Of a stretch of 64,000 nucleotides of DNA, positions 1 to 64,000 are shown piece by piece (position 1 is the first letter of the stretch; each line of letters opens with the position of its first letter). The notes beneath the pieces are model-generated. The model saw nothing but the letters and a program-made list of their open reading frames with translations, did no database searches and had not been told where the DNA came from. Location: assembly GCA_029561305.1 (NCBI GenBank), contig JAKQJG010000376.1, forward strand, positions 1 through 64,000, read 5' to 3'. This stretch comes from Bacteroidota bacterium (GTDB taxonomy: Bacteria > Bacteroidota > Bacteroidia > Chitinophagales > Chitinophagaceae). The position numbers and the translations under genes are program-made.

Positions 1-300
1 TTTGTTCTGGCTTGTGATATGCTGTATATGAAAACAGATTTACTGGTTAAGTTATTAGAAAAGTATCAGCAGCAAATAGCCGACGCTTATATTTTCAGTA
101 ATGACGTTAAAGCAGAACCGCTTTGTGGTATTTATACCGACAGGTCGTTATCTTATGTGTCTGATTTGTATAAAACAAAAAAACTCCATACCTATAGCAT
201 GAAGTTTATATTAGAACAATTGAATGTTTGTGCTGTTCCTTTGGAAGACGAAGAGAAAAAATATTTTCAAAATTTCAATTCCCCTTCAGATATCATTTAA
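1..300 (+). CDS. mobA: Molybdenum cofactor guanylyltransferase (MobA-like), 5'-truncated by the window edge
   Basis: Frame 1 is open from base 1: FVLACDMLYMKTDLL...EPLCGIYTDRSL...YFQNFNSPSDI. This matches the MobA C-terminal pattern (VLACDMP, EPLCAIY, FFNxNTPEDL). Confidence 0.8.
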   Translation, partial: FVLACDMLYMKTDLLVKLLEKYQQQIADAYIFSNDVKAEPLCGIYTDRSLSYVSDLYKTKKLHTYSMKFILEQLNVCAVPLEDEEKKYFQNFNSPSDII

Positions 301-303
301 GCA

Positions 304-609
304 TTATCTCTTTAATGCAAGACTTTTATCAATCGCATTTTTCCTGATAAACCAGGCAATAGTAAATGATGGGATCACATCAGTAAAAGGAATGATCTCT
401 TCCAGGAAATTAAAGGCACCACCAAACACACCTATTTTTCCACCAAAGAGTTTAAAAAAGATCATCGCAGATAAAGGCGCCCAGATGATATCTCCAAATT
501 CGCCCAGTGCAGGAATGGCATAGGTAAACATGCCGATCAAATCCATTACAACACAGATGGCAATGCTGGGAAGAAATTGTTTTTCTGTACTCATGGTGTT
601 ACTTTTCAT
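304..609 (-). CDS. Small conserved membrane protein
   Basis: 101-aa ORF with several hydrophobic segments, convergent with mobA; start may be internal (MSTEKQF). Confidence 0.6.
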   Translation of the reverse strand: MKSNTMSTEKQFLPSIAICVVMDLIGMFTYAIPALGEFGDIIWAPLSAMIFFKLFGGKIGVFGGAFNFLEEIIPFTDVIPSFTIAWFIRKNAIDKSLALKR

Positions 610-681
610 GCAGCATAATAATAGAAAATCCTGCCAAATTAATTACCCTGACATTCCGTCGTTGTTAAAATTTTCTCTACG

Positions 682-2046
682 CTACATTACAATGTCCATC
701 ACTTTCTTTGTCGCCCTGCTTTCTTCGGCCATAAAACCCATTACATGGCTTTCGATAGATTGATCAATGGTGGAAGTAAGGACCGACGCATCCCGTTTAG
801 AAATGGCCTGCAGCCAGTTGGAAACCAACCGCCAGTCGCCGCCACCATGGCCATCTGTTGCTTGTGTCCACTGCGTTTTTTGGCCGGTTAAAAAATCAGT
901 CATTACAAAGGAACTCATGTCTCCTGTTATATCACCCAGGCTTCCCATTACCCTTGTTCTTCTTCCTTCATAAGAGGTAAATGCTTCCATCGAAAAAGAA
1001 ACAGTGAGCCCGTCTTCAAACAACATATTGGTTGTGTAATGATCCGGCTGGTCATTTTCCATCCTGTACACACATCGGCCATAGTTGGTTGTTTTTAATT
1101 GCTGCAACACATATTCCGCCTGCTTGTCTTTATCATCCGGCAGATCGAAAACATAATTGCGTTGTCTTTTACGATAGTATATTTCCAGTGCAGAGTAAGG
1201 GCATTTTGATTCTACTGCACAACCATCTGTACAGCGGGCTGTACTGCCAGCTGGTGCATTCTTTTCTTTAAACCATTTGAGATCACCAAAAGCCTGGATG
1301 CTTTTACAAGGCTTGCCCACCATCCATCTTAAAATATCCAGGTCGTGGCAACTTTTTGCTAAAATGATGGGAGTCGTTTTTTTACTGTTGTGCCAGTTGC
1401 CTCTCACATAAGAGTGGCTCATGTGTATATGTTCGATGGGTTCAAGGTGTTGCACGCTGATGATCTCTCCCAATACGCCACTCTCCATTATTTCTTTCAG
1501 CTTTACAAAGTAAGGGGCATAGCGGAGCACATGACAAACCGCCACGATCCGGCCTGTTTTTTTTGCCAGCGCCAATATATCACGGCATTCTTTTTCACTG
1601 GGCGAAATAGGTTTTTCTAACAGTATATCGTATCCCATTTCAAGTGCCTTCATGCAGGGACCGTAGTGCAGGTTATCGGGTGTTGTGATAATGACGGCAT
1701 CTGCAAATTTTGGTTTTTTAAATACGTCTTCCCAAGTGGCAAAACGGTTCTCTGCTTTGATATTGTGCTTCTGTGCATAGCGTTCATTACGTACAGCAAT
1801 AGGTTCTGCCACACCAATAATGTCCAGCTGGTCTCCATGCTGCAGTGAATATCCGCCATATACATTACCCCTGTTGCCGGCGCCCAGGGTAATTGCAGTA
1901 ATGGGTTTATCAAGTATCAATTTTTTTTCTGGTAATAAGATGGGATGGCCATTTTCATCTTTTGCCCAGGAGGAAAAAGGTAAAATAGTTCCGGCAGTTA
2001 ATCCCAATGCCCTTAAGGCGTCGCGGCGTGTCCATTGTTTTGACAT
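682..2046 (-). CDS. Gfo/Idh/MocA family oxidoreductase with twin-arginine type signal
   Basis: ORF 682..2100, likely start MSKQWTRRDALRALGL at 2046; AITLGAGNRGNVYGGYS Rossmann motif; LLEKPISPSEKEC motif typical of the family. Confidence 0.9.
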   Translation of the reverse strand: MSKQWTRRDALRALGLTAGTILPFSSWAKDENGHPILLPEKKLILDKPITAITLGAGNRGNVYGGYSLQHGDQLDIIGVAEPIAVRNERYAQKHNIKAENRFATWEDVFKKPKFADAVIITTPDNLHYGPCMKALEMGYDILLEKPISPSEKECRDILALAKKTGRIVAVCHVLRYAPYFVKLKEIMESGVLGEIISVQHLEPIEHIHMSHSYVRGNWHNSKKTTPIILAKSCHDLDILRWMVGKPCKSIQAFGDLKWFKEKNAPAGSTARCTDGCAVESKCPYSALEIYYRKRQRNYVFDLPDDKDKQAEYVLQQLKTTNYGRCVYRMENDQPDHYTTNMLFEDGLTVSFSMEAFTSYEGRRTRVMGSLGDITGDMSSFVMTDFLTGQKTQWTQATDGHGGGDWRLVSNWLQAISKRDASVLTSTIDQSIESHVMGFMAEESRATKKVMDIVM

Positions 2047-2180
2047 AGCAATTCGTTTTGGTGCAGGTTTTAAAGTTACAAAATTGTTTGACCTGTCCAT
2101 ATGTATTAAAATAAATAGCTAATTTGTCGAAGTTCAATAGAGTATCATTTTTTGAAAATGACAACGAAGTTGTCTATCCC

Positions 2181-2260
2181 CTGCGTTCTCCACGTCCCTG
2201 CCTGCCGGTAGGCAAGTCTGCGTGAGACTATTTGCACGCGGAGAGGCAGAGATCGCGGAG
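2181..2260. repeat. Phased CTCTGCG-type inverted repeat with a nested TGCCTGCCGGTAGGCA palindrome
   Basis: ctgcgttctccacgtccctgcctgccggtaggcaagtctgcgtgagactatttgcacgcggagaggcagagatcgcggag. Right arm CACGCGGAGAGGCAGAGATCGCGGAG is approximately the reverse complement of the left arm once the central palindrome is removed. Confidence 0.7.
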
Positions 2261-2324
2261 TTGCTTTTTAATTGGATAGCTGTTGGATTCAAACTGATAC
2301 ACTACACAAAGTTCAATTTCCATC

Positions 2325-3479
2325 ATGACTGCAGCCACACAACGATTTACCGCCCTCGATGTTTTCCGGGGCCTTACCATTTGCCTGATGATCATTGTAA
2401 ATACGCCTGGCAATGGAGATACTACGTATGCTCCTTTGCATCATGCAAAATGGCATGGCTTTACGCCGACCGACCTGGTATTTCCTTCTTTTCTTTTTGC
2501 CGTGGGCAATGCCATGAGTTTTGTAATGAAAAAATGGGAAGGGCTTTCGCAGAGCACGGTTCTCTGGAAAATTTTTAAAAGAACGTTTATTATTTTTTTA
2601 TTGGGCTTCTTAATGTATTGGTTTCCTTTTGTGAGATGGAGTGCAGACAATACACTTACTGCTATTCCATTTGAAGAAACGAGGGTGTTTGGCGTGCTGC
2701 AGCGTATTGCTTTGTGTTATGGTATTGCTGCTTTGCTGATCTATTACCTCAAGCCTAAAGCTGCATTGATCGTGAGTGTGATCTTCTTATTTCTTTATTG
2801 GGTATTGTTGTATGCTTTTGGCAATGGTGCCGATCCGTTAAGCATGCAGGATAATTTTGGATCAGTAGTGGACCGATGGCTCCTGGGTGAAAAACACTTG
2901 TATCATGGAGAAGGAGTGGCTTTTGACCCGGAAGGCTTGTTAAGTACCTTGCCGGCTGTTGCCAATGTGGTAGCTGGATTTATTGCCGGAAAATTCATCC
3001 AGGAAAATATTCGGCCAGATGACATGGTGGTAAGGGCAAGTGCCTATGAAGGGCTAAGTAAATTGTTATTGGCCGGGTCTCTTTTATTGTTTGCAGCATA
3101 TTGCTGGGATTTATCTTTTCCTATCAATAAAAAGCTTTGGACAAGTTCCTTTGTGCTGCATACAGTTGGGTTGGATTGCATCATTCTCGCCATCATCATC
3201 TACACTATCCATTTTAAAAAGTACACGGTAGGGACTTACTTCTTCGAAGTGTTTGGCCGCAACCCCTTGTTCATTTATTTGCTGAGTGAAATAATAGCCA
3301 TCTTATTGTGGTTTTTTAAAGCAGACGGACAAACACCGGTGTATTCCTGGCTGTATGATAACTTATTTGTGCATGCAGGAAACTATTTCGGCTCTTTCCT
3401 GTTTGCTTGTACAGTGATGATAATTTGCTGGCTGGTGGGATATCTGCTGGATAAAAAGAAAATTTATATCAGGGTATAA
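2325..3479 (+). CDS. Heparan-alpha-glucosaminide N-acetyltransferase-like (DUF5009/DUF1624) acyltransferase, multi-pass membrane protein
   Basis: RFTALDVFRGLTICLMIIVNTPGNG ... LVFPSFLFAVGNAMSF motifs; about 10 hydrophobic helices. Confidence 0.88.
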   Translation: MTAATQRFTALDVFRGLTICLMIIVNTPGNGDTTYAPLHHAKWHGFTPTDLVFPSFLFAVGNAMSFVMKKWEGLSQSTVLWKIFKRTFIIFLLGFLMYWFPFVRWSADNTLTAIPFEETRVFGVLQRIALCYGIAALLIYYLKPKAALIVSVIFLFLYWVLLYAFGNGADPLSMQDNFGSVVDRWLLGEKHLYHGEGVAFDPEGLLSTLPAVANVVAGFIAGKFIQENIRPDDMVVRASAYEGLSKLLLAGSLLLFAAYCWDLSFPINKKLWTSSFVLHTVGLDCIILAIIIYTIHFKKYTVGTYFFEVFGRNPLFIYLLSEIIAILLWFFKADGQTPVYSWLYDNLFVHAGNYFGSFLFACTVMIICWLVGYLLDKKKIYIRV

Positions 3480-3576
3480 TAAAATCAAAAGCGCCTGACC
3501 CGGTTCCATTGCAAACCTAAAATCTAAATACTGGCCACCATAGCGTATTTTTACATCACTTATAACCTGTCGTTGC

Positions 3577-5106
3577 ATGGCCATAATAGACTTTAAACTT
3601 CCCCGATCGATCGCTACCGCCCTGCGGCTGCCCGTGAGCACCCCACGCAGCCAACAGATAAAAGTGCTAAAAAGATTATTGAAGAAAGCGAGGTTTACGG
3701 ATTTTGGTCAGACATATAAGTTTGATGAAATACTGTTAAGCAAACATCCGGGTAAACGTTTTCAGCAACTGGTTCCTGCATCTAACTACAATAAAATGTA
3801 TGAAGGCTGGTGGCACAAAGCAAAAGATGGCGCAACGGATGTATGCTGGCCCGGTAAGATAAAATACTTTGCCCTTAGCAGTGGCACCAGCGATGCAGCC
3901 AGCAAGTACATTCCCATTACAAAAGAACTCATTCGAAGTAATACCATCACCAGTATCAAACAATTGATCAGTCTTGCTAAGTACGAGGATGTACCCAAAA
4001 AAGCTGTGGGCAAAGGCTGGCTGATGCTGGGTGGAAGTACACAGTTACAGAAAGGGCCTACATACTATGCCGGGGACCTGAGTGGTATCCAGCAAAAAAA
4101 TATTCCGTTCTGGTTCCAGGGTTTGTACAAGCCCGGAAAAAAAATTGCCAAAGAAAAAGACTGGGCAAAAAAACTGGAGGAGATCGTAGAAAGTGCCCCT
4201 CAGTGGGATCTTGGTTTTATAGTTGGTGTGCCGGCATGGCTGCAGTTGTGTATGGAAAAAATTATTGAGCGATACAAACTCAATAACATTCATGATATAT
4301 GGCCCAACCTGGCTTTTTATGTGCATGGCGGTGTGGCCATGGAGCCGTATAAAAAAGGTTTTGAAAAATTACTGGGCAAACCCATCACTTACATAGAGAC
4401 CTATTTGGCAAGCGAAGGATTTTTAGCGTACCAGAACCGGCAGAGTGCGGTGGGTATGCACCTGGCGCTGAACAATAATATTTTTTTTGAGTTTGTTCCT
4501 TTTGATGATAACAACTTCGACAGTGAAGGAAATATGGTGGAGGAGCCGGAAGCGTTTATGATCCATGAAATGGAGGAAAATAAGGATTATGCAGTTTTGA
4601 TAAGTACCAATGCCGGCGCCTGGCGGTATGCCATTGGTGATACGGTTCGGTTGATAGATAAAGAGAGAAGTGAGATCATCATTACCGGCAGAACAAAACA
4701 CTTTTTGAGTCTGGTTGGTGAGCATTTGAGCGTTGACAATATGAACAAGGCCATTGAAATGGCAAGTGAAGAATTAAATATTTCTATTCCCGAGTTTACA
4801 GTGGCGGGTGTGCCCTTTGGCAATTTTTTTGCCCACCACTGGTATATCGCCACGGATGATATAGCTGATGAAAAACAACTGGCACTGCATATTGATGCCA
4901 AACTGAAAGAGCTGAATGATGACTATGAAGTGGAACGCAAACATGCATTAAAAGAAGTATATGTAACGGTGCTCTCTGAAAAAATGTTTATGGATTTTAT
5001 GAAGAGCAAGGGCAAGGTGGGTGGACAGCATAAATTTCCACGGGTGTTGAAAGGCAAGATGCTGGAGGAGTGGGAGCGGTTTTTGAAGGGGCAGCTGGTG
5101 GGGTGA
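3577..5106 (+). CDS. GH3 auxin-responsive promoter family protein (acyl-adenylate-forming superfamily)
   Basis: FALSSGTSDAASKYIPIT (P-loop-like), YIETYLASEG, WRYAIGDTVRL and ITGRTKHFLSLVGEHLS are characteristic of the GH3 family. Confidence 0.9.
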   Translation: MAIIDFKLPRSIATALRLPVSTPRSQQIKVLKRLLKKARFTDFGQTYKFDEILLSKHPGKRFQQLVPASNYNKMYEGWWHKAKDGATDVCWPGKIKYFALSSGTSDAASKYIPITKELIRSNTITSIKQLISLAKYEDVPKKAVGKGWLMLGGSTQLQKGPTYYAGDLSGIQQKNIPFWFQGLYKPGKKIAKEKDWAKKLEEIVESAPQWDLGFIVGVPAWLQLCMEKIIERYKLNNIHDIWPNLAFYVHGGVAMEPYKKGFEKLLGKPITYIETYLASEGFLAYQNRQSAVGMHLALNNNIFFEFVPFDDNNFDSEGNMVEEPEAFMIHEMEENKDYAVLISTNAGAWRYAIGDTVRLIDKERSEIIITGRTKHFLSLVGEHLSVDNMNKAIEMASEELNISIPEFTVAGVPFGNFFAHHWYIATDDIADEKQLALHIDAKLKELNDDYEVERKHALKEVYVTVLSEKMFMDFMKSKGKVGGQHKFPRVLKGKMLEEWERFLKGQLVG

Positions 5107-5154
5107 GGGTTTGTGTGTAAATAATTCTTTATTACATCTTAGCATAAATTCTTT

Positions 5155-6225
5155 ATGTGTAAGTCCATTCATATCTTTTTCCTTTTATTTATCTCCCTTC
5201 TGTTTCTTGTTTCATGCAGCAATAATAAAACCCCTCTTTTTAAAAAAGACCAGTCAAGTTTAGCAGAAAAGGAAAATAATCTTTTTGTATTTATTGGGGA
5301 AAAGATAAACTTTAAAGAATTGCCACAGGAAGAAATTTCAATGGACGGAAAGTTTTATGGAAAGTATAAAGTTCTGCAGCATGTGTATGGCGAGTACAAA
5401 TTGGATACAATTGAATTTACAGCGTATGATCATTATGGAATACCAGATTTTAGCAATTATAAAAATGTGATGTTATTCGTAAGGGAACATAAGGGGAAAT
5501 ATTATCATGAAAAATACCAGTTTTATGATGTGTATAAAACTGCGGATAAAAGGTGGGCTGGAAGATATTTGGGTAGAGAAAGCAAATCAGCGCAAAAGAT
5601 TTCTTTTGCTGAAGAGATTTCATTTCCCCTTTCGACGGTAAATAAAAAAGAGATCGGTTGCTGGTTCCCTGCTCCTTATTACAGAATTGCAGGGGATAAA
5701 GCAATTACGGAACATGGAATATATATCGAAAACCTATTTAAAATAAAAAGGGATGGAATTTTAAAGAGCAGGGGTTTGTTTGGTAAGGGAAAACCTGGAG
5801 AATTCGAAATCATAGAAACAGAAATGGCAGAGGTAGCTAACCGAGAAGCTGCCATGGATGATAATTGGAAAAATTTCAAAATATTTTGGGAAAAAATAGC
5901 AATTAACCCAGACAGCATTGTTATCTCTCACCTGGATAAAGTCGTTTTAGACTCCATTTTTTTAAATGACACTTTGTATTCAAAGCATAACAGCAGGATA
6001 AAGGAGAACTTTTCAATCGAAGTATTGAGAAAGTTTAATAATAACGATGGCATGAATTATCAACGGAATACGAATAATTTTGGAAAATCACTTTTCCAGG
6101 TAACTATAATAGTGGATACGATCAATACATTTGAAACTAAGATACAGGCTTCTTTCGTAAAAATGAAAACTGGTTTTAGATTGTACAGCATCAAAGAAGA
6201 AAAGAAATGCATCTGTGGGTACTGA
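5155..6225 (+). CDS. Hypothetical lipoprotein
   Basis: N-terminal hydrophobic segment with lipobox LFLVSCSNN; no recognised domain. Confidence 0.65.
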   Translation: MCKSIHIFFLLFISLLFLVSCSNNKTPLFKKDQSSLAEKENNLFVFIGEKINFKELPQEEISMDGKFYGKYKVLQHVYGEYKLDTIEFTAYDHYGIPDFSNYKNVMLFVREHKGKYYHEKYQFYDVYKTADKRWAGRYLGRESKSAQKISFAEEISFPLSTVNKKEIGCWFPAPYYRIAGDKAITEHGIYIENLFKIKRDGILKSRGLFGKGKPGEFEIIETEMAEVANREAAMDDNWKNFKIFWEKIAINPDSIVISHLDKVVLDSIFLNDTLYSKHNSRIKENFSIEVLRKFNNNDGMNYQRNTNNFGKSLFQVTIIVDTINTFETKIQASFVKMKTGFRLYSIKEEKKCICGY

Positions 6226-6226
6226 T

Positions 6227-6853
6227 TTAAATGTCAAAAATGACAGGCTCATTCTTCAACCGGTATTTTTCATCCAGTACACTGGCGTTAATAAACAAAG
6301 TGCCATCTTTTTCAATACTTCCATAAGCCTCATGAATATGCCCGCAGATATGAACCTTGGATTTAATTTCCTGAACTTTTAATAATAAATCCTCGCAGCC
6401 AGTATAAGTGCCATTGGTTGTTTTGTCTAAAATTTTATAAACAGGCCCATGGGTGATCAATACGTCTGTGTTATCAGGAATTAAATCCCAATGCCTTTTT
6501 ATCGCTTCGCCCCGATGCCTGTTGAATGCCCAATTAAAAAACGAGGGCGTTATGGGTGAGCCCCAGAATGTAATGCCATCTATTTCCGTTCCTGAATCAT
6601 TTAAGTAAATTACATCTGCAGCAATTATTTTATTAATTTCTTCCTCCGGCATTTTTTCAAAATAAAAATCATGATTGCCTGCGATAAAAATTTTATGATT
6701 AAAATTTTGCTGGCCGAACCATTTCATAAACGGAAGAATTTCGGGTTCAGTTCCTTTCATTGAAATATCACCTGCATGTATCAGCACATCCCCCGGGGGA
6801 AGCATTAATTTATCATGCAGTCCATGTGTATCCGATATGGCAGTAATTCTCAT
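6227..6853 (-). CDS. Metallophosphoesterase (calcineurin-like)
   Basis: ISDTHG, HAGDIS, GNHDFY, THGPVY and CGHIHEAYG motifs; likely start MRITAISDTHG at 6853. Confidence 0.9.
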   Translation of the reverse strand: MRITAISDTHGLHDKLMLPPGDVLIHAGDISMKGTEPEILPFMKWFGQQNFNHKIFIAGNHDFYFEKMPEEEINKIIAADVIYLNDSGTEIDGITFWGSPITPSFFNWAFNRHRGEAIKRHWDLIPDNTDVLITHGPVYKILDKTTNGTYTGCEDLLLKVQEIKSKVHICGHIHEAYGSIEKDGTLFINASVLDEKYRLKNEPVIFDI

Positions 6854-7044
6854 GTTGTACTTATTGAAAGGCAGTTTCAAATCTACTATTAATTATATAG
6901 AGAGGTCCGTCTTTCAGCACGGGAAAAATCCCCTTATAAATGGTGTTTTTCTCTTGCAGGATCAAATGTGTCTGGATAGTTTTGAGTTATAAAAATTGTA
7001 CCCGCATTTATTGTAACAATATTACACACTAAAAAACATCGAAC

Positions 7045-7389
7045 ATGAATGCTTTAAAAAACAGGGTTCAGTTGATTGGTAACCTGGGCAATGCCCCTGA
7101 AGTAAAAACCGTAACAAACGGAAAAAAAATGGCCCGGTTCAGCGTGGCTACCAACGAAAATTACCGGAATGCCAAGGGAGAAAAAGTAACAGAAACCCAT
7201 TGGCACAATGTAGTGGCCTGGGGCAAAACAGCAGAGATTGCAGAAAAGTATTTAACAAAGGGCAAGGAAGTGGTAGTGGAAGGCAAGCTCATTACAAGAA
7301 GTTACAATGATAAAGACGGGAATAAAAGATCCATCACAGAAGTGGAGGTAAATGAACTGTTGATGATGGGAGGAAAAGAAAAAAATTAA
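7045..7389 (+). CDS. ssb: Single-stranded DNA-binding protein (short, no acidic C-terminal tip)
   Basis: OB-fold SSB motifs VQLIGNLGNAPEVK, MARFSVATNE, HWHNVVAWGKTAEIAEKYLTKG. Confidence 0.92.
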   Translation: MNALKNRVQLIGNLGNAPEVKTVTNGKKMARFSVATNENYRNAKGEKVTETHWHNVVAWGKTAEIAEKYLTKGKEVVVEGKLITRSYNDKDGNKRSITEVEVNELLMMGGKEKN

Positions 7390-7406
7390 ATGGTTATCCC
7401 GTTTAT

Positions 7407-7449
7407 GCTGCAGCCGGTTAAAGCTGTTTTAACCTGGTTGCAGCTTTTA
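7407..7449 (+). terminator. Probable intrinsic terminator after ssb
   Basis: GCTGCAGCCGGTTAAA ... TTTTAACCTGGTTGCAGC imperfect stem followed by TTTT. Confidence 0.55.
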
Positions 7450-7483
7450 AATTTTATGAATGACATTGGAAGACCAACAGCCG

Positions 7484-7714
7484 TCACTGTAATTTAATTG
7501 ATTGCAGTAAGTACTCCAGTCCGTTTAGTTTGATCTCATACATGGTCTCCAGCAACATGCCCAGCTTCCCTTTGGGAAAACCCTTCCTTGCAAACCATTC
7601 CAAATAACTTACCGGCAGATTACAAAGTAATGTGTCCTTGTATTTTCCAAAGGGCATTTTCATTTTAACCAGTTCTAATAATAGTTCAGGGTTTAAACCC
7701 GGAGCATCTTCCAT
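7484..7714 (-). CDS. DUF3820 family protein
   Basis: MPFGKYKDTLLCNLPVSYLEWFARKGFPKGKLG is the DUF3820 pattern (MPFGKYKG..L.dLP..YL.WF). Confidence 0.8.
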   Translation of the reverse strand: MEDAPGLNPELLLELVKMKMPFGKYKDTLLCNLPVSYLEWFARKGFPKGKLGMLLETMYEIKLNGLEYLLQSIKLQ

Positions 7715-7784
7715 GTTATTCTATATTTTTATCGCCTAAGACAGTTTTTACAATTATCTACGTTTAGCAGATACTGCAAATATA

Positions 7785-7830
7785 ATTCGTGTTCATTTGT
7801 GAACTGAGTGTAGCCGTAGTATTCGTGGTT
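7785..7830. repeat. Degenerate ATTCGTG-type repeat
   Basis: attcgtgttcatttgtgaactgagtgtagccgtagtattcgtggttaaa resembles the 9293-9320 arm attcgtgtccattcgtgcaattcgtggctaaa. Confidence 0.5.
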
Positions 7831-7842
7831 AAAAAAAACTTT

Positions 7843-8217
7843 TTATTCTTCTTTTCTTTTTACAATTAAAAACCAGTCATTATCAAGTGGCAGGTATCCA
7901 TAATCATAGCACCAGGAATAAGATTTACCTTCTTTGTTCTTGAAAAGATGTGTGAAGTATTTAAAACTAAAACCCAAACCCAGTAATTTTTCCCTGCTGG
8001 CTTTCACGTGTTCTTCCTTATCTCCTTTTAGAGATTCGAGGATTTTCCTGTTTTTTATCAATGTATTGTTGATGTTGCGGACATAGCTGCTGTGATTGCC
8101 TTTTGCTTTTTGCTGGTTGTTGTAATTGTTCCGGCAATAGTCATCGCAAAACTTTTTGTCGGCCCTGCCTTTAATTGTTTTACCACAACTTAAACAGGTT
8201 TTGGTTATGTCATTCAT
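7843..8217 (-). CDS. Zinc-ribbon (DUF2116-like) hypothetical protein
   Basis: CLSCGKTIKGRADKKFCDDYCRNNYNN N-terminal C4 zinc-ribbon pattern. Confidence 0.7.
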   Translation of the reverse strand: MNDITKTCLSCGKTIKGRADKKFCDDYCRNNYNNQQKAKGNHSSYVRNINNTLIKNRKILESLKGDKEEHVKASREKLLGLGFSFKYFTHLFKNKEGKSYSWCYDYGYLPLDNDWFLIVKRKEE

Positions 8218-8434
8218 AATAAGGGTTTAAAAAAGTAAGATACGAAAAATGTTTCCGTGTGCAAACGTTTTAGCCGTTTAGTTTCGGGAGTAAGCGGATA
8301 AAAACCGGCTGTCGCTTTTACTACATATCATCTTTGCATTGTCAATCGGCGGCGCCACCGAAAGATTGAAATAAAAAAATTAAAAACTTCTTCGTCACCT
8401 GCTGGTAGCAGTGTCGGGAGCAAAATTTACAAAC

Positions 8435-8779
8435 ATGTACGCATTAAGAAACAAAGTTCAATTGATTGGAAACCTGGGTAACGCACCAGAAGTAAAAATA
8501 GTAGATGGCGGTAAAAAGATGGCACGCTTTAGCATGGCCACCAACGAAACATTCCGGGACAGGGCCGGGCGTAAAGAAACAGAAACCACCTGGCATAATA
8601 TTGTTGCCTGGGGTAAAGTGGCGGAGCTGGCCGAAAAGTATTTAACTAAAGGAAAAGAAATTGCCATCGAAGGAAAACTTGTCAACCGCACCTATAACGA
8701 CAAGGAAGGCAACAAACGCTATGTAACTGAAATTGTTGCCAACGAATTGTTGTTGATCGGTGAAAAAGAAAGAGCCTAA
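8435..8779 (+). CDS. ssb: Single-stranded DNA-binding protein paralog (short, no acidic C-terminal tip)
   Basis: MYALRNKVQLIGNLGNAPEVK...TTWHNIVAWGKVAELAEKYLTKGKE; strongly similar to the 7045 protein. Confidence 0.92.
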   Translation: MYALRNKVQLIGNLGNAPEVKIVDGGKKMARFSMATNETFRDRAGRKETETTWHNIVAWGKVAELAEKYLTKGKEIAIEGKLVNRTYNDKEGNKRYVTEIVANELLLIGEKERA

Positions 8780-8787
8780 TGCAGGTC

Positions 8788-8815
8788 GCCACGAATTGCA
8801 CGAATGAACACGAAT
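8788..8815 (+). repeat. Left arm of 28-bp inverted repeat flanking the GxxExxY gene
   Basis: GCCACGAATTGCACGAATGAACACGAAT; 27/28 identical to the reverse complement of 9293..9320. Confidence 0.95.
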
Positions 8816-8865
8816 AGTTGTGATTGATGCGGTTCGTGGCTTTTTTAATTTTTAATACCCAACTT

Positions 8866-9243
8866 ATGGAACAGGTAATTTACAAATCCGAGGCCTGTCA
8901 AATCATTGGTGTTTGTATGGAAGTGTACAACATACTTGGTTATGGTTTTGCTGAAGTAGTATATAAGGATGCAATGGAGATTGAATTTGTTGAGCGAAGC
9001 ATGCAGCACAAAAGGGAGCATTTGCATGTAATTAAATACAAGGGCAAAATTCTCCAGCATAAATTTTTTGCAGATTTTACACTGCATGAAAGTATCATCC
9101 TGGAAGTCAAGGCAGGCAAAGAAGGAATCACAGATGATGCCATTTCTCAAACACTCAATTACCTGAGAGCTTCAGGTATCAGGCTTGGTATTATCATTAA
9201 CTTTGGCAAGTCAGGGACAGAGTACAAAAGATTGGTTTATTAG
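8866..9243 (+). CDS. GxxExxY protein (PD-(D/E)XK nuclease-like superfamily)
   Basis: MEQVIYKSEACQIIGVCMEVYNILGYGFAEVVYKDAMEIEF contains GFAEVVY (GxxExxY); D...ExK-like FADFTLHESIILEVKAG; start reassigned to 8866. Confidence 0.9.
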   Translation: MEQVIYKSEACQIIGVCMEVYNILGYGFAEVVYKDAMEIEFVERSMQHKREHLHVIKYKGKILQHKFFADFTLHESIILEVKAGKEGITDDAISQTLNYLRASGIRLGIIINFGKSGTEYKRLVY

Positions 9244-9292
9244 TCAATTTATGTTAATCATTCCTTTTTTTAAATACACAATCCAATTTTTC

Positions 9293-9320
9293 ATTCGTGT
9301 CCATTCGTGCAATTCGTGGC
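9293..9320 (-). repeat. Right arm of 28-bp inverted repeat flanking the GxxExxY gene
   Basis: ATTCGTGTCCATTCGTGCAATTCGTGGC; reverse complement of 8788..8815 with one mismatch. Confidence 0.95.
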
Positions 9321-9336
9321 TAAAACTCTTTAATTT

Positions 9337-11841
9337 ATGGCAACTGTAGAACGCAACGAAATATTTGACCTGGCTTACCGCTTCATTACCGAAACGCAGG
9401 AAAGTATTTTCCTCACCGGTAAAGCTGGTACCGGCAAAACAACCTTTCTTAAATACCTCCGGGAACATTCATCAAAAAATATGATCGTTGCGGCACCAAC
9501 AGGTGTGGCAGCCATAAATGCCGGTGGCGTTACACTGCATAGTTTATTTCAGTTACCCTTACATCCATTTTTACCTACAGAAAATAACAAGCAGGAACTA
9601 TTAAGCAAGATCCGCTATCAAAAGCAACGCATACAACTATTGCGTAAAATGGAATTGCTGGTGATAGATGAGATCAGTATGGTGCGCTGCGATGTACTGG
9701 ATGCTATTGATGCCATTTTAAGAAGTGTAAGAAGAAACCACCAGGCAGCTTTTGGCGGCGTTCAAATATTATTCATCGGCGATCTGTTCCAGTTACCGCC
9801 GGTGGCAAGAAGAGAAGAGTGGGACAACTTGCTGGGCAATTATTATTCGTCGCCCTTTTTTTTCGACAGTAAGGCTGTAAAAGAACAAACACCTTTATTA
9901 ATTGAGCTTACAAAAATTTATCGCCAGAAAGAACAAAGTTTTGTTGACTTGCTGAACAAGGTCCGCAACAACTATATGGACAAAGATGATTTTGAAGAAC
10001 TCAACAATCGTTTTATCCCGGGCTTTCATCCCACCCCGGAACAAAAATTTATTACGCTTACTTCTCATAATGCACAGGCAGATACCATCAACCAGGTGAA
10101 GCTGCAAAAACTGCAGGCTTCCTCATTCACCTATAAAGCAAGGATCGAAGGAGATTTTCCAGAGAATGTCTATCCCGCCGAACCAGAACTGTTGTTAAAG
10201 GAAGGCACCCAGGTGATGTTCATCAAGAATGATATCATTACAAAAAAATACTTTAATGGTAAGATTGGGGTGGTTACTTCTCTTAGCAAAGACAAGATCA
10301 TCGTGACCTGTGACGGAGAAGCAATTGAAGTGGCCGAGGAAACATGGGAGAATGTAAAATACACACTCAACCGCAGCGATGAAAAATTAGAACAGCAAGT
10401 ACAGGGCAAATTTTTTCAATATCCGTTGCGCCTCGCATGGGCCATCACTATTCACAAAAGCCAGGGTCTCACGTTTGATCATGTAATGATCGATGCTGCC
10501 TCTTCTTTCAGCAGCGGGCAGGTATATGTAGCGCTAAGCCGATGCACCAGCCTGAATGGCATTGTGCTGTTATCTAAAATTCCTTCTACAGCCATTCACA
10601 GCAACCAGCAGGTAGTGGCGGCCCATTCATCGCTGGTGCCCAAAGGTTCTTTAGCAGAAAGATTTGAAGGTGCCAGGCAGCTATTCACCCTGCAGTTATT
10701 GAGCGAAATATTTTTACTGGAAGACATTGAAACAGCACTTCGGTTTTTAAAGTATACTATTGATAAAAACAGGGACAAATTAAATGCAGATGCCCCGGAA
10801 TGGATAGCGCAGTTTTTAGCAGAGATCAATACATTGAAAACAACAGCTGACAAATTTGTCGGCCAGGCACAGCATTTAATGAGAGAAATTACTGCTATTG
10901 AAAACAATCCTGCACTGCAACAGAGGATACAGGCGGCGGCAGGATATTTTTTGCCCTTGCTGGAGAAATTGAAAGAACAATTACAACAGCATCCGCTCTC
11001 TACTGAACATAAAGAAGCAGCAACCGCAGTAGATGAAAACCTGCAGGAAGTGATGACGGCCTTCGTAAAAACCATTTACTTTATCCAATATTGCAAAGAG
11101 CCATTCACAGTAACGGGTTATTTAAAACACAAGCTCAATCTCGGCATACCCAGAATGCATATCAGCAGTTATGCAGCCAACAAAAAGCAAATGGCATCTT
11201 CTGATATTCCTAATGCGGAATTGTATTATGATTTGCGGAACTGGAGGGATAAAATCTGCAATGAACAGGAACTGCCGATTTATTTTGTGGCCAATAACAA
11301 CAGTTTAAAAGAAATCAGCACTTACCTGCCTTTAACTGAACAGCACCTGCAGCAACTAAGCGGCTTTGGAAAAGCAAAGGCTGATAAATACGGGGGAGAC
11401 ATTTTGGCAATGGTGCATTCTTATTGCGACAAACATCATATTGAAACCAATATGGAGTTAAAAGCAGCCAGTCCAAAACGCAAGCGTAAAGAACCTTCTG
11501 AAGCAAGGGCAGACGGAAAAATACCTTCGGCAGCATTGAGCCTGCAGCTGTACAATGAAGGAAAAAATATTGTTGACATTGCCAGGGAAAGAAATCTCGC
11601 TGCCAGTACCATTGAAGGTCATCTCACCAGTTATGTAAAAACAGGCGCTATTAAAGTAGATGCTTTTGCAGATGACGTCGCTGTAAAGATCATCAGCGAA
11701 TACTTAAGCACCAACCCGGATAAGCAACACGGCGAAATAAGAACCATGTTGAATGATGCTTATAGTTTTGTCCAGATCAGGGCGGTGGCGAATCATTTGA
11801 TATGGGAGCAGAATAAAAATATCACGGTATCGGCAAGTTAA
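9337..11841 (+). CDS. Pif1/RecD-like AAA helicase with C-terminal HRDC and helix-turn-helix domains
   Basis: GKAGTGKTTFLKYL Walker A, VIDEISMVRCD Walker B, GDLFQLPPV, TIHKSQGLTFDHV and YVALSRCTSL; HRDC-like NWRDKICNEQELPIYFVANNNSLKEISTYLP..LQQLSGFGKAKADKYG; HTH SLQLYNEGKNIVDIARERNLAASTIEGHL. Confidence 0.92.
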   Translation: MATVERNEIFDLAYRFITETQESIFLTGKAGTGKTTFLKYLREHSSKNMIVAAPTGVAAINAGGVTLHSLFQLPLHPFLPTENNKQELLSKIRYQKQRIQLLRKMELLVIDEISMVRCDVLDAIDAILRSVRRNHQAAFGGVQILFIGDLFQLPPVARREEWDNLLGNYYSSPFFFDSKAVKEQTPLLIELTKIYRQKEQSFVDLLNKVRNNYMDKDDFEELNNRFIPGFHPTPEQKFITLTSHNAQADTINQVKLQKLQASSFTYKARIEGDFPENVYPAEPELLLKEGTQVMFIKNDIITKKYFNGKIGVVTSLSKDKIIVTCDGEAIEVAEETWENVKYTLNRSDEKLEQQVQGKFFQYPLRLAWAITIHKSQGLTFDHVMIDAASSFSSGQVYVALSRCTSLNGIVLLSKIPSTAIHSNQQVVAAHSSLVPKGSLAERFEGARQLFTLQLLSEIFLLEDIETALRFLKYTIDKNRDKLNADAPEWIAQFLAEINTLKTTADKFVGQAQHLMREITAIENNPALQQRIQAAAGYFLPLLEKLKEQLQQHPLSTEHKEAATAVDENLQEVMTAFVKTIYFIQYCKEPFTVTGYLKHKLNLGIPRMHISSYAANKKQMASSDIPNAELYYDLRNWRDKICNEQELPIYFVANNNSLKEISTYLPLTEQHLQQLSGFGKAKADKYGGDILAMVHSYCDKHHIETNMELKAASPKRKRKEPSEARADGKIPSAALSLQLYNEGKNIVDIARERNLAASTIEGHLTSYVKTGAIKVDAFADDVAVKIISEYLSTNPDKQHGEIRTMLNDAYSFVQIRAVANHLIWEQNKNITVSAS

Positions 11842-12374
11842 TTCCAGATCTTTTTAAATTCAACGGTTGCTTTGTAATCGTCATGTAAATCAAAAGAAAA
11901 ACTTTCCGGGTTGATGGCTACGGGTTGGTATTGCCCGTCTATCAATTCGTACACTTCTGATTTTTTAAACTGTGGGTCAAGTATCAGGTAGTATTTTACT
12001 TTTTGTAAAAGATATAATTCCATTTTTTCATTTCTGTCCTTGGATGCTGTGGAAGGAGATATAATTTCAACTACAAGCGCAGGCGGAAAATCAAGATATA
12101 CCTTTTCAATTTCCCTGCATACAACCAGCAAGTCGGGCTGTACAATGGTATCATCAGCAATTTTCCAGTCAATAGGTTGATAAGTTTTGCAATGCTTGCA
12201 ATTTTCCATTGCTCTCTCAAAAGCAGAACCGAGTACAATACCTGCTCGTTGGTGTTTTGGTGCAGGGGCAGGCGCCATTGCATAAGGCATCCCTTCAATC
12301 AATTCCCATTTTCCTTCCCATTGGCAATAGTCATCATAAGTATAATAAGGCCTGTATTTAGCTGCTATAGACAT
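11838..12374 (-). CDS. Uma2 family endonuclease-like (DUF820)
   Basis: EGMPYAMAPAPAPKHQRAGIVLGSAFE, VQPDLLVVC, PALVVEIISPSTASKDRNEKMELY. Confidence 0.9.
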   Translation of the reverse strand: MSIAAKYRPYYTYDDYCQWEGKWELIEGMPYAMAPAPAPKHQRAGIVLGSAFERAMENCKHCKTYQPIDWKIADDTIVQPDLLVVCREIEKVYLDFPPALVVEIISPSTASKDRNEKMELYLLQKVKYYLILDPQFKKSEVYELIDGQYQPVAINPESFSFDLHDDYKATVEFKKIWN

Positions 12375-12448
12375 GACATAAAATTAAACTTTTTTTCAAA
12401 ACCTTTAAGGTGCCAGTTTTATTCTTTCTATTTTTAATTTTCATTTCC

Positions 12449-12456
12449 TATATTTG
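12449..12456 (+). promoter_or_regulatory. Candidate Bacteroidetes -7 promoter element (TAnnTTTG)
   Basis: TATATTTG about 55 bp upstream of the ATP-grasp gene; no convincing -33 TTG. Confidence 0.3.
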
Positions 12457-12505
12457 AAATATCTGAATTTTTTACGATTGCCTCCCGTATTTATTTCCAA
12501 AACTG

Positions 12506-13969
12506 ATGACTATGCTTACCGGCGAGATGCTGCAATCATACATAGTGCCCGACATCGTATGGGATGAAATGGTGAACTCCGGCACTGTAAGGGATCAATA
12601 CGCCAAAGTGATGGAATTCCTCGGTGCCATCTCCGCCGATGAACTCAGCAAAAAAGAGGAACTGGCCAAGCGGCTATTCATGAGCCAGGGTATCACATTT
12701 ACAGTCTACAACAGTGGCGAAGGCATCGAAAAAATATTCCCATTTGACATTATTCCCCGTATCATCACAGCTACTGAATGGGATTATATCGAACGTGGCA
12801 TCAAGCAACGTTTAAAAGCGCTCAATCTTTTTTTAAAAGATGTGTACAGCAACCAGTTTATTGTAAATGATGGGTTGATCCCGGCTGATATGATCTATGG
12901 CTGTCCTTACTACCTGAGAGAAATGCACAACTTCCAGGTACCGCATGACATTTATGTCCATATTTCTGGTATTGACCTGATTCGTAATAATGATGGGTCC
13001 TTTTATATATTGGAAGATAACCTGCGCACACCCAGTGGTGTAAGTTATATGCTTGAAAACAGGGAGATAACCAAGCGGATTTTTCCTGACCTGCTGCCGC
13101 AAAATAACGTACGCAGTGTTACAGAGTACCCCACTATCCTGCATAAAAACCTGGTTTCACTTTCGCCAAGACAAACAAGCAACCCAACCATCGTTTTGCT
13201 AACCCCGGGCATTTACAATTCTGCTTATTTTGAACATTCTACATTAGCAAGAATGATGGGTGTGGAACTGGTAGAAGGAAGTGATCTGGTGGTTGACAAC
13301 CATAAAGTATATATGAAAACAACTGCCGGTTTGCAACAGGTGGACGTAATTTACAGGAGGGTGGATGATGAGTTTTTAGATCCGTTGACCTTTAATCCCG
13401 GAAGCGTATTGGGCGTATCAGGCATCATGAGCGCCTATAGAAAAGGTAATGTTGCCATTGTAAATGCAGTGGGCAATGGGGTGGCAGATGACAAAGCCAT
13501 CTATTCATTTGTACCTGCCATGATAAGATATTACCTCAATGAAGAGCCGATATTAAAAAACGTTCCCACCTACCAGTTGGGAAAAGATGAAGAAAGAGAA
13601 TATGTTTTTAAGAACATTACCGATATGGTAATTAAAAAAACAAACGGCAGCGGTGGCTATGGCATGCTGATGGGTTGTGCTGCCAATGAACAAGAAATAG
13701 AAGATTACAAAGCCGAAGTGATGAAGATGCCCAGAGATTTTATTGCACAACCAACCATTAGCCTTTCTTCGGTACCGTGCTATATGGAGGGTAAGCTGCA
13801 ACCAAGGAGAGTTGATCTTCGGCCTTATGCCTTATGTGGGCCAGGCGGAATTGAAATTGTGCCTGGCGGATTAACAAGGGTGGCTTTAAAAGAAGGCTCG
13901 TTGGTAGTAAATTCATCACAAGGAGGAGGAAGTAAAGATACGTGGGTGTTGGCCCCCTCTGCCCCATAA
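12506..13969 (+). CDS. Circularly permuted type 2 ATP-grasp protein
   Basis: DIIPRIITATEWDYIERGIKQRLKALNLFLKDVYS, LEDNLRTPSGVSYMLENR, KKTNGSGGYGMLMG, VDLRPYALCG, VVNSSQGGGSKDTWVL. Confidence 0.93.
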   Translation: MTMLTGEMLQSYIVPDIVWDEMVNSGTVRDQYAKVMEFLGAISADELSKKEELAKRLFMSQGITFTVYNSGEGIEKIFPFDIIPRIITATEWDYIERGIKQRLKALNLFLKDVYSNQFIVNDGLIPADMIYGCPYYLREMHNFQVPHDIYVHISGIDLIRNNDGSFYILEDNLRTPSGVSYMLENREITKRIFPDLLPQNNVRSVTEYPTILHKNLVSLSPRQTSNPTIVLLTPGIYNSAYFEHSTLARMMGVELVEGSDLVVDNHKVYMKTTAGLQQVDVIYRRVDDEFLDPLTFNPGSVLGVSGIMSAYRKGNVAIVNAVGNGVADDKAIYSFVPAMIRYYLNEEPILKNVPTYQLGKDEEREYVFKNITDMVIKKTNGSGGYGMLMGCAANEQEIEDYKAEVMKMPRDFIAQPTISLSSVPCYMEGKLQPRRVDLRPYALCGPGGIEIVPGGLTRVALKEGSLVVNSSQGGGSKDTWVLAPSAP

Positions 13970-13971
13970 AG
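13953..13971 (-). repeat. GC-rich short repeat copy (inverted), overlapping the ATP-grasp stop region
   Basis: Reverse complement CTTTATGGGGCAGAGGGGG is 17/19 identical to 14098..14116. Confidence 0.65.
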
Positions 13972-14093
13972 TACGAACCGGAAGGAGTAAAATATTTTGA
14001 ATACCTTTTTGCAATTCAAGAGTTAGTATAAAAAGAAATATAGAATGACTGAATTTATTACTAAACTTAAAACTGAAGGCTCTTGCCTTAGTT

Positions 14094-14116
14094 CCCCCTT
14101 TAGGGGGCGGAGGGGG
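14094..14116 (+). repeat. GC-rich short palindromic repeat CCCCCTTTAGGGGGCGGAGGGGG
   Basis: CCCCC-TTTA-GGGGG palindrome plus GGAGGGGG immediately 5' of the next start codon (14122). Confidence 0.75.
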
Positions 14117-14121
14117 TATAT

Positions 14122-15057
14122 ATGCTGAGTAGAGTTGCTGATAGCTTATACTGGATGAGCCGTTATATGGAACGCTCAGACAACATTTTAAGAATGTTGA
14201 AAATAAACTACGCCGCGTCGCAGGATGATGTGCAGGAATTTTCCTGGCTGCCTATTTTAAAAATTTTTACTTTCTTAAAAGAAGAGGAAGCAAAAAAGAT
14301 CGAATACAATACCCGGGAAGTGCTGAAGTTTATGGTGATTGGAAAAGACAATCCCAATTCTGTATTGAACATTGTAACAGCAGCAAGGGAAAATGGCAGA
14401 AGTGTGCAGGACCATATAACAAAAGAAATGTGGCAATGCCTGAATGATTTTTATCACACCATGAGAGACGGGCAGCTGGAAGTATGGCTGCAGAAAGAAG
14501 ACCCGGTAACGGTACTGGATAACCTGTTAAAAAAAGGCTTGCTGTATTTTGGCACCACGGATGTAACCATGGCAAGAGGAGAAGGAAATGCCTTTATCAA
14601 TATTGGCAAATTTTTGGAAAGAGCAGTGCAAAGCACCGATATTATCGACGTAAAATTCAGCAACCTTAATTATGAAATGGACAAAGTGGCCGACACCACT
14701 TACTGGAAGTATTTGCTCATGTCCATTTCAGGGTATGAGTTGTATTTGAAAACCTACCGCAGTGGTTTTGAAGCTAAGAATGTAGTTGAACAGGTAATGT
14801 TGAATGATAATTTCCCAAGGTCAGTCATTTTTTCTGTCAACAGGCTGCAACGTTATTTTGAAAGATTGAAAAACGACGGCAACGCTGATGCTTTCAGGGA
14901 AATTGACTTTATGATTGGAAGATTGAAAAGCAATATCAGGTATTCTACCGTTCATTCTATTGCAGGCGAAGGATTACACAGTTTTTTGCAGGAAACAAAA
15001 GGCTGTTTGTACGAGATCGGCAACGCATTAAGCGAAAAATATTTTGCGCATTCATAA
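14122..15057 (+). CDS. Alpha-E domain-containing protein
   Basis: MLSRVADSLYWMSRYMERSDNILRML..., the alpha-E N-terminal signature; adjacent to cp-ATP-grasp and transglutaminase. Confidence 0.93.
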   Translation: MLSRVADSLYWMSRYMERSDNILRMLKINYAASQDDVQEFSWLPILKIFTFLKEEEAKKIEYNTREVLKFMVIGKDNPNSVLNIVTAARENGRSVQDHITKEMWQCLNDFYHTMRDGQLEVWLQKEDPVTVLDNLLKKGLLYFGTTDVTMARGEGNAFINIGKFLERAVQSTDIIDVKFSNLNYEMDKVADTTYWKYLLMSISGYELYLKTYRSGFEAKNVVEQVMLNDNFPRSVIFSVNRLQRYFERLKNDGNADAFREIDFMIGRLKSNIRYSTVHSIAGEGLHSFLQETKGCLYEIGNALSEKYFAHS

Positions 15058-15106
15058 CAACAGGCTTTCTATTATTGAACAAAATTTAAAATACTGAACT
15101 CTCTAT

Positions 15107-15145
15107 AAGCCTACCGGTACAGTGGGAGGCTGGGGAGGCTTTTAT
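15107..15145. repeat. GC-rich repeat with AAGCCT/AGGCTT ends 5' of the transglutaminase gene
   Basis: aagcctaccggtacagtgggaggctggggaggcttttat. Confidence 0.4.
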
Positions 15146-15146
15146 T

Positions 15147-16121
15147 ATGCCCCGATTTATAATACATCATGTAACCAAGTACACTTACCCGGAACCGGTA
15201 AGAGACAGCGCTAACCAGGTAATGCTGTACCCCTTAAAAGATGAATACCAAAACCTGCAAAGCCAGCGGATAGCGGTTACAGGCGAACCTGCATTGGAAG
15301 TCTACAAAGATTATTATGGCAATGAGATCGGCTCCTTTATGAATGCGGCACCGCACACAGAATTAAGGATCGATTCAAATATTTCTGTGATCACTACCAA
15401 ACGGAAAATGCCTGTGGATGATGTACCAGCAGAGCAGCAATGGAGCCACCTGCAGGAAATAAAATACATGGTTCCCTTTATTGATTTTTTAAAACAGGAA
15501 AATTTTGATGCCCTGCCCGAAATGAAGGCAGTAGCAGATGCAGGGTTTTACAAAACCGTTTCTGTTTATACCGCCATGCAGCAACTCACCAGTCATGTGT
15601 ATCAAAATTTTCAATACATAAAAGGCATCACCAGTATCAGTACCACGCTGGATGAAATATGGACACTGAAAGCAGGTGTATGCCAGGATTTTGCTCATAT
15701 CCTTTTAGCCATGCTGCGGTTATTAGGTATCCCTGCCCGTTATGTAAGTGGCTATGTATGTCCACACGACCATAACCTGCGTGGTGAGGGTGCCACACAC
15801 GCATGGGTAGAAGCCTACATTCCTTTTTATGGCTGGCTTGGGTTTGACCCTACCAACAACTGTGTAGTGGATGACCTCCATGTAAGACTGGCAGTTGGCA
15901 GAAGTTTTAATGATGTATCTCCTGTAAGAGGAACTTATAAAGGCACCGCTAAACAAACCCTGGAAGTGGGCGTTTCTGTTTCGTACGAAGACGGGCAGGT
16001 GAGCAACGAAATGGCTTCTATACTTTCGCCAAAACTGGTGGCCACTAAACTGGATGAGAAACCGGATGGAGATAATAATTCCTACCGCAGGTATATGCAA
16101 ATGGTGCAGCAACAGCAATAA
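15147..16121 (+). CDS. Transglutaminase-like (bacterial N-terminal region) family protein
   Basis: HHVTKYTYPEPVRDSANQVMLYP; AGVCQDFAHILLAMLRLLGIPARYVSGYV (Cys), GATHAWVEAYIP (His), GFDPTNN (Asp). Confidence 0.93.
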   Translation: MPRFIIHHVTKYTYPEPVRDSANQVMLYPLKDEYQNLQSQRIAVTGEPALEVYKDYYGNEIGSFMNAAPHTELRIDSNISVITTKRKMPVDDVPAEQQWSHLQEIKYMVPFIDFLKQENFDALPEMKAVADAGFYKTVSVYTAMQQLTSHVYQNFQYIKGITSISTTLDEIWTLKAGVCQDFAHILLAMLRLLGIPARYVSGYVCPHDHNLRGEGATHAWVEAYIPFYGWLGFDPTNNCVVDDLHVRLAVGRSFNDVSPVRGTYKGTAKQTLEVGVSVSYEDGQVSNEMASILSPKLVATKLDEKPDGDNNSYRRYMQMVQQQQ

Positions 16122-16166
16122 ATTTCTTTTACTTTTTCTCTTTACCTTCCGTTCTCAATTTCAACA

Positions 16167-17264
16167 ATGAACGGCCGTAATTATCTTTCCTATATTCTAA
16201 ATCCGCTGGAACTGCTCCGTACTAAAAAAGTACTTCATGTAAATCCTACCATTGTACCTGAAAGAGCAGAGCCGGAAGAAATAAAGATTTATGTGTACGA
16301 CTTTGATTCATCCACTATTGATACAAAGCAATTATCAGGGGTGCAGTCCTGTTTTCACTATGTTGATTCACCCAAGGTAACCTGGCTCAATGTTGATGGC
16401 CTGCGTAAAAATGATGTTGAAACTATCTGCAACCACTACGGCATTCACAACCTCATTGTGGAAGATATACTCAGCCTGGGGCAGCGGCCCAAGATGGATG
16501 AAATTAACGGACTCGTATTTTGCCTGATGAACATGCTGTATTTTAATGAACAGCATAGTGCGGTTGAAACAGAGCAACTGAGCCTCATACTGGGTAAAAA
16601 TTTTGTTATTAGTTTCCAGGAAGATGCTTCCCGGGACGTTTTTAATCCCCTGCGGGAAAAGTTGAAAATTGCGGGTACCAAAGTGCGCCAGCAGGGTGCA
16701 GACTTTTTATTTTATTCTTTGATAGACCTTGTAGTTGACAATTACTTTTTGGTAATGGAAAAGCTGGGTGAGAAGATAGAAAACCTTGAGGAAGACATTG
16801 TACGCAGCCCCAACAGCCGCAGCCTGGCCAAAATAAATATGCTGCGAAAAGAAATGATCGTTTTAAAAAGAAGTATTGCGCCCGTAAGGGAAATGGTAAA
16901 TGGCATTTTAAGAAGTGACAGCGAATTGATAGAAGAGCGAACAGAAAAATACTTTAAAGACGTGTATGACCATATTATACAGGCAAATGACCTGGCAGAA
17001 AACTACCGTGATATGATGATCAACATGCATGACCTTTACTTAAGCAATGTAAATCTTAAAATGAATGAAGTGATGAAGGTTATGGCAGTAGTTACCTGCC
17101 TGCTTGCACCTGCTACAGTTATCGGCGGCATTTTTGGGATGAACTTCGACCGGATTCCACTACTGCATGATAAGTGGGGTTTTTTTATTTCTGTGGCAAT
17201 CATGCTGATAATCCCCCTGATCATGCTGCGCATGTTTATAAAACGGGGTTGGTTCAAGATTTAA
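16167..17264 (+). CDS. corA: Magnesium/cobalt transporter CorA
   Basis: VEDILSLGQRPKMDE, two C-terminal TM segments with GMNFDRIP (GMN signature; IGGIFGMNF). Confidence 0.93.
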   Translation: MNGRNYLSYILNPLELLRTKKVLHVNPTIVPERAEPEEIKIYVYDFDSSTIDTKQLSGVQSCFHYVDSPKVTWLNVDGLRKNDVETICNHYGIHNLIVEDILSLGQRPKMDEINGLVFCLMNMLYFNEQHSAVETEQLSLILGKNFVISFQEDASRDVFNPLREKLKIAGTKVRQQGADFLFYSLIDLVVDNYFLVMEKLGEKIENLEEDIVRSPNSRSLAKINMLRKEMIVLKRSIAPVREMVNGILRSDSELIEERTEKYFKDVYDHIIQANDLAENYRDMMINMHDLYLSNVNLKMNEVMKVMAVVTCLLAPATVIGGIFGMNFDRIPLLHDKWGFFISVAIMLIIPLIMLRMFIKRGWFKI

Positions 17265-17380
17265 TTCCGTGGAATACTACCTAAAGCAATCGTTGCCGTA
17301 GAATTACCCTGCTGAATTTTGAATATTCAAAATAAATACTATACTTTCATCCTAGTTTTCATAGGGTACGGATTAAAAAC

Positions 17381-17414
17381 GAACCGGGGTTTTCACCCTG
17401 GTTCTATTTTTTTA
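17381..17414 (+). terminator. Probable intrinsic terminator downstream of corA
   Basis: GAACCGGGGTTTTCACCCTGGTTC stem-loop followed by tATTTTTTTA. Confidence 0.65.
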
Positions 17415-17440
17415 TAGCCAATTAGAAGTTATTTTTACCA

Positions 17441-17878
17441 ATGCAGCAAAAAAAGAAAGTAGGAGTTGATGTAATATTGGATGTATTAAAAGAAACACTG
17501 GCAGCTAATCCGGAGTCAGACTTTATAAAGAGCTTACTATTTCAATACCAGGAAAGAGGAGGCTTAAGCAAAAAGCAACTGGAAGGCCTCTTGGGGAAAG
17601 CCTCCAAAGTAGTATCCATTTCGGAAGCCAAACTGGCCACGCTGGAAGCTATCATTTTAAAAAAACATGCAAAACACCGGTCTGATTTACCTGCGCCAAC
17701 ACCTCTTTATACAAAGGACGAATCTGTTGGAAAGATCATTGATGAAATTCTTGAAAAATTTCCCCAGCATAAAAGAGTGGTTTTTTACAAAACCAAATTT
17801 GACAACAATGAAACTTTGTCCGCTGTAGAAAAAACAGAACTGGAAAGGTTTAAAAAATTACTGTTTGACAAAAAATAA
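17441..17878 (+). CDS. Hypothetical protein
   Basis: 145-aa ORF with good coding character; no recognised domain. Confidence 0.65.
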   Translation: MQQKKKVGVDVILDVLKETLAANPESDFIKSLLFQYQERGGLSKKQLEGLLGKASKVVSISEAKLATLEAIILKKHAKHRSDLPAPTPLYTKDESVGKIIDEILEKFPQHKRVVFYKTKFDNNETLSAVEKTELERFKKLLFDKK

Positions 17879-17913
17879 AAGAGCAATTTGAGCCTTCGCC
17901 CAAATTGCTCTTT
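17878..17913. terminator. Bidirectional intrinsic terminator between convergent genes
   Basis: AAAGAGCAATTTG-AGCCTTCGCC-CAAATTGCTCTTT, perfect 13-bp stem. Confidence 0.85.
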
Positions 17914-17933
17914 ATACAACCGGTAAAAAGGTA

Positions 17934-18908
17934 CTAACTGAATAAACCACCTTTTTTTAACTCTGTTGTTCCTTCGCCAATCAAAAATCCATTTTGATAT
18001 ATCTGTATTTTATAATTACCCTGCTGAAAAGTTGCGCCCGGTACAAAACCAAATTCTACAAATTTTCTTTTTGCTGTTTCCACAATAACCGGAAGTTTTG
18101 TTGTGAATTTCTTTTCTCCTTCTTCCCTGGTTGTAAACATGCCTGACCCGCTTGCTTCATTGGTGATTACCTGGCCATCGGGACCTGTGATCGTTACAAA
18201 TACATCTGTAGATCCTGCAGGAGCAATACGGTTATCAACATTAAAAGATATCAAAAGCTTGTCAACACGTTTTGCAGTCTTTGTTTCTTTTTCCTTTCCT
18301 TCACCTTTAACATTGATTGGTTTTACCTGTATGTTTGAAGCATTTAGTGTGGAAGCCACATCGACTTTTGCCGCCAGTTCATCTTTTGCGGTAGACGTAG
18401 CCGTTAGATCGGCAGTCAATTTTTCTTTATCGGCAGTTAAAGTAACTTTATCAGCTGTTAAACTTTGATTCTCCTGTGTAAGTCTTGCTACGTCGGCTTC
18501 CATTGTCGTAATAGTGCCGTTTAATTCATCAATTAATTTTTTAGCTCTTCCTAACTCAGCAGCAGTAGCATTCCGTTTGTTTAAAATGCTTCTGATCTCA
18601 GTTTTTGCTTTGGCTATTTCATTATTACTCGCTGTCAGTTTTCCTTCTAGTCCTTTGTTGATGCTGCTCATCGAATCAAGCCTTGCAAGTGATGCATCAA
18701 AATTGCTTTGGATGGAGCTTTTTTCATCAGAAACTTTTGCAATCTGCGTTTGCTGTTGCTGAATCTGTTCGCCGGATTTAGTGTGGTCTGAAACGGCATA
18801 TATACCAAGACCCAGCACGGCAGCCGACAATACGCCAATAATAATATTTTTTGTTTGAGATCTTTCTGGTGCCTGGGGGGCAGCAGTTGTTTCATAGTTT
18901 GTATTCAT
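17934..18908 (-). CDS. Hypothetical membrane-anchored coiled-coil protein
   Basis: N-terminal TM (IIIGVLSAAVLGLGIYAV), long heptad-rich segment with TADKVTLTADKEKLTADLTATSTAKDEL, C-terminal beta-rich domain. Confidence 0.75.
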   Translation of the reverse strand: MNTNYETTAAPQAPERSQTKNIIIGVLSAAVLGLGIYAVSDHTKSGEQIQQQQTQIAKVSDEKSSIQSNFDASLARLDSMSSINKGLEGKLTASNNEIAKAKTEIRSILNKRNATAAELGRAKKLIDELNGTITTMEADVARLTQENQSLTADKVTLTADKEKLTADLTATSTAKDELAAKVDVASTLNASNIQVKPINVKGEGKEKETKTAKRVDKLLISFNVDNRIAPAGSTDVFVTITGPDGQVITNEASGSGMFTTREEGEKKFTTKLPVIVETAKRKFVEFGFVPGATFQQGNYKIQIYQNGFLIGEGTTELKKGGLFS

Positions 18909-19322
18909 AAAATAAGTTTTTTAATTGAAGATTGATTTGTTTAATCAGAATATTGGTTTTTAATAATTTTCACCTGGGAGTCTCCACAACACACATTTTC
19001 GAAAACCGTGCCATAAATTATGGGGAGCAAAACGGTACCTGTTTGTTTTTGCAGTTCCTTAACTTTTGGCAAGAGAAGTTATGCACGCAAATAACAAATA
19101 CAGCAGCATGGTAAGCTGAACAGGCGTTTTTTAAAACGCAGATACCCGGAAGACCTTAATAACGAGGAAAGGTTTACCCACGAAAAGAAAAAAATAATTC
19201 AGCATGCTGTAAACCATCGACAGGTTTTCTTCGTAGGTATAATTGGTTTTTCAAAGGATATGGATTTAAAACGGGGCAAGATTTCTATCTACGCCCCTCT
19301 TTTATTTGTTTACTTTAATAAT

Positions 19323-20309
19323 TTACTCAGGAAGAACAGCCGGTTGTACTGTCTTTTTATTAAGACTGTCAGTTTTGGCTTCATGCAGAGATTGCCTTTC
19401 TTTATATTGGCTGTAAGCTGCCATAATATATTCATGAAACTCCCCGGCACTGCTGCTTTTTGTAAATTCATAGGCAGGTCTGTATCTTTTCATAAAGAGT
19501 TGCAGGTCGTTCTCAACAAGCCCGGTTGCCATCTGCACCAGCTCTTTATTAAATCTGGTGTCTATAAATACTTCTTGCTCCCGGATTATTTTAAACTCAT
19601 ACGACGCATTTAAAATGTACTGGTAAAATTCAACCACTTCGCTGTTAAGCGTAAATTCAAAACCTGGCCTGTATTGTTTCATAAAAACATCCAGTTCATT
19701 TCCTTCAAGCCTGGTTACCCTTCTTACCGCAGATTTATTAAACCGGTAGTCAACAAACTTTTCTTTCTCTTCTTCTTCAAGCCGCTGCCGCATTTTTTTT
19801 AATTGTTTATTTCTCTTAAACCGGAATATATTGATTAGCTCATCCAAATCAACACCGGCAGCACCGGAATAACTGTTGGTGCTTAATTTAATACCCGGTT
19901 TTTGGTAGTTAAAAGCTTTGGCATACCGTTCCCGGTTCTCTGCAGAATCCTGGCGGTAGCTTCTTGTAAAGACTTTTACTTCCTTCAGTCTTTTGTATTT
20001 TTCGTCTACCCTTATATGTAAAGCAATATCAAAGATGCCGCTGTTGGGTACCTGGGCTACAGCAAATTTTAAAGTGGGTTTGTTTTTGTAAATAAAAATA
20101 AGTGAGTCCCTTTCACCTGCAAGTATATTATACCTTCCGTTTGAATCTGTAACGGCCATGACGCCGCTGCTGCTTTGGATGATTACATCTTTTACGGGAA
20201 CTGTTTTTGTGGAATCATACACCGTACCGGTAATAACCACCTGGCCTTTAGTAAATAGAAAAAGCAGGCAGCATGCAACTGTAAAACGTATTTTGTACAA
20301 AAGCCTCAA
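19323..20309 (-). CDS. Carboxypeptidase-like regulatory domain (CarboxypepD_reg-like) protein
   Basis: GQVVITGTVYDSTKTVPVKDVIIQSSSGVMAVTDSNGRYNILAGERDSLIF; tandem internal duplication in the C-terminal half. Confidence 0.75.
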   Translation of the reverse strand: MRLLYKIRFTVACCLLFLFTKGQVVITGTVYDSTKTVPVKDVIIQSSSGVMAVTDSNGRYNILAGERDSLIFIYKNKPTLKFAVAQVPNSGIFDIALHIRVDEKYKRLKEVKVFTRSYRQDSAENRERYAKAFNYQKPGIKLSTNSYSGAAGVDLDELINIFRFKRNKQLKKMRQRLEEEEKEKFVDYRFNKSAVRRVTRLEGNELDVFMKQYRPGFEFTLNSEVVEFYQYILNASYEFKIIREQEVFIDTRFNKELVQMATGLVENDLQLFMKRYRPAYEFTKSSSAGEFHEYIMAAYSQYKERQSLHEAKTDSLNKKTVQPAVLPE

Positions 20310-20374
20310 TTGTTAGTGTTTGTATGCCGCAATATTATAGCAGAAATGCTGTATGAAAAACTTACCGCTTCTTT

Positions 20375-21238
20375 TTAACTGTTATTTGTGGCTTGCAATA
20401 AGTGGCTTATCACTTCCGGGTAATGTTTGTGCTCGAGCTGGTGGATCTTTTGCGCAAGCGAAGCAGGCGTTTCATTTTCTTCAATGGAGCAGGTAGCCTG
20501 CTGTATAATATTACCGTGGTCATATATTTCATCCACATAATGAATGGTGATACCACTCTCCTTTTCTTTTGCAGCAAGTACAGCTTCATGCACTTTGTCG
20601 CCATACATACCCTTGCCACCATATTTTGGTAATAGTGCCGGGTGTATATTGATGATTTTGTTTGGAAACTTGTTGATAAGTGTAACGGGCACTTTCCATA
20701 AAAAACCCGCCAGCACTATAAAGTCTATATGTTGCCGGGCTAATTCGGGCAAGTAAGCGTCTTCTTCATAAAACCGCTTCTTTTGAATAAGCAGCGAAGG
20801 TATTTTCCTGGCAGCTGCCAGGTTTAATACCCCGGCTTGCGGGTTGTTGCAAACAATAAGACTAATCTTAACAGCACCATTGTTTTGAAAATGGTCGATT
20901 ATTTTATGCGCATTGCTCCCGGCACCACTTGCAAAAATGGCGACATGGGTAACGGGGCTCTTTTGCCGGGTCATCCTGGTCCAGACCTTTGTTAGGTATT
21001 TTTTAAAAAACGGGTATTGGCCAAAAGGAATGCTGACAAGCAAAACACAGAGCGGCCAGATCAAGGTCATTGCGATGATATACAGTACTACCCACAGGCC
21101 GTTTTTTTCCAGCCCGGTTGATATCAACAGCCTGCGGGCCAGGTAACCACAAAGACTGCCGCCAAGGGCAAAAGTGCAGAGAATTAAGAAAAGCTGGAGA
21201 CCATTCACTTTCCATCTTTGCTGTAGTTTGCTGAACAT
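20375..21238 (-). CDS. purN: Phosphoribosylglycinamide formyltransferase with N-terminal two-TM DUF6787-like domain
   Basis: PurN motifs: VAIFASGAGSNAHKIIDHF, LAGFLWKVP, IINIHPALLPKYGGKGMYGDKVHEAVLAAKEKESGITIHYVDEIYDHGNIIQQ. N-terminus: MFSKLQQRWKVNGLQLFLILCTFALGGSLCGYLARR. Confidence 0.88.
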   Translation of the reverse strand: MFSKLQQRWKVNGLQLFLILCTFALGGSLCGYLARRLLISTGLEKNGLWVVLYIIAMTLIWPLCVLLVSIPFGQYPFFKKYLTKVWTRMTRQKSPVTHVAIFASGAGSNAHKIIDHFQNNGAVKISLIVCNNPQAGVLNLAAARKIPSLLIQKKRFYEEDAYLPELARQHIDFIVLAGFLWKVPVTLINKFPNKIINIHPALLPKYGGKGMYGDKVHEAVLAAKEKESGITIHYVDEIYDHGNIIQQATCSIEENETPASLAQKIHQLEHKHYPEVISHLLQATNNS

Positions 21239-21420
21239 GCCGCAAAAGTGCTGCAAAAATTTAACAAATGAGGCCGGAGGGTCTGAAAAGTAGGTTTATA
21301 AAATTCTGTTTACAAAAACATGACAATGGGTGCATGGAACATACAACAATCGGCTGAAAATCAAGCTGGACAAGGAAAAAATTTTTTTTAGAATGTTGAT
21401 ATATTGTGAACATACATACT

Positions 21421-21428
21421 TATTTTTG
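21421..21428 (+). promoter_or_regulatory. Candidate Bacteroidetes -7 promoter element (TAnnTTTG) for the ACIII operon
   Basis: TATTTTTG, 47 bp upstream of the likely actA start (21475), with TTG trimers upstream at plausible positions. Confidence 0.4.
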
Positions 21429-21474
21429 CAGCCGGATAAAGGTTTTTTCCCCACCATCATCCTTAACAAACTGT

Positions 21475-22758
21475 ATGAGTCGTTATAGAAAATTCTTTCA
21501 AACTTCACTGGTAAGTGTACTTCTTATTGTAATATTCTCGTTCTCAAATAGTGCAGTATTGGCTGCTACCGGAGAGGAACTTTTTAAAGCTAACTGTGCC
21601 GCTTGCCACAAGCCGGATGCTGATATGACGGGTCCGATGCTGAAAGGCGCCAGGGAAAGAGCCCCTAACCCAGAGTGGGCTTATAAATGGGTGAATAATG
21701 TGAATACCATGGTGGAGACAGATCCATACGCAAAAAAACTGTTGGCTACCTGGGGTTCGAAAATGACACAGTTCAATCTGCCTAAAGATGATATCAAAGC
21801 AATATTAGATTATGCAGATGCCTATACCCCACCTCCGCCTCCGGGTGGTGGTACCGGAGCGCCTGCACAAGACAACTCCCTTCTCTTTGGTATCCTAACC
21901 CTGATCCTTGCTGTTGTTGCCTTCATTTTATTACAGGTAAACAGCAGTCTTAAAAAATTATCGGATGAAAAAGACGGGGTGTTCAGGAGTGAGCCTGTTC
22001 CTTTCTACCGCAATAAAGCCTATTTGATGACTGCAGTTATTGTGTTGTTCTGTTTTGCAGGATATAAAACAACCAATGCGCTGATCGGGCTTGGCCGTAT
22101 GAAAGATTACCAGCCAAAACAACCTATTTATTATTCCCATAAAGTACACGCCGGCACCAACCAGATCAACTGTTTGTATTGCCATAGCGGTGCGCAAGAC
22201 AGTAAGTTCTCAAATATTCCATCAGTGAATGTGTGTATGAACTGCCATAAATCAATTAATAAATATGAAGGTCCTGATGAATTGAAACTTGAAGATGGTA
22301 CGGCAGTTAACGGTACAGCAGAAATACAGAAGTTGTATGATTATGCCGGCTGGAACCCTGCGTCAAAAAAATACGACAAACCGGGTAAACCCATCGAATG
22401 GGTGAAGATCCACAACCTGCCTGACCATGTTTATTTCAATCATAGCCAGCACGTGAAAGTGGGCAAGCAGCAATGTCAAACCTGCCACGGTGAAATTCAG
22501 GAAATGGGTGAAGTGAAACAATTCAGCGATCTCAGCATGGGCTGGTGTATCAATTGCCACAGGGAAAGCAAGGTTGACTTCTACAACACAAAAACCGGAG
22601 AAGGTAACAAGTTCTATAGCATTTATGAGAAGTTCCATGATGAAATGGCCGACTCAGTAAGGAACAAGAACGGTAAAATGGTGGAAAATCCACACAGGTT
22701 AGACAGTGTAACAGTGGAGAAGATCGGTGGTACAGAATGTCAGAAATGTCACTATTAA
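21475..22758 (+). CDS. actA: Alternative Complex III multiheme cytochrome c subunit (ActA-like, hexaheme)
   Basis: Six CxxCH motifs (CAACH, CLYCH, CMNCH, CQTCH, CINCH, CQKCH); first gene of an actA-F order. Confidence 0.88.
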   Translation: MSRYRKFFQTSLVSVLLIVIFSFSNSAVLAATGEELFKANCAACHKPDADMTGPMLKGARERAPNPEWAYKWVNNVNTMVETDPYAKKLLATWGSKMTQFNLPKDDIKAILDYADAYTPPPPPGGGTGAPAQDNSLLFGILTLILAVVAFILLQVNSSLKKLSDEKDGVFRSEPVPFYRNKAYLMTAVIVLFCFAGYKTTNALIGLGRMKDYQPKQPIYYSHKVHAGTNQINCLYCHSGAQDSKFSNIPSVNVCMNCHKSINKYEGPDELKLEDGTAVNGTAEIQKLYDYAGWNPASKKYDKPGKPIEWVKIHNLPDHVYFNHSQHVKVGKQQCQTCHGEIQEMGEVKQFSDLSMGWCINCHRESKVDFYNTKTGEGNKFYSIYEKFHDEMADSVRNKNGKMVENPHRLDSVTVEKIGGTECQKCHY

Positions 22759-22785
22759 TGTAATGTGTTAATGTGAAGATGGCTC

Positions 22786-22857
22786 AATTTGAAAATGGCT
22801 TTAAACCAGTGGCAGTCAATTTTCAAATTTTCAAATTATCGAATTTTCAAATTATAG
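22786..22857. repeat. AT-rich phased repeat between actA and actB
   Basis: aattttcaaattttcaaattatcgaattttcaaattatag with inverted aatttgaaaat upstream. Confidence 0.6.
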
Positions 22858-22858
22858 T

Positions 22859-25800
22859 ATGGAAAAAAAGTACTGGCAAAGTTTTGGTGAATTAAATCAA
22901 TCAGAATCTTTTCAGAAAAAGTCGGAGGATGAGTTCCAGGAGCAATTGCTGCCTTTGGAAGATCTGGATAATGGTTTACTGGATGCCAAAAGCCCAAGAA
23001 GGGATTTTCTTAAATACTTAGGTTTCAGCACAGCTGCGGCTACATTAGCTGCCAGTTGCCAGACACCAGTACGCAAGTCGGTTCCATTCTTAAAAAAGCC
23101 GGATGATTTAGTGTTGGGCGTGGCCAATTACTATGCTTCTACTTTTGTAAATGAAGGAGATGTGCAGCCGGTAATTGTAAAACAAAGAGACGGCCGTCCT
23201 ATAAAAATTGAAGGAAATGAAAACTCAAAAATAACAGGAGGGGGCACCAGTGCCATGTCGCAGGCATCGGTACTGGATCTATACGACACCACCAGGGTTC
23301 GCCATCCAAAAGAAAAATCAGGCGGACAGTTTAAAGAGGTTCCCAAATTTGATCAGCTGGATAAAACCATTGCAGATAAACTGGCAGCGCTCGGTGGCAA
23401 ACCCGTTGTATTATTAACCACAACACTTAACTCTCCTTCAACAGCACAGGTAATAACTGAATTTTTAGCAAAATACCCTGGCAGCCGCCATGTTCAATAT
23501 GATGCAGTGAGCTATAGCGGTATGTTGCTGGCCAATGAGGCCTGCTATGGTAAAAGGGCAATTCCTTCTTATCATTTTGATAATGCTAAAGTAATTGTGA
23601 GCCTTGGCGCTGATTTCCTTGGCACATGGTTGAGCCCGGTTGAGTTCACTTATCAATATCAAAAGAACAGGAAAATTTCGGGTACAAAACCTGAAATGAG
23701 CCGTCATATACAATTTGAAAGCTATCTCAGCCTTACCGGAAGTAATGCAGACGACAGGTTTGTACACAGGCCTTCGGAAAAAGCGGCTGTTGCTTTAAAT
23801 ATTTTGGCAAAATTGGGTGGCAGTGTTACAGCACCTGCTATCAGCGATGCAGCAGTAAACAAAGGGATTGATGAAACCGTTGCACACCTCAAAGCAAATA
23901 GCGGCGCGGCATTGGTTGTTTGTGGCAGCAACGACGTGAACCTGCAGATCATCGTAAATGCCATCAACGAAGCAATCGGTGCTAATGGTAAAACAATTAA
24001 CTGGGCCGTTGCCTCTAACTACCGCCAGGGTATAGACGCCGATTTTAATACACTTGTAAATGATATCAATGCTGGTAATATCGGCGCTTTGCTGGTATAC
24101 GGAGCTAACCCGGTATACAATTACCTTAACGGCGCCAAACTGGGTGATGCGATCAGCAAATTACCATTGACCATCTCTTTCAGCGGCACCATTGATGAAA
24201 CAACCGAGTGTTGCAAATACATCATCCCTTCGCACCACTGGCTCGAAAGCTGGGGTGATGCAGAACCTAAAACCGGCCATTTTTGCTTACAGCAGCCTAC
24301 TGTTAATCCATTGTTTAAAACAAGGCCTTTCCAAACGTCTTTGTTGAAATGGGCTGGCAGCACAATGGACTATGAAGCTTACTTTAAAGATTTCTGGACT
24401 AAAAAGCTGGGTACAGCAGAAGCATTTCATGCTGCACTGCAGTCTGGTTTAATAGAAACAGCTGATACAGTGGGTGGAGCCACTTTTAGCAGCGCAAAAC
24501 TGGCTGAAGCAGCTTCCAAAGTAGCTACGGCAAAACAAGGTTTTGAAGTGGTGCTTTATCAAAAAGTTGGTATGGGAAGCGGAAGCCAGGCCAACAACCC
24601 CTGGTTGCAGGAAATGCCTGACCCTATTTCAAAAGTAACCTGGGATAACTATGCTATGGTAAGCCCGGCCCTGTATAAAGAATTGACTGGAAAAGACCTT
24701 GTTGGCGAACAGCGTGATGGTGATGCCTATGAAGTAACACCAGAAAAGCCGGTTGTAAAGATCAAAGTTAATAATATAGAGAAGGAATTGCCAATGCTTG
24801 TTCTGCCGGGTATTCATCCTAAGGTGGTGGCAGTTGCAGTTGGATATGGAAGGGCAAGTAAAGACCCCGTTAATACAAAAGAGAACATTGGCAAAGCAGC
24901 AAATGGTGCTGGCGTAAATGTATATCCGTTTGTAACATTTGACGGTACCGGTTTCCGGTATTCAGGTCCAGCGGAACTTTCCAAATCAACCAAAGATCCA
25001 TACATGCTTGCACAAACGCAGGTGCATGGTTCTTCAGAAAGCAGGCCAGTCTTATACGAAACGAATTTAAAAACATTTATAGCCAATCCAGGCAGGGTAT
25101 TAGAAGAAGCTACGCATGAAAGAGCACTGCTATTGCATGGTTCACATGGCGAAGATTTTGTAAAAGATGCCACCATTTATCCCTACTATGATAAGCCGGG
25201 TGTTAAATGGGGAATGAGCATTGACCTGAACACCTGTACTGGTTGCAGTGCCTGCGTTATTGCCTGTACTGCAGAAAACAATGTGGCGGTGGTTGGTAAA
25301 AAGCAGGTGGCGAGATATCATGAAATGCACTGGCTTCGTATTGACCGCTATTTCACTGGCGATGTTACCAATCCTGATGTAGTGTTTCAGCCGATGCTGT
25401 GCCAGCATTGCGATAATGCTCCTTGCGAAAACGTTTGCCCTGTAGCTGCCACCAACCATAGCAGTGAAGGCCTTAACCAAATGACTTATAACCGTTGTAT
25501 CGGTACAAGATATTGCGCAAACAACTGTCCGTTTAAGGTTCGCCGTTTTAACTGGCTGGATTATAATGGTGCAGACAGCTTTGCAGATAACCAGGAGACA
25601 TTAATTGGGTCGGATTTAGATGATGTGACATTACAAATGAACGACGACTTAACAAGAATGGTGTTGAATCCGGATGTTACAGTTCGTTCAAGAGGCGTAA
25701 TTGAAAAATGTTCTTTCTGCGTTCAGCGTTTACAGGAAAGCAAGCTGGCTGCTAAAAAAGCAGAAGACCCAACATTGGTACGTAATGTAAAAGTGGCATG

Positions 25801-26047
25801 TTCACAGGCTTGCCCTGGAGGTTGTATCACTTTTGGTAATGTGAACGATCCAGAAAGTGAGGTGTCCAAAGCAAGGGCCGATCAGAACAGGAATTTCTAT
25901 GTGTTAGAGCAACTGCATGTGCTGCCAAATGTGAGTTACCTGGCTAAAATTAAGAATACAGACAGGCATGTAACAAATGAGAAAGCAGAAGAGGGTGGTC
26001 ATGGCGAAAAGAATGCAGCGCATAAAGCAGAAAAAGCACACGGATAA
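22859..26047 (+). CDS. actB: Alternative Complex III iron-sulfur/molybdopterin-like subunit ActB (TAT-variant-translocated)
   Basis: SPRRDFLKYLGFSTAAATLAASC TAT-type signal; ferredoxin motifs CTGCSACVIACTAENN, CQHCDNAPCENVCPVAAT, CIGTRYCANNCPFKVRRFNW. Confidence 0.92.
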   Translation: MEKKYWQSFGELNQSESFQKKSEDEFQEQLLPLEDLDNGLLDAKSPRRDFLKYLGFSTAAATLAASCQTPVRKSVPFLKKPDDLVLGVANYYASTFVNEGDVQPVIVKQRDGRPIKIEGNENSKITGGGTSAMSQASVLDLYDTTRVRHPKEKSGGQFKEVPKFDQLDKTIADKLAALGGKPVVLLTTTLNSPSTAQVITEFLAKYPGSRHVQYDAVSYSGMLLANEACYGKRAIPSYHFDNAKVIVSLGADFLGTWLSPVEFTYQYQKNRKISGTKPEMSRHIQFESYLSLTGSNADDRFVHRPSEKAAVALNILAKLGGSVTAPAISDAAVNKGIDETVAHLKANSGAALVVCGSNDVNLQIIVNAINEAIGANGKTINWAVASNYRQGIDADFNTLVNDINAGNIGALLVYGANPVYNYLNGAKLGDAISKLPLTISFSGTIDETTECCKYIIPSHHWLESWGDAEPKTGHFCLQQPTVNPLFKTRPFQTSLLKWAGSTMDYEAYFKDFWTKKLGTAEAFHAALQSGLIETADTVGGATFSSAKLAEAASKVATAKQGFEVVLYQKVGMGSGSQANNPWLQEMPDPISKVTWDNYAMVSPALYKELTGKDLVGEQRDGDAYEVTPEKPVVKIKVNNIEKELPMLVLPGIHPKVVAVAVGYGRASKDPVNTKENIGKAANGAGVNVYPFVTFDGTGFRYSGPAELSKSTKDPYMLAQTQVHGSSESRPVLYETNLKTFIANPGRVLEEATHERALLLHGSHGEDFVKDATIYPYYDKPGVKWGMSIDLNTCTGCSACVIACTAENNVAVVGKKQVARYHEMHWLRIDRYFTGDVTNPDVVFQPMLCQHCDNAPCENVCPVAATNHSSEGLNQMTYNRCIGTRYCANNCPFKVRRFNWLDYNGADSFADNQETLIGSDLDDVTLQMNDDLTRMVLNPDVTVRSRGVIEKCSFCVQRLQESKLAAKKAEDPTLVRNVKVACSQACPGGCITFGNVNDPESEVSKARADQNRNFYVLEQLHVLPNVSYLAKIKNTDRHVTNEKAEEGGHGEKNAAHKAEKAHG

Positions 26048-26170
26048 TAAGCCACTCTAACCTGCACAGGAATGAAGTACTGGAGGTGAGTTGTTCGCAC
26101 GTATAAATGTTGAAATGGTTATAAAGCTGAAATGCTTAATTACTGAAATTGAACAATAAAAAAAATGCCT

Positions 26171-26213
26171 GGCCTCTCCCGATAACAATCGGGAGAATGA
26201 GGGTGAGGCCTCA
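26171..26213. repeat. REP-like palindromic element between actB and actC
   Basis: Perfect hairpin TCTCCCGAT-AACA-ATCGGGAGA (26175..26196) with outer GGCCTC/GAGGCC arms and TGAGGCCTCA palindrome. Confidence 0.8.
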
Positions 26214-26220
26214 ATAAGAT

Positions 26221-27672
26221 ATGTCATTATTAAAGTACGAATCACAGATCAGGGAACCGCTGGTAGATGGAGATAAAACCTATCACCAGGTAACGGAAGA
26301 CATTATTCGCCCCATTGAGATGAAGCCAAGCCGTCTTTGGTACATTGGTTTCTGGATAAGTGTGGCCTTACTGCTTTTTGGTGTGTACAGTGTTTACCGG
26401 GAGGTTACCTATGGTATCGGTCAATGGAACCTCAACAAAACTATCGGCTGGGGTTGGGATATCACCAACTTCGTGTGGTGGGTTGGTATTGGTCACGCAG
26501 GTACGTTGATCTCTGCGATCTTGCTGCTCTTCCGCCAGGGCTGGAGAACAGGGGTGAACCGTGCCGCAGAAGCGATGACAATTTTTGCGGTAATGTGTGC
26601 CGGCCAGTTCCCTATTTGGCACATGGGCCGTGTGTGGATGGCGGTGTTTGTATTACCTTATCCAAATACCAGGGGTCCTTTGTGGGTTAACTTTAACTCA
26701 CCATTGCTTTGGGATGTATTTGCGATTTCCACTTATTTTACCGTTTCATTATTATTCTGGTACTCCGGTTTATTACCCGATTTGGCAACCGTGAGAGACA
26801 GGGCAAAAACAAAACTCCGTAAATTATTATATGGTGTTGCTGCGTTTGGATGGACCGGCAGTACCAAGCACTGGCAGCGTCACGAAAGTTTATCATTGGT
26901 ATTGGCAGGTTTAAGTACACCGCTGGTATTATCCGTACATACCATTGTATCATTTGACTTTGCCACTTCCGTAGTTCCGGGATGGCACACCACCATCTTC
27001 CCTCCTTACTTTGTTGCTGGTGCCATCTTCTCAGGTTTTGCCATGGTGCAGACGTTGATGCTGGTGCTTAGAAAAGTATTTTCCCTGCACGATTATATTA
27101 CCATCGGCCATATAGAAGCGATGAACAAAGTAATTGTGCTTACAGGTTCTATTGTAGGTATCGCTTATATCACCGAGCTGTTCATTGCATGGTATGGACA
27201 AAATCCATACGAATGGTATGCCTTTAGCCAAAACAGGGTGAATATCTGGAGCCCTTATGGATGGAGTTACTGGCTGATGATGTTCTGTAACGTAGTTTCA
27301 CCGCAGGTATTCTGGTTTAAAAAATTAAGAAGGAATATCGTATTCACCTTCTTTATGAGTATTATAGTGAACGTAGGTATGTGGTACGAACGTTTTGTAA
27401 TTATCGTAACGTCTACTTACAGGGATTACCTGCCATCTTCCTGGAGTACTTATTACAGCCCGTCTGTATACGAGATTGGTTTCTACCTGGGTACTTTTGG
27501 TTTGTTCTTTACTTGTTTCTTCCTCTTTGCAAAATACTTCCCTGTAATTGCGGTAGCAGAAATTAAGAGCGTATTGAAAACCACAGGCGAAAATTATAAG
27601 CGCAAAATGACTGATATAGAGAAGAAGGATTCAGATAAGTTTTACATTGAAGAAGTGGAGCATGCTCATTAA
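26221..27672 (+). CDS. actC: Alternative Complex III quinol oxidoreductase subunit ActC (NrfD/PsrC family)
   Basis: About 10 TM helices; GIGQWNLNKTIGWGWDITNFVWWVGIGHAGTLISAILLLFRQGWR typical of NrfD-type ActC. Confidence 0.92.
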   Translation: MSLLKYESQIREPLVDGDKTYHQVTEDIIRPIEMKPSRLWYIGFWISVALLLFGVYSVYREVTYGIGQWNLNKTIGWGWDITNFVWWVGIGHAGTLISAILLLFRQGWRTGVNRAAEAMTIFAVMCAGQFPIWHMGRVWMAVFVLPYPNTRGPLWVNFNSPLLWDVFAISTYFTVSLLFWYSGLLPDLATVRDRAKTKLRKLLYGVAAFGWTGSTKHWQRHESLSLVLAGLSTPLVLSVHTIVSFDFATSVVPGWHTTIFPPYFVAGAIFSGFAMVQTLMLVLRKVFSLHDYITIGHIEAMNKVIVLTGSIVGIAYITELFIAWYGQNPYEWYAFSQNRVNIWSPYGWSYWLMMFCNVVSPQVFWFKKLRRNIVFTFFMSIIVNVGMWYERFVIIVTSTYRDYLPSSWSTYYSPSVYEIGFYLGTFGLFFTCFFLFAKYFPVIAVAEIKSVLKTTGENYKRKMTDIEKKDSDKFYIEEVEHAH

Positions 27673-27673
27673 A

Positions 27674-27713
27674 AACGTTTAAACGTTGCACACGTTTTAA
27701 ACGTTGCAACGTT
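27674..27713. repeat. Palindromic AACGTT repeat cluster between actC and actD
   Basis: AACGTTTAAACGTT (27674..27687) and AACGTTGCAACGTT (27700..27713) are perfect palindromes; TTTAAACGTTGCA occurs twice in direct orientation. Confidence 0.85.
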
Positions 27714-27749
27714 GGCGGATAGATTGTAAATATTTAGACTTTAAATACT

Positions 27750-28343
27750 ATGGCCGGAGGAATAAAAAAATTTGTAGTTGGTTGCTTTGATGACGAAGCA
27801 GTGCTGTTTCCTGCTGTGAAAAATGTTCGCAAAACGGGATACAAAATACACGACGTTTACACTCCTTTCCCTGTACATGGACTCGACCATGCAATGGGCT
27901 TAAGAGAAACAAGTCTGCATACTGCTGGTTTCATCTACGCTATTACAGGAACCACTACAGCACTTACATGCATCAGCTGGATCTTAACAAAAGACTGGCC
28001 GTTGAACATTGGCGGCAAACCGCATTTTGCGTTGCCGGCATGGATACCGATCACTTTTGAATTAACGGTATTGTTTGCTGCGGTAGGTATGGTGCTTACA
28101 TTTTGTTACCTGTGCCAGCTATCTCCGTTTATAAAAAAGCATCATTTTCACCCGAGAGCCACAGATGACCTTTTTGTAATGGCGATTGAGTGTACGGATA
28201 AAACAAACGACGAAGAAGTACAGGCTTTTTTAAGGAATGCAGGTGCTACCGAAGTGAATGTGCAGCATGCTGAAACGGGCTGGTGGCTTGGCAGGTACGA
28301 CAGGGAGCAAAAGCTGTACAGGGAAATGGAGAAAGGATATTAA
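27750..28343 (+). CDS. actD: DUF3341 domain-containing protein, ActD of Alternative Complex III
   Basis: KKFVVGCFDDEAVLFPAVKNVRKTGYKIHDVYTPFPVHGLDHAMGLRET, the DUF3341 signature; position in operon. Confidence 0.92.
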   Translation: MAGGIKKFVVGCFDDEAVLFPAVKNVRKTGYKIHDVYTPFPVHGLDHAMGLRETSLHTAGFIYAITGTTTALTCISWILTKDWPLNIGGKPHFALPAWIPITFELTVLFAAVGMVLTFCYLCQLSPFIKKHHFHPRATDDLFVMAIECTDKTNDEEVQAFLRNAGATEVNVQHAETGWWLGRYDREQKLYREMEKGY

Positions 28344-28368
28344 TTAATTGACAATTGATAATTAATAA

Positions 28369-29052
28369 ATGAAACGATTTAAATTATTTACTGCAGTTGC
28401 GTTTGTTTCTGCTGTAGTGTTACTGGCAAGCTGTGGTCGTTCGAAAGATGATCCGGGAAGGGTATACATGCCGGATATGGCATACAGCCGTGCGGTAGAG
28501 TCTTATGCTCTGCTTGATTCCGCCAAGTTTACGAATGATCCTGCCCGTTTAGGTAAAGACGAGTTTATATTTTATAACAGTAAGCCGGTTGAAGGCACCA
28601 TGCGTGTGGGTGAATTGGAGCCGTTTGCGGCACCGTTGGAAGATTCTGCCGGCGGACTTTATACGATCAGCAATGCCACAAAAAATCCAATGCCTCCATT
28701 AACAGGGCAAGACAGCGTGGAAACAGCGAGACTTTTTAATATCTATTGTGGAGTTTGCCATGGTCCGAAGGCAGGTAATAACGGTCCGGTGTCAACGAAA
28801 GTAGGTGGCGTTAAAAATATAGTTGCCACTTCCCCAACATACAGTGATGGAAGATTGTTTCATGTAATAACATATGGACAGGGAAATATGGGAAGTTATG
28901 CTTCTCAGTTAAGCAGGAAACAGCGGTGGATGATTATTCAGTACATCAGAACGCTGGAAGAAAAGCCGGCAGCTGGCAGTACTACTTCAGTGGCAGTTGC
29001 TGCTACCGGGCCTTCTGTAGTAAAGGCAGACAGTACTAAAAAGGCAAACTAA
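28369..29052 (+). CDS. actE: Monoheme cytochrome c lipoprotein, ActE of Alternative Complex III
   Basis: Lipobox VVLLASCGRS; CGVCH heme motif; MYDPGRVYMPDMAYSRA-type N-terminus. Confidence 0.9.
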   Translation: MKRFKLFTAVAFVSAVVLLASCGRSKDDPGRVYMPDMAYSRAVESYALLDSAKFTNDPARLGKDEFIFYNSKPVEGTMRVGELEPFAAPLEDSAGGLYTISNATKNPMPPLTGQDSVETARLFNIYCGVCHGPKAGNNGPVSTKVGGVKNIVATSPTYSDGRLFHVITYGQGNMGSYASQLSRKQRWMIIQYIRTLEEKPAAGSTTSVAVAATGPSVVKADSTKKAN

Positions 29053-29081
29053 AAAAACGTTCATTCAAAATAAAGATTTAG

Positions 29082-30323
29082 ATGACTCATTCATTCGAAT
29101 TACCGGGCAACTATAAAAAATGGACCATGGGCCTTATAGGTGTGGGTGTAATTGCATTGCTTTGGGGCGCTATCATGTACCATCCGTTTGGTGCAGTGGG
29201 TACAGGCGACCATCCCGAAGAGGCAACAAGATTCTGGGCCGTATTGTTACAAAACAGTGTGTACTGGTTGTTATTGGTAAATGTGGGGATGTTCTTTATT
29301 GGATTTACCACTCTTGCAATGGGTGGATGGCAGGTTGCGCTCAGGCGTGTTCCTGAGGCTATTTCAAGTGTAGTACCAGTAATGGGAATCATTACATTCT
29401 TTATATTAATGGCAATCGTTTGGGGCGGCAGGTATGATATTTATCCATGGGTAAATAAAGAAACAGTTGCCGGTGACAAGCTTTTAAGTGGTAAAAGCGG
29501 ATTTTTAAATCCCATGTTTTATAGTTTGTTTAGTGCTATTATGATACTGCTTTGGTGGTTGCTGGGTAAAAAACTGCGTTCACTGAGCTTTGAGAGTGAT
29601 AAGGCTGGAACGATGGATTATGAAACAGGTGATAAATGGATAAAGAAAAACATTTTATACGCTTCCCTGTTTATTGTTGTTTTTGGCCTTTCAGTTGGCT
29701 CTACAATTCCCTGGTTATGGATAATGAGCATCGATGCTCATTGGTATAGTACCATGTTTAGCTGGTATACTTTTGCCAGTACGTTTGTTGCAGGAATGTC
29801 TTTAATAGCCCTGTTTATAATCTTCCTGAAAAACAACGGGCAGCTGGAGTATGTTACAGATGAGCATTTGCATGATATTGGTAAATTCATGTTTGCATTC
29901 TCCATCTTTTGGACCTACCTGTGGTTTTCACAGTACATGCTGATCTGGTATGCTAATATCCCTGAGGAGACAGGTTACTTTAAAGTAAGGGTTTCAGGTC
30001 CTTACAGAGGTATTTTCTTCCTCAATCTTATTCTGAATTTTGTTTGTCCTATTTTAATAATGATGAAAAAATCAGTTAAGCGGAACTATACATTGATGAC
30101 GTTTATGGCCTTGCTTATCATTTTTGGACACTGGATTGACGTATGGCAAATGGTGATGCCAGGAACGCTGTATGATAAAGCACATCTTGGATTGTTTGAA
30201 TTTGGTATTGCAGCGCTGTTCATAGGTGTTATTATGTGGAGAGTGGGTGACTTTTTCACCAAGCATCCGCTTACAGCTAAAAACCATCCTTTCCTGAAAG
30301 AAAGTATCATACACCATACATAA
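29082..30323 (+). CDS. actF: Alternative Complex III quinol:cytochrome c oxidoreductase membrane subunit ActF
   Basis: Polytopic protein with the ActF pattern, located between actE and coxB. Confidence 0.9.
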   Translation: MTHSFELPGNYKKWTMGLIGVGVIALLWGAIMYHPFGAVGTGDHPEEATRFWAVLLQNSVYWLLLVNVGMFFIGFTTLAMGGWQVALRRVPEAISSVVPVMGIITFFILMAIVWGGRYDIYPWVNKETVAGDKLLSGKSGFLNPMFYSLFSAIMILLWWLLGKKLRSLSFESDKAGTMDYETGDKWIKKNILYASLFIVVFGLSVGSTIPWLWIMSIDAHWYSTMFSWYTFASTFVAGMSLIALFIIFLKNNGQLEYVTDEHLHDIGKFMFAFSIFWTYLWFSQYMLIWYANIPEETGYFKVRVSGPYRGIFFLNLILNFVCPILIMMKKSVKRNYTLMTFMALLIIFGHWIDVWQMVMPGTLYDKAHLGLFEFGIAALFIGVIMWRVGDFFTKHPLTAKNHPFLKESIIHHT

Positions 30324-30381
30324 CAGCGTGTGTGATTAAACAAAAGAACTATTAAGAAGTATATATAAATAATTTAGAGAC

Positions 30382-31455
30382 ATGACTCAAATTTTGTTGG
30401 CAGCAATTGGTGTAATGATCTTCGTAGTCATCTTTCAGATTGCGAAAGCCAGTGAATATGTAAATGTGCTGAAAGGAGAAGAAAAAGCCCGCAGGCAGAA
30501 CAATAAGATAAATGCCTTTTTGCTTATTTCATTTTTGGTACTGGGCCTGATAGGCGTTTGGTGGTGCAATGATTTGTTCTACAACAAAACATTGTTTGTA
30601 CAGCCTGCCGCTTCAGATCACGGAGAAAAGATTGACCTCATGCTGTATATCACATTAGGTGTTACAGGTGTCGTATTCATTCTTACACAGGTACTGCTGT
30701 TTTGGTTTGCATTTAAATACCAGGAAAGCGATGACAGAAAAGCCTATTACTTTCCACACAATACAAAACTGGAGTTGATCTGGACAACAGTGCCAGCGAT
30801 ATTCCTTACGGTTTTGGTTGTATTTGGTTTGAAGTACTGGTTTAAGATGACGGGAGAAGCGCCAAAAGATGCGATCGTTGTTGAAGTTACAGGGCACCAG
30901 TTTGGATGGGAATACCGCTACCCGGGTCCGGATAAGACATTAGGAGCAAAGAATTTTAAATTATCAAAAGGCGCTAATAGTCTTGGGGTTGATTTTGATG
31001 ACCCTGCGGCCAAAGATGATATACATGTGGCTACAACGATGTACTTGCCGGTTGGTAAACCTGTTAAGTTTGTTATTAATGCGCAGGATGTGATACATGA
31101 TGTCGGTCTGTCTCACTTCCGTTTAAAAATGGATGCTGTACCTGGAATCCCCACAACACTTTGGTTTACTCCTTTGTATACTACAGCAAAAATGAAGGAA
31201 ATAACAAATAACCCCGACTTTGTGTACGAATTAAGTTGTGACCAGATGTGTGGCAAAGGCCATTATTCAATGAGGGGTGTTATCACTGTCGTGAGCGAGG
31301 AAGCGTATAATTTCTGGCTGGCTCAGCAAAAGCCTGAAATCTGGACCGTTAGGCCTGAAACAGCACCAAAACCCGCCGGCGCACCTGCAGTAACAGACAG
31401 TACAGCTGCCGCTAAGACTGCAACACCAGTAGCAGCAGTAATGGGAACGAAATAA
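30382..31455 (+). CDS. coxB: Cytochrome c oxidase subunit II
   Basis: N-terminal TM pair, ELIWTTVPAIFLTVLVVFGL, QFGWEYRYPG; CuA motif ELSCDQMCGKGHYSMRG. Confidence 0.95.
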   Translation: MTQILLAAIGVMIFVVIFQIAKASEYVNVLKGEEKARRQNNKINAFLLISFLVLGLIGVWWCNDLFYNKTLFVQPAASDHGEKIDLMLYITLGVTGVVFILTQVLLFWFAFKYQESDDRKAYYFPHNTKLELIWTTVPAIFLTVLVVFGLKYWFKMTGEAPKDAIVVEVTGHQFGWEYRYPGPDKTLGAKNFKLSKGANSLGVDFDDPAAKDDIHVATTMYLPVGKPVKFVINAQDVIHDVGLSHFRLKMDAVPGIPTTLWFTPLYTTAKMKEITNNPDFVYELSCDQMCGKGHYSMRGVITVVSEEAYNFWLAQQKPEIWTVRPETAPKPAGAPAVTDSTAAAKTATPVAAVMGTK

Positions 31456-31491
31456 TTTATTAAAGATATTATTGAAAACTAATTATAAAAG

Positions 31492-33291
31492 ATGAGTACC
31501 TCAGCAGTATTACACAACGCAGATGTTCACACGCATGATGCCCATCATGAGCATCATCACCATGAAACGTTTATATCAAAATATGTTTTTAGCCAGGATC
31601 ATAAAATGATCTCGAAACAGTTTTTAATCACTGGTATTATATGGGCCATTATTGGTGGCTTGTTCTCTGTATTGTTCCGCTTACAATTAGGGTATCCGGA
31701 TACAACTTTTCCCTTTTTGGAAGATTTGCTCGGTCATTGGGCAAAAGGCGGTAAACTGCAGCCTGAATTTTATTATGCCCTCGTAACCATGCATGGAACA
31801 ATTCTCGTGTTCTTTGTGTTGACAGCAGGGCTTAGCGGTACTTTCGCCAACTTTTTAATTCCATTACAAATTGGTGCAAGGGATATGGCGTCTCCTATGC
31901 TTAATATGTTAAGCTACTGGTTCTTCTTCCTGGCTTCTATTATAATGTTTGCATCATTATTCGTTCAAACAGGGCCGGCAAGTGGAGGCTGGACGATCTA
32001 TCCGCCATTAAGTGCTTTGGGTGATGCATCCAGTGGATCTAAGATTGGTATGGATCTTTGGTTAGTGAGTATGGCAATGTTTATTGTGAGTTCTTTGTTA
32101 GGGGGTTTAAATTATATATCCACCATACTCAACCTTCGTACAAAAGGGATGAGCATGACAAGGATGCCACTGACTATTTGGGGGCTTTTCTTTACAGCTG
32201 TTTTAGGTGTATTGTCTTTCCCGGTATTGTTATCTGGTGCAATCCTGCTGTTGTTTGACCGTAATCTCGGTACAAGTTTTTACCTGAGTGATATCTATAT
32301 TAATGGTAAGATATTACCAAATGAAGGTGGTAGTGCTATTCTCTTCCAGCATCTTTTCTGGTTTCTTGGTCATCCGGAAGTATATATCATATTATTACCG
32401 GCAATGAGTATGTCTTCGGAGATCATCAGCGTGAACAGCCGTAAACCAATATTTGGATATATGGCAATGGTGGGTTCAATGTTTGCCATTGCAATACTTG
32501 CTTTCCTTGTTTGGGCACACCATATGTTTGTCACGGGCTTAAACCCGTTCCTGGGGGCCTTCTTTGTTTTACTTACACTATTGATAGCGGTACCTTCTGC
32601 GATCAAGGTTTTTAACTGGCTTACAACTATTTGGCGTGGAAGCCTGCGCTTTACCCCTGCCATGCTGTTTGCTATCGGCTTTGTAAGCATGTTTATCAGC
32701 GGTGGTTTAACGGGTATATTTCTTGGTAATTCAGCGCTGGATATTCACTTGCATGACACCTACTTTGTGGTGGCGCATTTCCATATAGTGATGGGTGTTG
32801 CATCTTTCTTTGGCATGTTTGCCGGGGTGTATCATTGGTTCCCTAAAATGTATGGCCGCTACCTTAATAACACAATGGCATATATCCATTTTTGGGTTAC
32901 CATGGTGGGCGCTTATCTTATTTTCTGGCCAATGCACTACCAGGGTTTTGCAGGTGTTCCCCGCCGTTATTATGATTTTTCTATGTGGGAATCATTTAAC
33001 CAATTTGGCGGACTTAATGAATTTATCAGTTTCGTAGCGATGATCGTATTTGCAGTACAGTTGCTGTTTGTATTCAATTTCTTCTACAGTATTTTCAAAG
33101 GAAGAAAAGTTACAACAACCAATCCATGGGGTGCCAACACATTGGAATGGACCACACCGATCCGTCCTGGTCACGGAAACTGGCCGGGTGAAATTCCTGA
33201 AGTACACCGTGGTGCTTATGATTATGGTAAGGACGGCAGGGAATTTATTTTGCAGACTGAACCTGTTGGTGAAAACGAAAGTCATCATTAA
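31492..33291 (+). CDS. ctaD: Cytochrome c oxidase subunit I, His-rich N-terminal extension
   Basis: VTMHGTILVFFVLTAGLSGTFANFLIPLQIGARDMASPMLN, WFLGHPEVYIILLPAMSMSSEIIS, HDTYFVVAHFHIVMG. Confidence 0.96.
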   Translation: MSTSAVLHNADVHTHDAHHEHHHHETFISKYVFSQDHKMISKQFLITGIIWAIIGGLFSVLFRLQLGYPDTTFPFLEDLLGHWAKGGKLQPEFYYALVTMHGTILVFFVLTAGLSGTFANFLIPLQIGARDMASPMLNMLSYWFFFLASIIMFASLFVQTGPASGGWTIYPPLSALGDASSGSKIGMDLWLVSMAMFIVSSLLGGLNYISTILNLRTKGMSMTRMPLTIWGLFFTAVLGVLSFPVLLSGAILLLFDRNLGTSFYLSDIYINGKILPNEGGSAILFQHLFWFLGHPEVYIILLPAMSMSSEIISVNSRKPIFGYMAMVGSMFAIAILAFLVWAHHMFVTGLNPFLGAFFVLLTLLIAVPSAIKVFNWLTTIWRGSLRFTPAMLFAIGFVSMFISGGLTGIFLGNSALDIHLHDTYFVVAHFHIVMGVASFFGMFAGVYHWFPKMYGRYLNNTMAYIHFWVTMVGAYLIFWPMHYQGFAGVPRRYYDFSMWESFNQFGGLNEFISFVAMIVFAVQLLFVFNFFYSIFKGRKVTTTNPWGANTLEWTTPIRPGHGNWPGEIPEVHRGAYDYGKDGREFILQTEPVGENESHH

Positions 33292-33330
33292 TGACAAATG
33301 TGCTGATTTGCTAATGTGCTGGTGTGATAA
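33292..33330. repeat. Phased (A)ATGTGCTG/ATTTGCTA repeat after ctaD
   Basis: gacaaatgtgctgatttgctaatgtgctggtgtgataatg. Confidence 0.5.
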
Positions 33331-33440
33331 TGCGGCGTATGAAAATGATTAGTTCAAATCAATTAGTTTAATAAAACTTAGTTCATTAAAATATTGCCTC
33401 TTCTCTTTAAAAATTTTTGATGGAGTAAGGCAAGGGGCAT

Positions 33441-34379
33441 ATGACGAAAGAGAACAACACCATAACCAACTCAACACAACTTGCGTTGGCAACTAAAGTG
33501 AAGGATTATTTTCAGCTGATCAAGTTCACTTTGAGTTTCATGGTGGTATTTAGTACGGTTGTATGTTTTTTAATAGCACCTAACGAAAAGTCTGATTTTG
33601 ACAGATCGAAAGTTGCATCAGTTCTTTTACTTTTTGTGGGAGGTATGCTGGTAACCGGCTCTGCCAATGCAATCAATCAGATTGCTGAAAAAGATACCGA
33701 TGCAATAATGAAACGGACAGCCAAACGGCCGGTAGCCAGTGGCAGAATGAGTGTAAATGAGGCTACTGCTTTTGCTGTGATAGCAGGCGCACTGGGCGTT
33801 TTCATTTTGTGGTATTTTTTTAACTATCAGTCAGCGGTGACAGGGCTAATAAGTCTTTTTTTATATGGGTTTATTTACACACCCCTGAAAAAAGTAAATT
33901 CAATAGCCGTTTTGATTGGTGCTATACCGGGTGCTATACCCTGTATGATCGGCTGGATCGCAGCTTTTGGTGGTAATCAAATCGAATGGGGTGGGGCATG
34001 GATCATGTTTGGTATACAGTTTTTGTGGCAGTTCCCGCATTTTTGGGCCATTGCCTGGTTGGCACATACAGATTATACCACGGCAGGTTTCAAATTGCTG
34101 CCTGGAGATAAAGGACCAACAAAATTCACTGCCCTGCAAACGGTTATTTACAGTGCACTCATGATACCTTTTGGATTTTTACCCTGGTACATGAATATAG
34201 CAGGTGTAACCAGTTTATGGATACTGACCCTTTGTAACCTGTGGATGGTTTTGGTAAGTGTACAATTGTTTTTGAAAATGGATCTGAAGAGTGCAAGAAT
34301 GGTAATGTTTAGTTCTTATTTCTATTTAATGGTTGTGTTACTGGCTTTGTTTGCAGACAGAACGATCGCCGGGACTTAA
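33441..34379 (+). CDS. ctaB: Protoheme IX farnesyltransferase
   Basis: NAINQIAEKDTDAIMKRTAKRPVASGRMS (NxxxDxxxD-type prenyltransferase motif), polytopic UbiA family. Confidence 0.93.
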   Translation: MTKENNTITNSTQLALATKVKDYFQLIKFTLSFMVVFSTVVCFLIAPNEKSDFDRSKVASVLLLFVGGMLVTGSANAINQIAEKDTDAIMKRTAKRPVASGRMSVNEATAFAVIAGALGVFILWYFFNYQSAVTGLISLFLYGFIYTPLKKVNSIAVLIGAIPGAIPCMIGWIAAFGGNQIEWGGAWIMFGIQFLWQFPHFWAIAWLAHTDYTTAGFKLLPGDKGPTKFTALQTVIYSALMIPFGFLPWYMNIAGVTSLWILTLCNLWMVLVSVQLFLKMDLKSARMVMFSSYFYLMVVLLALFADRTIAGT

Positions 34380-34424
34380 GATAAATTAGTAAACAAATTT
34401 TCGCTTTAGCGAATGGAGGGTTAT

Positions 34425-34991
34425 ATGAGTACAGTGGTAATGGAGCAAAGAAAAAAGATACATCCGCATAAGTTTACCCTTTGGGTGGCTATTGCCAGTA
34501 TATCAATGATGTTCGCCGGGCTAACCAGTGCATACATTGTGAAAGAAAGCCAGGCAAATTTTTTAAATTTTAATTTGCCCTTAGCATTTTGGTACAGCAC
34601 CGCAGCAATGATTGCCAGCAGTGTTACAATCTGGATGGCACAGAAAAAATTTAAGAACAGGGAGATGGCTTCTTACAGGAAGCTGATAACTGTTACGTTT
34701 ATATTAGGTCTTTTATTTGTAGCATTGCAGGTAGTGGGATTCAGGGAACTGTATAAAAACGGGTTAACGTTAACGACCAATGTCTCTGTTTCTTTTTTAT
34801 ATGTGATCGTTTTTTTACATGCAGCACACGTGGTGGGTGGAGTGGTGGCATTGATGGTGATGTTTATAAAGGCCTTTCGTACAAAAACAAAAAGCTACAA
34901 TGCTGTTCCGGTTGAGGTGATGGGTACTTACTGGCATTTTGTCGATTTTTTATGGATCTATTTATTGGTATTTTTATTAGCAGTACGATAA
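34425..34991 (+). CDS. ctaE: Cytochrome c oxidase subunit III (first copy)
   Basis: Five TM helices; FLHAAHVVGGVVALMVMFIKA and YWHFVDFLWIYLLVFL motifs; likely start MSTVVMEQ. Confidence 0.88.
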   Translation: MSTVVMEQRKKIHPHKFTLWVAIASISMMFAGLTSAYIVKESQANFLNFNLPLAFWYSTAAMIASSVTIWMAQKKFKNREMASYRKLITVTFILGLLFVALQVVGFRELYKNGLTLTTNVSVSFLYVIVFLHAAHVVGGVVALMVMFIKAFRTKTKSYNAVPVEVMGTYWHFVDFLWIYLLVFLLAVR

Positions 34992-34992
34992 A

Positions 34993-35085
34993 AAGTTATA
35001 AGTCATCAGGAGTGAGTAACAGCTTAATTGGCGGGGAACTTGCAACTTTTTAAACATATAACTTATCATTCAGAACTTATAACTT
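34993..35085. repeat. AAGTTATAAGT inverted repeat between the two subunit III genes
   Basis: AAGTTATAAGT (34993..35003) and ACTTATAACTT (35075..35085) perfect 11-bp inverted repeat, with additional ATAACTTA/AACTTAGAACTT units. Confidence 0.6.
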
Positions 35086-35095
35086 AGAACTTGAT

Positions 35096-35977
35096 ATGTC
35101 AACAGCAGTAATGCACAAGGAAACAAAATGGTGGGGAGGCGGCCGCAGTCCGTTCAATGCCAGTTATGGTAAGGTAATGATGTGGTACTTTTTAATGAGT
35201 GACGCTTTTACCTTTGGCGCTTTCCTGATAAGCTATGGAACCATACGTTTCAGTCAAAACTTTTGGACAGATCCCAATAAGGTGTTCAACTCTTTTCCAG
35301 GGCTGCATGGGATGGATCTTCCGCTTGCATTTGTGAGTTTAATGACCTTCATTTTGATTGCCAGTTCGGTTACCATGGTATTAGCGGTACATGAAGGGCA
35401 TAAAATGAACAAGAAAGGTGTTGAAAAGTATATGATCCTCACCATTATTGGGGGCTTCGCATTTTTGGCCTGCCAGGCCTGGGAGTGGACACACTTATTA
35501 ACAGGTGAACATATTGCATTGCTCGCCAATGGTACGCTGGATGTTGTGCCCACTACGGTAACACTGAACCCGTGGGGCGACCAATTGAGTCATGACGCGA
35601 TGATTGCCGCTTTACAAACAACACCTCACGACCAGTTAGCTGCCATTGCCTCAACTTTGCATCATGGCGGTGACGCTGCGGCCCACAATGTTGCCGATTT
35701 ATCTAATGCCGAATTAATTAATACGATAACTAAGTCGGGTCTTCATGCTAACCACACCGGTCCAATTGCCTTTGGTGGTTACTTCTTTGGTATTACAGGG
35801 TTTCACGGCTTCCATGTTTTTAGTGGCGTTGTGATTAATGTGGTGATGTGGATCAAAACAAGGCTTGGACATTTTGATGAAAGAGGCCATTACGAAATGA
35901 TAGAAAAAGCGGGTCTTTACTGGCACTTTGTGGATTTAGTGTGGGTGTTTGTATTCTTATGTTTCTATCTTATCTAA
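35096..35977 (+). CDS. Cytochrome c oxidase subunit III (second copy, with loop insertion)
   Basis: MWYFLMSDAFTFGAFLISYG; GFHGFHVFSGVVINVVMW; YWHFVDLVWVFVFLCFYLI; about 80-aa insert in the middle. Confidence 0.9.
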   Translation: MSTAVMHKETKWWGGGRSPFNASYGKVMMWYFLMSDAFTFGAFLISYGTIRFSQNFWTDPNKVFNSFPGLHGMDLPLAFVSLMTFILIASSVTMVLAVHEGHKMNKKGVEKYMILTIIGGFAFLACQAWEWTHLLTGEHIALLANGTLDVVPTTVTLNPWGDQLSHDAMIAALQTTPHDQLAAIASTLHHGGDAAAHNVADLSNAELINTITKSGLHANHTGPIAFGGYFFGITGFHGFHVFSGVVINVVMWIKTRLGHFDERGHYEMIEKAGLYWHFVDLVWVFVFLCFYLI

Positions 35978-36005
35978 TTAAAAAATCTGAATTAATTATA
36001 ACGTC

Positions 36006-36437
36006 ATGAGTGAGCATCACGATCATACAGTATCATCACCGGAAATAACCTTTGGGCATCCGCCGGCTGAAAGCACCAAACGAATATGGGTGGTATTGGG
36101 TATATTATCTATTATAACGGTTATAGAACTGATTCTTGGTTTAGGTATAGCCCGTCATTGGTATCCTAACGACACCTGGGTTTTATTTGTAAAAGGAACG
36201 GTTTGCATTTTATCACTGGCCAAAGCATATTATATTGTATCTGAATTTATGCACCTGGGTAGTGAGATACGCAACTTCATTATGACGATTGTAGTGCCTC
36301 TATTGCTTTTTGTGTGGTTTATTGCAGCTTTCCTCTGGGATGGAAACAGCTGGAAGAACCTGCGTAACAAGTATGGCGGCGAACCTGCAAAACAAGAACA
36401 GGCTGCACCGGCACATCAGAAAGGGGCGAAAGATTAA
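36006..36437 (+). CDS. Cytochrome c oxidase subunit IV family protein
   Basis: Three TM helices, typical size and position (IWVVLGILSIITVIELILGLG). Confidence 0.85.
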   Translation: MSEHHDHTVSSPEITFGHPPAESTKRIWVVLGILSIITVIELILGLGIARHWYPNDTWVLFVKGTVCILSLAKAYYIVSEFMHLGSEIRNFIMTIVVPLLLFVWFIAAFLWDGNSWKNLRNKYGGEPAKQEQAAPAHQKGAKD

Positions 36438-36466
36438 TCGAAAGAAATTACCATAGTGAATTTTTT

Positions 36467-36500
36467 AAACCATCGTCCTAAAAGGCCCGATGGTTTTTTT
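36467..36500 (+). terminator. Intrinsic terminator after the cox operon
   Basis: AAACCATCG-tcctaaaaggcc-CGATGGTTTTTTT. Confidence 0.8.
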
Positions 36501-36525
36501 ATAGTAAGCTGACTAAAGTGAAAGT

Positions 36526-37245
36526 ATGAACAAGAGGGCTATTTTAGGTATTTTACTGGCAACCGTACTGCCATTGTGTGGATATGTAATGGTAAAATAT
36601 TATGGGGAAAGAGCGGTACACATGCCGCCAAGGTATTTCTATGATGGGGTGGATACCACAAGGGAAGATGGCAGAATAAATACAGACACTGCCTGGCATA
36701 AGGTAAAGAATATGACCTTTGTAAACCAGCTGGGTGATACAGTAGAACTAAACTCCCTTAGAAACAGGATTGTCGTGATAAATTTTTTCTTTACCCGCTG
36801 CCCAAGCGTTTGCCCCGGCCTGGCAGTGAAGATTAAAAAGCTGCAGGAATCTTTTTCAGGCAGCAAGAACGACAGCATTGTACAATTTATTTCTGTAAGT
36901 GTTGACCCAGAGTATGATTCCGTGCCACAGTTGAGAAAATTTGCAGACCGCTTTACCAGTAACCACGATAACTGGTGGTTTGTAACCGGCGATAAAAAGG
37001 CTATTTACGATTTTGGAATGAAGGAATTGAAAGCAAGCATTGCCGATGCCGATGTTGATTCCATATTTATCCATACTCCATACTTTTTCCTGCTCGACAG
37101 GGACAGGGTTGTAAGGGGCTGGTATAATGGCTTTGATGATGCCAAACAAGCAAAGCTGGTTAAAGATATTCCGCTGCTGATGCTGGAGAAACAACGAAAA
37201 AGAAGTTTTAAAACCTTTTTAAAAGAACTTTTTGGTAGAAGTTAG
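36526..37245 (+). CDS. SCO1/SenC family copper chaperone-like protein
   Basis: NFFFTRCPSVCPGL (CxxxC), VSVDPEYDSVPQLRKFADRF, HTPYFFLLDRD. Confidence 0.93.
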   Translation: MNKRAILGILLATVLPLCGYVMVKYYGERAVHMPPRYFYDGVDTTREDGRINTDTAWHKVKNMTFVNQLGDTVELNSLRNRIVVINFFFTRCPSVCPGLAVKIKKLQESFSGSKNDSIVQFISVSVDPEYDSVPQLRKFADRFTSNHDNWWFVTGDKKAIYDFGMKELKASIADADVDSIFIHTPYFFLLDRDRVVRGWYNGFDDAKQAKLVKDIPLLMLEKQRKRSFKTFLKELFGRS

Positions 37246-37314
37246 TTCCAAAAGGCAAGGAAGCAAACCAATGACTATTCACAATTCACCCCTATCAAAC
37301 ACATGCTGACACCT

Positions 37315-37893
37315 ATGTTAGAAAAAAACGACCGTAAGGCCAAATGGCTGATAGGAGTTTTTTCAGTTGTAGTTTTCTCTGTAGTAACTGTACTCGGCAA
37401 ATACAATCTTGCCGGCAAAGTGCAATTGGATTTTGATGTGCATATTTTCGCCACGATCAATGCGGCAGTAAACGGTTTGGTGGCCTTACTATTGCTGGTG
37501 GGGTTGTATTTAGCTAAACAGCGGAAATTTGAAATCCACAAGCAGGTGATGATTACAGCAATGCTGTTATCTGTGTTCTTTTTACTTTCTTATATCTGTC
37601 ACCATCTTTTTGCAGGCGAAACAATGTACGGCGAAACAGACGGAATTCACGGTCTTAGTGATGCCGAAAGGTCTGCAGTGGGTGAAGGCCGTACGCTCTA
37701 CCTTGCTATTTTGCTGACGCATATACCGCTGGCCGGCCTTGCCCTGCCATTTATTTTATTTGCTGCTTACCGGGCGTTAACGGGTGAATATGACAAGCAT
37801 AAAAAGCTGGTAAGGATCATCTGGCCTGTGTGGTTTTATGTTGCCATTACGGGGGTAATTGTTTATTTTATGATCAGCCCCTATTACCGATAA
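37315..37893 (+). CDS. DUF420 domain-containing membrane protein
   Basis: HIFATINAAVNGLVALLLLVGLYLAKQRKFEIHKQVMITAM typical of DUF420; follows SCO. Confidence 0.88.
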   Translation: MLEKNDRKAKWLIGVFSVVVFSVVTVLGKYNLAGKVQLDFDVHIFATINAAVNGLVALLLLVGLYLAKQRKFEIHKQVMITAMLLSVFFLLSYICHHLFAGETMYGETDGIHGLSDAERSAVGEGRTLYLAILLTHIPLAGLALPFILFAAYRALTGEYDKHKKLVRIIWPVWFYVAITGVIVYFMISPYYR

Positions 37894-38354
37894 TGAATCA
37901 ACAGGGAACTTTAAGATCATTGCAGCTATTGCATAAGGCGTTGATGTTGGGACCAATATTATTTGGTTCTATTTCTTTCTACCTTGTATACTCAGATAAA
38001 TTTTCCCCGGCAATGGCAGAACAGGATCAGCTGTTGCAGCTTATTGCCATTGCTGCTTCTTTTGCCGCGGTTTTTACCGGATCTTCTATTTTCAAAAAAA
38101 AGGTTTTTGAAATACGTGACGCTCAGCAATCAGTCACCGAAAAAGCTGCAGCCTTCCGTCCCGTTTGTCTTATACAGTGGGCACTGCTGGAAGGCGCCGC
38201 AATTTTTTGCATTGTATGTTTTCTTCTCACAGGAAACCTTGCTTTTCTGGCATTGGCTGGCGCTGTTCTGCTTTGGTTTGCGCTAACAGGCCCGTCTAAA
38301 ATGAAAATCATGCTATTGCTCCGGTTGAGCGAAGCAGAGATGGAAAATTTCTGA
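37893..38354 (+). CDS. Conserved hypothetical membrane protein
   Basis: Start MNQQGTLRSLQLLHKALMLGP overlaps the DUF420 stop (TAATG); about 4 TM segments. Confidence 0.7.
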   Translation: MNQQGTLRSLQLLHKALMLGPILFGSISFYLVYSDKFSPAMAEQDQLLQLIAIAASFAAVFTGSSIFKKKVFEIRDAQQSVTEKAAAFRPVCLIQWALLEGAAIFCIVCFLLTGNLAFLALAGAVLLWFALTGPSKMKIMLLLRLSEAEMENF

Positions 38355-38358
38355 TTTT

Positions 38359-39096
38359 TCAGGATACCCTTTCCACAACAATTTTCAATGGGCTCATATA
38401 GGTGATCAAAACTTTTATCATATCGCCGGTTTTTACTTCAGCTGGTTTATCTTCTTTATTTTTTGAAAGGGGGATCTTTGCCTGTATGGCGTTGTTGAAC
38501 AGGTTTATAAAAATACCAAATGGAGTTACCTTATAAACAGTGCCCTCACATACTGTTTTGTTTTTGAAATACTGGAGGGCCGTTTTATATTGTGGTATAA
38601 ATTCACTTTTATAAAGAGCAGCTGTAGCACCTGCTGGCTTATCAAAGTTATTGAGTTTGAAAAAGGTTGGTTCATTCAGGTGGCTGTCGTGCGGGGGCAG
38701 TTCCCAGGGAGACAGTAGCAGGGGAAATAAAATATAACTGCCTGTTTCCTTTACAAAATAAGCGTCACCTGCTTTCTTTAAATATCCAACAAAGCGGTTT
38801 TCAGTTGCAGCCTTCTGTAATAAGTTCACATAGGCATTATTATAACGGAACTCAATCAGGTCAGCCACCATCTTATCACCTCTTGGTGTGGGAACAATCA
38901 CAAAACTCACTTCATCACCAATACGGAAAGCATGGGTTTTTTTGATGAGCTTTTTCTCTTTTAGTTTTTGCTGTACCTGCTCACTAATATTCCCATTGAT
39001 AGATTTTGTTTTGCCATTGTGCAGGTATTCAATAGTGGCATAATCTTTTTCGTGATGAATAAAGGTGATGGTGCCGGTGAGTGATTGTTTATCCAT
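38359..39096 (-). CDS. Hypothetical RNA-binding-like protein (CSD-like N-terminus, S1-like C-terminus)
   Basis: GTITFIHHEKDYATIEY near the N-terminus; CEGTVYKVTPFGIFINLFNNAIQAKIPLSKN...GDMIKVLI S1-like. Confidence 0.65.
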   Translation of the reverse strand: MDKQSLTGTITFIHHEKDYATIEYLHNGKTKSINGNISEQVQQKLKEKKLIKKTHAFRIGDEVSFVIVPTPRGDKMVADLIEFRYNNAYVNLLQKAATENRFVGYLKKAGDAYFVKETGSYILFPLLLSPWELPPHDSHLNEPTFFKLNNFDKPAGATAALYKSEFIPQYKTALQYFKNKTVCEGTVYKVTPFGIFINLFNNAIQAKIPLSKNKEDKPAEVKTGDMIKVLITYMSPLKIVVERVS

Positions 39097-39194
39097 ACGT
39101 GTTATTTGAAAATGCCGGTGATAAAAGTAAACGATAAAATAGTTACAGCAGATTATCTGCGCATTGGCGGCAATAAATCAGTTATATAGCTCAA

Positions 39195-39605
39195 TTATAA
39201 GGAGAGTTCTTTTGAAGGATCCCAAAACAGTTTTTCAAAATCAACTACTGTGTCATCCTTTACTGCAATCTTTTCTTTCCTTAATAATTCTTCCATCAAA
39301 GTAGGTGTGGCAAAATGATTTTTGCCGCTGAGCATACCGTTCCTGTTTACCACCCTTTGCGCCGGCACTTTTGGCTTGGCCATATGGGAAGCATTCATAG
39401 CCCACCCCACCATTCTTGCACTGAGTTTGGTTCCGAGGTAACTGGCAATGGCACCATAAGAGCTAACGCGTCCTTTAGGTATTTGCCTTACCACATCAAA
39501 CACATCTTCAAAAAAAGAATACGATGGTGCTTTGCTTTTTTCCTTACCAGTGTCTTTAGTTTTTTTAGAAAAGCTTTTACTGCTTGATTCTTTAATCGCT
39601 TTCAT
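39195..39605 (-). CDS. MGMT family / alkyltransferase-like protein lacking the catalytic cysteine
   Basis: VFDVVRQIPKGRVSSYGAIASYLG...SARMVGWAMN...PAQRVVNRNGMLSGKNHF; PAQRV replaces PCHRV. Confidence 0.88.
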   Translation of the reverse strand: MKAIKESSSKSFSKKTKDTGKEKSKAPSYSFFEDVFDVVRQIPKGRVSSYGAIASYLGTKLSARMVGWAMNASHMAKPKVPAQRVVNRNGMLSGKNHFATPTLMEELLRKEKIAVKDDTVVDFEKLFWDPSKELSL

Positions 39606-39795
39606 CCCAGGTTTTTTTTAAAGAGCTGTTTAGCAATATACTCCGTTTTGGCTCTGGTACATTCACATAGTTGTAAGGACAATGCATACAGCCATTACCA
39701 CAGCAAAACCCTTTTTTTAAATGAAATTTTTCTGTAAGCACCATGTATCCTCCTTCATTATAATAAAAATCTTCTCCTTCTACTAATGTGCTCAT
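39592..39795 (-). CDS. DUF5522 domain-containing protein
   Basis: EGEDFYYNEGGYMVLTEKFHLKKGFCCGNGCMHCPYNYV. Confidence 0.85.
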   Translation of the reverse strand: MSTLVEGEDFYYNEGGYMVLTEKFHLKKGFCCGNGCMHCPYNYVNVPEPKRSILLNSSLKKTWDESD

Positions 39796-39849
39796 TGATC
39801 AAACTGTTTATTATATACCATTATTTCATGCAAGCTCAACAAGGCAACC

Positions 39850-39893
39850 GGTTCTAAAACCCTTCTTTTAGAGGCCCGGAGCTTTCTCCTTCA
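39850..39893. repeat. Degenerate GC-rich repeat copy downstream of trmB
   Basis: GGTTCTAAAACCCTTCTTTTAGAGGCCCGGAGCTTTCTCCTTCA aligns with 39961..40004. Confidence 0.55.
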
Positions 39894-39960
39894 CTCAATG
39901 TGGCCATTACCTGATTTAATTTATCAATTATCATACTCATTAAGGTTATTTTAATCAGCA

Positions 39961-40004
39961 GGTTCTCTAAGTCCTTCTTTTGGAGGGGGGGGAGGCTTTT
40001 TCGC
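39961..40004. repeat. GC-rich repeat copy overlapping the trmB 3' end
   Basis: GGTTCTCTAAGTCCTTCTTTTGGAGGGGGGGGAGGCTTTTTCGC. Confidence 0.6.
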
Positions 40005-40725
40005 TCACCTTATTCACTACATGCTTTTCCTGGTTTTCTGTTTCTTTTAAAATTTCCTGCAGCAAATTGTCTTTATCAATAATCACATCTGGCAGACTAA
40101 ACTTAAGGTAAAATACCCGGTTGCTGCCTGCAATATCCAGCGATTCATAATGTGTTTTAATTTTCAACACCTCGCTGTTTGTTTGCTCGTAAGCATTGTC
40201 AAAATCTTCAACACAATAAAGGCCGTAGAGTTCAATCACCTTTTTAGTAAAGCCATACAGATCAGGCGAATCTGTTTTTAAATGAATAAACCCTCCCGGC
40301 TTAAGTATTTGTTGATAGCAGCGTAAAAATCCAGGATGTGTTAACCGTCTCCTGGCCCTGGAGGTTCTCAGTTGCGGATCGGGAAAGGTGATCCAGATTT
40401 CAGATACTTCTCCGGAGGAAAAATAATTGGGCAGCATGCCTATCTGGGTACGCAGGAAAGCTGCATTGGCAATTTTTTCATCCAGGCATTTTTTTGCACC
40501 GGCATACATTCTGTTGCCTTTTATATCAACGCCAATAAAATTACTGTCCGCAAAAAGCTTTGCCAGTCCAACTGTGTATTCGCCCCTGCCGCAGGCAAGT
40601 TCCAATACGATGTTGTGTTCATTATTAAAGTGCAACGCCCATTTCCCCTGCATATTTTCCGGATACTCCAGCACATTAGGAAATGTTTTAATCGCTGCAA
40701 AACGAATCAATTTTTTTTGTCCCAT
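39967..40725 (-). CDS. trmB: tRNA (guanine-N7-)-methyltransferase
   Basis: LELACGRGEYTVGLAKLF, FIGVDIKGNRMYAGAKK, ITFPDPQLRTSRARRRLTHPGFL; start reassigned to MGQKKLIRF at 40725. Confidence 0.9.
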   Translation of the reverse strand: MGQKKLIRFAAIKTFPNVLEYPENMQGKWALHFNNEHNIVLELACGRGEYTVGLAKLFADSNFIGVDIKGNRMYAGAKKCLDEKIANAAFLRTQIGMLPNYFSSGEVSEIWITFPDPQLRTSRARRRLTHPGFLRCYQQILKPGGFIHLKTDSPDLYGFTKKVIELYGLYCVEDFDNAYEQTNSEVLKIKTHYESLDIAGSNRVFYLKFSLPDVIIDKDNLLQEILKETENQEKHVVNKVSEKASPPSKRRT

Positions 40726-40903
40726 ACGGCAGCAAATATACAAACAGCGGGTAAGCAAGAAAGCAACAGGCAAAAGGCCAGGGAACTGAAAATCCAAAAA
40801 ATTAATTGTTTCCATAGTAAAATTCCTGTGTCAATGGGTTAATTAAATAATTGTTTCACTAAATTGCATCAATTCAATGCTTGCGTAACCACTCAACTGC
40901 TGT

Positions 40904-41467
40904 ATGATTTCATCAAACGAGATCAAAGAACTCCAATATAAAATATCTGCCGATGGCGATCAGCATGCGTATGCACAACTATACCTTGCATATATGCCTT
41001 ACTTGCTGCGTTTTGCCAGGTCCATCATAAAAAATAATGAACTGGCTGAAGAAGTGGTTTCTGATGTGTTTATAAAAGTATGGCAAAACCGGGCAGAGCT
41101 GGGTAAGATTGATAACCTTAAATTATACCTCTACGTAAGTACAAAAAATACGGCGCTTAATTATCTATCCCGCCATTTTAGAAAAGACATTATTTCGCTG
41201 GAAGAAATGTCGTTGAATATTTCAATGGGCACCTACAACCCTGAGCAATTACTGATCACTTCCGAAGCTGTAAAAAAGATCAACCAGGAAATTCAAAAGC
41301 TGCCCCCCAGGTGCAGGCTGATATTCAAATTGGTGAAAGAAGACAGGCTGCGCTATAGCGAAATTGGCCGATTGCTGAATATTTCTGTTAAAACAATTGA
41401 TAACCAAATGGCAATTGCCCTTAAAAAAATAAGCAGCGCAATTAATTTTGATCTGAAAAAAGCTTAA
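40904..41467 (+). CDS. ECF-type RNA polymerase sigma-70 factor
   Basis: Region 2 YLLRFARSIIKNNELAEEVVSDVFIKVWQNR; region 4 LPPRCRLIFKLVKEDRLRYSEIGRLLNISVKTIDNQMAIALKKI. Confidence 0.93.
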   Translation: MISSNEIKELQYKISADGDQHAYAQLYLAYMPYLLRFARSIIKNNELAEEVVSDVFIKVWQNRAELGKIDNLKLYLYVSTKNTALNYLSRHFRKDIISLEEMSLNISMGTYNPEQLLITSEAVKKINQEIQKLPPRCRLIFKLVKEDRLRYSEIGRLLNISVKTIDNQMAIALKKISSAINFDLKKA

Positions 41468-41522
41468 AAATATTTCAACGAAGCTTGGTAGATTTTCAAT
41501 TTTAACGTGTCCTGTCTTGCGG

Positions 41523-42677
41523 ATGGATTATACACCAGAACATATTTGGCTGCTGATGGCAAGAAAACTTTCGGGAGAAGCGACTCAAGAAGAGTTGCAG
41601 GAACTGGAAGGGATGCTGAGGGAAAACCCTGCAGCAGGCTATTCTAAGGAAGTATTGAACGACCTATGGCAAAATGATACGCATCCTGACAGGCAGTATT
41701 CAGAAAGCAGGTATAAGGAACTTGTACAGCAAATAAAAAATATGGGTATTGACGACGGAAAATTCTCTAATGATGACCATTTTATTAATGGCAGCACAGA
41801 AGAATTACCTGTTAAAAGCAGCAAAAGAAGGTGGTTGGTTGCCTTTAGTATGGCTGTTGTGGTAGTACTGGCGGTATCTATTTATTATTTATCAGGCACG
41901 GAAGGAATTAATAAAGATGCTGAAACAGCACATTCCAAAAATCAGATCAGTACAAAAAATGGTTCAAAAACAAGTCTCGTTCTTCCCGATGGTACAAAGG
42001 TTTGGCTCAATTCGGGAAGCCAGCTTGTATATGATAAAAACTATGGAAATAAACTGAGAGAAGTTTCACTTATTGGTGAAGCTTATTTTGATGTAATCAA
42101 AAACCCGGAGCGCCCGTTTTTGATCCATACTTCTAAAATGGATGTGAAAGTGCTTGGCACAGCATTCAATGTAAAATGTTACCCCGGGGAAAAAACAACA
42201 GAAACGAGCCTGGTAAGAGGCAGTTTAGAAATTTCCCTGAAAGACAGGCAGGAAAAAATAATGCTGAAACCAAATGAAAAGCTGGTAATTAACAATGAAG
42301 ATTTCAGTAAGTTAAAGACAGGAGAAGCCGCCACTGTGAACATTCCGGTTAGGAAAAATGAAAAACCAATTATATCTCTAAGTCACCTCACCCTGCTGCC
42401 GGCCGATAATACAGTAATTGAGACGGCGTGGGTGCAAAACCGGTTGATCTTTAACAGCGAAAGTTTTGAAGAAGTAGCCTTGAAGATGGAAAGATGGTAC
42501 AATGTGAAAATTGATTTTGACGATGAAAGCCTGAAAGATGAAAAACTCACCGGAAACTTTGAAAGGGAAACGGTGGTGGAAGCTTTGAATGCATTGCGCC
42601 TGGTGGCTTCATTCACTTACACCATCAAGAATGAAAAAATCACCATCTTTAAGATTGGTGGAATTAAATTAAAATAA
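41523..42677 (+). CDS. FecR family anti-sigma factor
   Basis: NGSKTSLVLPDGTKVWLNSGSQLVYDKNYGNKLREVSLIGEAYFDVIKNPERPFLIHTSKMDVKVLGTAFNVKCY; C-terminal DUF4974-like domain. Confidence 0.93.
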   Translation: MDYTPEHIWLLMARKLSGEATQEELQELEGMLRENPAAGYSKEVLNDLWQNDTHPDRQYSESRYKELVQQIKNMGIDDGKFSNDDHFINGSTEELPVKSSKRRWLVAFSMAVVVVLAVSIYYLSGTEGINKDAETAHSKNQISTKNGSKTSLVLPDGTKVWLNSGSQLVYDKNYGNKLREVSLIGEAYFDVIKNPERPFLIHTSKMDVKVLGTAFNVKCYPGEKTTETSLVRGSLEISLKDRQEKIMLKPNEKLVINNEDFSKLKTGEAATVNIPVRKNEKPIISLSHLTLLPADNTVIETAWVQNRLIFNSESFEEVALKMERWYNVKIDFDDESLKDEKLTGNFERETVVEALNALRLVASFTYTIKNEKITIFKIGGIKLK

Positions 42678-42789
42678 CGATTGAAAAAAGGGGTAATGCG
42701 TTAACATTCCCCCCAGACAGAAAAAACGAAAAAACAAAGCTGTAACGGCTCTGACGATGCTCTCATTTTATCTACCAAAACATAAAAGT

Positions 42790-45700
42790 ATGAAAAAAGC
42801 CAAACGAATGCTTGTTACTAAAGACCGAACAAGCATTTACAAACTGCTGCTGCTTATGAAATTTACCATTGCATTGCTGTTGTTTGCCTCTCTGCACGTT
42901 TCTGCAAAAACTTATTCGCAGGACCGCATTACGCTCAGGCTGCAATCAGCTGAACTAAAGACGGCGCTCAAGCAAATTGAGAAGAAAACCATGTATCGTT
43001 TTTTGTATAACGATGACGTTGTTTCTGCCAACCGCAAGGTTAGTATTGATGCCAACAATGCACTCGTTACCGAAGTGCTCGATGGTATGTTAACCGAAAC
43101 CACTTTAACCTATAAAGTGCTCGAGAACAACCTGGTGGTGATTACACAAAAAAACATAGTACTACAGGAAACCAGGGTAACTGGTAAAGTAACAGGGCCT
43201 GATGGACAGGGTGTTCAATCTGTAACTGTAAGAATAAAAGGTTCCAATGCGGCCACTACAACGGCTGCCGACGGAACTTATACTATCTCTGCACCGGACG
43301 GCGCTACATTAGAGTTTTCCTCAGTGGGGTATTTATCGCAGGAAGTGGTAGTAGGTGGCCGCACTACCATTAATATCACTTTACAAATAGCTGCTAAGGA
43401 TATTAACGAAGTGGTGGTAATTGGTTATGGTACAGCCAGCAAAAGGGATCTTACAGGTTCCATTGCAAAAATATCAGGTAAAGACATTGCCGATAAGCCT
43501 AACCCTAACCCCGTTGCCTCACTCCAGGGCAGGGTAGCCGGTTTAAGTATTGTTAATAATGGTACGCCAGGTCAGGCCCCGGATATCCGCATCAGGGGTA
43601 CGGGCAGTATTGGTCAGTCTCAGCCTTTATATGTGGTTGATGGCATCTTTAACGACAACATTGATTACCTGAATCCTAACGATATAGAAAGTATTGAAGT
43701 GTTGAAAGATCCTTCCTCTTTAGCCATCTTTGGTGTAAGGGGCGCAACAGGGGTTATAGCCATTACTACTAAAAGGGCGAAAACCGGGCAGCTTACTATT
43801 AACTTTAACAGTACTTACGGCACAAAAAAACTGGTAAATAAAATTGATTTTGTGGATGCCGAACAGTTTAAAACTTTGTTTGCAGAAGAAAGGGCAAATA
43901 ATGGAGTAACAGATCCTTACGATTATACAGGGCTTACAGCAAATACCGACTGGATAGATGCCGTAACAAGGACTGCCAAGTTCAGTACAAGTAATCTTAG
44001 CTTGTCTTCCAGTACCGAAAAAAACAAGTTTAATTTAGGGGTGGGTTATATTATGGATGAAGGCATCATCAGGAATCAGAAACTTAGTAAAATGCTGCTT
44101 TCATTTGCTGATGAAGTAAAGCTGACTAAGGCTATAAAAGTAGGAATCACCTTTAATACCTCCAGGCAAAACAACCCTTATGATGCCACGAATGTTTTAA
44201 ATGATGCCAGGAAAGTAATTCCGCTGGTTTCTTCAGGCACATTGCCTTTCAGGATCAAGAACCCGTACACACCAACAGGAAGCGACAGTATTGATGTGAA
44301 TTTATATTCAGGCCTGGACGTTTCATTACAAAATAATGGTGTGGTAAATCCTTTAGTGTCTTTGGAAAATGAATGGAATAAGGTTATAAACATTGAATAC
44401 AGGAACGTAGGTAGTGTGTATGCTGATATTACTTTCTTAAAGGACTTTAATTTCAGAAGCACATTTTATGCTGATGTAAGTAATGTAAACAGAAGAAGGT
44501 ACAGGCCTCTTTACAGTAGTTATGATCCACGTACAAAACTTCCTCAAGTAGTAAACAATACAACAACAATTGAGGAAAATGATGACAGCTATAAAAAATT
44601 CCAGCAGGATTATATCTTAAATTACAAGAAAAGCTTTGGTGATCACGGGCTCACTTTAACGGGAGGATTTACCACTTACTATTCCGGCGTTTTTAAAAGA
44701 ACGGGCAGGGCAAGTCAATTCAATCCCAATCTGCCTACTTCATTACCTATACCAGATGATCCAAGGCTTTGGTACCTAAGCAATGGTTTTAATGATCCAA
44801 CAACACAGCTTGCTTCATCTGAACAGTATGAAAATACAACAGCTTCTTTTTTAGCCAGGGCTTTATATAATTATAAAGGGAAATATTTCTTAAATGCATC
44901 CTTCAGGGATGATGGATCTTCAAGGATTCTGGGGGTTAACCAGCATCAAAAATTCTGGGCAGTAGGTGCTGCATGGGAAATAAGCAAGGAGTCTTTTTTC
45001 CAGGGTCAGGATGTTATTAATTATTTGAAACTTAAGGGATCCATTGGTGTATTGGGTAACCAGTCGGCTTACGCAGACAATAACCCCGGTTTACCGTTAA
45101 ACTATCCTTTTTACCCTCAGTTAAACATCATCCAGGCTCCTTTCCAGGGTGATTCAAGAGATATCATTGTTATCAATAATGCCGCTACTCCAAGGTACGC
45201 ACCCAGCCCCGATTTGAAGTGGGAAACAGTATCTGCCAAAGAAATTGGAATTGAACTGGACGCCTTTAAGAGAAAGTTGCATTTTGAAGCCAATTATTTC
45301 AGCAGGGTTACCAATGATTTGATGACCTATATCAGCAGGGGTTCTTTAGGATTGCAGGATCTGCTGGTGAATGGAGGAAGTTTAAGTAATAAAGGTGTTG
45401 AATTAACTGCTAACTGGAACCAGTCGGTATCAAGAGACTTTAATTTTTCAGTCGGTGGTAATATTACATTCCTGAAAAACAAAGTCATTGATCTTAGCGA
45501 TGAGCTGCCAACTAAATTTATTTCCAGGGCTTCTGAAAATAATGGAAGTGCAGAAAGTCGTTCTACTCCAGGTCAACCAATTGGTTCATTTTTTGGTTAT
45601 GTAGTGGATGGAATATGGCAGAGCAATACAGAAATTCTGCGTTCAACCATTATTCATCAACTGGATGAAATTAAACCAGGTGATTTAAGGTTTAAGGATA

Positions 45701-46242
45701 TAAACGGCGACGGTTTCCTGAATGCACAAGACAGGACTTTTATTGGCAACCCTACGCCTGATTTTACGTATGGTATTAATGCAAACTTGTCTTATAAAGG
45801 GTTGAATCTTTCTGTTGAAATGGGTGGCGTGTATGGAAACGAAGTGTTTAGAAAGTGGGGTTCACTTGAATCACCTTTCCAAAGAGTAAACTATGCAGCC
45901 GAAAAATTGAACAGGTGGAATGGTCCCGGTACCAGCAACTGGACTCCGATTTTGAGCCAGGCACACAGGATCAATTATAATGGTTCTACCTATAATATTG
46001 AGGATGGAAGCTATTTGAGGATCAGGAACGTACAATTAGGTTATAATTTACCAACATCCGTACTTTCAAAAATTAAAATTAAAAGTGTAAGGGTATTTGC
46101 CAACCTGCAGAACCCCATTACATGGAAGCACAATTTAGGATATACAGCAGAGTTTGGTGGTGATGCCACACAGTTTGGATATGACAGCGGCGGCGGTGCC
46201 ATACCTGCAGTAACAACCTTTGGGCTTAATGTAACGTTTTAA
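42790..46242 (+). CDS. SusC/RagA-type TonB-linked outer membrane receptor with N-terminal STN domain
   Basis: STN [27 protein letters not shown]; CarboxypepD_reg; plug [50 protein letters not shown]. Confidence 0.95.
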   Translation: [1150 protein letters not shown]

Positions 46243-46256
46243 TAAAATAAAATTTA

Positions 46257-47834
46257 ATGAACATGAAAAAAAATAGATTGATTTGGGGGTTAATGATTAC
46301 GTTACCTCTTGTTATAGGTGGTTTGGGATGTAAAAAGTTTTTGGATAGAAAGCCATTGACATCCACACTGGACGATTTGAACCAGGGAAAAGTTGAAGCA
46401 TCTGTTTTTGGTCTGTATAGTATTTTAAGAGACTATGGCGGATTTTCTTCTTTGCCATGGGTTGACTTTCAAAGTATAAGGGATGATGATGCTCAAAAAG
46501 GAAGCGATGAAAATGATGGCCGCGAAATTGTTGCTGAATTTGAAACATTTCAGTATTCAAAAGACGACTGGGCACCAAACACTTACTGGAATGATCACTA
46601 CTTCCTGGCAAACCAGGCTACAAACGCAATTGCATACGCTGAAGGCGCTACCGATCCGGCAACCCTCCGTAATATAGGCGAAGCAAGCTTTTTCAGGGCG
46701 TATTGTTATTTTGAATTGGTAAAAACATACGGTGAGATACCTATCATCAGGAACCAGATTGTGAAGACTGCTGATGCAATACAGCCAAAATCCACTATTG
46801 ATGAAGTGTATGCTTTTATCGATGAGGATTTAGAGCGTGCAGCGCAATATTTGCCACTTAGCTCAACTGAGTATGGTTCAAATTTTGTTGGACGTTTAAC
46901 AAAAGGTGCCGCTAACACCATGTGGGCTCAAACACATTTATTCAGAGGCAACTGGGCAAGGGTAACAGCCCTTTGTAATGAGGTAATTGCTTCGGGTCAG
47001 TATTCGCTGCCGGAATTTTCTAAAATATGGGAAGATGGAATAAATTATGCTGGTAAAAACGGGCCTGAGTCAATTTGGGAAATGCAGGCTTACTGCGGAC
47101 CCAACGCAGCTACAGGTGGTGCAATCAACTACTGGTCTTATTGGGGTACCTGCCAAGGTGTACGTCAAGGGGGTACAACCATTGAATGGAACCTCGGATG
47201 GGGCTGGAATACACCTACTGATAAATTAGAATCACAATGGCCTGAGTCTGATCCAAGGAAGAGAAAAACAATCCTGTATTCCGGCCAGTTTGATGGAGGG
47301 CCGGCCCAAGGTGGATTTGGCGCAACATTGCCTGCTTATACTAACCCCAGCGGTACAGGTGGATTTTCTCAGAAGTACTGGAATAAAAAAGTATATTCTG
47401 ACCCCGCAATGAGAGCTTACACAGGTTATATTGATGGTAATGGTGGTGCTTATTGGATAAACCACAGGATATTACGCTATGCGGATGTATATTTAATGCT
47501 GGCCGAGGCCTCAAACGAATTAGGAGATGGAGCCACTGCTGCTGCAAGCCTGGAAAAAGTAAGAGACAGGGCGAGTGGATTTTTAGGAGCTGGTCGTACT
47601 GTTGTACCATATATACCTTTTACTACTCAGGAAGCAATGCGTACAGCGATAAAGAATGAAAGAAGATGGGAATTTGCAATGGAAGGATACCGTTTTTATG
47701 ATTTGGTTCGTTGGGGAGATGCACAGAACGAGCTTGGCTCACTGGGTTATACGCCAAGGTGCAAGTATTATCCAATTCCACAAAAGGCAATTGACGTTTC
47801 TAATGGAGTGTTAGTTCAGAATCCAGAATGGTAA
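46257..47834 (+). CDS. SusD/RagB family nutrient-binding outer membrane lipoprotein
   Basis: GGLGCKKFLDRKPL lipobox; RAYCYFELVKTYGEIPII; RYADVYLMLAEASNEL; IKNERRWEFAMEGYRFYDLVRWGDA. Confidence 0.95.
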   Translation: MNMKKNRLIWGLMITLPLVIGGLGCKKFLDRKPLTSTLDDLNQGKVEASVFGLYSILRDYGGFSSLPWVDFQSIRDDDAQKGSDENDGREIVAEFETFQYSKDDWAPNTYWNDHYFLANQATNAIAYAEGATDPATLRNIGEASFFRAYCYFELVKTYGEIPIIRNQIVKTADAIQPKSTIDEVYAFIDEDLERAAQYLPLSSTEYGSNFVGRLTKGAANTMWAQTHLFRGNWARVTALCNEVIASGQYSLPEFSKIWEDGINYAGKNGPESIWEMQAYCGPNAATGGAINYWSYWGTCQGVRQGGTTIEWNLGWGWNTPTDKLESQWPESDPRKRKTILYSGQFDGGPAQGGFGATLPAYTNPSGTGGFSQKYWNKKVYSDPAMRAYTGYIDGNGGAYWINHRILRYADVYLMLAEASNELGDGATAAASLEKVRDRASGFLGAGRTVVPYIPFTTQEAMRTAIKNERRWEFAMEGYRFYDLVRWGDAQNELGSLGYTPRCKYYPIPQKAIDVSNGVLVQNPEW

Positions 47835-47864
47835 ACCATTTTTAAAAAAATTAAAATAGTATTT

Positions 47865-48704
47865 ATGAAAAAAATCAATAAAATGAAAATGGGTGCAGCT
47901 ACGGTTTTTGTTGCGCTTATTTCATTCTCCGGTTGTCAAAAAATGACCCGGCCTGCGTTGGGAGATTATACCAGCGATGTTCCGGTAGAAATAACAACAC
48001 CTTTAAGATTTTTTGTACCATTTGAAGGTACTGATCCGGTTTCCAGGTTTAATATGGCAGATGATATTTCGAAAAATCCTGCTTTCGTAACCAGTTTAAC
48101 TACAGTTGATGGCGGTGTTTCAGGTAAGGCGCTACAAGGTGCTGATGGGGCAGCTGTAAAATACCTTAATGCAAATGATATAAAGAGCGCTACCAGCTTA
48201 ACAATTGCATTTTGGGTAAAACGTGCTTTGAACAGCCGTACAGAATTTTACTTTGGACTTACAGGCGATTCTAAAGATTATTGGGCTGAAAGTGCCATGT
48301 TTATGCTGGTTGAACGCGGATCGTTGACCGCAGCCACCGTAAAGTTATATTTGGACGATAAATGGTTTGAATTCCCTGATGGAAACCAGATGAATGCTCC
48401 TTTATTGGATGGAAACTGGCATCATATGACCATTGTTTATAACGAAGCTACTTCGCTTATGAAATGGTATTTTGACGGTGCACCAATAGCTGCTCCTGCA
48501 AGCGCCACTACCCAGTTAACGGGGCCATTGCGTCTTAAGAGTGCAGGCGCCATGATTTTAGGAGGCTTTAATAAACATGCTGGAATGAGCGGACTGCAGG
48601 ATTCCTGGATAAGTTCTTTTGCAGGTAATATGGACCAGTTTAGAATGTACAATACTGCACTTACAGACAGTGAAGTGCTGGCACTGTACAATAGCAGGCA
48701 ATAA
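47865..48704 (+). CDS. LamG-like domain lipoprotein (SusE/F-position surface glycan-binding candidate)
   Basis: Lipobox ISFSGCQKM; LamG-like SLTIAFWVKR ... WHHMTIVYNEATSLMKWYFDGAPI ... DQFRMYNTALTDSEVLALYN. Confidence 0.85.
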   Translation: MKKINKMKMGAATVFVALISFSGCQKMTRPALGDYTSDVPVEITTPLRFFVPFEGTDPVSRFNMADDISKNPAFVTSLTTVDGGVSGKALQGADGAAVKYLNANDIKSATSLTIAFWVKRALNSRTEFYFGLTGDSKDYWAESAMFMLVERGSLTAATVKLYLDDKWFEFPDGNQMNAPLLDGNWHHMTIVYNEATSLMKWYFDGAPIAAPASATTQLTGPLRLKSAGAMILGGFNKHAGMSGLQDSWISSFAGNMDQFRMYNTALTDSEVLALYNSRQ

Positions 48705-48720
48705 TTAATTTACTATGATA

Positions 48721-48759
48721 TTTAAAAAGGGCTAACAGTTTTGTTTAGCCCTTTTTAAA
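48721..48759. terminator. Strong symmetric intrinsic terminator/attenuator within the glycan locus
   Basis: TTTAAAAAGGGCTAA-CAGTTTTGT-TTAGCCCTTTTTAAA, perfect 15-bp stem. Confidence 0.85.
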
Positions 48760-48799
48760 TTATTTTGGTATCATTTAAAGTTAAAATGTTGAATCCATT

Positions 48800-50047
48800 G
48801 TGCAAAAGAGAGTACATTTTAATTGGTTTGTAGTGACGGTTGTTATTGTTTTAGGCATTACTGCATTCACCAGGTGTATGGACCGGGGAGCAAAACAAAC
48901 AGAAGGCAACGCAGCATTACAAGCATACGAAGAATTTGCAGGCTCAAACAAATGTGTTTCCTGCCATACCGATATTTATAACAAGCATATTCAAACTGCA
49001 CATTACCAAACTTCAGCGCCTGCTACTCATAGCAACATAGCGGGAAGTTTTGATAACGATAAAAATAGCATTACCTATCCCAATGGAAGCGTTATCAAAA
49101 TGGAAGAAAAAGACGGCAAATTTTACCAGGTTGCCTATATGAACGGGGTTGAAGCGAAAAGACAGCCAATGGATATCGTTATAGGTTCTGGTAAAAAAGG
49201 GCAGAGTTATGCAAGCTGGAACCAGGTTAACCTCGTTCAGCTTCCTGTTACCTATTTTACACAGGCACAACAGTGGTGTAACAGTCCTGGATATCCTAAT
49301 AAAATTGCTTTTAACAGGCCCATTACTTCGAGGTGTTTGGAATGCCATACAACGTATGCAGGTGAAATCATTGAAAAAGCATCGTCGAAGGCAGAAGGGT
49401 TTAAAGAAAGTGAAATTATTTACGGGGTTACCTGTGAAAAATGTCACGGCCCCGGAGCAAAACATGTGGACTACCAGGCAAAAAACCCTGCTGATACAAC
49501 GGGCAGGTTTATTTTAAATCCCAGGTCATTTACAAGAGATCAAAGCTTGGATCTATGCGCCCTTTGCCACGGAGGCAAACTTGAAAAAACCAAGCCATCG
49601 TTTAGTTATACAGCAGGTGAAAAACTATCCGCTTATTTTAATTGGGATACCACCGCTAAAGTTGCAGGCAGTATTGATGTGCATGGAAACCAGCTGGGTC
49701 TGCTAAAATCAAGCAGTTGTTTTTTGCAAAGCGCAACGCTCACCTGCAACAATTGTCACAGCCTGCATGAAAATAATGACCTGTTCACCTACTCACAAAA
49801 ATGCATGGACTGTCACAGTACAGAGCATGGAAATTTTTGTACAGAAAAAAGTGTATCGTTAGAAAAGAAGAAAAATAACTGTATTGACTGTCATATGCCA
49901 AAGCAGGCTTCCAGGTCAATTGCCGTTATTTTGCCAGGTCAGAATTTCATAACACCTACATTTATACGAACACACCATATTGCAAAATATGTTGAAGACA
50001 CAAAAAAATTTATAGAAGGCATAGAAAACAAAAAAAACAGGAAGTAA
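48800..50047 (+). CDS. Heptaheme cytochrome c (cytochrome c554-like multiheme family), probable membrane-anchored or lipoprotein
   Basis: Seven CxxCH motifs: CVSCH, CLECH, CEKCH, CALCH, CNNCH, CMDCH, CIDCH; N-terminal hydrophobic segment; GTG start. Confidence 0.88.
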   Translation: MQKRVHFNWFVVTVVIVLGITAFTRCMDRGAKQTEGNAALQAYEEFAGSNKCVSCHTDIYNKHIQTAHYQTSAPATHSNIAGSFDNDKNSITYPNGSVIKMEEKDGKFYQVAYMNGVEAKRQPMDIVIGSGKKGQSYASWNQVNLVQLPVTYFTQAQQWCNSPGYPNKIAFNRPITSRCLECHTTYAGEIIEKASSKAEGFKESEIIYGVTCEKCHGPGAKHVDYQAKNPADTTGRFILNPRSFTRDQSLDLCALCHGGKLEKTKPSFSYTAGEKLSAYFNWDTTAKVAGSIDVHGNQLGLLKSSSCFLQSATLTCNNCHSLHENNDLFTYSQKCMDCHSTEHGNFCTEKSVSLEKKKNNCIDCHMPKQASRSIAVILPGQNFITPTFIRTHHIAKYVEDTKKFIEGIENKKNRK

Positions 50048-53000
50048 TGCAAGCAGTATTTATGGTTAAACGGGTTACGCTGAATAGATTTTACTATATG
50101 TTGCCGGTTGTATGCTGGCTGTTTTTTGGCTGCAATAAACAAGAGTCTTTGTTTTCCAGTCTTCCGGCTTCTTCCACTAACATCGATTTTGTTAATAAAC
50201 TGGAAAAGCACAAAGGACTGAGTATTCTTTACTATTTATACTACTATAATGGTGGTGGTGTATCTACGGGAGATATAAATAATGATGGCTTGCCGGATGT
50301 TTACTTTACAGCTAATAATAAAGGGGGCAATAAATTATATCTAAATAAGGGCAATTTTGTATTTGAAGATATTACCGGTAAAGCAGGCGTAGCCGGCACT
50401 GCTGACTGGTGTACAGGTACTGTTATGGCTGATGTTAATGGGGATGGCTTATTGGATATTTATGTATCTACGGTAAGCAATAAATATGGTTTAAAAGGCC
50501 ATAATGAGCTTTTTATAAATAATGGCAATGCTACTTTTACAGAAAGGTCTAAAGAGTTTGGGCTCGACTTATCCTGTTTTACAACACAAACTGCTTTCTT
50601 CGATTACGATCACGACGGAGACCTGGACTGCTATGTGCTGAATCAATCTCACCATCCGCATGCAAACATTGTTGATACAGCTAACCGGCGTGGTTATGAT
50701 ACACTGTCAGGCGACAGACTTTATAGAAACGATTTAAATGCGGGAGCAAAAAAATTCGTTGATGTTTCGGCATCAGCGGGTATTTATCAAAGCAATCTTG
50801 GTTATGGCCTTGGGATTGCCGTTACCGATTTTAATAATGACGGATGGGACGATATATATGTGGGTAACGACTTTCATGAAAATGATTATTATTATCTGAA
50901 TAATGGCAACGGTACATTTACAGAAAGTGGTGCTAAGCATTTTAACCATTACAGCAGGTTCAGCATGGGGAACGACGCGGCAGATTACAATAACGATGGA
51001 CAACCGGACATCATTACAGTGGACATGCTGCCCCCGGATGAAAAAGTGCTTAAAACGTATGGCAGCGATGAGAATGCCGATATCTATAAAGTAAAACTTC
51101 AACTAAATGGATACCAGCACCAGTCATCAAAAAATTGTTTGCAAAGAAACAATGGCAGCGGGGTTAGTTTCAGTGAAATAAGCTTATTAAATGGCGTTTC
51201 CGCAACAGACTGGAGCTGGTGCCCCTTGTTTGCCGATTTTGATAATGATGGCAATAAGGACTTGCTTATTACAAATGGTATTGTTAAACGGCCCGTTGAC
51301 CTGGATTATGTGAAGTTTGTTTCCGACCTGAAATTAAAGGGCTTCGATAAAACAGATGCTCATGATGAGGAAGCAATTAATGCAATGCCGGATGGAGCTT
51401 CGCATCCTTTCCTGTTTAAAGGGGATGGAAAAACAGCATTCACTGATGTGAGCGAATTATGGGGAACTGGAAAAATGAAGGGATATTTTAACGGCGCTTC
51501 CGTAGCCGATTTAGACAATGATGGTGACCTTGATATTGTGATGAACTGTATCAGCTCCCCGGCAGTTATACTGAAAAATAACACGGCTAATAAGGGACAT
51601 ATTACCATTAGTTGCAAAAGTGCAAGTCTGAATACAAGAGGCATAGGAAGTAAAGTGTATACTTTTCAACAAAATAAGATCCAGTATCAACAGCTGATGT
51701 CTGCCAGAGGTTTTGAGTCATCATCTGAACCCCGCTTGCATTTTGGAATTGACAGTTCAGCAACTATTGACAGTATACTGATCGTTTGGCCAAGTCAAAA
51801 ATACCAGGTAGTAAAAAGTATTGCGGTTAATAAAGAGCTGGTGCTTGATGAAAAAAACGCACAGGGCATTTTTATTTACAATGAATTTTTTCCGCCAGCT
51901 AAAACAAATTTTGAGAACATAACCAAACAGGCCAGCGCAAACTGGCAGCACATAGAAAATGATTTTGTTGATTTCAATATGCAGTACCTCATCCCTCATA
52001 TGCAATCAACCAGGGGACCCAGGATTGCTGTTACGGATGTTAACAATGACGGCCTGGACGATTTTTATGTTTGCGGCGCAAAGGGACAGCCAGGGGCATT
52101 GATGCAGCAACAAAAAAATGGAACGTTTACCAGTACGAATATTGACTTGCTCAACCGCTTTGCAGTATGCGAAGATACAGATGCAGAATTTTTTGATGCG
52201 GATGGTGATGGCGACAAGGATCTTTGGGTAGTAAGTGGCGGCAATGAAATGCCGGTAAGTGCAGTTGCAAATACTGACCGTTTATATATGAATGATGGCA
52301 AAGGTAATTTCACCAGTGCCTTAAACATGATTCCAAACCTTCATGAAAATAAATCATGTGTTACAGTGGCAGACATTGACAAAGATGGTGATATGGATGT
52401 CTTTGTTGGATTTTTGTCAGATCCTCAAAAGTATGGGATACCCCAGAACTCCTACCTGTTTTTAAACAATGGGAAAGGAAAATTTGAAATTGCAAGTGTT
52501 AAGGTGATGAATTTGCTGAACCTCGGACTGGTGACTTCTGCTTCTTTTGCCGATATCAACAATGACAGCTGGCCCGATCTGATAGTTGCTGGCGAATGGA
52601 TGCCAGTGAAGATTTTCATTAACAATAAAGGAGCATTCACAGAAAAAAGTATACCCCAGTCATCAGGGCTATGGCAATGTCTCTATCCAACAGACATTAA
52701 CAAAGACGGGCACATAGATTTTTTAGCGGGAAACTGGGGACACAACAATAAATTCTATTCAGGTAAAAACGGGCCCACCAAATTATACCTCAAAGATTTT
52801 GACAACAATGGCGCTTTTGAGCAAATTGTAACTTACAGTATCGATAATAAGGATTATACTTTTTTAGCAAAGGATGAACTGGAACGTGCGCTGCCGGTAT
52901 TAAAAAAGGCCTATTTAAGTTACGGTGAAGTTGCAGGCGAAACTGTACAATATATGTTTTATGATCTTTTTAAAAACTACACCGAATTAAAGGCAGAAAA

Positions 53001-53352
53001 TTTAGGCTCCAGCTGCTTTATTAATAATGGCAAGGGAGACTTTACAAGAATAGATTTGCCTAAAGAGCTTCAAATGGCCCCTGTTTTTTCTTTTACAGCA
53101 ATACCGGACAATGGTTATATGGCTGTTGGAAATTTTTACGGTGTAATACCTTATGAAGGAAGATACGACGCTATGTACCCCACTCAATTTTCATTTGATA
53201 AACAGAGTGGCAATTTTAAGTACAGTTCAATGATGCCCGAAGTTAATGGAGAGTTCAGGGATATACAATGGCTGAATAATGCAGCGGGTTATAGCACTAT
53301 TGTGCTATCAAGGAACAGCGACAGTTTATTATTTTTTAAACATATAAAATGA
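50047..53352 (+). CDS. FG-GAP/VCBS repeat protein with ASPIC/UnbV-type domain (CRTAC1 family), lipoprotein
   Basis: Repeated DINNDGLPDVYF / DVNGDGLLDIYVS / DFNNDGWDDIYVGND Ca-binding repeats; ASPIC-like GFESSSEPRLHFGIDSSATIDSILIVWPSQK; lipobox WLFFGCNKQ; start overlaps upstream stop (TAATG). Confidence 0.92.
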   Translation: MQAVFMVKRVTLNRFYYMLPVVCWLFFGCNKQESLFSSLPASSTNIDFVNKLEKHKGLSILYYLYYYNGGGVSTGDINNDGLPDVYFTANNKGGNKLYLNKGNFVFEDITGKAGVAGTADWCTGTVMADVNGDGLLDIYVSTVSNKYGLKGHNELFINNGNATFTERSKEFGLDLSCFTTQTAFFDYDHDGDLDCYVLNQSHHPHANIVDTANRRGYDTLSGDRLYRNDLNAGAKKFVDVSASAGIYQSNLGYGLGIAVTDFNNDGWDDIYVGNDFHENDYYYLNNGNGTFTESGAKHFNHYSRFSMGNDAADYNNDGQPDIITVDMLPPDEKVLKTYGSDENADIYKVKLQLNGYQHQSSKNCLQRNNGSGVSFSEISLLNGVSATDWSWCPLFADFDNDGNKDLLITNGIVKRPVDLDYVKFVSDLKLKGFDKTDAHDEEAINAMPDGASHPFLFKGDGKTAFTDVSELWGTGKMKGYFNGASVADLDNDGDLDIVMNCISSPAVILKNNTANKGHITISCKSASLNTRGIGSKVYTFQQNKIQYQQLMSARGFESSSEPRLHFGIDSSATIDSILIVWPSQKYQVVKSIAVNKELVLDEKNAQGIFIYNEFFPPAKTNFENITKQASANWQHIENDFVDFNMQYLIPHMQSTRGPRIAVTDVNNDGLDDFYVCGAKGQPGALMQQQKNGTFTSTNIDLLNRFAVCEDTDAEFFDADGDGDKDLWVVSGGNEMPVSAVANTDRLYMNDGKGNFTSALNMIPNLHENKSCVTVADIDKDGDMDVFVGFLSDPQKYGIPQNSYLFLNNGKGKFEIASVKVMNLLNLGLVTSASFADINNDSWPDLIVAGEWMPVKIFINNKGAFTEKSIPQSSGLWQCLYPTDINKDGHIDFLAGNWGHNNKFYSGKNGPTKLYLKDFDNNGAFEQIVTYSIDNKDYTFLAKDELERALPVLKKAYLSYGEVAGETVQYMFYDLFKNYTELKAENLGSSCFINNGKGDFTRIDLPKELQMAPVFSFTAIPDNGYMAVGNFYGVIPYEGRYDAMYPTQFSFDKQSGNFKYSSMMPEVNGEFRDIQWLNNAAGYSTIVLSRNSDSLLFFKHIK

Positions 53353-54803
53353 CTATGAAAACATTTTTCAGCAGCAGGCAGTTAGCTCTGTTATTATGCA
53401 CCCTTTTTTTATTTGCCGACTGCACAAAAAAAGCCGACCCGGTGCAGCCACCCGTACCCACACCTGGCACTCCCACCGGAAAAGCCGATCACTGGTTAAC
53501 TACCGGCAGCCGTTCTGTTTTGCTGGGCAAACAAACAGCTCTTTCTTTTTATTCAACTTCAGCCAGAACAAACATTATTTCTGTTGACAGTGCAATAAAA
53601 TATCAAACGGTGGACGGCTTTGGTTATACACTCACTGGCGGAAGTGCTTCTTTAATCAACAACTTGCCACCTGCAACAAAAAGCGATTTGCTGCAGGAAT
53701 TATTCAGCAATGCTGAGAACGCCATTGCCATCAATTATTTAAGAGTTAGTATCGGTGCTTCTGATTTAAGTGCTTCCGTTTTTAGCTATGACGATCTGCA
53801 ACCAGGCAATACAGATATAAACCTCGACAGTTTTAATTTATCAAAAGACACTGTTGATGTTATTCCATTATTAAAGCAAATCCTGGCCATCAACCCAAAT
53901 ATAAAAATTCTCGGTTCGCCATGGAGCCCACCCGTTTGGATGAAAAATAACAATAGTAGCGTTGGTGGTAGTTTGCTGCCACAATACTACGCTGTATATG
54001 CAAACTATTTTGTGAAATATATACAGGCTATGAAAGCAAATGGAATAACCATTGATGCGGTAACCATTCAAAACGAGCCCCAGCATGGAGGCAATAACCC
54101 GAGCCTGGTAATGTCTTCAACAGAGCAGGCGGATTTTATAAAGAACCATTTAGGTCCTGCTTTTCAGTCGGCAGCCATCAATACAAAAATCATTATATGG
54201 GATCATAACTGCGATAATCCGCAGTATCCTTTAAACATTTTAAATGATGCCGCTGCCCGGGCTTTTGTGGATGGATCTGCTTTTCATCTGTATGCCGGCG
54301 ATATCAGTGCGCTCTCTGCTGTGCATAATGCATACCCCGACAAAAATGTTTATTTTACTGAACAGTGGACAAGTGCAACCGGTGGTTTTGATGGAGATCT
54401 AAAATGGCATTTAAAAAATGTGATCATTGGGAGTATGAGAAACTGGAGCAAAGTGGCGCTTGAATGGAACCTTGCAAATGATCCAACTTTCGGACCGCAT
54501 ACTGTTGGCGGATGTACAGAATGTAAAGGCGCATTAACAGTGTCGGCTTTTTCTTACACAAAAAATGTGAGCTACTATATTATAGCGCATGCATCAAAGT
54601 TTGTACCGGCCGGTTCGGTAAGGGTAAGTAGCTCTACGGTAAATAATTTAAGTAATGTGGCCTTTGTAACGCCGTCTGGAAAAAAAGTTTTGATAGTGCT
54701 GAATGAAGGAAGTACAGATGCAATATTTACCATTTCATATAAAGGAAACTTTGCTGATGCAACACTTGCAGCAGGCGCTGTTGCCACCTATGTATGGAAT
54801 TAA
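53349..54803 (+). CDS. Glycoside hydrolase family 30 lipoprotein
   Basis: QTVDGFGYTLTGGSASLI; ILGSPWSPPVWMK; VTIQNEPQ acid/base; VYFTEQWTS nucleophile region; ATGA overlap with upstream stop. Confidence 0.92.
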   Translation: MTMKTFFSSRQLALLLCTLFLFADCTKKADPVQPPVPTPGTPTGKADHWLTTGSRSVLLGKQTALSFYSTSARTNIISVDSAIKYQTVDGFGYTLTGGSASLINNLPPATKSDLLQELFSNAENAIAINYLRVSIGASDLSASVFSYDDLQPGNTDINLDSFNLSKDTVDVIPLLKQILAINPNIKILGSPWSPPVWMKNNNSSVGGSLLPQYYAVYANYFVKYIQAMKANGITIDAVTIQNEPQHGGNNPSLVMSSTEQADFIKNHLGPAFQSAAINTKIIIWDHNCDNPQYPLNILNDAAARAFVDGSAFHLYAGDISALSAVHNAYPDKNVYFTEQWTSATGGFDGDLKWHLKNVIIGSMRNWSKVALEWNLANDPTFGPHTVGGCTECKGALTVSAFSYTKNVSYYIIAHASKFVPAGSVRVSSSTVNNLSNVAFVTPSGKKVLIVLNEGSTDAIFTISYKGNFADATLAAGAVATYVWN

Positions 54804-54824
54804 AAAAAAATTAAATCTACTGAT

Positions 54825-56258
54825 ATGATAAAAAATACAATGCTACTGCTGCTGGCCGTCTTTCCTGCATCCTTGTTTGCCCAGCCTGTGCCTGTTGGAA
54901 AAAAGGTGGAAGTGTATACCACGGCGGAAAATACAGACAATAAGATATCAAAAGTGGAGGGTGGCTCATTTGAAAGCAAGCCACAGCCTTTGGAGAACGA
55001 GATAACTGTATTTGTTGACCCCGGGAAAAAGTTTCAAACCTATATGGGTATCGGCGCCGCATTGACAGATGCATCTGCAGAAACTTTTTATAAAATGCCC
55101 AAAGCAAAACAGGAAGAATTACTAAAGGCTTACTTCGATAAAAAAGACGGTATTGGTTATACGGTTGCAAGAACTAATATTAATAGCTGCGATTTTAGCA
55201 GCGACATGTACACATATGTGGCAGATGGGGATGCGTCATTGAAATCTTTCAATATTGAACATGACAAAAAATATAAAATTCCTTTTATTAAAGAGGCCAC
55301 AAAAGCAGCAGGCGGTAAGCTCACTTTGTTTGCGAGCCCCTGGAGCCCGCCATCATGGATGAAGACCAACAACGACATGCTGCATGGCGGTAAGCTAAAA
55401 CCGGAATCATACAAAAGCTGGGCATTGTATTATGCAAAATTTATCAAGGCCTATGAAAAAGAAGGCATTCCGGTTTGGGGCATCTCTGTACAAAACGAAC
55501 CCATGGCAACGCAGATATGGGAAAGCTGTATTTATACAGCCGAGGAAGAGCGGGATTTTTTAAAAAATCACTTAGGGCCTACCCTTGCCAAAGAAGGACT
55601 GGCCAATAAAAAAATAATTGTGTGGGATCATAACAGGGACCTGATTTACCAGCGGGCGCAAACCTATTTCAATGATCCCGTTGCCTCAAAATATATTTGG
55701 GGTATCGGGTTTCACTGGTACGAGCCCTGGAGTGGCGGCACGCCCATGTATGATAATATGAAACTGGTAAACGAGGCATTTCCCGGTAAGAATATATTTT
55801 TTACCGAAGGCTGTGCCGAAAGTTTTACAGCTTCAGGTTATAACCGCTGGAGCCTGGGAGAAAAATACGGCAGCAATATGATCAATGATTTCAACAATGG
55901 TATGGTTGGCTTTACCGACTGGAACATTGTACTTGATGAAACAGGCGGTCCCAATCATGTCGGTAATTTTTGTTTCGCACCTGTACATGGGGACACCAAA
56001 ACAGGAGAACTCATCTATACCAATGCATATTATTATATCGGCCATTTTTCAAAATTTATTAAGCCCGGAGCAAAGCGTTTAGCCTGCAGTGTTAGCAGGA
56101 GCCAGTTTTTGGCAACCGCTTTTTTAAATCCTGATGGAAAAGTAGTAACAGTAGTGATGAACCTGGGCGATAAAGAAACGTCTTACAACTTATGGATCAA
56201 TGGCAAGGCGGCCGTATTGAAAGCGTTGCCACATTCAATTTCAACATTAATATTGTAA
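54825..56258 (+). CDS. Glycoside hydrolase family 30 (secreted)
   Basis: YMGIGAALTDASAETFYKMP; FASPWSPPSWMKTN; SVQNEPMATQIWESC; IFFTEGCAES. Confidence 0.94.
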   Translation: MIKNTMLLLLAVFPASLFAQPVPVGKKVEVYTTAENTDNKISKVEGGSFESKPQPLENEITVFVDPGKKFQTYMGIGAALTDASAETFYKMPKAKQEELLKAYFDKKDGIGYTVARTNINSCDFSSDMYTYVADGDASLKSFNIEHDKKYKIPFIKEATKAAGGKLTLFASPWSPPSWMKTNNDMLHGGKLKPESYKSWALYYAKFIKAYEKEGIPVWGISVQNEPMATQIWESCIYTAEEERDFLKNHLGPTLAKEGLANKKIIVWDHNRDLIYQRAQTYFNDPVASKYIWGIGFHWYEPWSGGTPMYDNMKLVNEAFPGKNIFFTEGCAESFTASGYNRWSLGEKYGSNMINDFNNGMVGFTDWNIVLDETGGPNHVGNFCFAPVHGDTKTGELIYTNAYYYIGHFSKFIKPGAKRLACSVSRSQFLATAFLNPDGKVVTVVMNLGDKETSYNLWINGKAAVLKALPHSISTLIL

Positions 56259-56260
56259 TC

Positions 56261-57958
56261 GTGATAAACAGCAAATTTTATATCATAGCCGGTGCGGTAC
56301 TCCAGTTGGCTTTTGGGGCAGGATGTAAAAAGAGCAAGGTTGAACCAACCCCGGTTCCACCCACGCCACCCGCTGTTTTGAAATTAAATTCTTTTGAGAT
56401 AAATGGGCAGACCGTAGCAAGGCCCGACAGGGTGCAGTATGATGTGCCGGTTAACTCAACGATCCGGCTGAAATTCAGCAAGGCGGTAAATTATTCCACC
56501 CTTGCAGGTAATATACGGTTACAGGCATATTCCACTACTGTGCCGGTTAATATTTCTTTCTCAGGAACAGACAGCTCACAAGTACTGTTGACACCTGCCA
56601 GCACACTACAGCATATTTATCCGTATTCACTTGCTGTGCTTAGTGGAACGAAGGCCAAGGATGGGTCTGCTATTGATAAACAGTATGGGCTTTCATTCAG
56701 TACCCGTATCGACTCCAGCAATAAGTTTCCTGTTGTATCAGACAGCGTACTATTGGATATCGTACAACAGCAAACATTTAAATATTTCTGGGATTATGGC
56801 CATCCGGTGAGTGGTCTTGCAAGAGAGCGCAGCAACAGCGGCAGCGAAACCGTTACTTCCGGCGGCAGCGGCTTTGGACTTATGTGTATCCCGGCGGGTA
56901 TCAACAGAAACTTTATCACAAGAAGTGAGGGATTGCAACGTATGCAGACCATTGTTGGATTCCTGAAGAATACGGCCCAGAAATTTCATGGCGCTTTTCC
57001 GCACTGGTTAAATGGTACAACCGGCACCGTTATACCCTTTAGTACAAAGGATAATGGAGCTGACCTGGTGGAGACATCTTACTTAATTGCGGGGCTGCTC
57101 ACCACACGCCAGTTTTTTAATGGGGCAGATGCAATAGAAACTGCTTTAAGATCTGATATCAACAGCATAGTTGACAATGTAGAGTGGGATTGGTTCCGGA
57201 ATGGCGGGCAAAATGTTTTGTTCTGGCACTGGAGTCCCACTTATAACTGGGAAATGAACCTCCCCATTAGAGGGTGGAATGAATGTTTGATAACTTATAT
57301 CATGGCTGCTTCATCCACCACGCATTCTATTCCGCAAGCAGTATATACCAATGGTTTCGCAAGAAATGGCGCTATGCAGAACGGAGCAGTTTATTATGGC
57401 TATAACCTGCCCTTGGGCCCGGCTAATGGAGGACCCCTGTTCTTATCGCATTACTCTTTCCTGGGCGTAAATCCCAATGGGTTAAGTGATCCCTATGCAA
57501 ACTATCAAACACAGGTTGTGAATCATACCAAGATCAATTACGAGTATTGCAAGGCCAATCCTTTAGGTTATTTTGGCTATAGCAATTCCAGTTGGGGGCT
57601 TACAGCCAGCGACGTATTTAATGGTTACAGGGCAAACTCGCCATCAGATGACCAGGGTTATATAGCCCCAACTGCTGCTCTTTCTTCTTTTCCCTACACA
57701 CCTGCTGAAAGCATGAATGCACTCAAATTTTTCTATTACACCATGGGAGATAAATTGTGGGGCGCATATGGTTTCAAAGATGCCTATACACTTAATTTTC
57801 CTCAATGGTTTGCTGATTCTTATTTAGCTATAGACCAGGGGCCGGTAGTGATCATGATAGAAAACTACAGAACCGGGCTGATATGGAATTTACTGACCAG
57901 TTGCCCCGAAGTAAAAAGTGGAATGAGAACATTAGGGTTTTCAGCACCTTACCTGTAA
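56261..57958 (+). CDS. Glucoamylase-like PF10091 / GH144-like lipoprotein with N-terminal Ig-like domain
   Basis: GTG start VINSKFYIIAGAVLQLAFGAGCKKS lipobox; TFKYFWDYGHPVSGLARERSN; SGGSGFGLMCI; DNGADLVETSYLIAGLL; WHWSPTYNWEMNLPIRGWNECLITYIMAASS; GLIWNLLTSCPEVKSG. Confidence 0.88.
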   Translation: MINSKFYIIAGAVLQLAFGAGCKKSKVEPTPVPPTPPAVLKLNSFEINGQTVARPDRVQYDVPVNSTIRLKFSKAVNYSTLAGNIRLQAYSTTVPVNISFSGTDSSQVLLTPASTLQHIYPYSLAVLSGTKAKDGSAIDKQYGLSFSTRIDSSNKFPVVSDSVLLDIVQQQTFKYFWDYGHPVSGLARERSNSGSETVTSGGSGFGLMCIPAGINRNFITRSEGLQRMQTIVGFLKNTAQKFHGAFPHWLNGTTGTVIPFSTKDNGADLVETSYLIAGLLTTRQFFNGADAIETALRSDINSIVDNVEWDWFRNGGQNVLFWHWSPTYNWEMNLPIRGWNECLITYIMAASSTTHSIPQAVYTNGFARNGAMQNGAVYYGYNLPLGPANGGPLFLSHYSFLGVNPNGLSDPYANYQTQVVNHTKINYEYCKANPLGYFGYSNSSWGLTASDVFNGYRANSPSDDQGYIAPTAALSSFPYTPAESMNALKFFYYTMGDKLWGAYGFKDAYTLNFPQWFADSYLAIDQGPVVIMIENYRTGLIWNLLTSCPEVKSGMRTLGFSAPYL

Positions 57959-58086
57959 AGTTTATGAATGAATTAATACCGGAAATATAGCGGCTGTTCA
58001 TTGCACGACTTCCAGTTGTTTTTTTCGATTATAAGAAATTACAGGAATTGACCCCTAAAAATTTACCCGTTAAGAAAAAAAAGATC

Positions 58087-58941
58087 ATGCTGCAATATGT
58101 AAAAAAATCCCTGCTACTCCTGTTGGTATGCCTGTATATTAATGCCACGGCACAGCAAGAGATAAAAGTAATGAGTTTCAATATCCGCCTGGATGTGGCA
58201 TCTGACGGCGAAAACCGCTGGGATGCAAGAAGAGATAAAGTGGCCGCTTTAATGAATTATTACGAAGCGGACTTCATTGGTGCACAGGAAGTGCAGCATC
58301 ACCAGCTGCAATATTTATTAACGGTACTCAAGCGGTACAGTTCTATCGGTGTAGGAAGGGATGATGGAAAAGAAGCCGGTGAGTATTCCAATATATTTTA
58401 CAATAAGGAAAAATTTGATGTGTTGCAACAATCAACTTTTTGGTTATCACCAACACCAGATTCAGTTTCGTTTGGCTGGAATGCTAACTGCCGAAGGGTT
58501 TGCACCTATGGGCTGTTCCAGGATAAAAAAACAAAACAAAAGCTTTGGGTTTTCAATACGCATTTCGATCATTTAGGTGACACCGCAAGATTGGAATCTG
58601 CAAAACTGATAACTGAAAAAATTCAACAGCTAACCTCAAATACGCATCCCATTATACTTACAGGTGATTTTAATTCTAAGCCAACCGAAGCCCCGGCAGT
58701 ATATATGACAAGCCACTTTAGAAGTGCAAGAGACAACAGCCAGGAAAAAGCATATGGCCCGGCAGATACCTGGAATGGTTTTGCATTTAATAAAAAGCCC
58801 GATGGTTGCATTGATTATATTTTTATGTCTCAACATTCAAGTGCCACAGTAAAAAAATTTGCCACCATCACAGATTCGTATGATATGAAATATCCTTCAG
58901 ATCATTTTCCAATTCTTGCAACGATTGTTTTAAAAAAATAA
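58087..58941 (+). CDS. Endonuclease/exonuclease/phosphatase (EEP) family hydrolase, secreted
   Basis: VMSFNIRLDVASDGENRWDARRDKVAALM; DFIGAQEVQHHQL; LTGDFNSKP; SDHFPILATI. Confidence 0.92.
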   Translation: MLQYVKKSLLLLLVCLYINATAQQEIKVMSFNIRLDVASDGENRWDARRDKVAALMNYYEADFIGAQEVQHHQLQYLLTVLKRYSSIGVGRDDGKEAGEYSNIFYNKEKFDVLQQSTFWLSPTPDSVSFGWNANCRRVCTYGLFQDKKTKQKLWVFNTHFDHLGDTARLESAKLITEKIQQLTSNTHPIILTGDFNSKPTEAPAVYMTSHFRSARDNSQEKAYGPADTWNGFAFNKKPDGCIDYIFMSQHSSATVKKFATITDSYDMKYPSDHFPILATIVLKK

Positions 58942-58945
58942 TGCC

Positions 58946-60331
58946 ATGAAATTATCAAATAACTACTCCCGGTTTTTTGTAGCGCTGGTTTTTTACTCCG
59001 CCATCGGCTTTTCTTCCTGTGCACAGGTGGCCGCTCCTCCAAAGCAGGAGAAGAAACCCACTGCACTAAAACAACTGTCAGATTCTGCCCTGCTTGATTT
59101 AGTGCAGGAGCAAACCATCAAATATTTTACCGAAGGGGCTGAGCCCGTAAGCGGTATGGCAAGAGAACGTTTTCATGTTGACAATAATTATCCCGAAAAT
59201 GATAAGCATATCATCACAAGTGGCGGCAGCGGCTTTGGGGTAATGTGCTTACTGGTGGCCATGGAACGGAAATTTATTACAAGGGAAGATGGAGTGAACC
59301 GTTTAGAAAAGATGGTTGGATTTCTTGAAAGGGCCGACAGGTTTCATGGTGCCTGGCCACATTGGTGGAATGGCGAAACAGGTAAGGTAAAACCATTCAG
59401 TAAGAAAGATAACGGCGGCGATCTGGTGGAAACATCTTTTATGCTGCAGGGGCTGCTTTGTGCAAGACAATATCTGAAAGACGGCAACGACCGGGAACAA
59501 AATCTGGCTATCAGAATGGATAAGCTTTGGAAAGATGTGGAGTTCGATTGGTACCGTAATGGCAAAAATGTACTCTACTGGCACTGGAGCCCGGAATACA
59601 ACTGGGAGATGAATTTTCCGGTTCGTGGTTATAATGAATGTTTGATAATGTATGTTTTGGCAGCATCTTCGCCAACACATGGCGTGCCTGCAGAAGTATA
59701 CCATGAAGGCTGGGCCGAAAACGGGAACATTAAATTTCCGCACAATGCCCTGGGATACCCGTTACAGTTACGTTACCAGGGAAATCCACCCAACGGAGCG
59801 CCCTTGTTCTGGTCGCACTATTCTTATTTGGGTCTTAATCCTAAAGGGCTGAAGGATCAATACACCGATTATTGGCAGGAAAATACCAGCCAAACAATGA
59901 TCAACTACAAATGGTGTGTTGATAATGTAAAAGAGTACAAGGGATATGGAAAAAACAGCTGGGGGCTCACTTCCAGTTATTCCGGTAAATTTTATGCTGG
60001 TCATGCACCCAATCCTAATGACGACCTGGGAGTAATATCACCAACTGCTGCTTTGTCTTCATTTCCTTATTCACCCGAACAGTCAATGGCTGCAATGAAA
60101 CACTGGTATTATGATATGAACAATCAACTTTGGGGACCTTTTGGTTTTTATGACGCTTTCAGCGAAACCGATAATTGGTTTCCCGTTAAATATTTAGCGA
60201 TTGACCAGGGACCCATACCAGTGATGATCGAAAACTATCGCAGCGGGTTATTATGGAATTTATTTATGAGCTGTCCCGAAGTGCAAACTGGTTTAAAAAA
60301 ACTGGGATTTGAAACACCAGCTTTGAAATAA
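58946..60331 (+). CDS. PF10091 / GH144-like lipoprotein
   Basis: Lipobox IGFSSCAQ; QTIKYFTEGAEPVSGMARERF; SGGSGFGVMCL; DNGGDLVETSFMLQGLL; HWSPEYNWEMNFPVRGYNECLIMYVLAASSP. Confidence 0.9.
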   Translation: MKLSNNYSRFFVALVFYSAIGFSSCAQVAAPPKQEKKPTALKQLSDSALLDLVQEQTIKYFTEGAEPVSGMARERFHVDNNYPENDKHIITSGGSGFGVMCLLVAMERKFITREDGVNRLEKMVGFLERADRFHGAWPHWWNGETGKVKPFSKKDNGGDLVETSFMLQGLLCARQYLKDGNDREQNLAIRMDKLWKDVEFDWYRNGKNVLYWHWSPEYNWEMNFPVRGYNECLIMYVLAASSPTHGVPAEVYHEGWAENGNIKFPHNALGYPLQLRYQGNPPNGAPLFWSHYSYLGLNPKGLKDQYTDYWQENTSQTMINYKWCVDNVKEYKGYGKNSWGLTSSYSGKFYAGHAPNPNDDLGVISPTAALSSFPYSPEQSMAAMKHWYYDMNNQLWGPFGFYDAFSETDNWFPVKYLAIDQGPIPVMIENYRSGLLWNLFMSCPEVQTGLKKLGFETPALK

Positions 60332-60360
60332 TAATTCAGTCAATTTTTTATACTATTATC

Positions 60361-62535
60361 ATGTTTCATCAACGATTGCTTTTCGTTTTTCTAACTATAT
60401 CTGCTCTGTGTACAGCACAAGAGTATGAATACAATTACAGCTTTTTCAGGAACAGCCCTGTGGCAGGTCACTATTTTTATAGCAAAGCGACAAGTACAGG
60501 CAATGCAGCGATTGAAAATATTGACCAGCGCCTTCCTGTGAGCGAAAAGATTTTTCATACTGCAGGTAATGCTTTGAAACTCCGGTATAAAAATGCAACG
60601 GGTGGAAAATGGGAAGCAACCCTGTCACATAATTCAATACGGGGACAGGATCATTTTAAAAAAGCTGCTTTCTTTTCCTGCTGGGTCTTTGTTGAAACAG
60701 CTGGTACAAAAGAAACGGATTTGCCCATCATACAGTTTATAAAGTCTGACAGCACGCTGTCTTTACCTTTTTTTCTTGCTGTACCGGACAAAAAGAAATG
60801 GCAACAGGTAAAATTATCTACATCGGTTAACAGTAACACAGGCGATGATAAAGTGAGTTTTAATGCCGGAGATATTATTGGCGTTATTTTTTCGCAGCGC
60901 ACGGGTGCCGGAGCAGGTGAGCACATTATGTACATCGACGACATCGGATTTCTTTCAACAGAAGCACCAGCCCCTGTTGCTGCTGTTCCGTTGATAGTTG
61001 ATGCTAAAGGTTATGCAAAACATATTGATATTTCATGGAAGCCGGTTACAGACGGCAACGTTCATTTAATAAATATATTCCGTTCATCTAACGGAAAAGA
61101 TTACACGAGTGTTGGTGTTCAACAACCTTACATTAACCGGTATGCTGATTATACTGGCGAAACGGGTAAGAAGTATTTTTACAAAATCAGTTATGTCAAT
61201 AGCGATTTCGCCGAGACTAAACGATCGGCACCAATTGCAGCATCTACAAGAGCAATGAGTGACGATGAATTGATGACCATGGTACAGGAAGCCAGCTTTC
61301 GCTATTACTGGGAAGCGGCAGAGCCCAGCAGCGGCCTTTCAAAAGAAAATATTCACGGCAGGCATAATATGATTGCTTCTGGTGCTTCGGGATTTGGTAT
61401 TATGGCATTGCTGGTGGGTACCGAAAGAAAATTTATAACAAGGCAACAATCCGTTGAAAGGTTTGTAAGGATTGTAAACTTTTTAGACAAAGCAGAAACA
61501 TTTCATGGTGCCTATCCGCATTTTATTGATGGAACAACAGGAATGGTGGTGCCATTTTTTGGGAAAAGGGATAATGGTGCCGACCTGGTAGAAACATCTT
61601 TCTTAATGCAGGGTTTACTCGCTGCAAGGCAATACTTTTCAGGAATTGATGCAAATGAAACATTGATCAGGAATACAATTGACAAAATATGGAAGCGGGT
61701 GGAATGGAGCTGGTTTAAACAATATCCCGACAGTAAATTTTTATACTGGCATTGGTCACCCGACCAGGAATGGGTAATTAACCACAACCTTATTGGCTGG
61801 AATGAAACGATGGTGACCTATTTGCTTGCTATAGCTTCACCAACATATGCTGTTCCGGCGAGTATGTATTATAGTGGCTGGGCTAACCAGGACAGTACTG
61901 GTCAACAATATCGCAGCAGCTGGGGACAAACTGCCGATGGCTCCATGTACAGCAATGGTAAAACCTATGGTGGAGTAAAACTGGATGTTGGCGTATCTAA
62001 TGGCGGACCGTTGTTTTTTACGCACTACTCTTATTTGGGTTACGATCCGCATGCGATCAATGACAAGTACACTAACTATTTTAAAAACAATCAAAACATA
62101 GCCCGTATTAATTACAACTATTGCGTTGAAAATCCATTGCACATTAAAGGCTATGGTGACAGCGCCTGGGGACTAACGGCAAGCGATGGCCCATTTTCAT
62201 ATTCGGCTGATGAACCGGTTAAATGGCAGGACCACAAAAAAATCACTCCCACTGGTGCCATATCGTCTTTCCCTTATCTGCCTGCAGAAGCCATGAAAGC
62301 AATAAAGAATTATTATTTTAATTACGGCAATCTTATCTGGGGGGAATACGGGTTTAAAGATTCCTTCAGTCCTGAGATGAACTGGTGTTCTGAAATTTAT
62401 ATGGGATTGAACCAGGCACCTATGACGGTTATGATAGAAAACCACCGCACCGGTCTGATCTGGAAATTATTTATGAGCAGCCCGGAAATAAAAGCAGGAT
62501 TAGAAAAATTGGCAGCGGAAACATCCAGGCAGTAA
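60361..62535 (+). CDS. PF10091 / GH144-like enzyme with N-terminal CBM-like and fibronectin-III-like regions
   Basis: C-terminal SFRYYWEAAEPSSGLSKENIHG..ASGASGFGIMALLVG...DNGADLVETSFLMQGLL...HWSPDQEWVINHNLIGWNETMVTYLLAIASP; N-terminal about 310-aa extension. Confidence 0.88.
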   Translation: MFHQRLLFVFLTISALCTAQEYEYNYSFFRNSPVAGHYFYSKATSTGNAAIENIDQRLPVSEKIFHTAGNALKLRYKNATGGKWEATLSHNSIRGQDHFKKAAFFSCWVFVETAGTKETDLPIIQFIKSDSTLSLPFFLAVPDKKKWQQVKLSTSVNSNTGDDKVSFNAGDIIGVIFSQRTGAGAGEHIMYIDDIGFLSTEAPAPVAAVPLIVDAKGYAKHIDISWKPVTDGNVHLINIFRSSNGKDYTSVGVQQPYINRYADYTGETGKKYFYKISYVNSDFAETKRSAPIAASTRAMSDDELMTMVQEASFRYYWEAAEPSSGLSKENIHGRHNMIASGASGFGIMALLVGTERKFITRQQSVERFVRIVNFLDKAETFHGAYPHFIDGTTGMVVPFFGKRDNGADLVETSFLMQGLLAARQYFSGIDANETLIRNTIDKIWKRVEWSWFKQYPDSKFLYWHWSPDQEWVINHNLIGWNETMVTYLLAIASPTYAVPASMYYSGWANQDSTGQQYRSSWGQTADGSMYSNGKTYGGVKLDVGVSNGGPLFFTHYSYLGYDPHAINDKYTNYFKNNQNIARINYNYCVENPLHIKGYGDSAWGLTASDGPFSYSADEPVKWQDHKKITPTGAISSFPYLPAEAMKAIKNYYFNYGNLIWGEYGFKDSFSPEMNWCSEIYMGLNQAPMTVMIENHRTGLIWKLFMSSPEIKAGLEKLAAETSRQ

Positions 62536-62554
62536 ATGAAAATGCCTCCACCGT

Positions 62555-63427
62555 TTATTTTTTTGCAAGAAACTCCTTTTTATACTTTACCGGGTTCATA
62601 TTATAATAGTTTAAAAACTGCCGGTTAAAATTAGAGATATTGTTGTACCCGCATTCATAACAGATATGGGTTACTGCCATATCACTTTCAATCAGCAGCT
62701 TCGCAGCCTTTTGAAGACGAAGTTCTTTTACAAATTCTGAAAAAGTTTTACGGGTACGCAGCGCAAAAAAACGGGAGAAGGCATTCGGGTTCATTTGTGC
62801 AACCATCGCCGCTTCATCCAATGTGATATTGTTTTCAAGATTGGCCACCACCCAGTTAAGCACATTGCACATGCGGGTGGATTCTTTTTCATTAAAACCC
62901 GTGTATGGCGACTGGGTGATATGGCGGCAGTCCTTTTTTGCAGCAGCTATTTCATGCAGGATTTCTACCAGGCACATCCATTTTTTTAAGCCCGAAGCAG
63001 CAACAATATCAATTAATTTTTTACTGATGGATTGATTGGTCTTGCCTGTTATTTCAATGCCATAAGCAGACTGTTCAAAAAGTTTGCTTAGCGCAGCTGC
63101 TTCTGGCAATTGCAGAAAATCATTGCCCAGTGAGGCTTCGCTAAAATGTATTACGATTGACTGTGCTCTTAATTTAGAACCATTGTCATAATACCTGTCA
63201 TCATTGCGGTAGGTATGTGGAATGTTGGAGCCTAGAAATGCAAGGTTGCCAGGCCTGAAATCTGAAATATCATCACCGATAAAGCGCTTGCCGGTGCTTT
63301 CCGTAACAAGCACAATTTCCATTTCAGGATGATAATGCCAGGGCGTGGGATAATAGTGGTAATCAAAATGTTTGACTACAAACGATTGTCCTTTTTCCTT
63401 CGGTAAATGTTCCAGTGCAGGTTTCAT
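62555..63427 (-). CDS. AraC family transcriptional regulator (cupin + HTH)
   Basis: HYHPEMEIVLVTESTGKRFIGDDISDF cupin; ITLDEAAMVAQMNPNAFSRFFALRTRKTFSEFVKELRLQKAAKLLIESDMAVTHICYECGYNNISNFNRQF double HTH. Confidence 0.95.
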   Translation of the reverse strand: MKPALEHLPKEKGQSFVVKHFDYHYYPTPWHYHPEMEIVLVTESTGKRFIGDDISDFRPGNLAFLGSNIPHTYRNDDRYYDNGSKLRAQSIVIHFSEASLGNDFLQLPEAAALSKLFEQSAYGIEITGKTNQSISKKLIDIVAASGLKKWMCLVEILHEIAAAKKDCRHITQSPYTGFNEKESTRMCNVLNWVVANLENNITLDEAAMVAQMNPNAFSRFFALRTRKTFSEFVKELRLQKAAKLLIESDMAVTHICYECGYNNISNFNRQFLNYYNMNPVKYKKEFLAKK

Positions 63428-63571
63428 CGTAAAAGATATTATTATATTATAAAGATATAAAAAATGACGTCTTTTTTGCTAAGATAGTATCATTTTGTGC
63501 TCTAATAATGGTGGTTTAACGTTTTGGGTGTAAGTACTTTTGAACAGGATTGCTCAACTTGATGATGCTAT

Positions 63572-64000
63572 ATGAATAAACAAATGCTTTTATATGCGTT
63601 GGTTTCGCTTTCACTATTGGTAAGTACCAAAAGTGCAGCGCAAAAGAAAAATAAAGTTGTTTTTGTAATTGCCGACGGCATTCCAGCCGACCTTTTAGAA
63701 CAGATTAACCTTCCCGCTTTAAAGATGATTACTAAAACCGGGGGGTACGCCCGTGCGCATGTAGGTGGTATGAAAGCAGGTTACTCAGAGACACCCACCA
63801 TCTCTGCCGTAGGATACAATAGTTTGCTCACCGGTACCTGGGTCAACAAACACAATGTATGGGGCAACGAAATAGAAGCGCCGAATTATAACTATTGGAA
63901 TATTTTCCGCCTGTTGAAAGCGCAATTTCCACAAAAGAAGACAGGCATTTACTCTACCTGGCTTGATAACAGGACAAAGTTGATAGGCAGTGATGCAAAA
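63572..64000 (+). CDS. Alkaline phosphatase family / type I phosphodiesterase protein, 3'-truncated by the window edge
   Basis: Translation from ATG 63572: MNKQMLLYALVSLSLLVSTKSAAQKKNKVVFVIADGIPADLLEQINLPALKMITKTGGYARAHVGGMKAGYSETPTISAVGYNSLLTGTWVNKHNV; signal peptide and metal-binding D/T-S pattern. Confidence 0.85.
   Translation, partial: MNKQMLLYALVSLSLLVSTKSAAQKKNKVVFVIADGIPADLLEQINLPALKMITKTGGYARAHVGGMKAGYSETPTISAVGYNSLLTGTWVNKHNVWGNEIEAPNYNYWNIFRLLKAQFPQKKTGIYSTWLDNRTKLIGSDAK

Follow-up and report, generated by a model that had tools for sequence, protein, structure and literature searches.

A GxxExxY nuclease-family gene enclosed by heptamer-array inverted repeats, a candidate autonomous member of a miniature hairpin family

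The GxxExxY element and its site

The window, a 64,000-nucleotide stretch from a Chitinophagaceae genome (443 contigs totalling 4.8 Mb; GxxExxY genes number four; one same-genus relative carries the name Ferruginibacter), contains a GxxExxY gene enclosed by two inverted arms and located between a single-strand binding protein gene (ssb) and a helicase gene (Table 1). The arms are complementary at 27 of 28 positions, exactly as an earlier note on this DNA had described, and 477 nt lie between them; the three CACGAAT-type units that it had read in each arm were confirmed by coordinates, with a spacing of 9 and 10 nt within each arm. The units were also called phased, but the phasing is loose, since spacings of 8, 9 and 10 nt occur in comparable numbers. 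With up to three mismatches allowed, the arm pattern occurs in the window at these two sites only and in none of 100 shuffles. The left end folds alone as a hairpin because of a decayed inner reverse arm, giving a 13-bp stem with a z score of -3.4 in single-strand DNA folding. The sole gene between the arms is the PF13366 gene; no transposase is present there, in agreement with the earlier note.

Table 1. Coordinates of the GxxExxY element and its flanking genes in the window
Feature	Position	Strand	Details
ssb, upstream host gene	8435-8779	+	single-strand binding protein
Left arm	8788-8815	+	three CACGAAT units at 8790-8796, 8799-8805 and 8809-8815; outer GC
Decayed inner reverse arm	8828-8840	-	TGCGGTTCGTGGC; closes a hairpin with 8788-8800
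GxxExxY / PD-(D/E)XK nuclease gene (predicted)	8866-9243	+	125 aa
Putative active-site codons, GFAEVVY	8944-8964		contains E30
Putative active-site codon, D70	9073-9075
Putative active-site codons, ExK	9103-9111
Right arm	9293-9320	-	three minus-strand CACGAAT units at 9293-9299, 9303-9309 and 9312-9318
Helicase, downstream gene	9337-11841	+	PIF1-like, with HRDC domain

Elsewhere in the window, a second ssb gene (7045-7389) lies about 1 kb from the flanking one; the two enclose a small DUF2116-like zinc-ribbon gene and a short minus-strand ORF. Isolated reverse units (ATTCGTGTTCATTTGTG and ATTCGTGGTTAAA) are found at 7785-7833 between two small minus-strand genes and are probably a decayed hairpin.

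The window protein falls into PF13366 (E = 1.2e-29; 103.5 bits against a cut-off of 22) and TIGR04256 (109 bits against a cut-off of 35). Across the family alignment, G25, G27, E30, Y33, D70, E80, K82 and F113 are invariant and Q95 and Y99 nearly so; E30, D70, E80 and K82 are all intact in the window protein. Judged from the alignment, the conserved residues correspond to a RecB/Cas4-type active site. The AlphaFold2 model (pLDDT 93.6) has Cas4 SSO0001 (4ic1; E = 1.3e-4), LHK-Exo (3syy; 9e-4) and lambda exonuclease (1.2e-2) as its nearest solved folds in Foldseek, and a profile match to T7 endonuclease I was weak and not significant (E = 1.4). GxxExxY is thereby predicted to be a minimal Cas4/lambda-exonuclease-type PD-(D/E)XK DNA nuclease, and the nuclease fold previously proposed from GFAEVVY and ExK is borne out by the modelled fold and the E-D-ExK site.

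Phages lack the gene, and plasmids almost entirely so: at the limit of the search, relatives were encoded in no phage record and in four plasmid records. Near-identical occupied and empty records on plasmids or phages were essentially lacking, as copies there are near zero. At several loci, among them the L015-type ones (G015:C16, C21, C58), the GxxExxY gene is interrupted by stops or split but its arms persist, suggestive of turnover. In the literature searched, the repeat words were not found and GxxExxY appears in passing mentions only, its function undescribed.

The ssb-helicase junction is conserved in the genus, and most of about 25 genomes have no GxxExxY gene there. Several of the empty junctions leave about 80-200 nt between the ssb stop and the helicase start, and the empty loci carry terminator-like hairpins. 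The junction is occupied in G000 with CACGAAT arms, in G066 with CACAGAT arms, and in G013 and G067 by a distant clade with CGCAGAT arms; the differing clades and arms indicate that the site was used more than once. The closest relative of the window gene (L216; 63% identity) is also located at an ssb-helicase site, with both arms upstream of its gene. Across positions 8779-9337 of the window and loci L159, L162, L165 and L216, the junction holds elements of at least two GxxExxY clades whose arms differ, much as a preferred site would. Empty sites, the lack of which would have counted against the earlier note, therefore exist at the level of the locus, but a base-precise one was not found: with the nearest genomes about 80% identical, the flanks have diverged too far for junctions to be read exactly. 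Synteny between two Flavobacterium-like genomes, a more closely related pair, similarly reveals hairpins present or absent at orthologous places, in alignments too diverged for exact junctions. Among 51 elements, no target-site duplication above chance was detected, observed and shuffled counts being equal.

Inverted arms and unit words across the family

We sampled 109 GxxExxY loci from 60 related genomes, aligned the 350 nt upstream of each gene to the reverse complement of the 350 nt downstream, and called a flanking inverted repeat at a score of at least 14. This score was reached at 62% of the loci, in 0 of 218 dinucleotide shuffles and in 1.6% of mismatched locus pairs. After collapse to 69 gene contexts the mean was 59%, and about 40% of the relatives have no clear inverted repeat. 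About 2% of 353 other same-genus genes scored as high. Of the three top-scoring controls, the window's gene aside, two come from known or probable mobile elements, one being a RAYT with REP arms and the other an IS-like gene, and thus serve as a positive control. In 464 kb, a single PF05635 gene was the only case of another gene type with such arms, and its arms are different. With arms at 62-77% of relatives (the higher figure from the scan described below) against about 2% of controls, the link between repeats and gene drawn in the earlier note holds up, and the contrary finding that it had allowed for, relatives carrying the gene without any flanking repeats, did not materialise.

The units are concentrated at the gene, their density beside it being about 36-fold that at 500 nt or more away, with the convergent orientation bias expected. 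The arms start with a T run followed by GCC or ACC and the heptamers; T runs mark the 5' side, A runs the 3' side. Copies at unrelated loci cease to be similar at the arm ends or within about 20 nt of them. For the pair L099/L118, blastn similarity covers 826-1280 and 831-1280, with arms at 828-1286 and 836-1282, respectively; for L113/L130, it covers 810-1309 and 806-1309, with arms at 830-1306 and 827-1305. Concerted evolution of the two arms within a locus looks suggestive, but the choice of arms was biased toward within-locus similarity and we do not rely upon it. Tandem arrays also occur near GxxExxY genes. Another GxxExxY gene of the window genome has a short upstream array of CGCAGAT arms with a period of about 37 nt (L001:1301-1420), and a further GxxExxY gene has arrays of about 40-nt CGCAAAG/CGCTAAG-type repeats on both sides (L090:8-260 and 660-900).

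The arms are mostly arrays of units of about 7 nt, and the unit varies among protein clades; the words seen are CACGAAT, CACAGAT, CGCTGAT, TTGTCTGAA+GATT, CACAAAG, CGCAAAG, CGCAGAG, CACATAG, CGGGAAG and CACCAAA. In a 104-protein tree, 19 changes account for the unit ending, compared with 34.8 +- 1.9 for shuffled labels. Part of this agreement is vertical inheritance of orthologous loci, and a further test by matched clades was therefore made. The full deep alignment being too diverse for a GTDB genome scan, the window's own clade was used. It yielded 80 loci, which represent at least 48 gene contexts and belong to Bacteroidota, Ignavibacteria, Calditrichota and one MAG each under the names Acidobacteria and planctomycete; MAGs may include misbinned contigs. 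Inverted repeats scored at least 14 at 77% of these loci. With unit classes assigned by simple patterns, AAT-type units were present at 69 and AAG-type units at 3 of the 80 loci; a second clade (query L044) had AAG-type units at 24 of 30 loci and AAT-type at 2 of 30, and control stretches 1.5 kb away gave 2 of 60. A unit that follows the protein clade is what recognition or propagation of its own ends by the protein predicts.

A gene inside hairpin arms is not unique to GxxExxY. Genes of PF05635 (the 23S_rRNA_IVP four-helix bundle) in these genomes have inverted arms at 17 of 30 loci (L186-L215; also L143:13246-13638). Their arms are strict tandem heptamers of period 7, with an autocorrelation of 0.65 at lags 7, 14 and 21, compared with about 8-10 nt for GxxExxY. 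In Coxiella, the intervening sequence (IVS) of 23S rRNA ends in a 28-bp stem and contains an S23/PF05635 ORF (PMC4990558). The parallel layout and the Coxiella stem together suggest a broader class of one-gene, hairpin-ended, transposase-free elements.

Gene-free hairpins and their dependence on the gene

The window genome contains 22 CACGAAT pairs, spread over about 14 sites, and no match to a reversed control pattern. About a dozen copies are gene-free and several of these are closed hairpins, so that the repeats are not confined to the gene. Several pairs are convergent, and on contig C407 the same arms are just 30 nt apart. Over 297 Bacteroidota genomes, we counted 891 CACGAAT pairs and 403 CACAAAG pairs with few control matches, the dispersed hairpins ranging from 0 to about 100-170 unit pairs per genome. 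In one complete genome with 100 matches (G286), the 13 sampled copies are mostly hairpins of the form TTTTTCGCCACGAATTCACGAATT-loop-AATTCGTGAATTCGTGGCGAAAAA with variable loops. Some hairpins are nested in hairpins of another type, CACAGAT in CACGAAT and CACATAG in CACGAAT (L343:400-560 and L346:18396-18660).

Repeat abundance tracks whether the gene, and likewise the matching clade, is present. Of 30 genomes with the cognate clade, 12 had at least 10 CACGAAT pairs, against 4 of 267 genomes without it (p = 1.6e-10); among GxxExxY-positive genomes only, the counts were 12 of 30 and 3 of 119. The other clade was a poor predictor of the same load (9 of 52 against 6 of 97). At least three CACAAAG pairs were present in 38 of 149 genomes with any GxxExxY gene and in 1 of 148 without. 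Fisher tests across related genomes overstate significance, and the genus-level versions of the CACGAAT and CACAAAG tests, which are safer, gave p = 2.5e-4 and 2.8e-6, respectively. Clade specificity is weaker for CACAAAG, which is enriched with its own clade (23 of 52 against 15 of 97) and also with the other (14 of 30 against 24 of 119). There are exceptions: many repeats accompany only a distant GxxExxY gene in G364 (171) and G302 (44), some are present with no GxxExxY gene in G285 (10) and G229 (7), and some genomes with the cognate gene have no exact pair. The earlier note would have been weakened by repeats occurring as freely without the gene; this applies in part, as gene-free hairpins are indeed frequent, yet from one genome to the next their occurrence depends on the presence of the gene.

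A nuclease-plus-repeat reading and its alternatives

The reading that we favour, at a probability of roughly two in three, is that the element is the autonomous, gene-bearing member of a miniature hairpin family with GxxExxY as its trans-acting factor, similar to REPIN/RAYT with an unrelated enzyme. We infer recognition, cutting, copying and movement by GxxExxY along the following lines. The protein would recognise the heptamer-array hairpin of its own clade, either as a single-stranded hairpin or as an extruded cruciform, and the nuclease would cut at the recognised hairpin. Host replication or repair would then place copies of the hairpin, either alone or together with the gene, at new intergenic positions, and the gene-free hairpins would be the non-autonomous form.

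REPIN/RAYT systems (for example PMC3116915, PMC8266576) are REP doublets with TnpA-REP, a Y1 HUH transposase. Shared with them are a chromosomal gene flanked by palindromic repeats presumed to be mobilised by it, numerous gene-free inverted doublets that form hairpins dispersed in the genome, a repeat class tied to an enzyme class, and little or no carriage by phages or plasmids. GxxExxY is by prediction a PD-(D/E)XK nuclease rather than a Y1 HUH transposase, however, and its arms consist of 2-4 heptamer-like units spaced 8-10 nt with a sequence that switches between clades, lacking the GTAG/CGTC-tagged REP palindrome. The GxxExxY system thus shares the logic of REPIN/RAYT but does not belong to it, since it lacks the defining HUH enzyme. 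MITEs and IS elements likewise have short terminal inverted repeats and non-autonomous copies with variable interiors; the present gene-bearing form differs in having no DDE or HUH transposase and no detected target-site duplication. With Cas4, lambda exonuclease and RecB-type enzymes the protein shares the predicted fold, the E-D-ExK site and the QxxxY motif, but it is minimal at 125 aa, has no CRISPR context and is linked to hairpin repeats. Free-standing homing endonucleases are also single small endonuclease genes acting as selfish units, but homing targets one cognate allele whereas the GxxExxY unit occupies many sites with its own terminal repeats.

The hairpins could instead be independent MITE-like repeats moved by another enzyme, with GxxExxY a passenger that inserted into one or was captured by it. 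Hairpins without the gene are far more numerous than those with it, hairpins nest in each other and some genomes have repeats without the gene, all of which would suit a passenger. We nevertheless consider this unlikely, as it does not explain why the unit follows the GxxExxY clade across at least 48 contexts, why the repeat load tracks the matching clade, or why these arms are missing from other gene types in 464 kb bar the one PF05635 gene with its different arms. Ordinary intergenic repeats or terminators placed around the gene by recombination, with no functional link, are the least probable explanation of all and very improbable: the many gene-free repeat sites and the terminator-like hairpins at empty ssb-helicase loci are in keeping with it, but controls reach only 0-2%, the matched-clade test already disfavours it, and T runs on the 5' side with A runs on the 3' side are the wrong way round for intrinsic terminators.

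An RNA-level element akin to the 23S rRNA intervening sequences, whose arms pair in the transcript and whose protein processes or protects RNA, draws on the Coxiella IVS and on the inverted arms of PF05635 genes in these genomes. The IVS is likewise a unit of about 0.4-0.5 kb with one small ORF, a long terminal inverted repeat and no transposase, and has been called selfish. It sits in rRNA, however, is processed by RNase III and encodes a four-helix bundle, while here a PF13366 ORF lies between ssb and helicase genes. G-U-compatible changes are not enriched among the arm mismatches (47 vs 53; 34 vs 35), the predicted fold is of DNA exonuclease type, an Rfam search returned no match, and the gene-free copies are dispersed hairpins and not rRNA inserts, making this possibility improbable. 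The proposal in the earlier note that the protein recognises or propagates its own ends, as DNA or as transcript, accordingly divides: the link to the gene, the arms bounding the similarity and the unit following the clade agree with it, and the transcript role is not supported, the mismatches having no G-U bias. Slightly less probable than the RNA element is a genome defence or addiction module in which the hairpins are self-marks or operators and the nuclease attacks DNA that lacks or carries them. A small solitary nuclease gene, decaying copies and a clade-specific recognition word would be compatible with such a module. Arguing against it are the lack of a methylase or antitoxin partner between the arms, the presence of arms on both sides of the gene, and a range of 0 to about 170 unit pairs per genome that is too variable for obligatory marks.

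For the favoured reading of GxxExxY as the trans-acting factor, the occurrence across many bacteria of family branches that each keep their own word and their own gene-free hairpins points to an undescribed nuclease-plus-repeat selfish system. A bolder extension, to which we would give a little less than even odds, is a transposase-free selfish class whose sole dedicated spread factor is a minimal Cas4-like nuclease that reads, in hairpins, a heptamer code specific to its clade. The unexplained intergenic CTTTGTG/ATTCGTG/ATCTGTG/CTTTGCG-type repeats of environmental bacteria would then be its non-autonomous copies, and PF05635 would head a second class. If true, this would assign an owner to very common unexplained intergenic repeats in the genomes of Bacteroidota and other environmental bacteria. 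It would also supply a function for GxxExxY, an annotated family whose function we did not find described in the literature searched. Should the nuclease move the hairpins, a third enzymology for bacterial miniature repeats would join the DDE and HUH transposases. The pairs of clade and heptamer would constitute a natural recognition code, and might serve as hairpin-specific nucleases.
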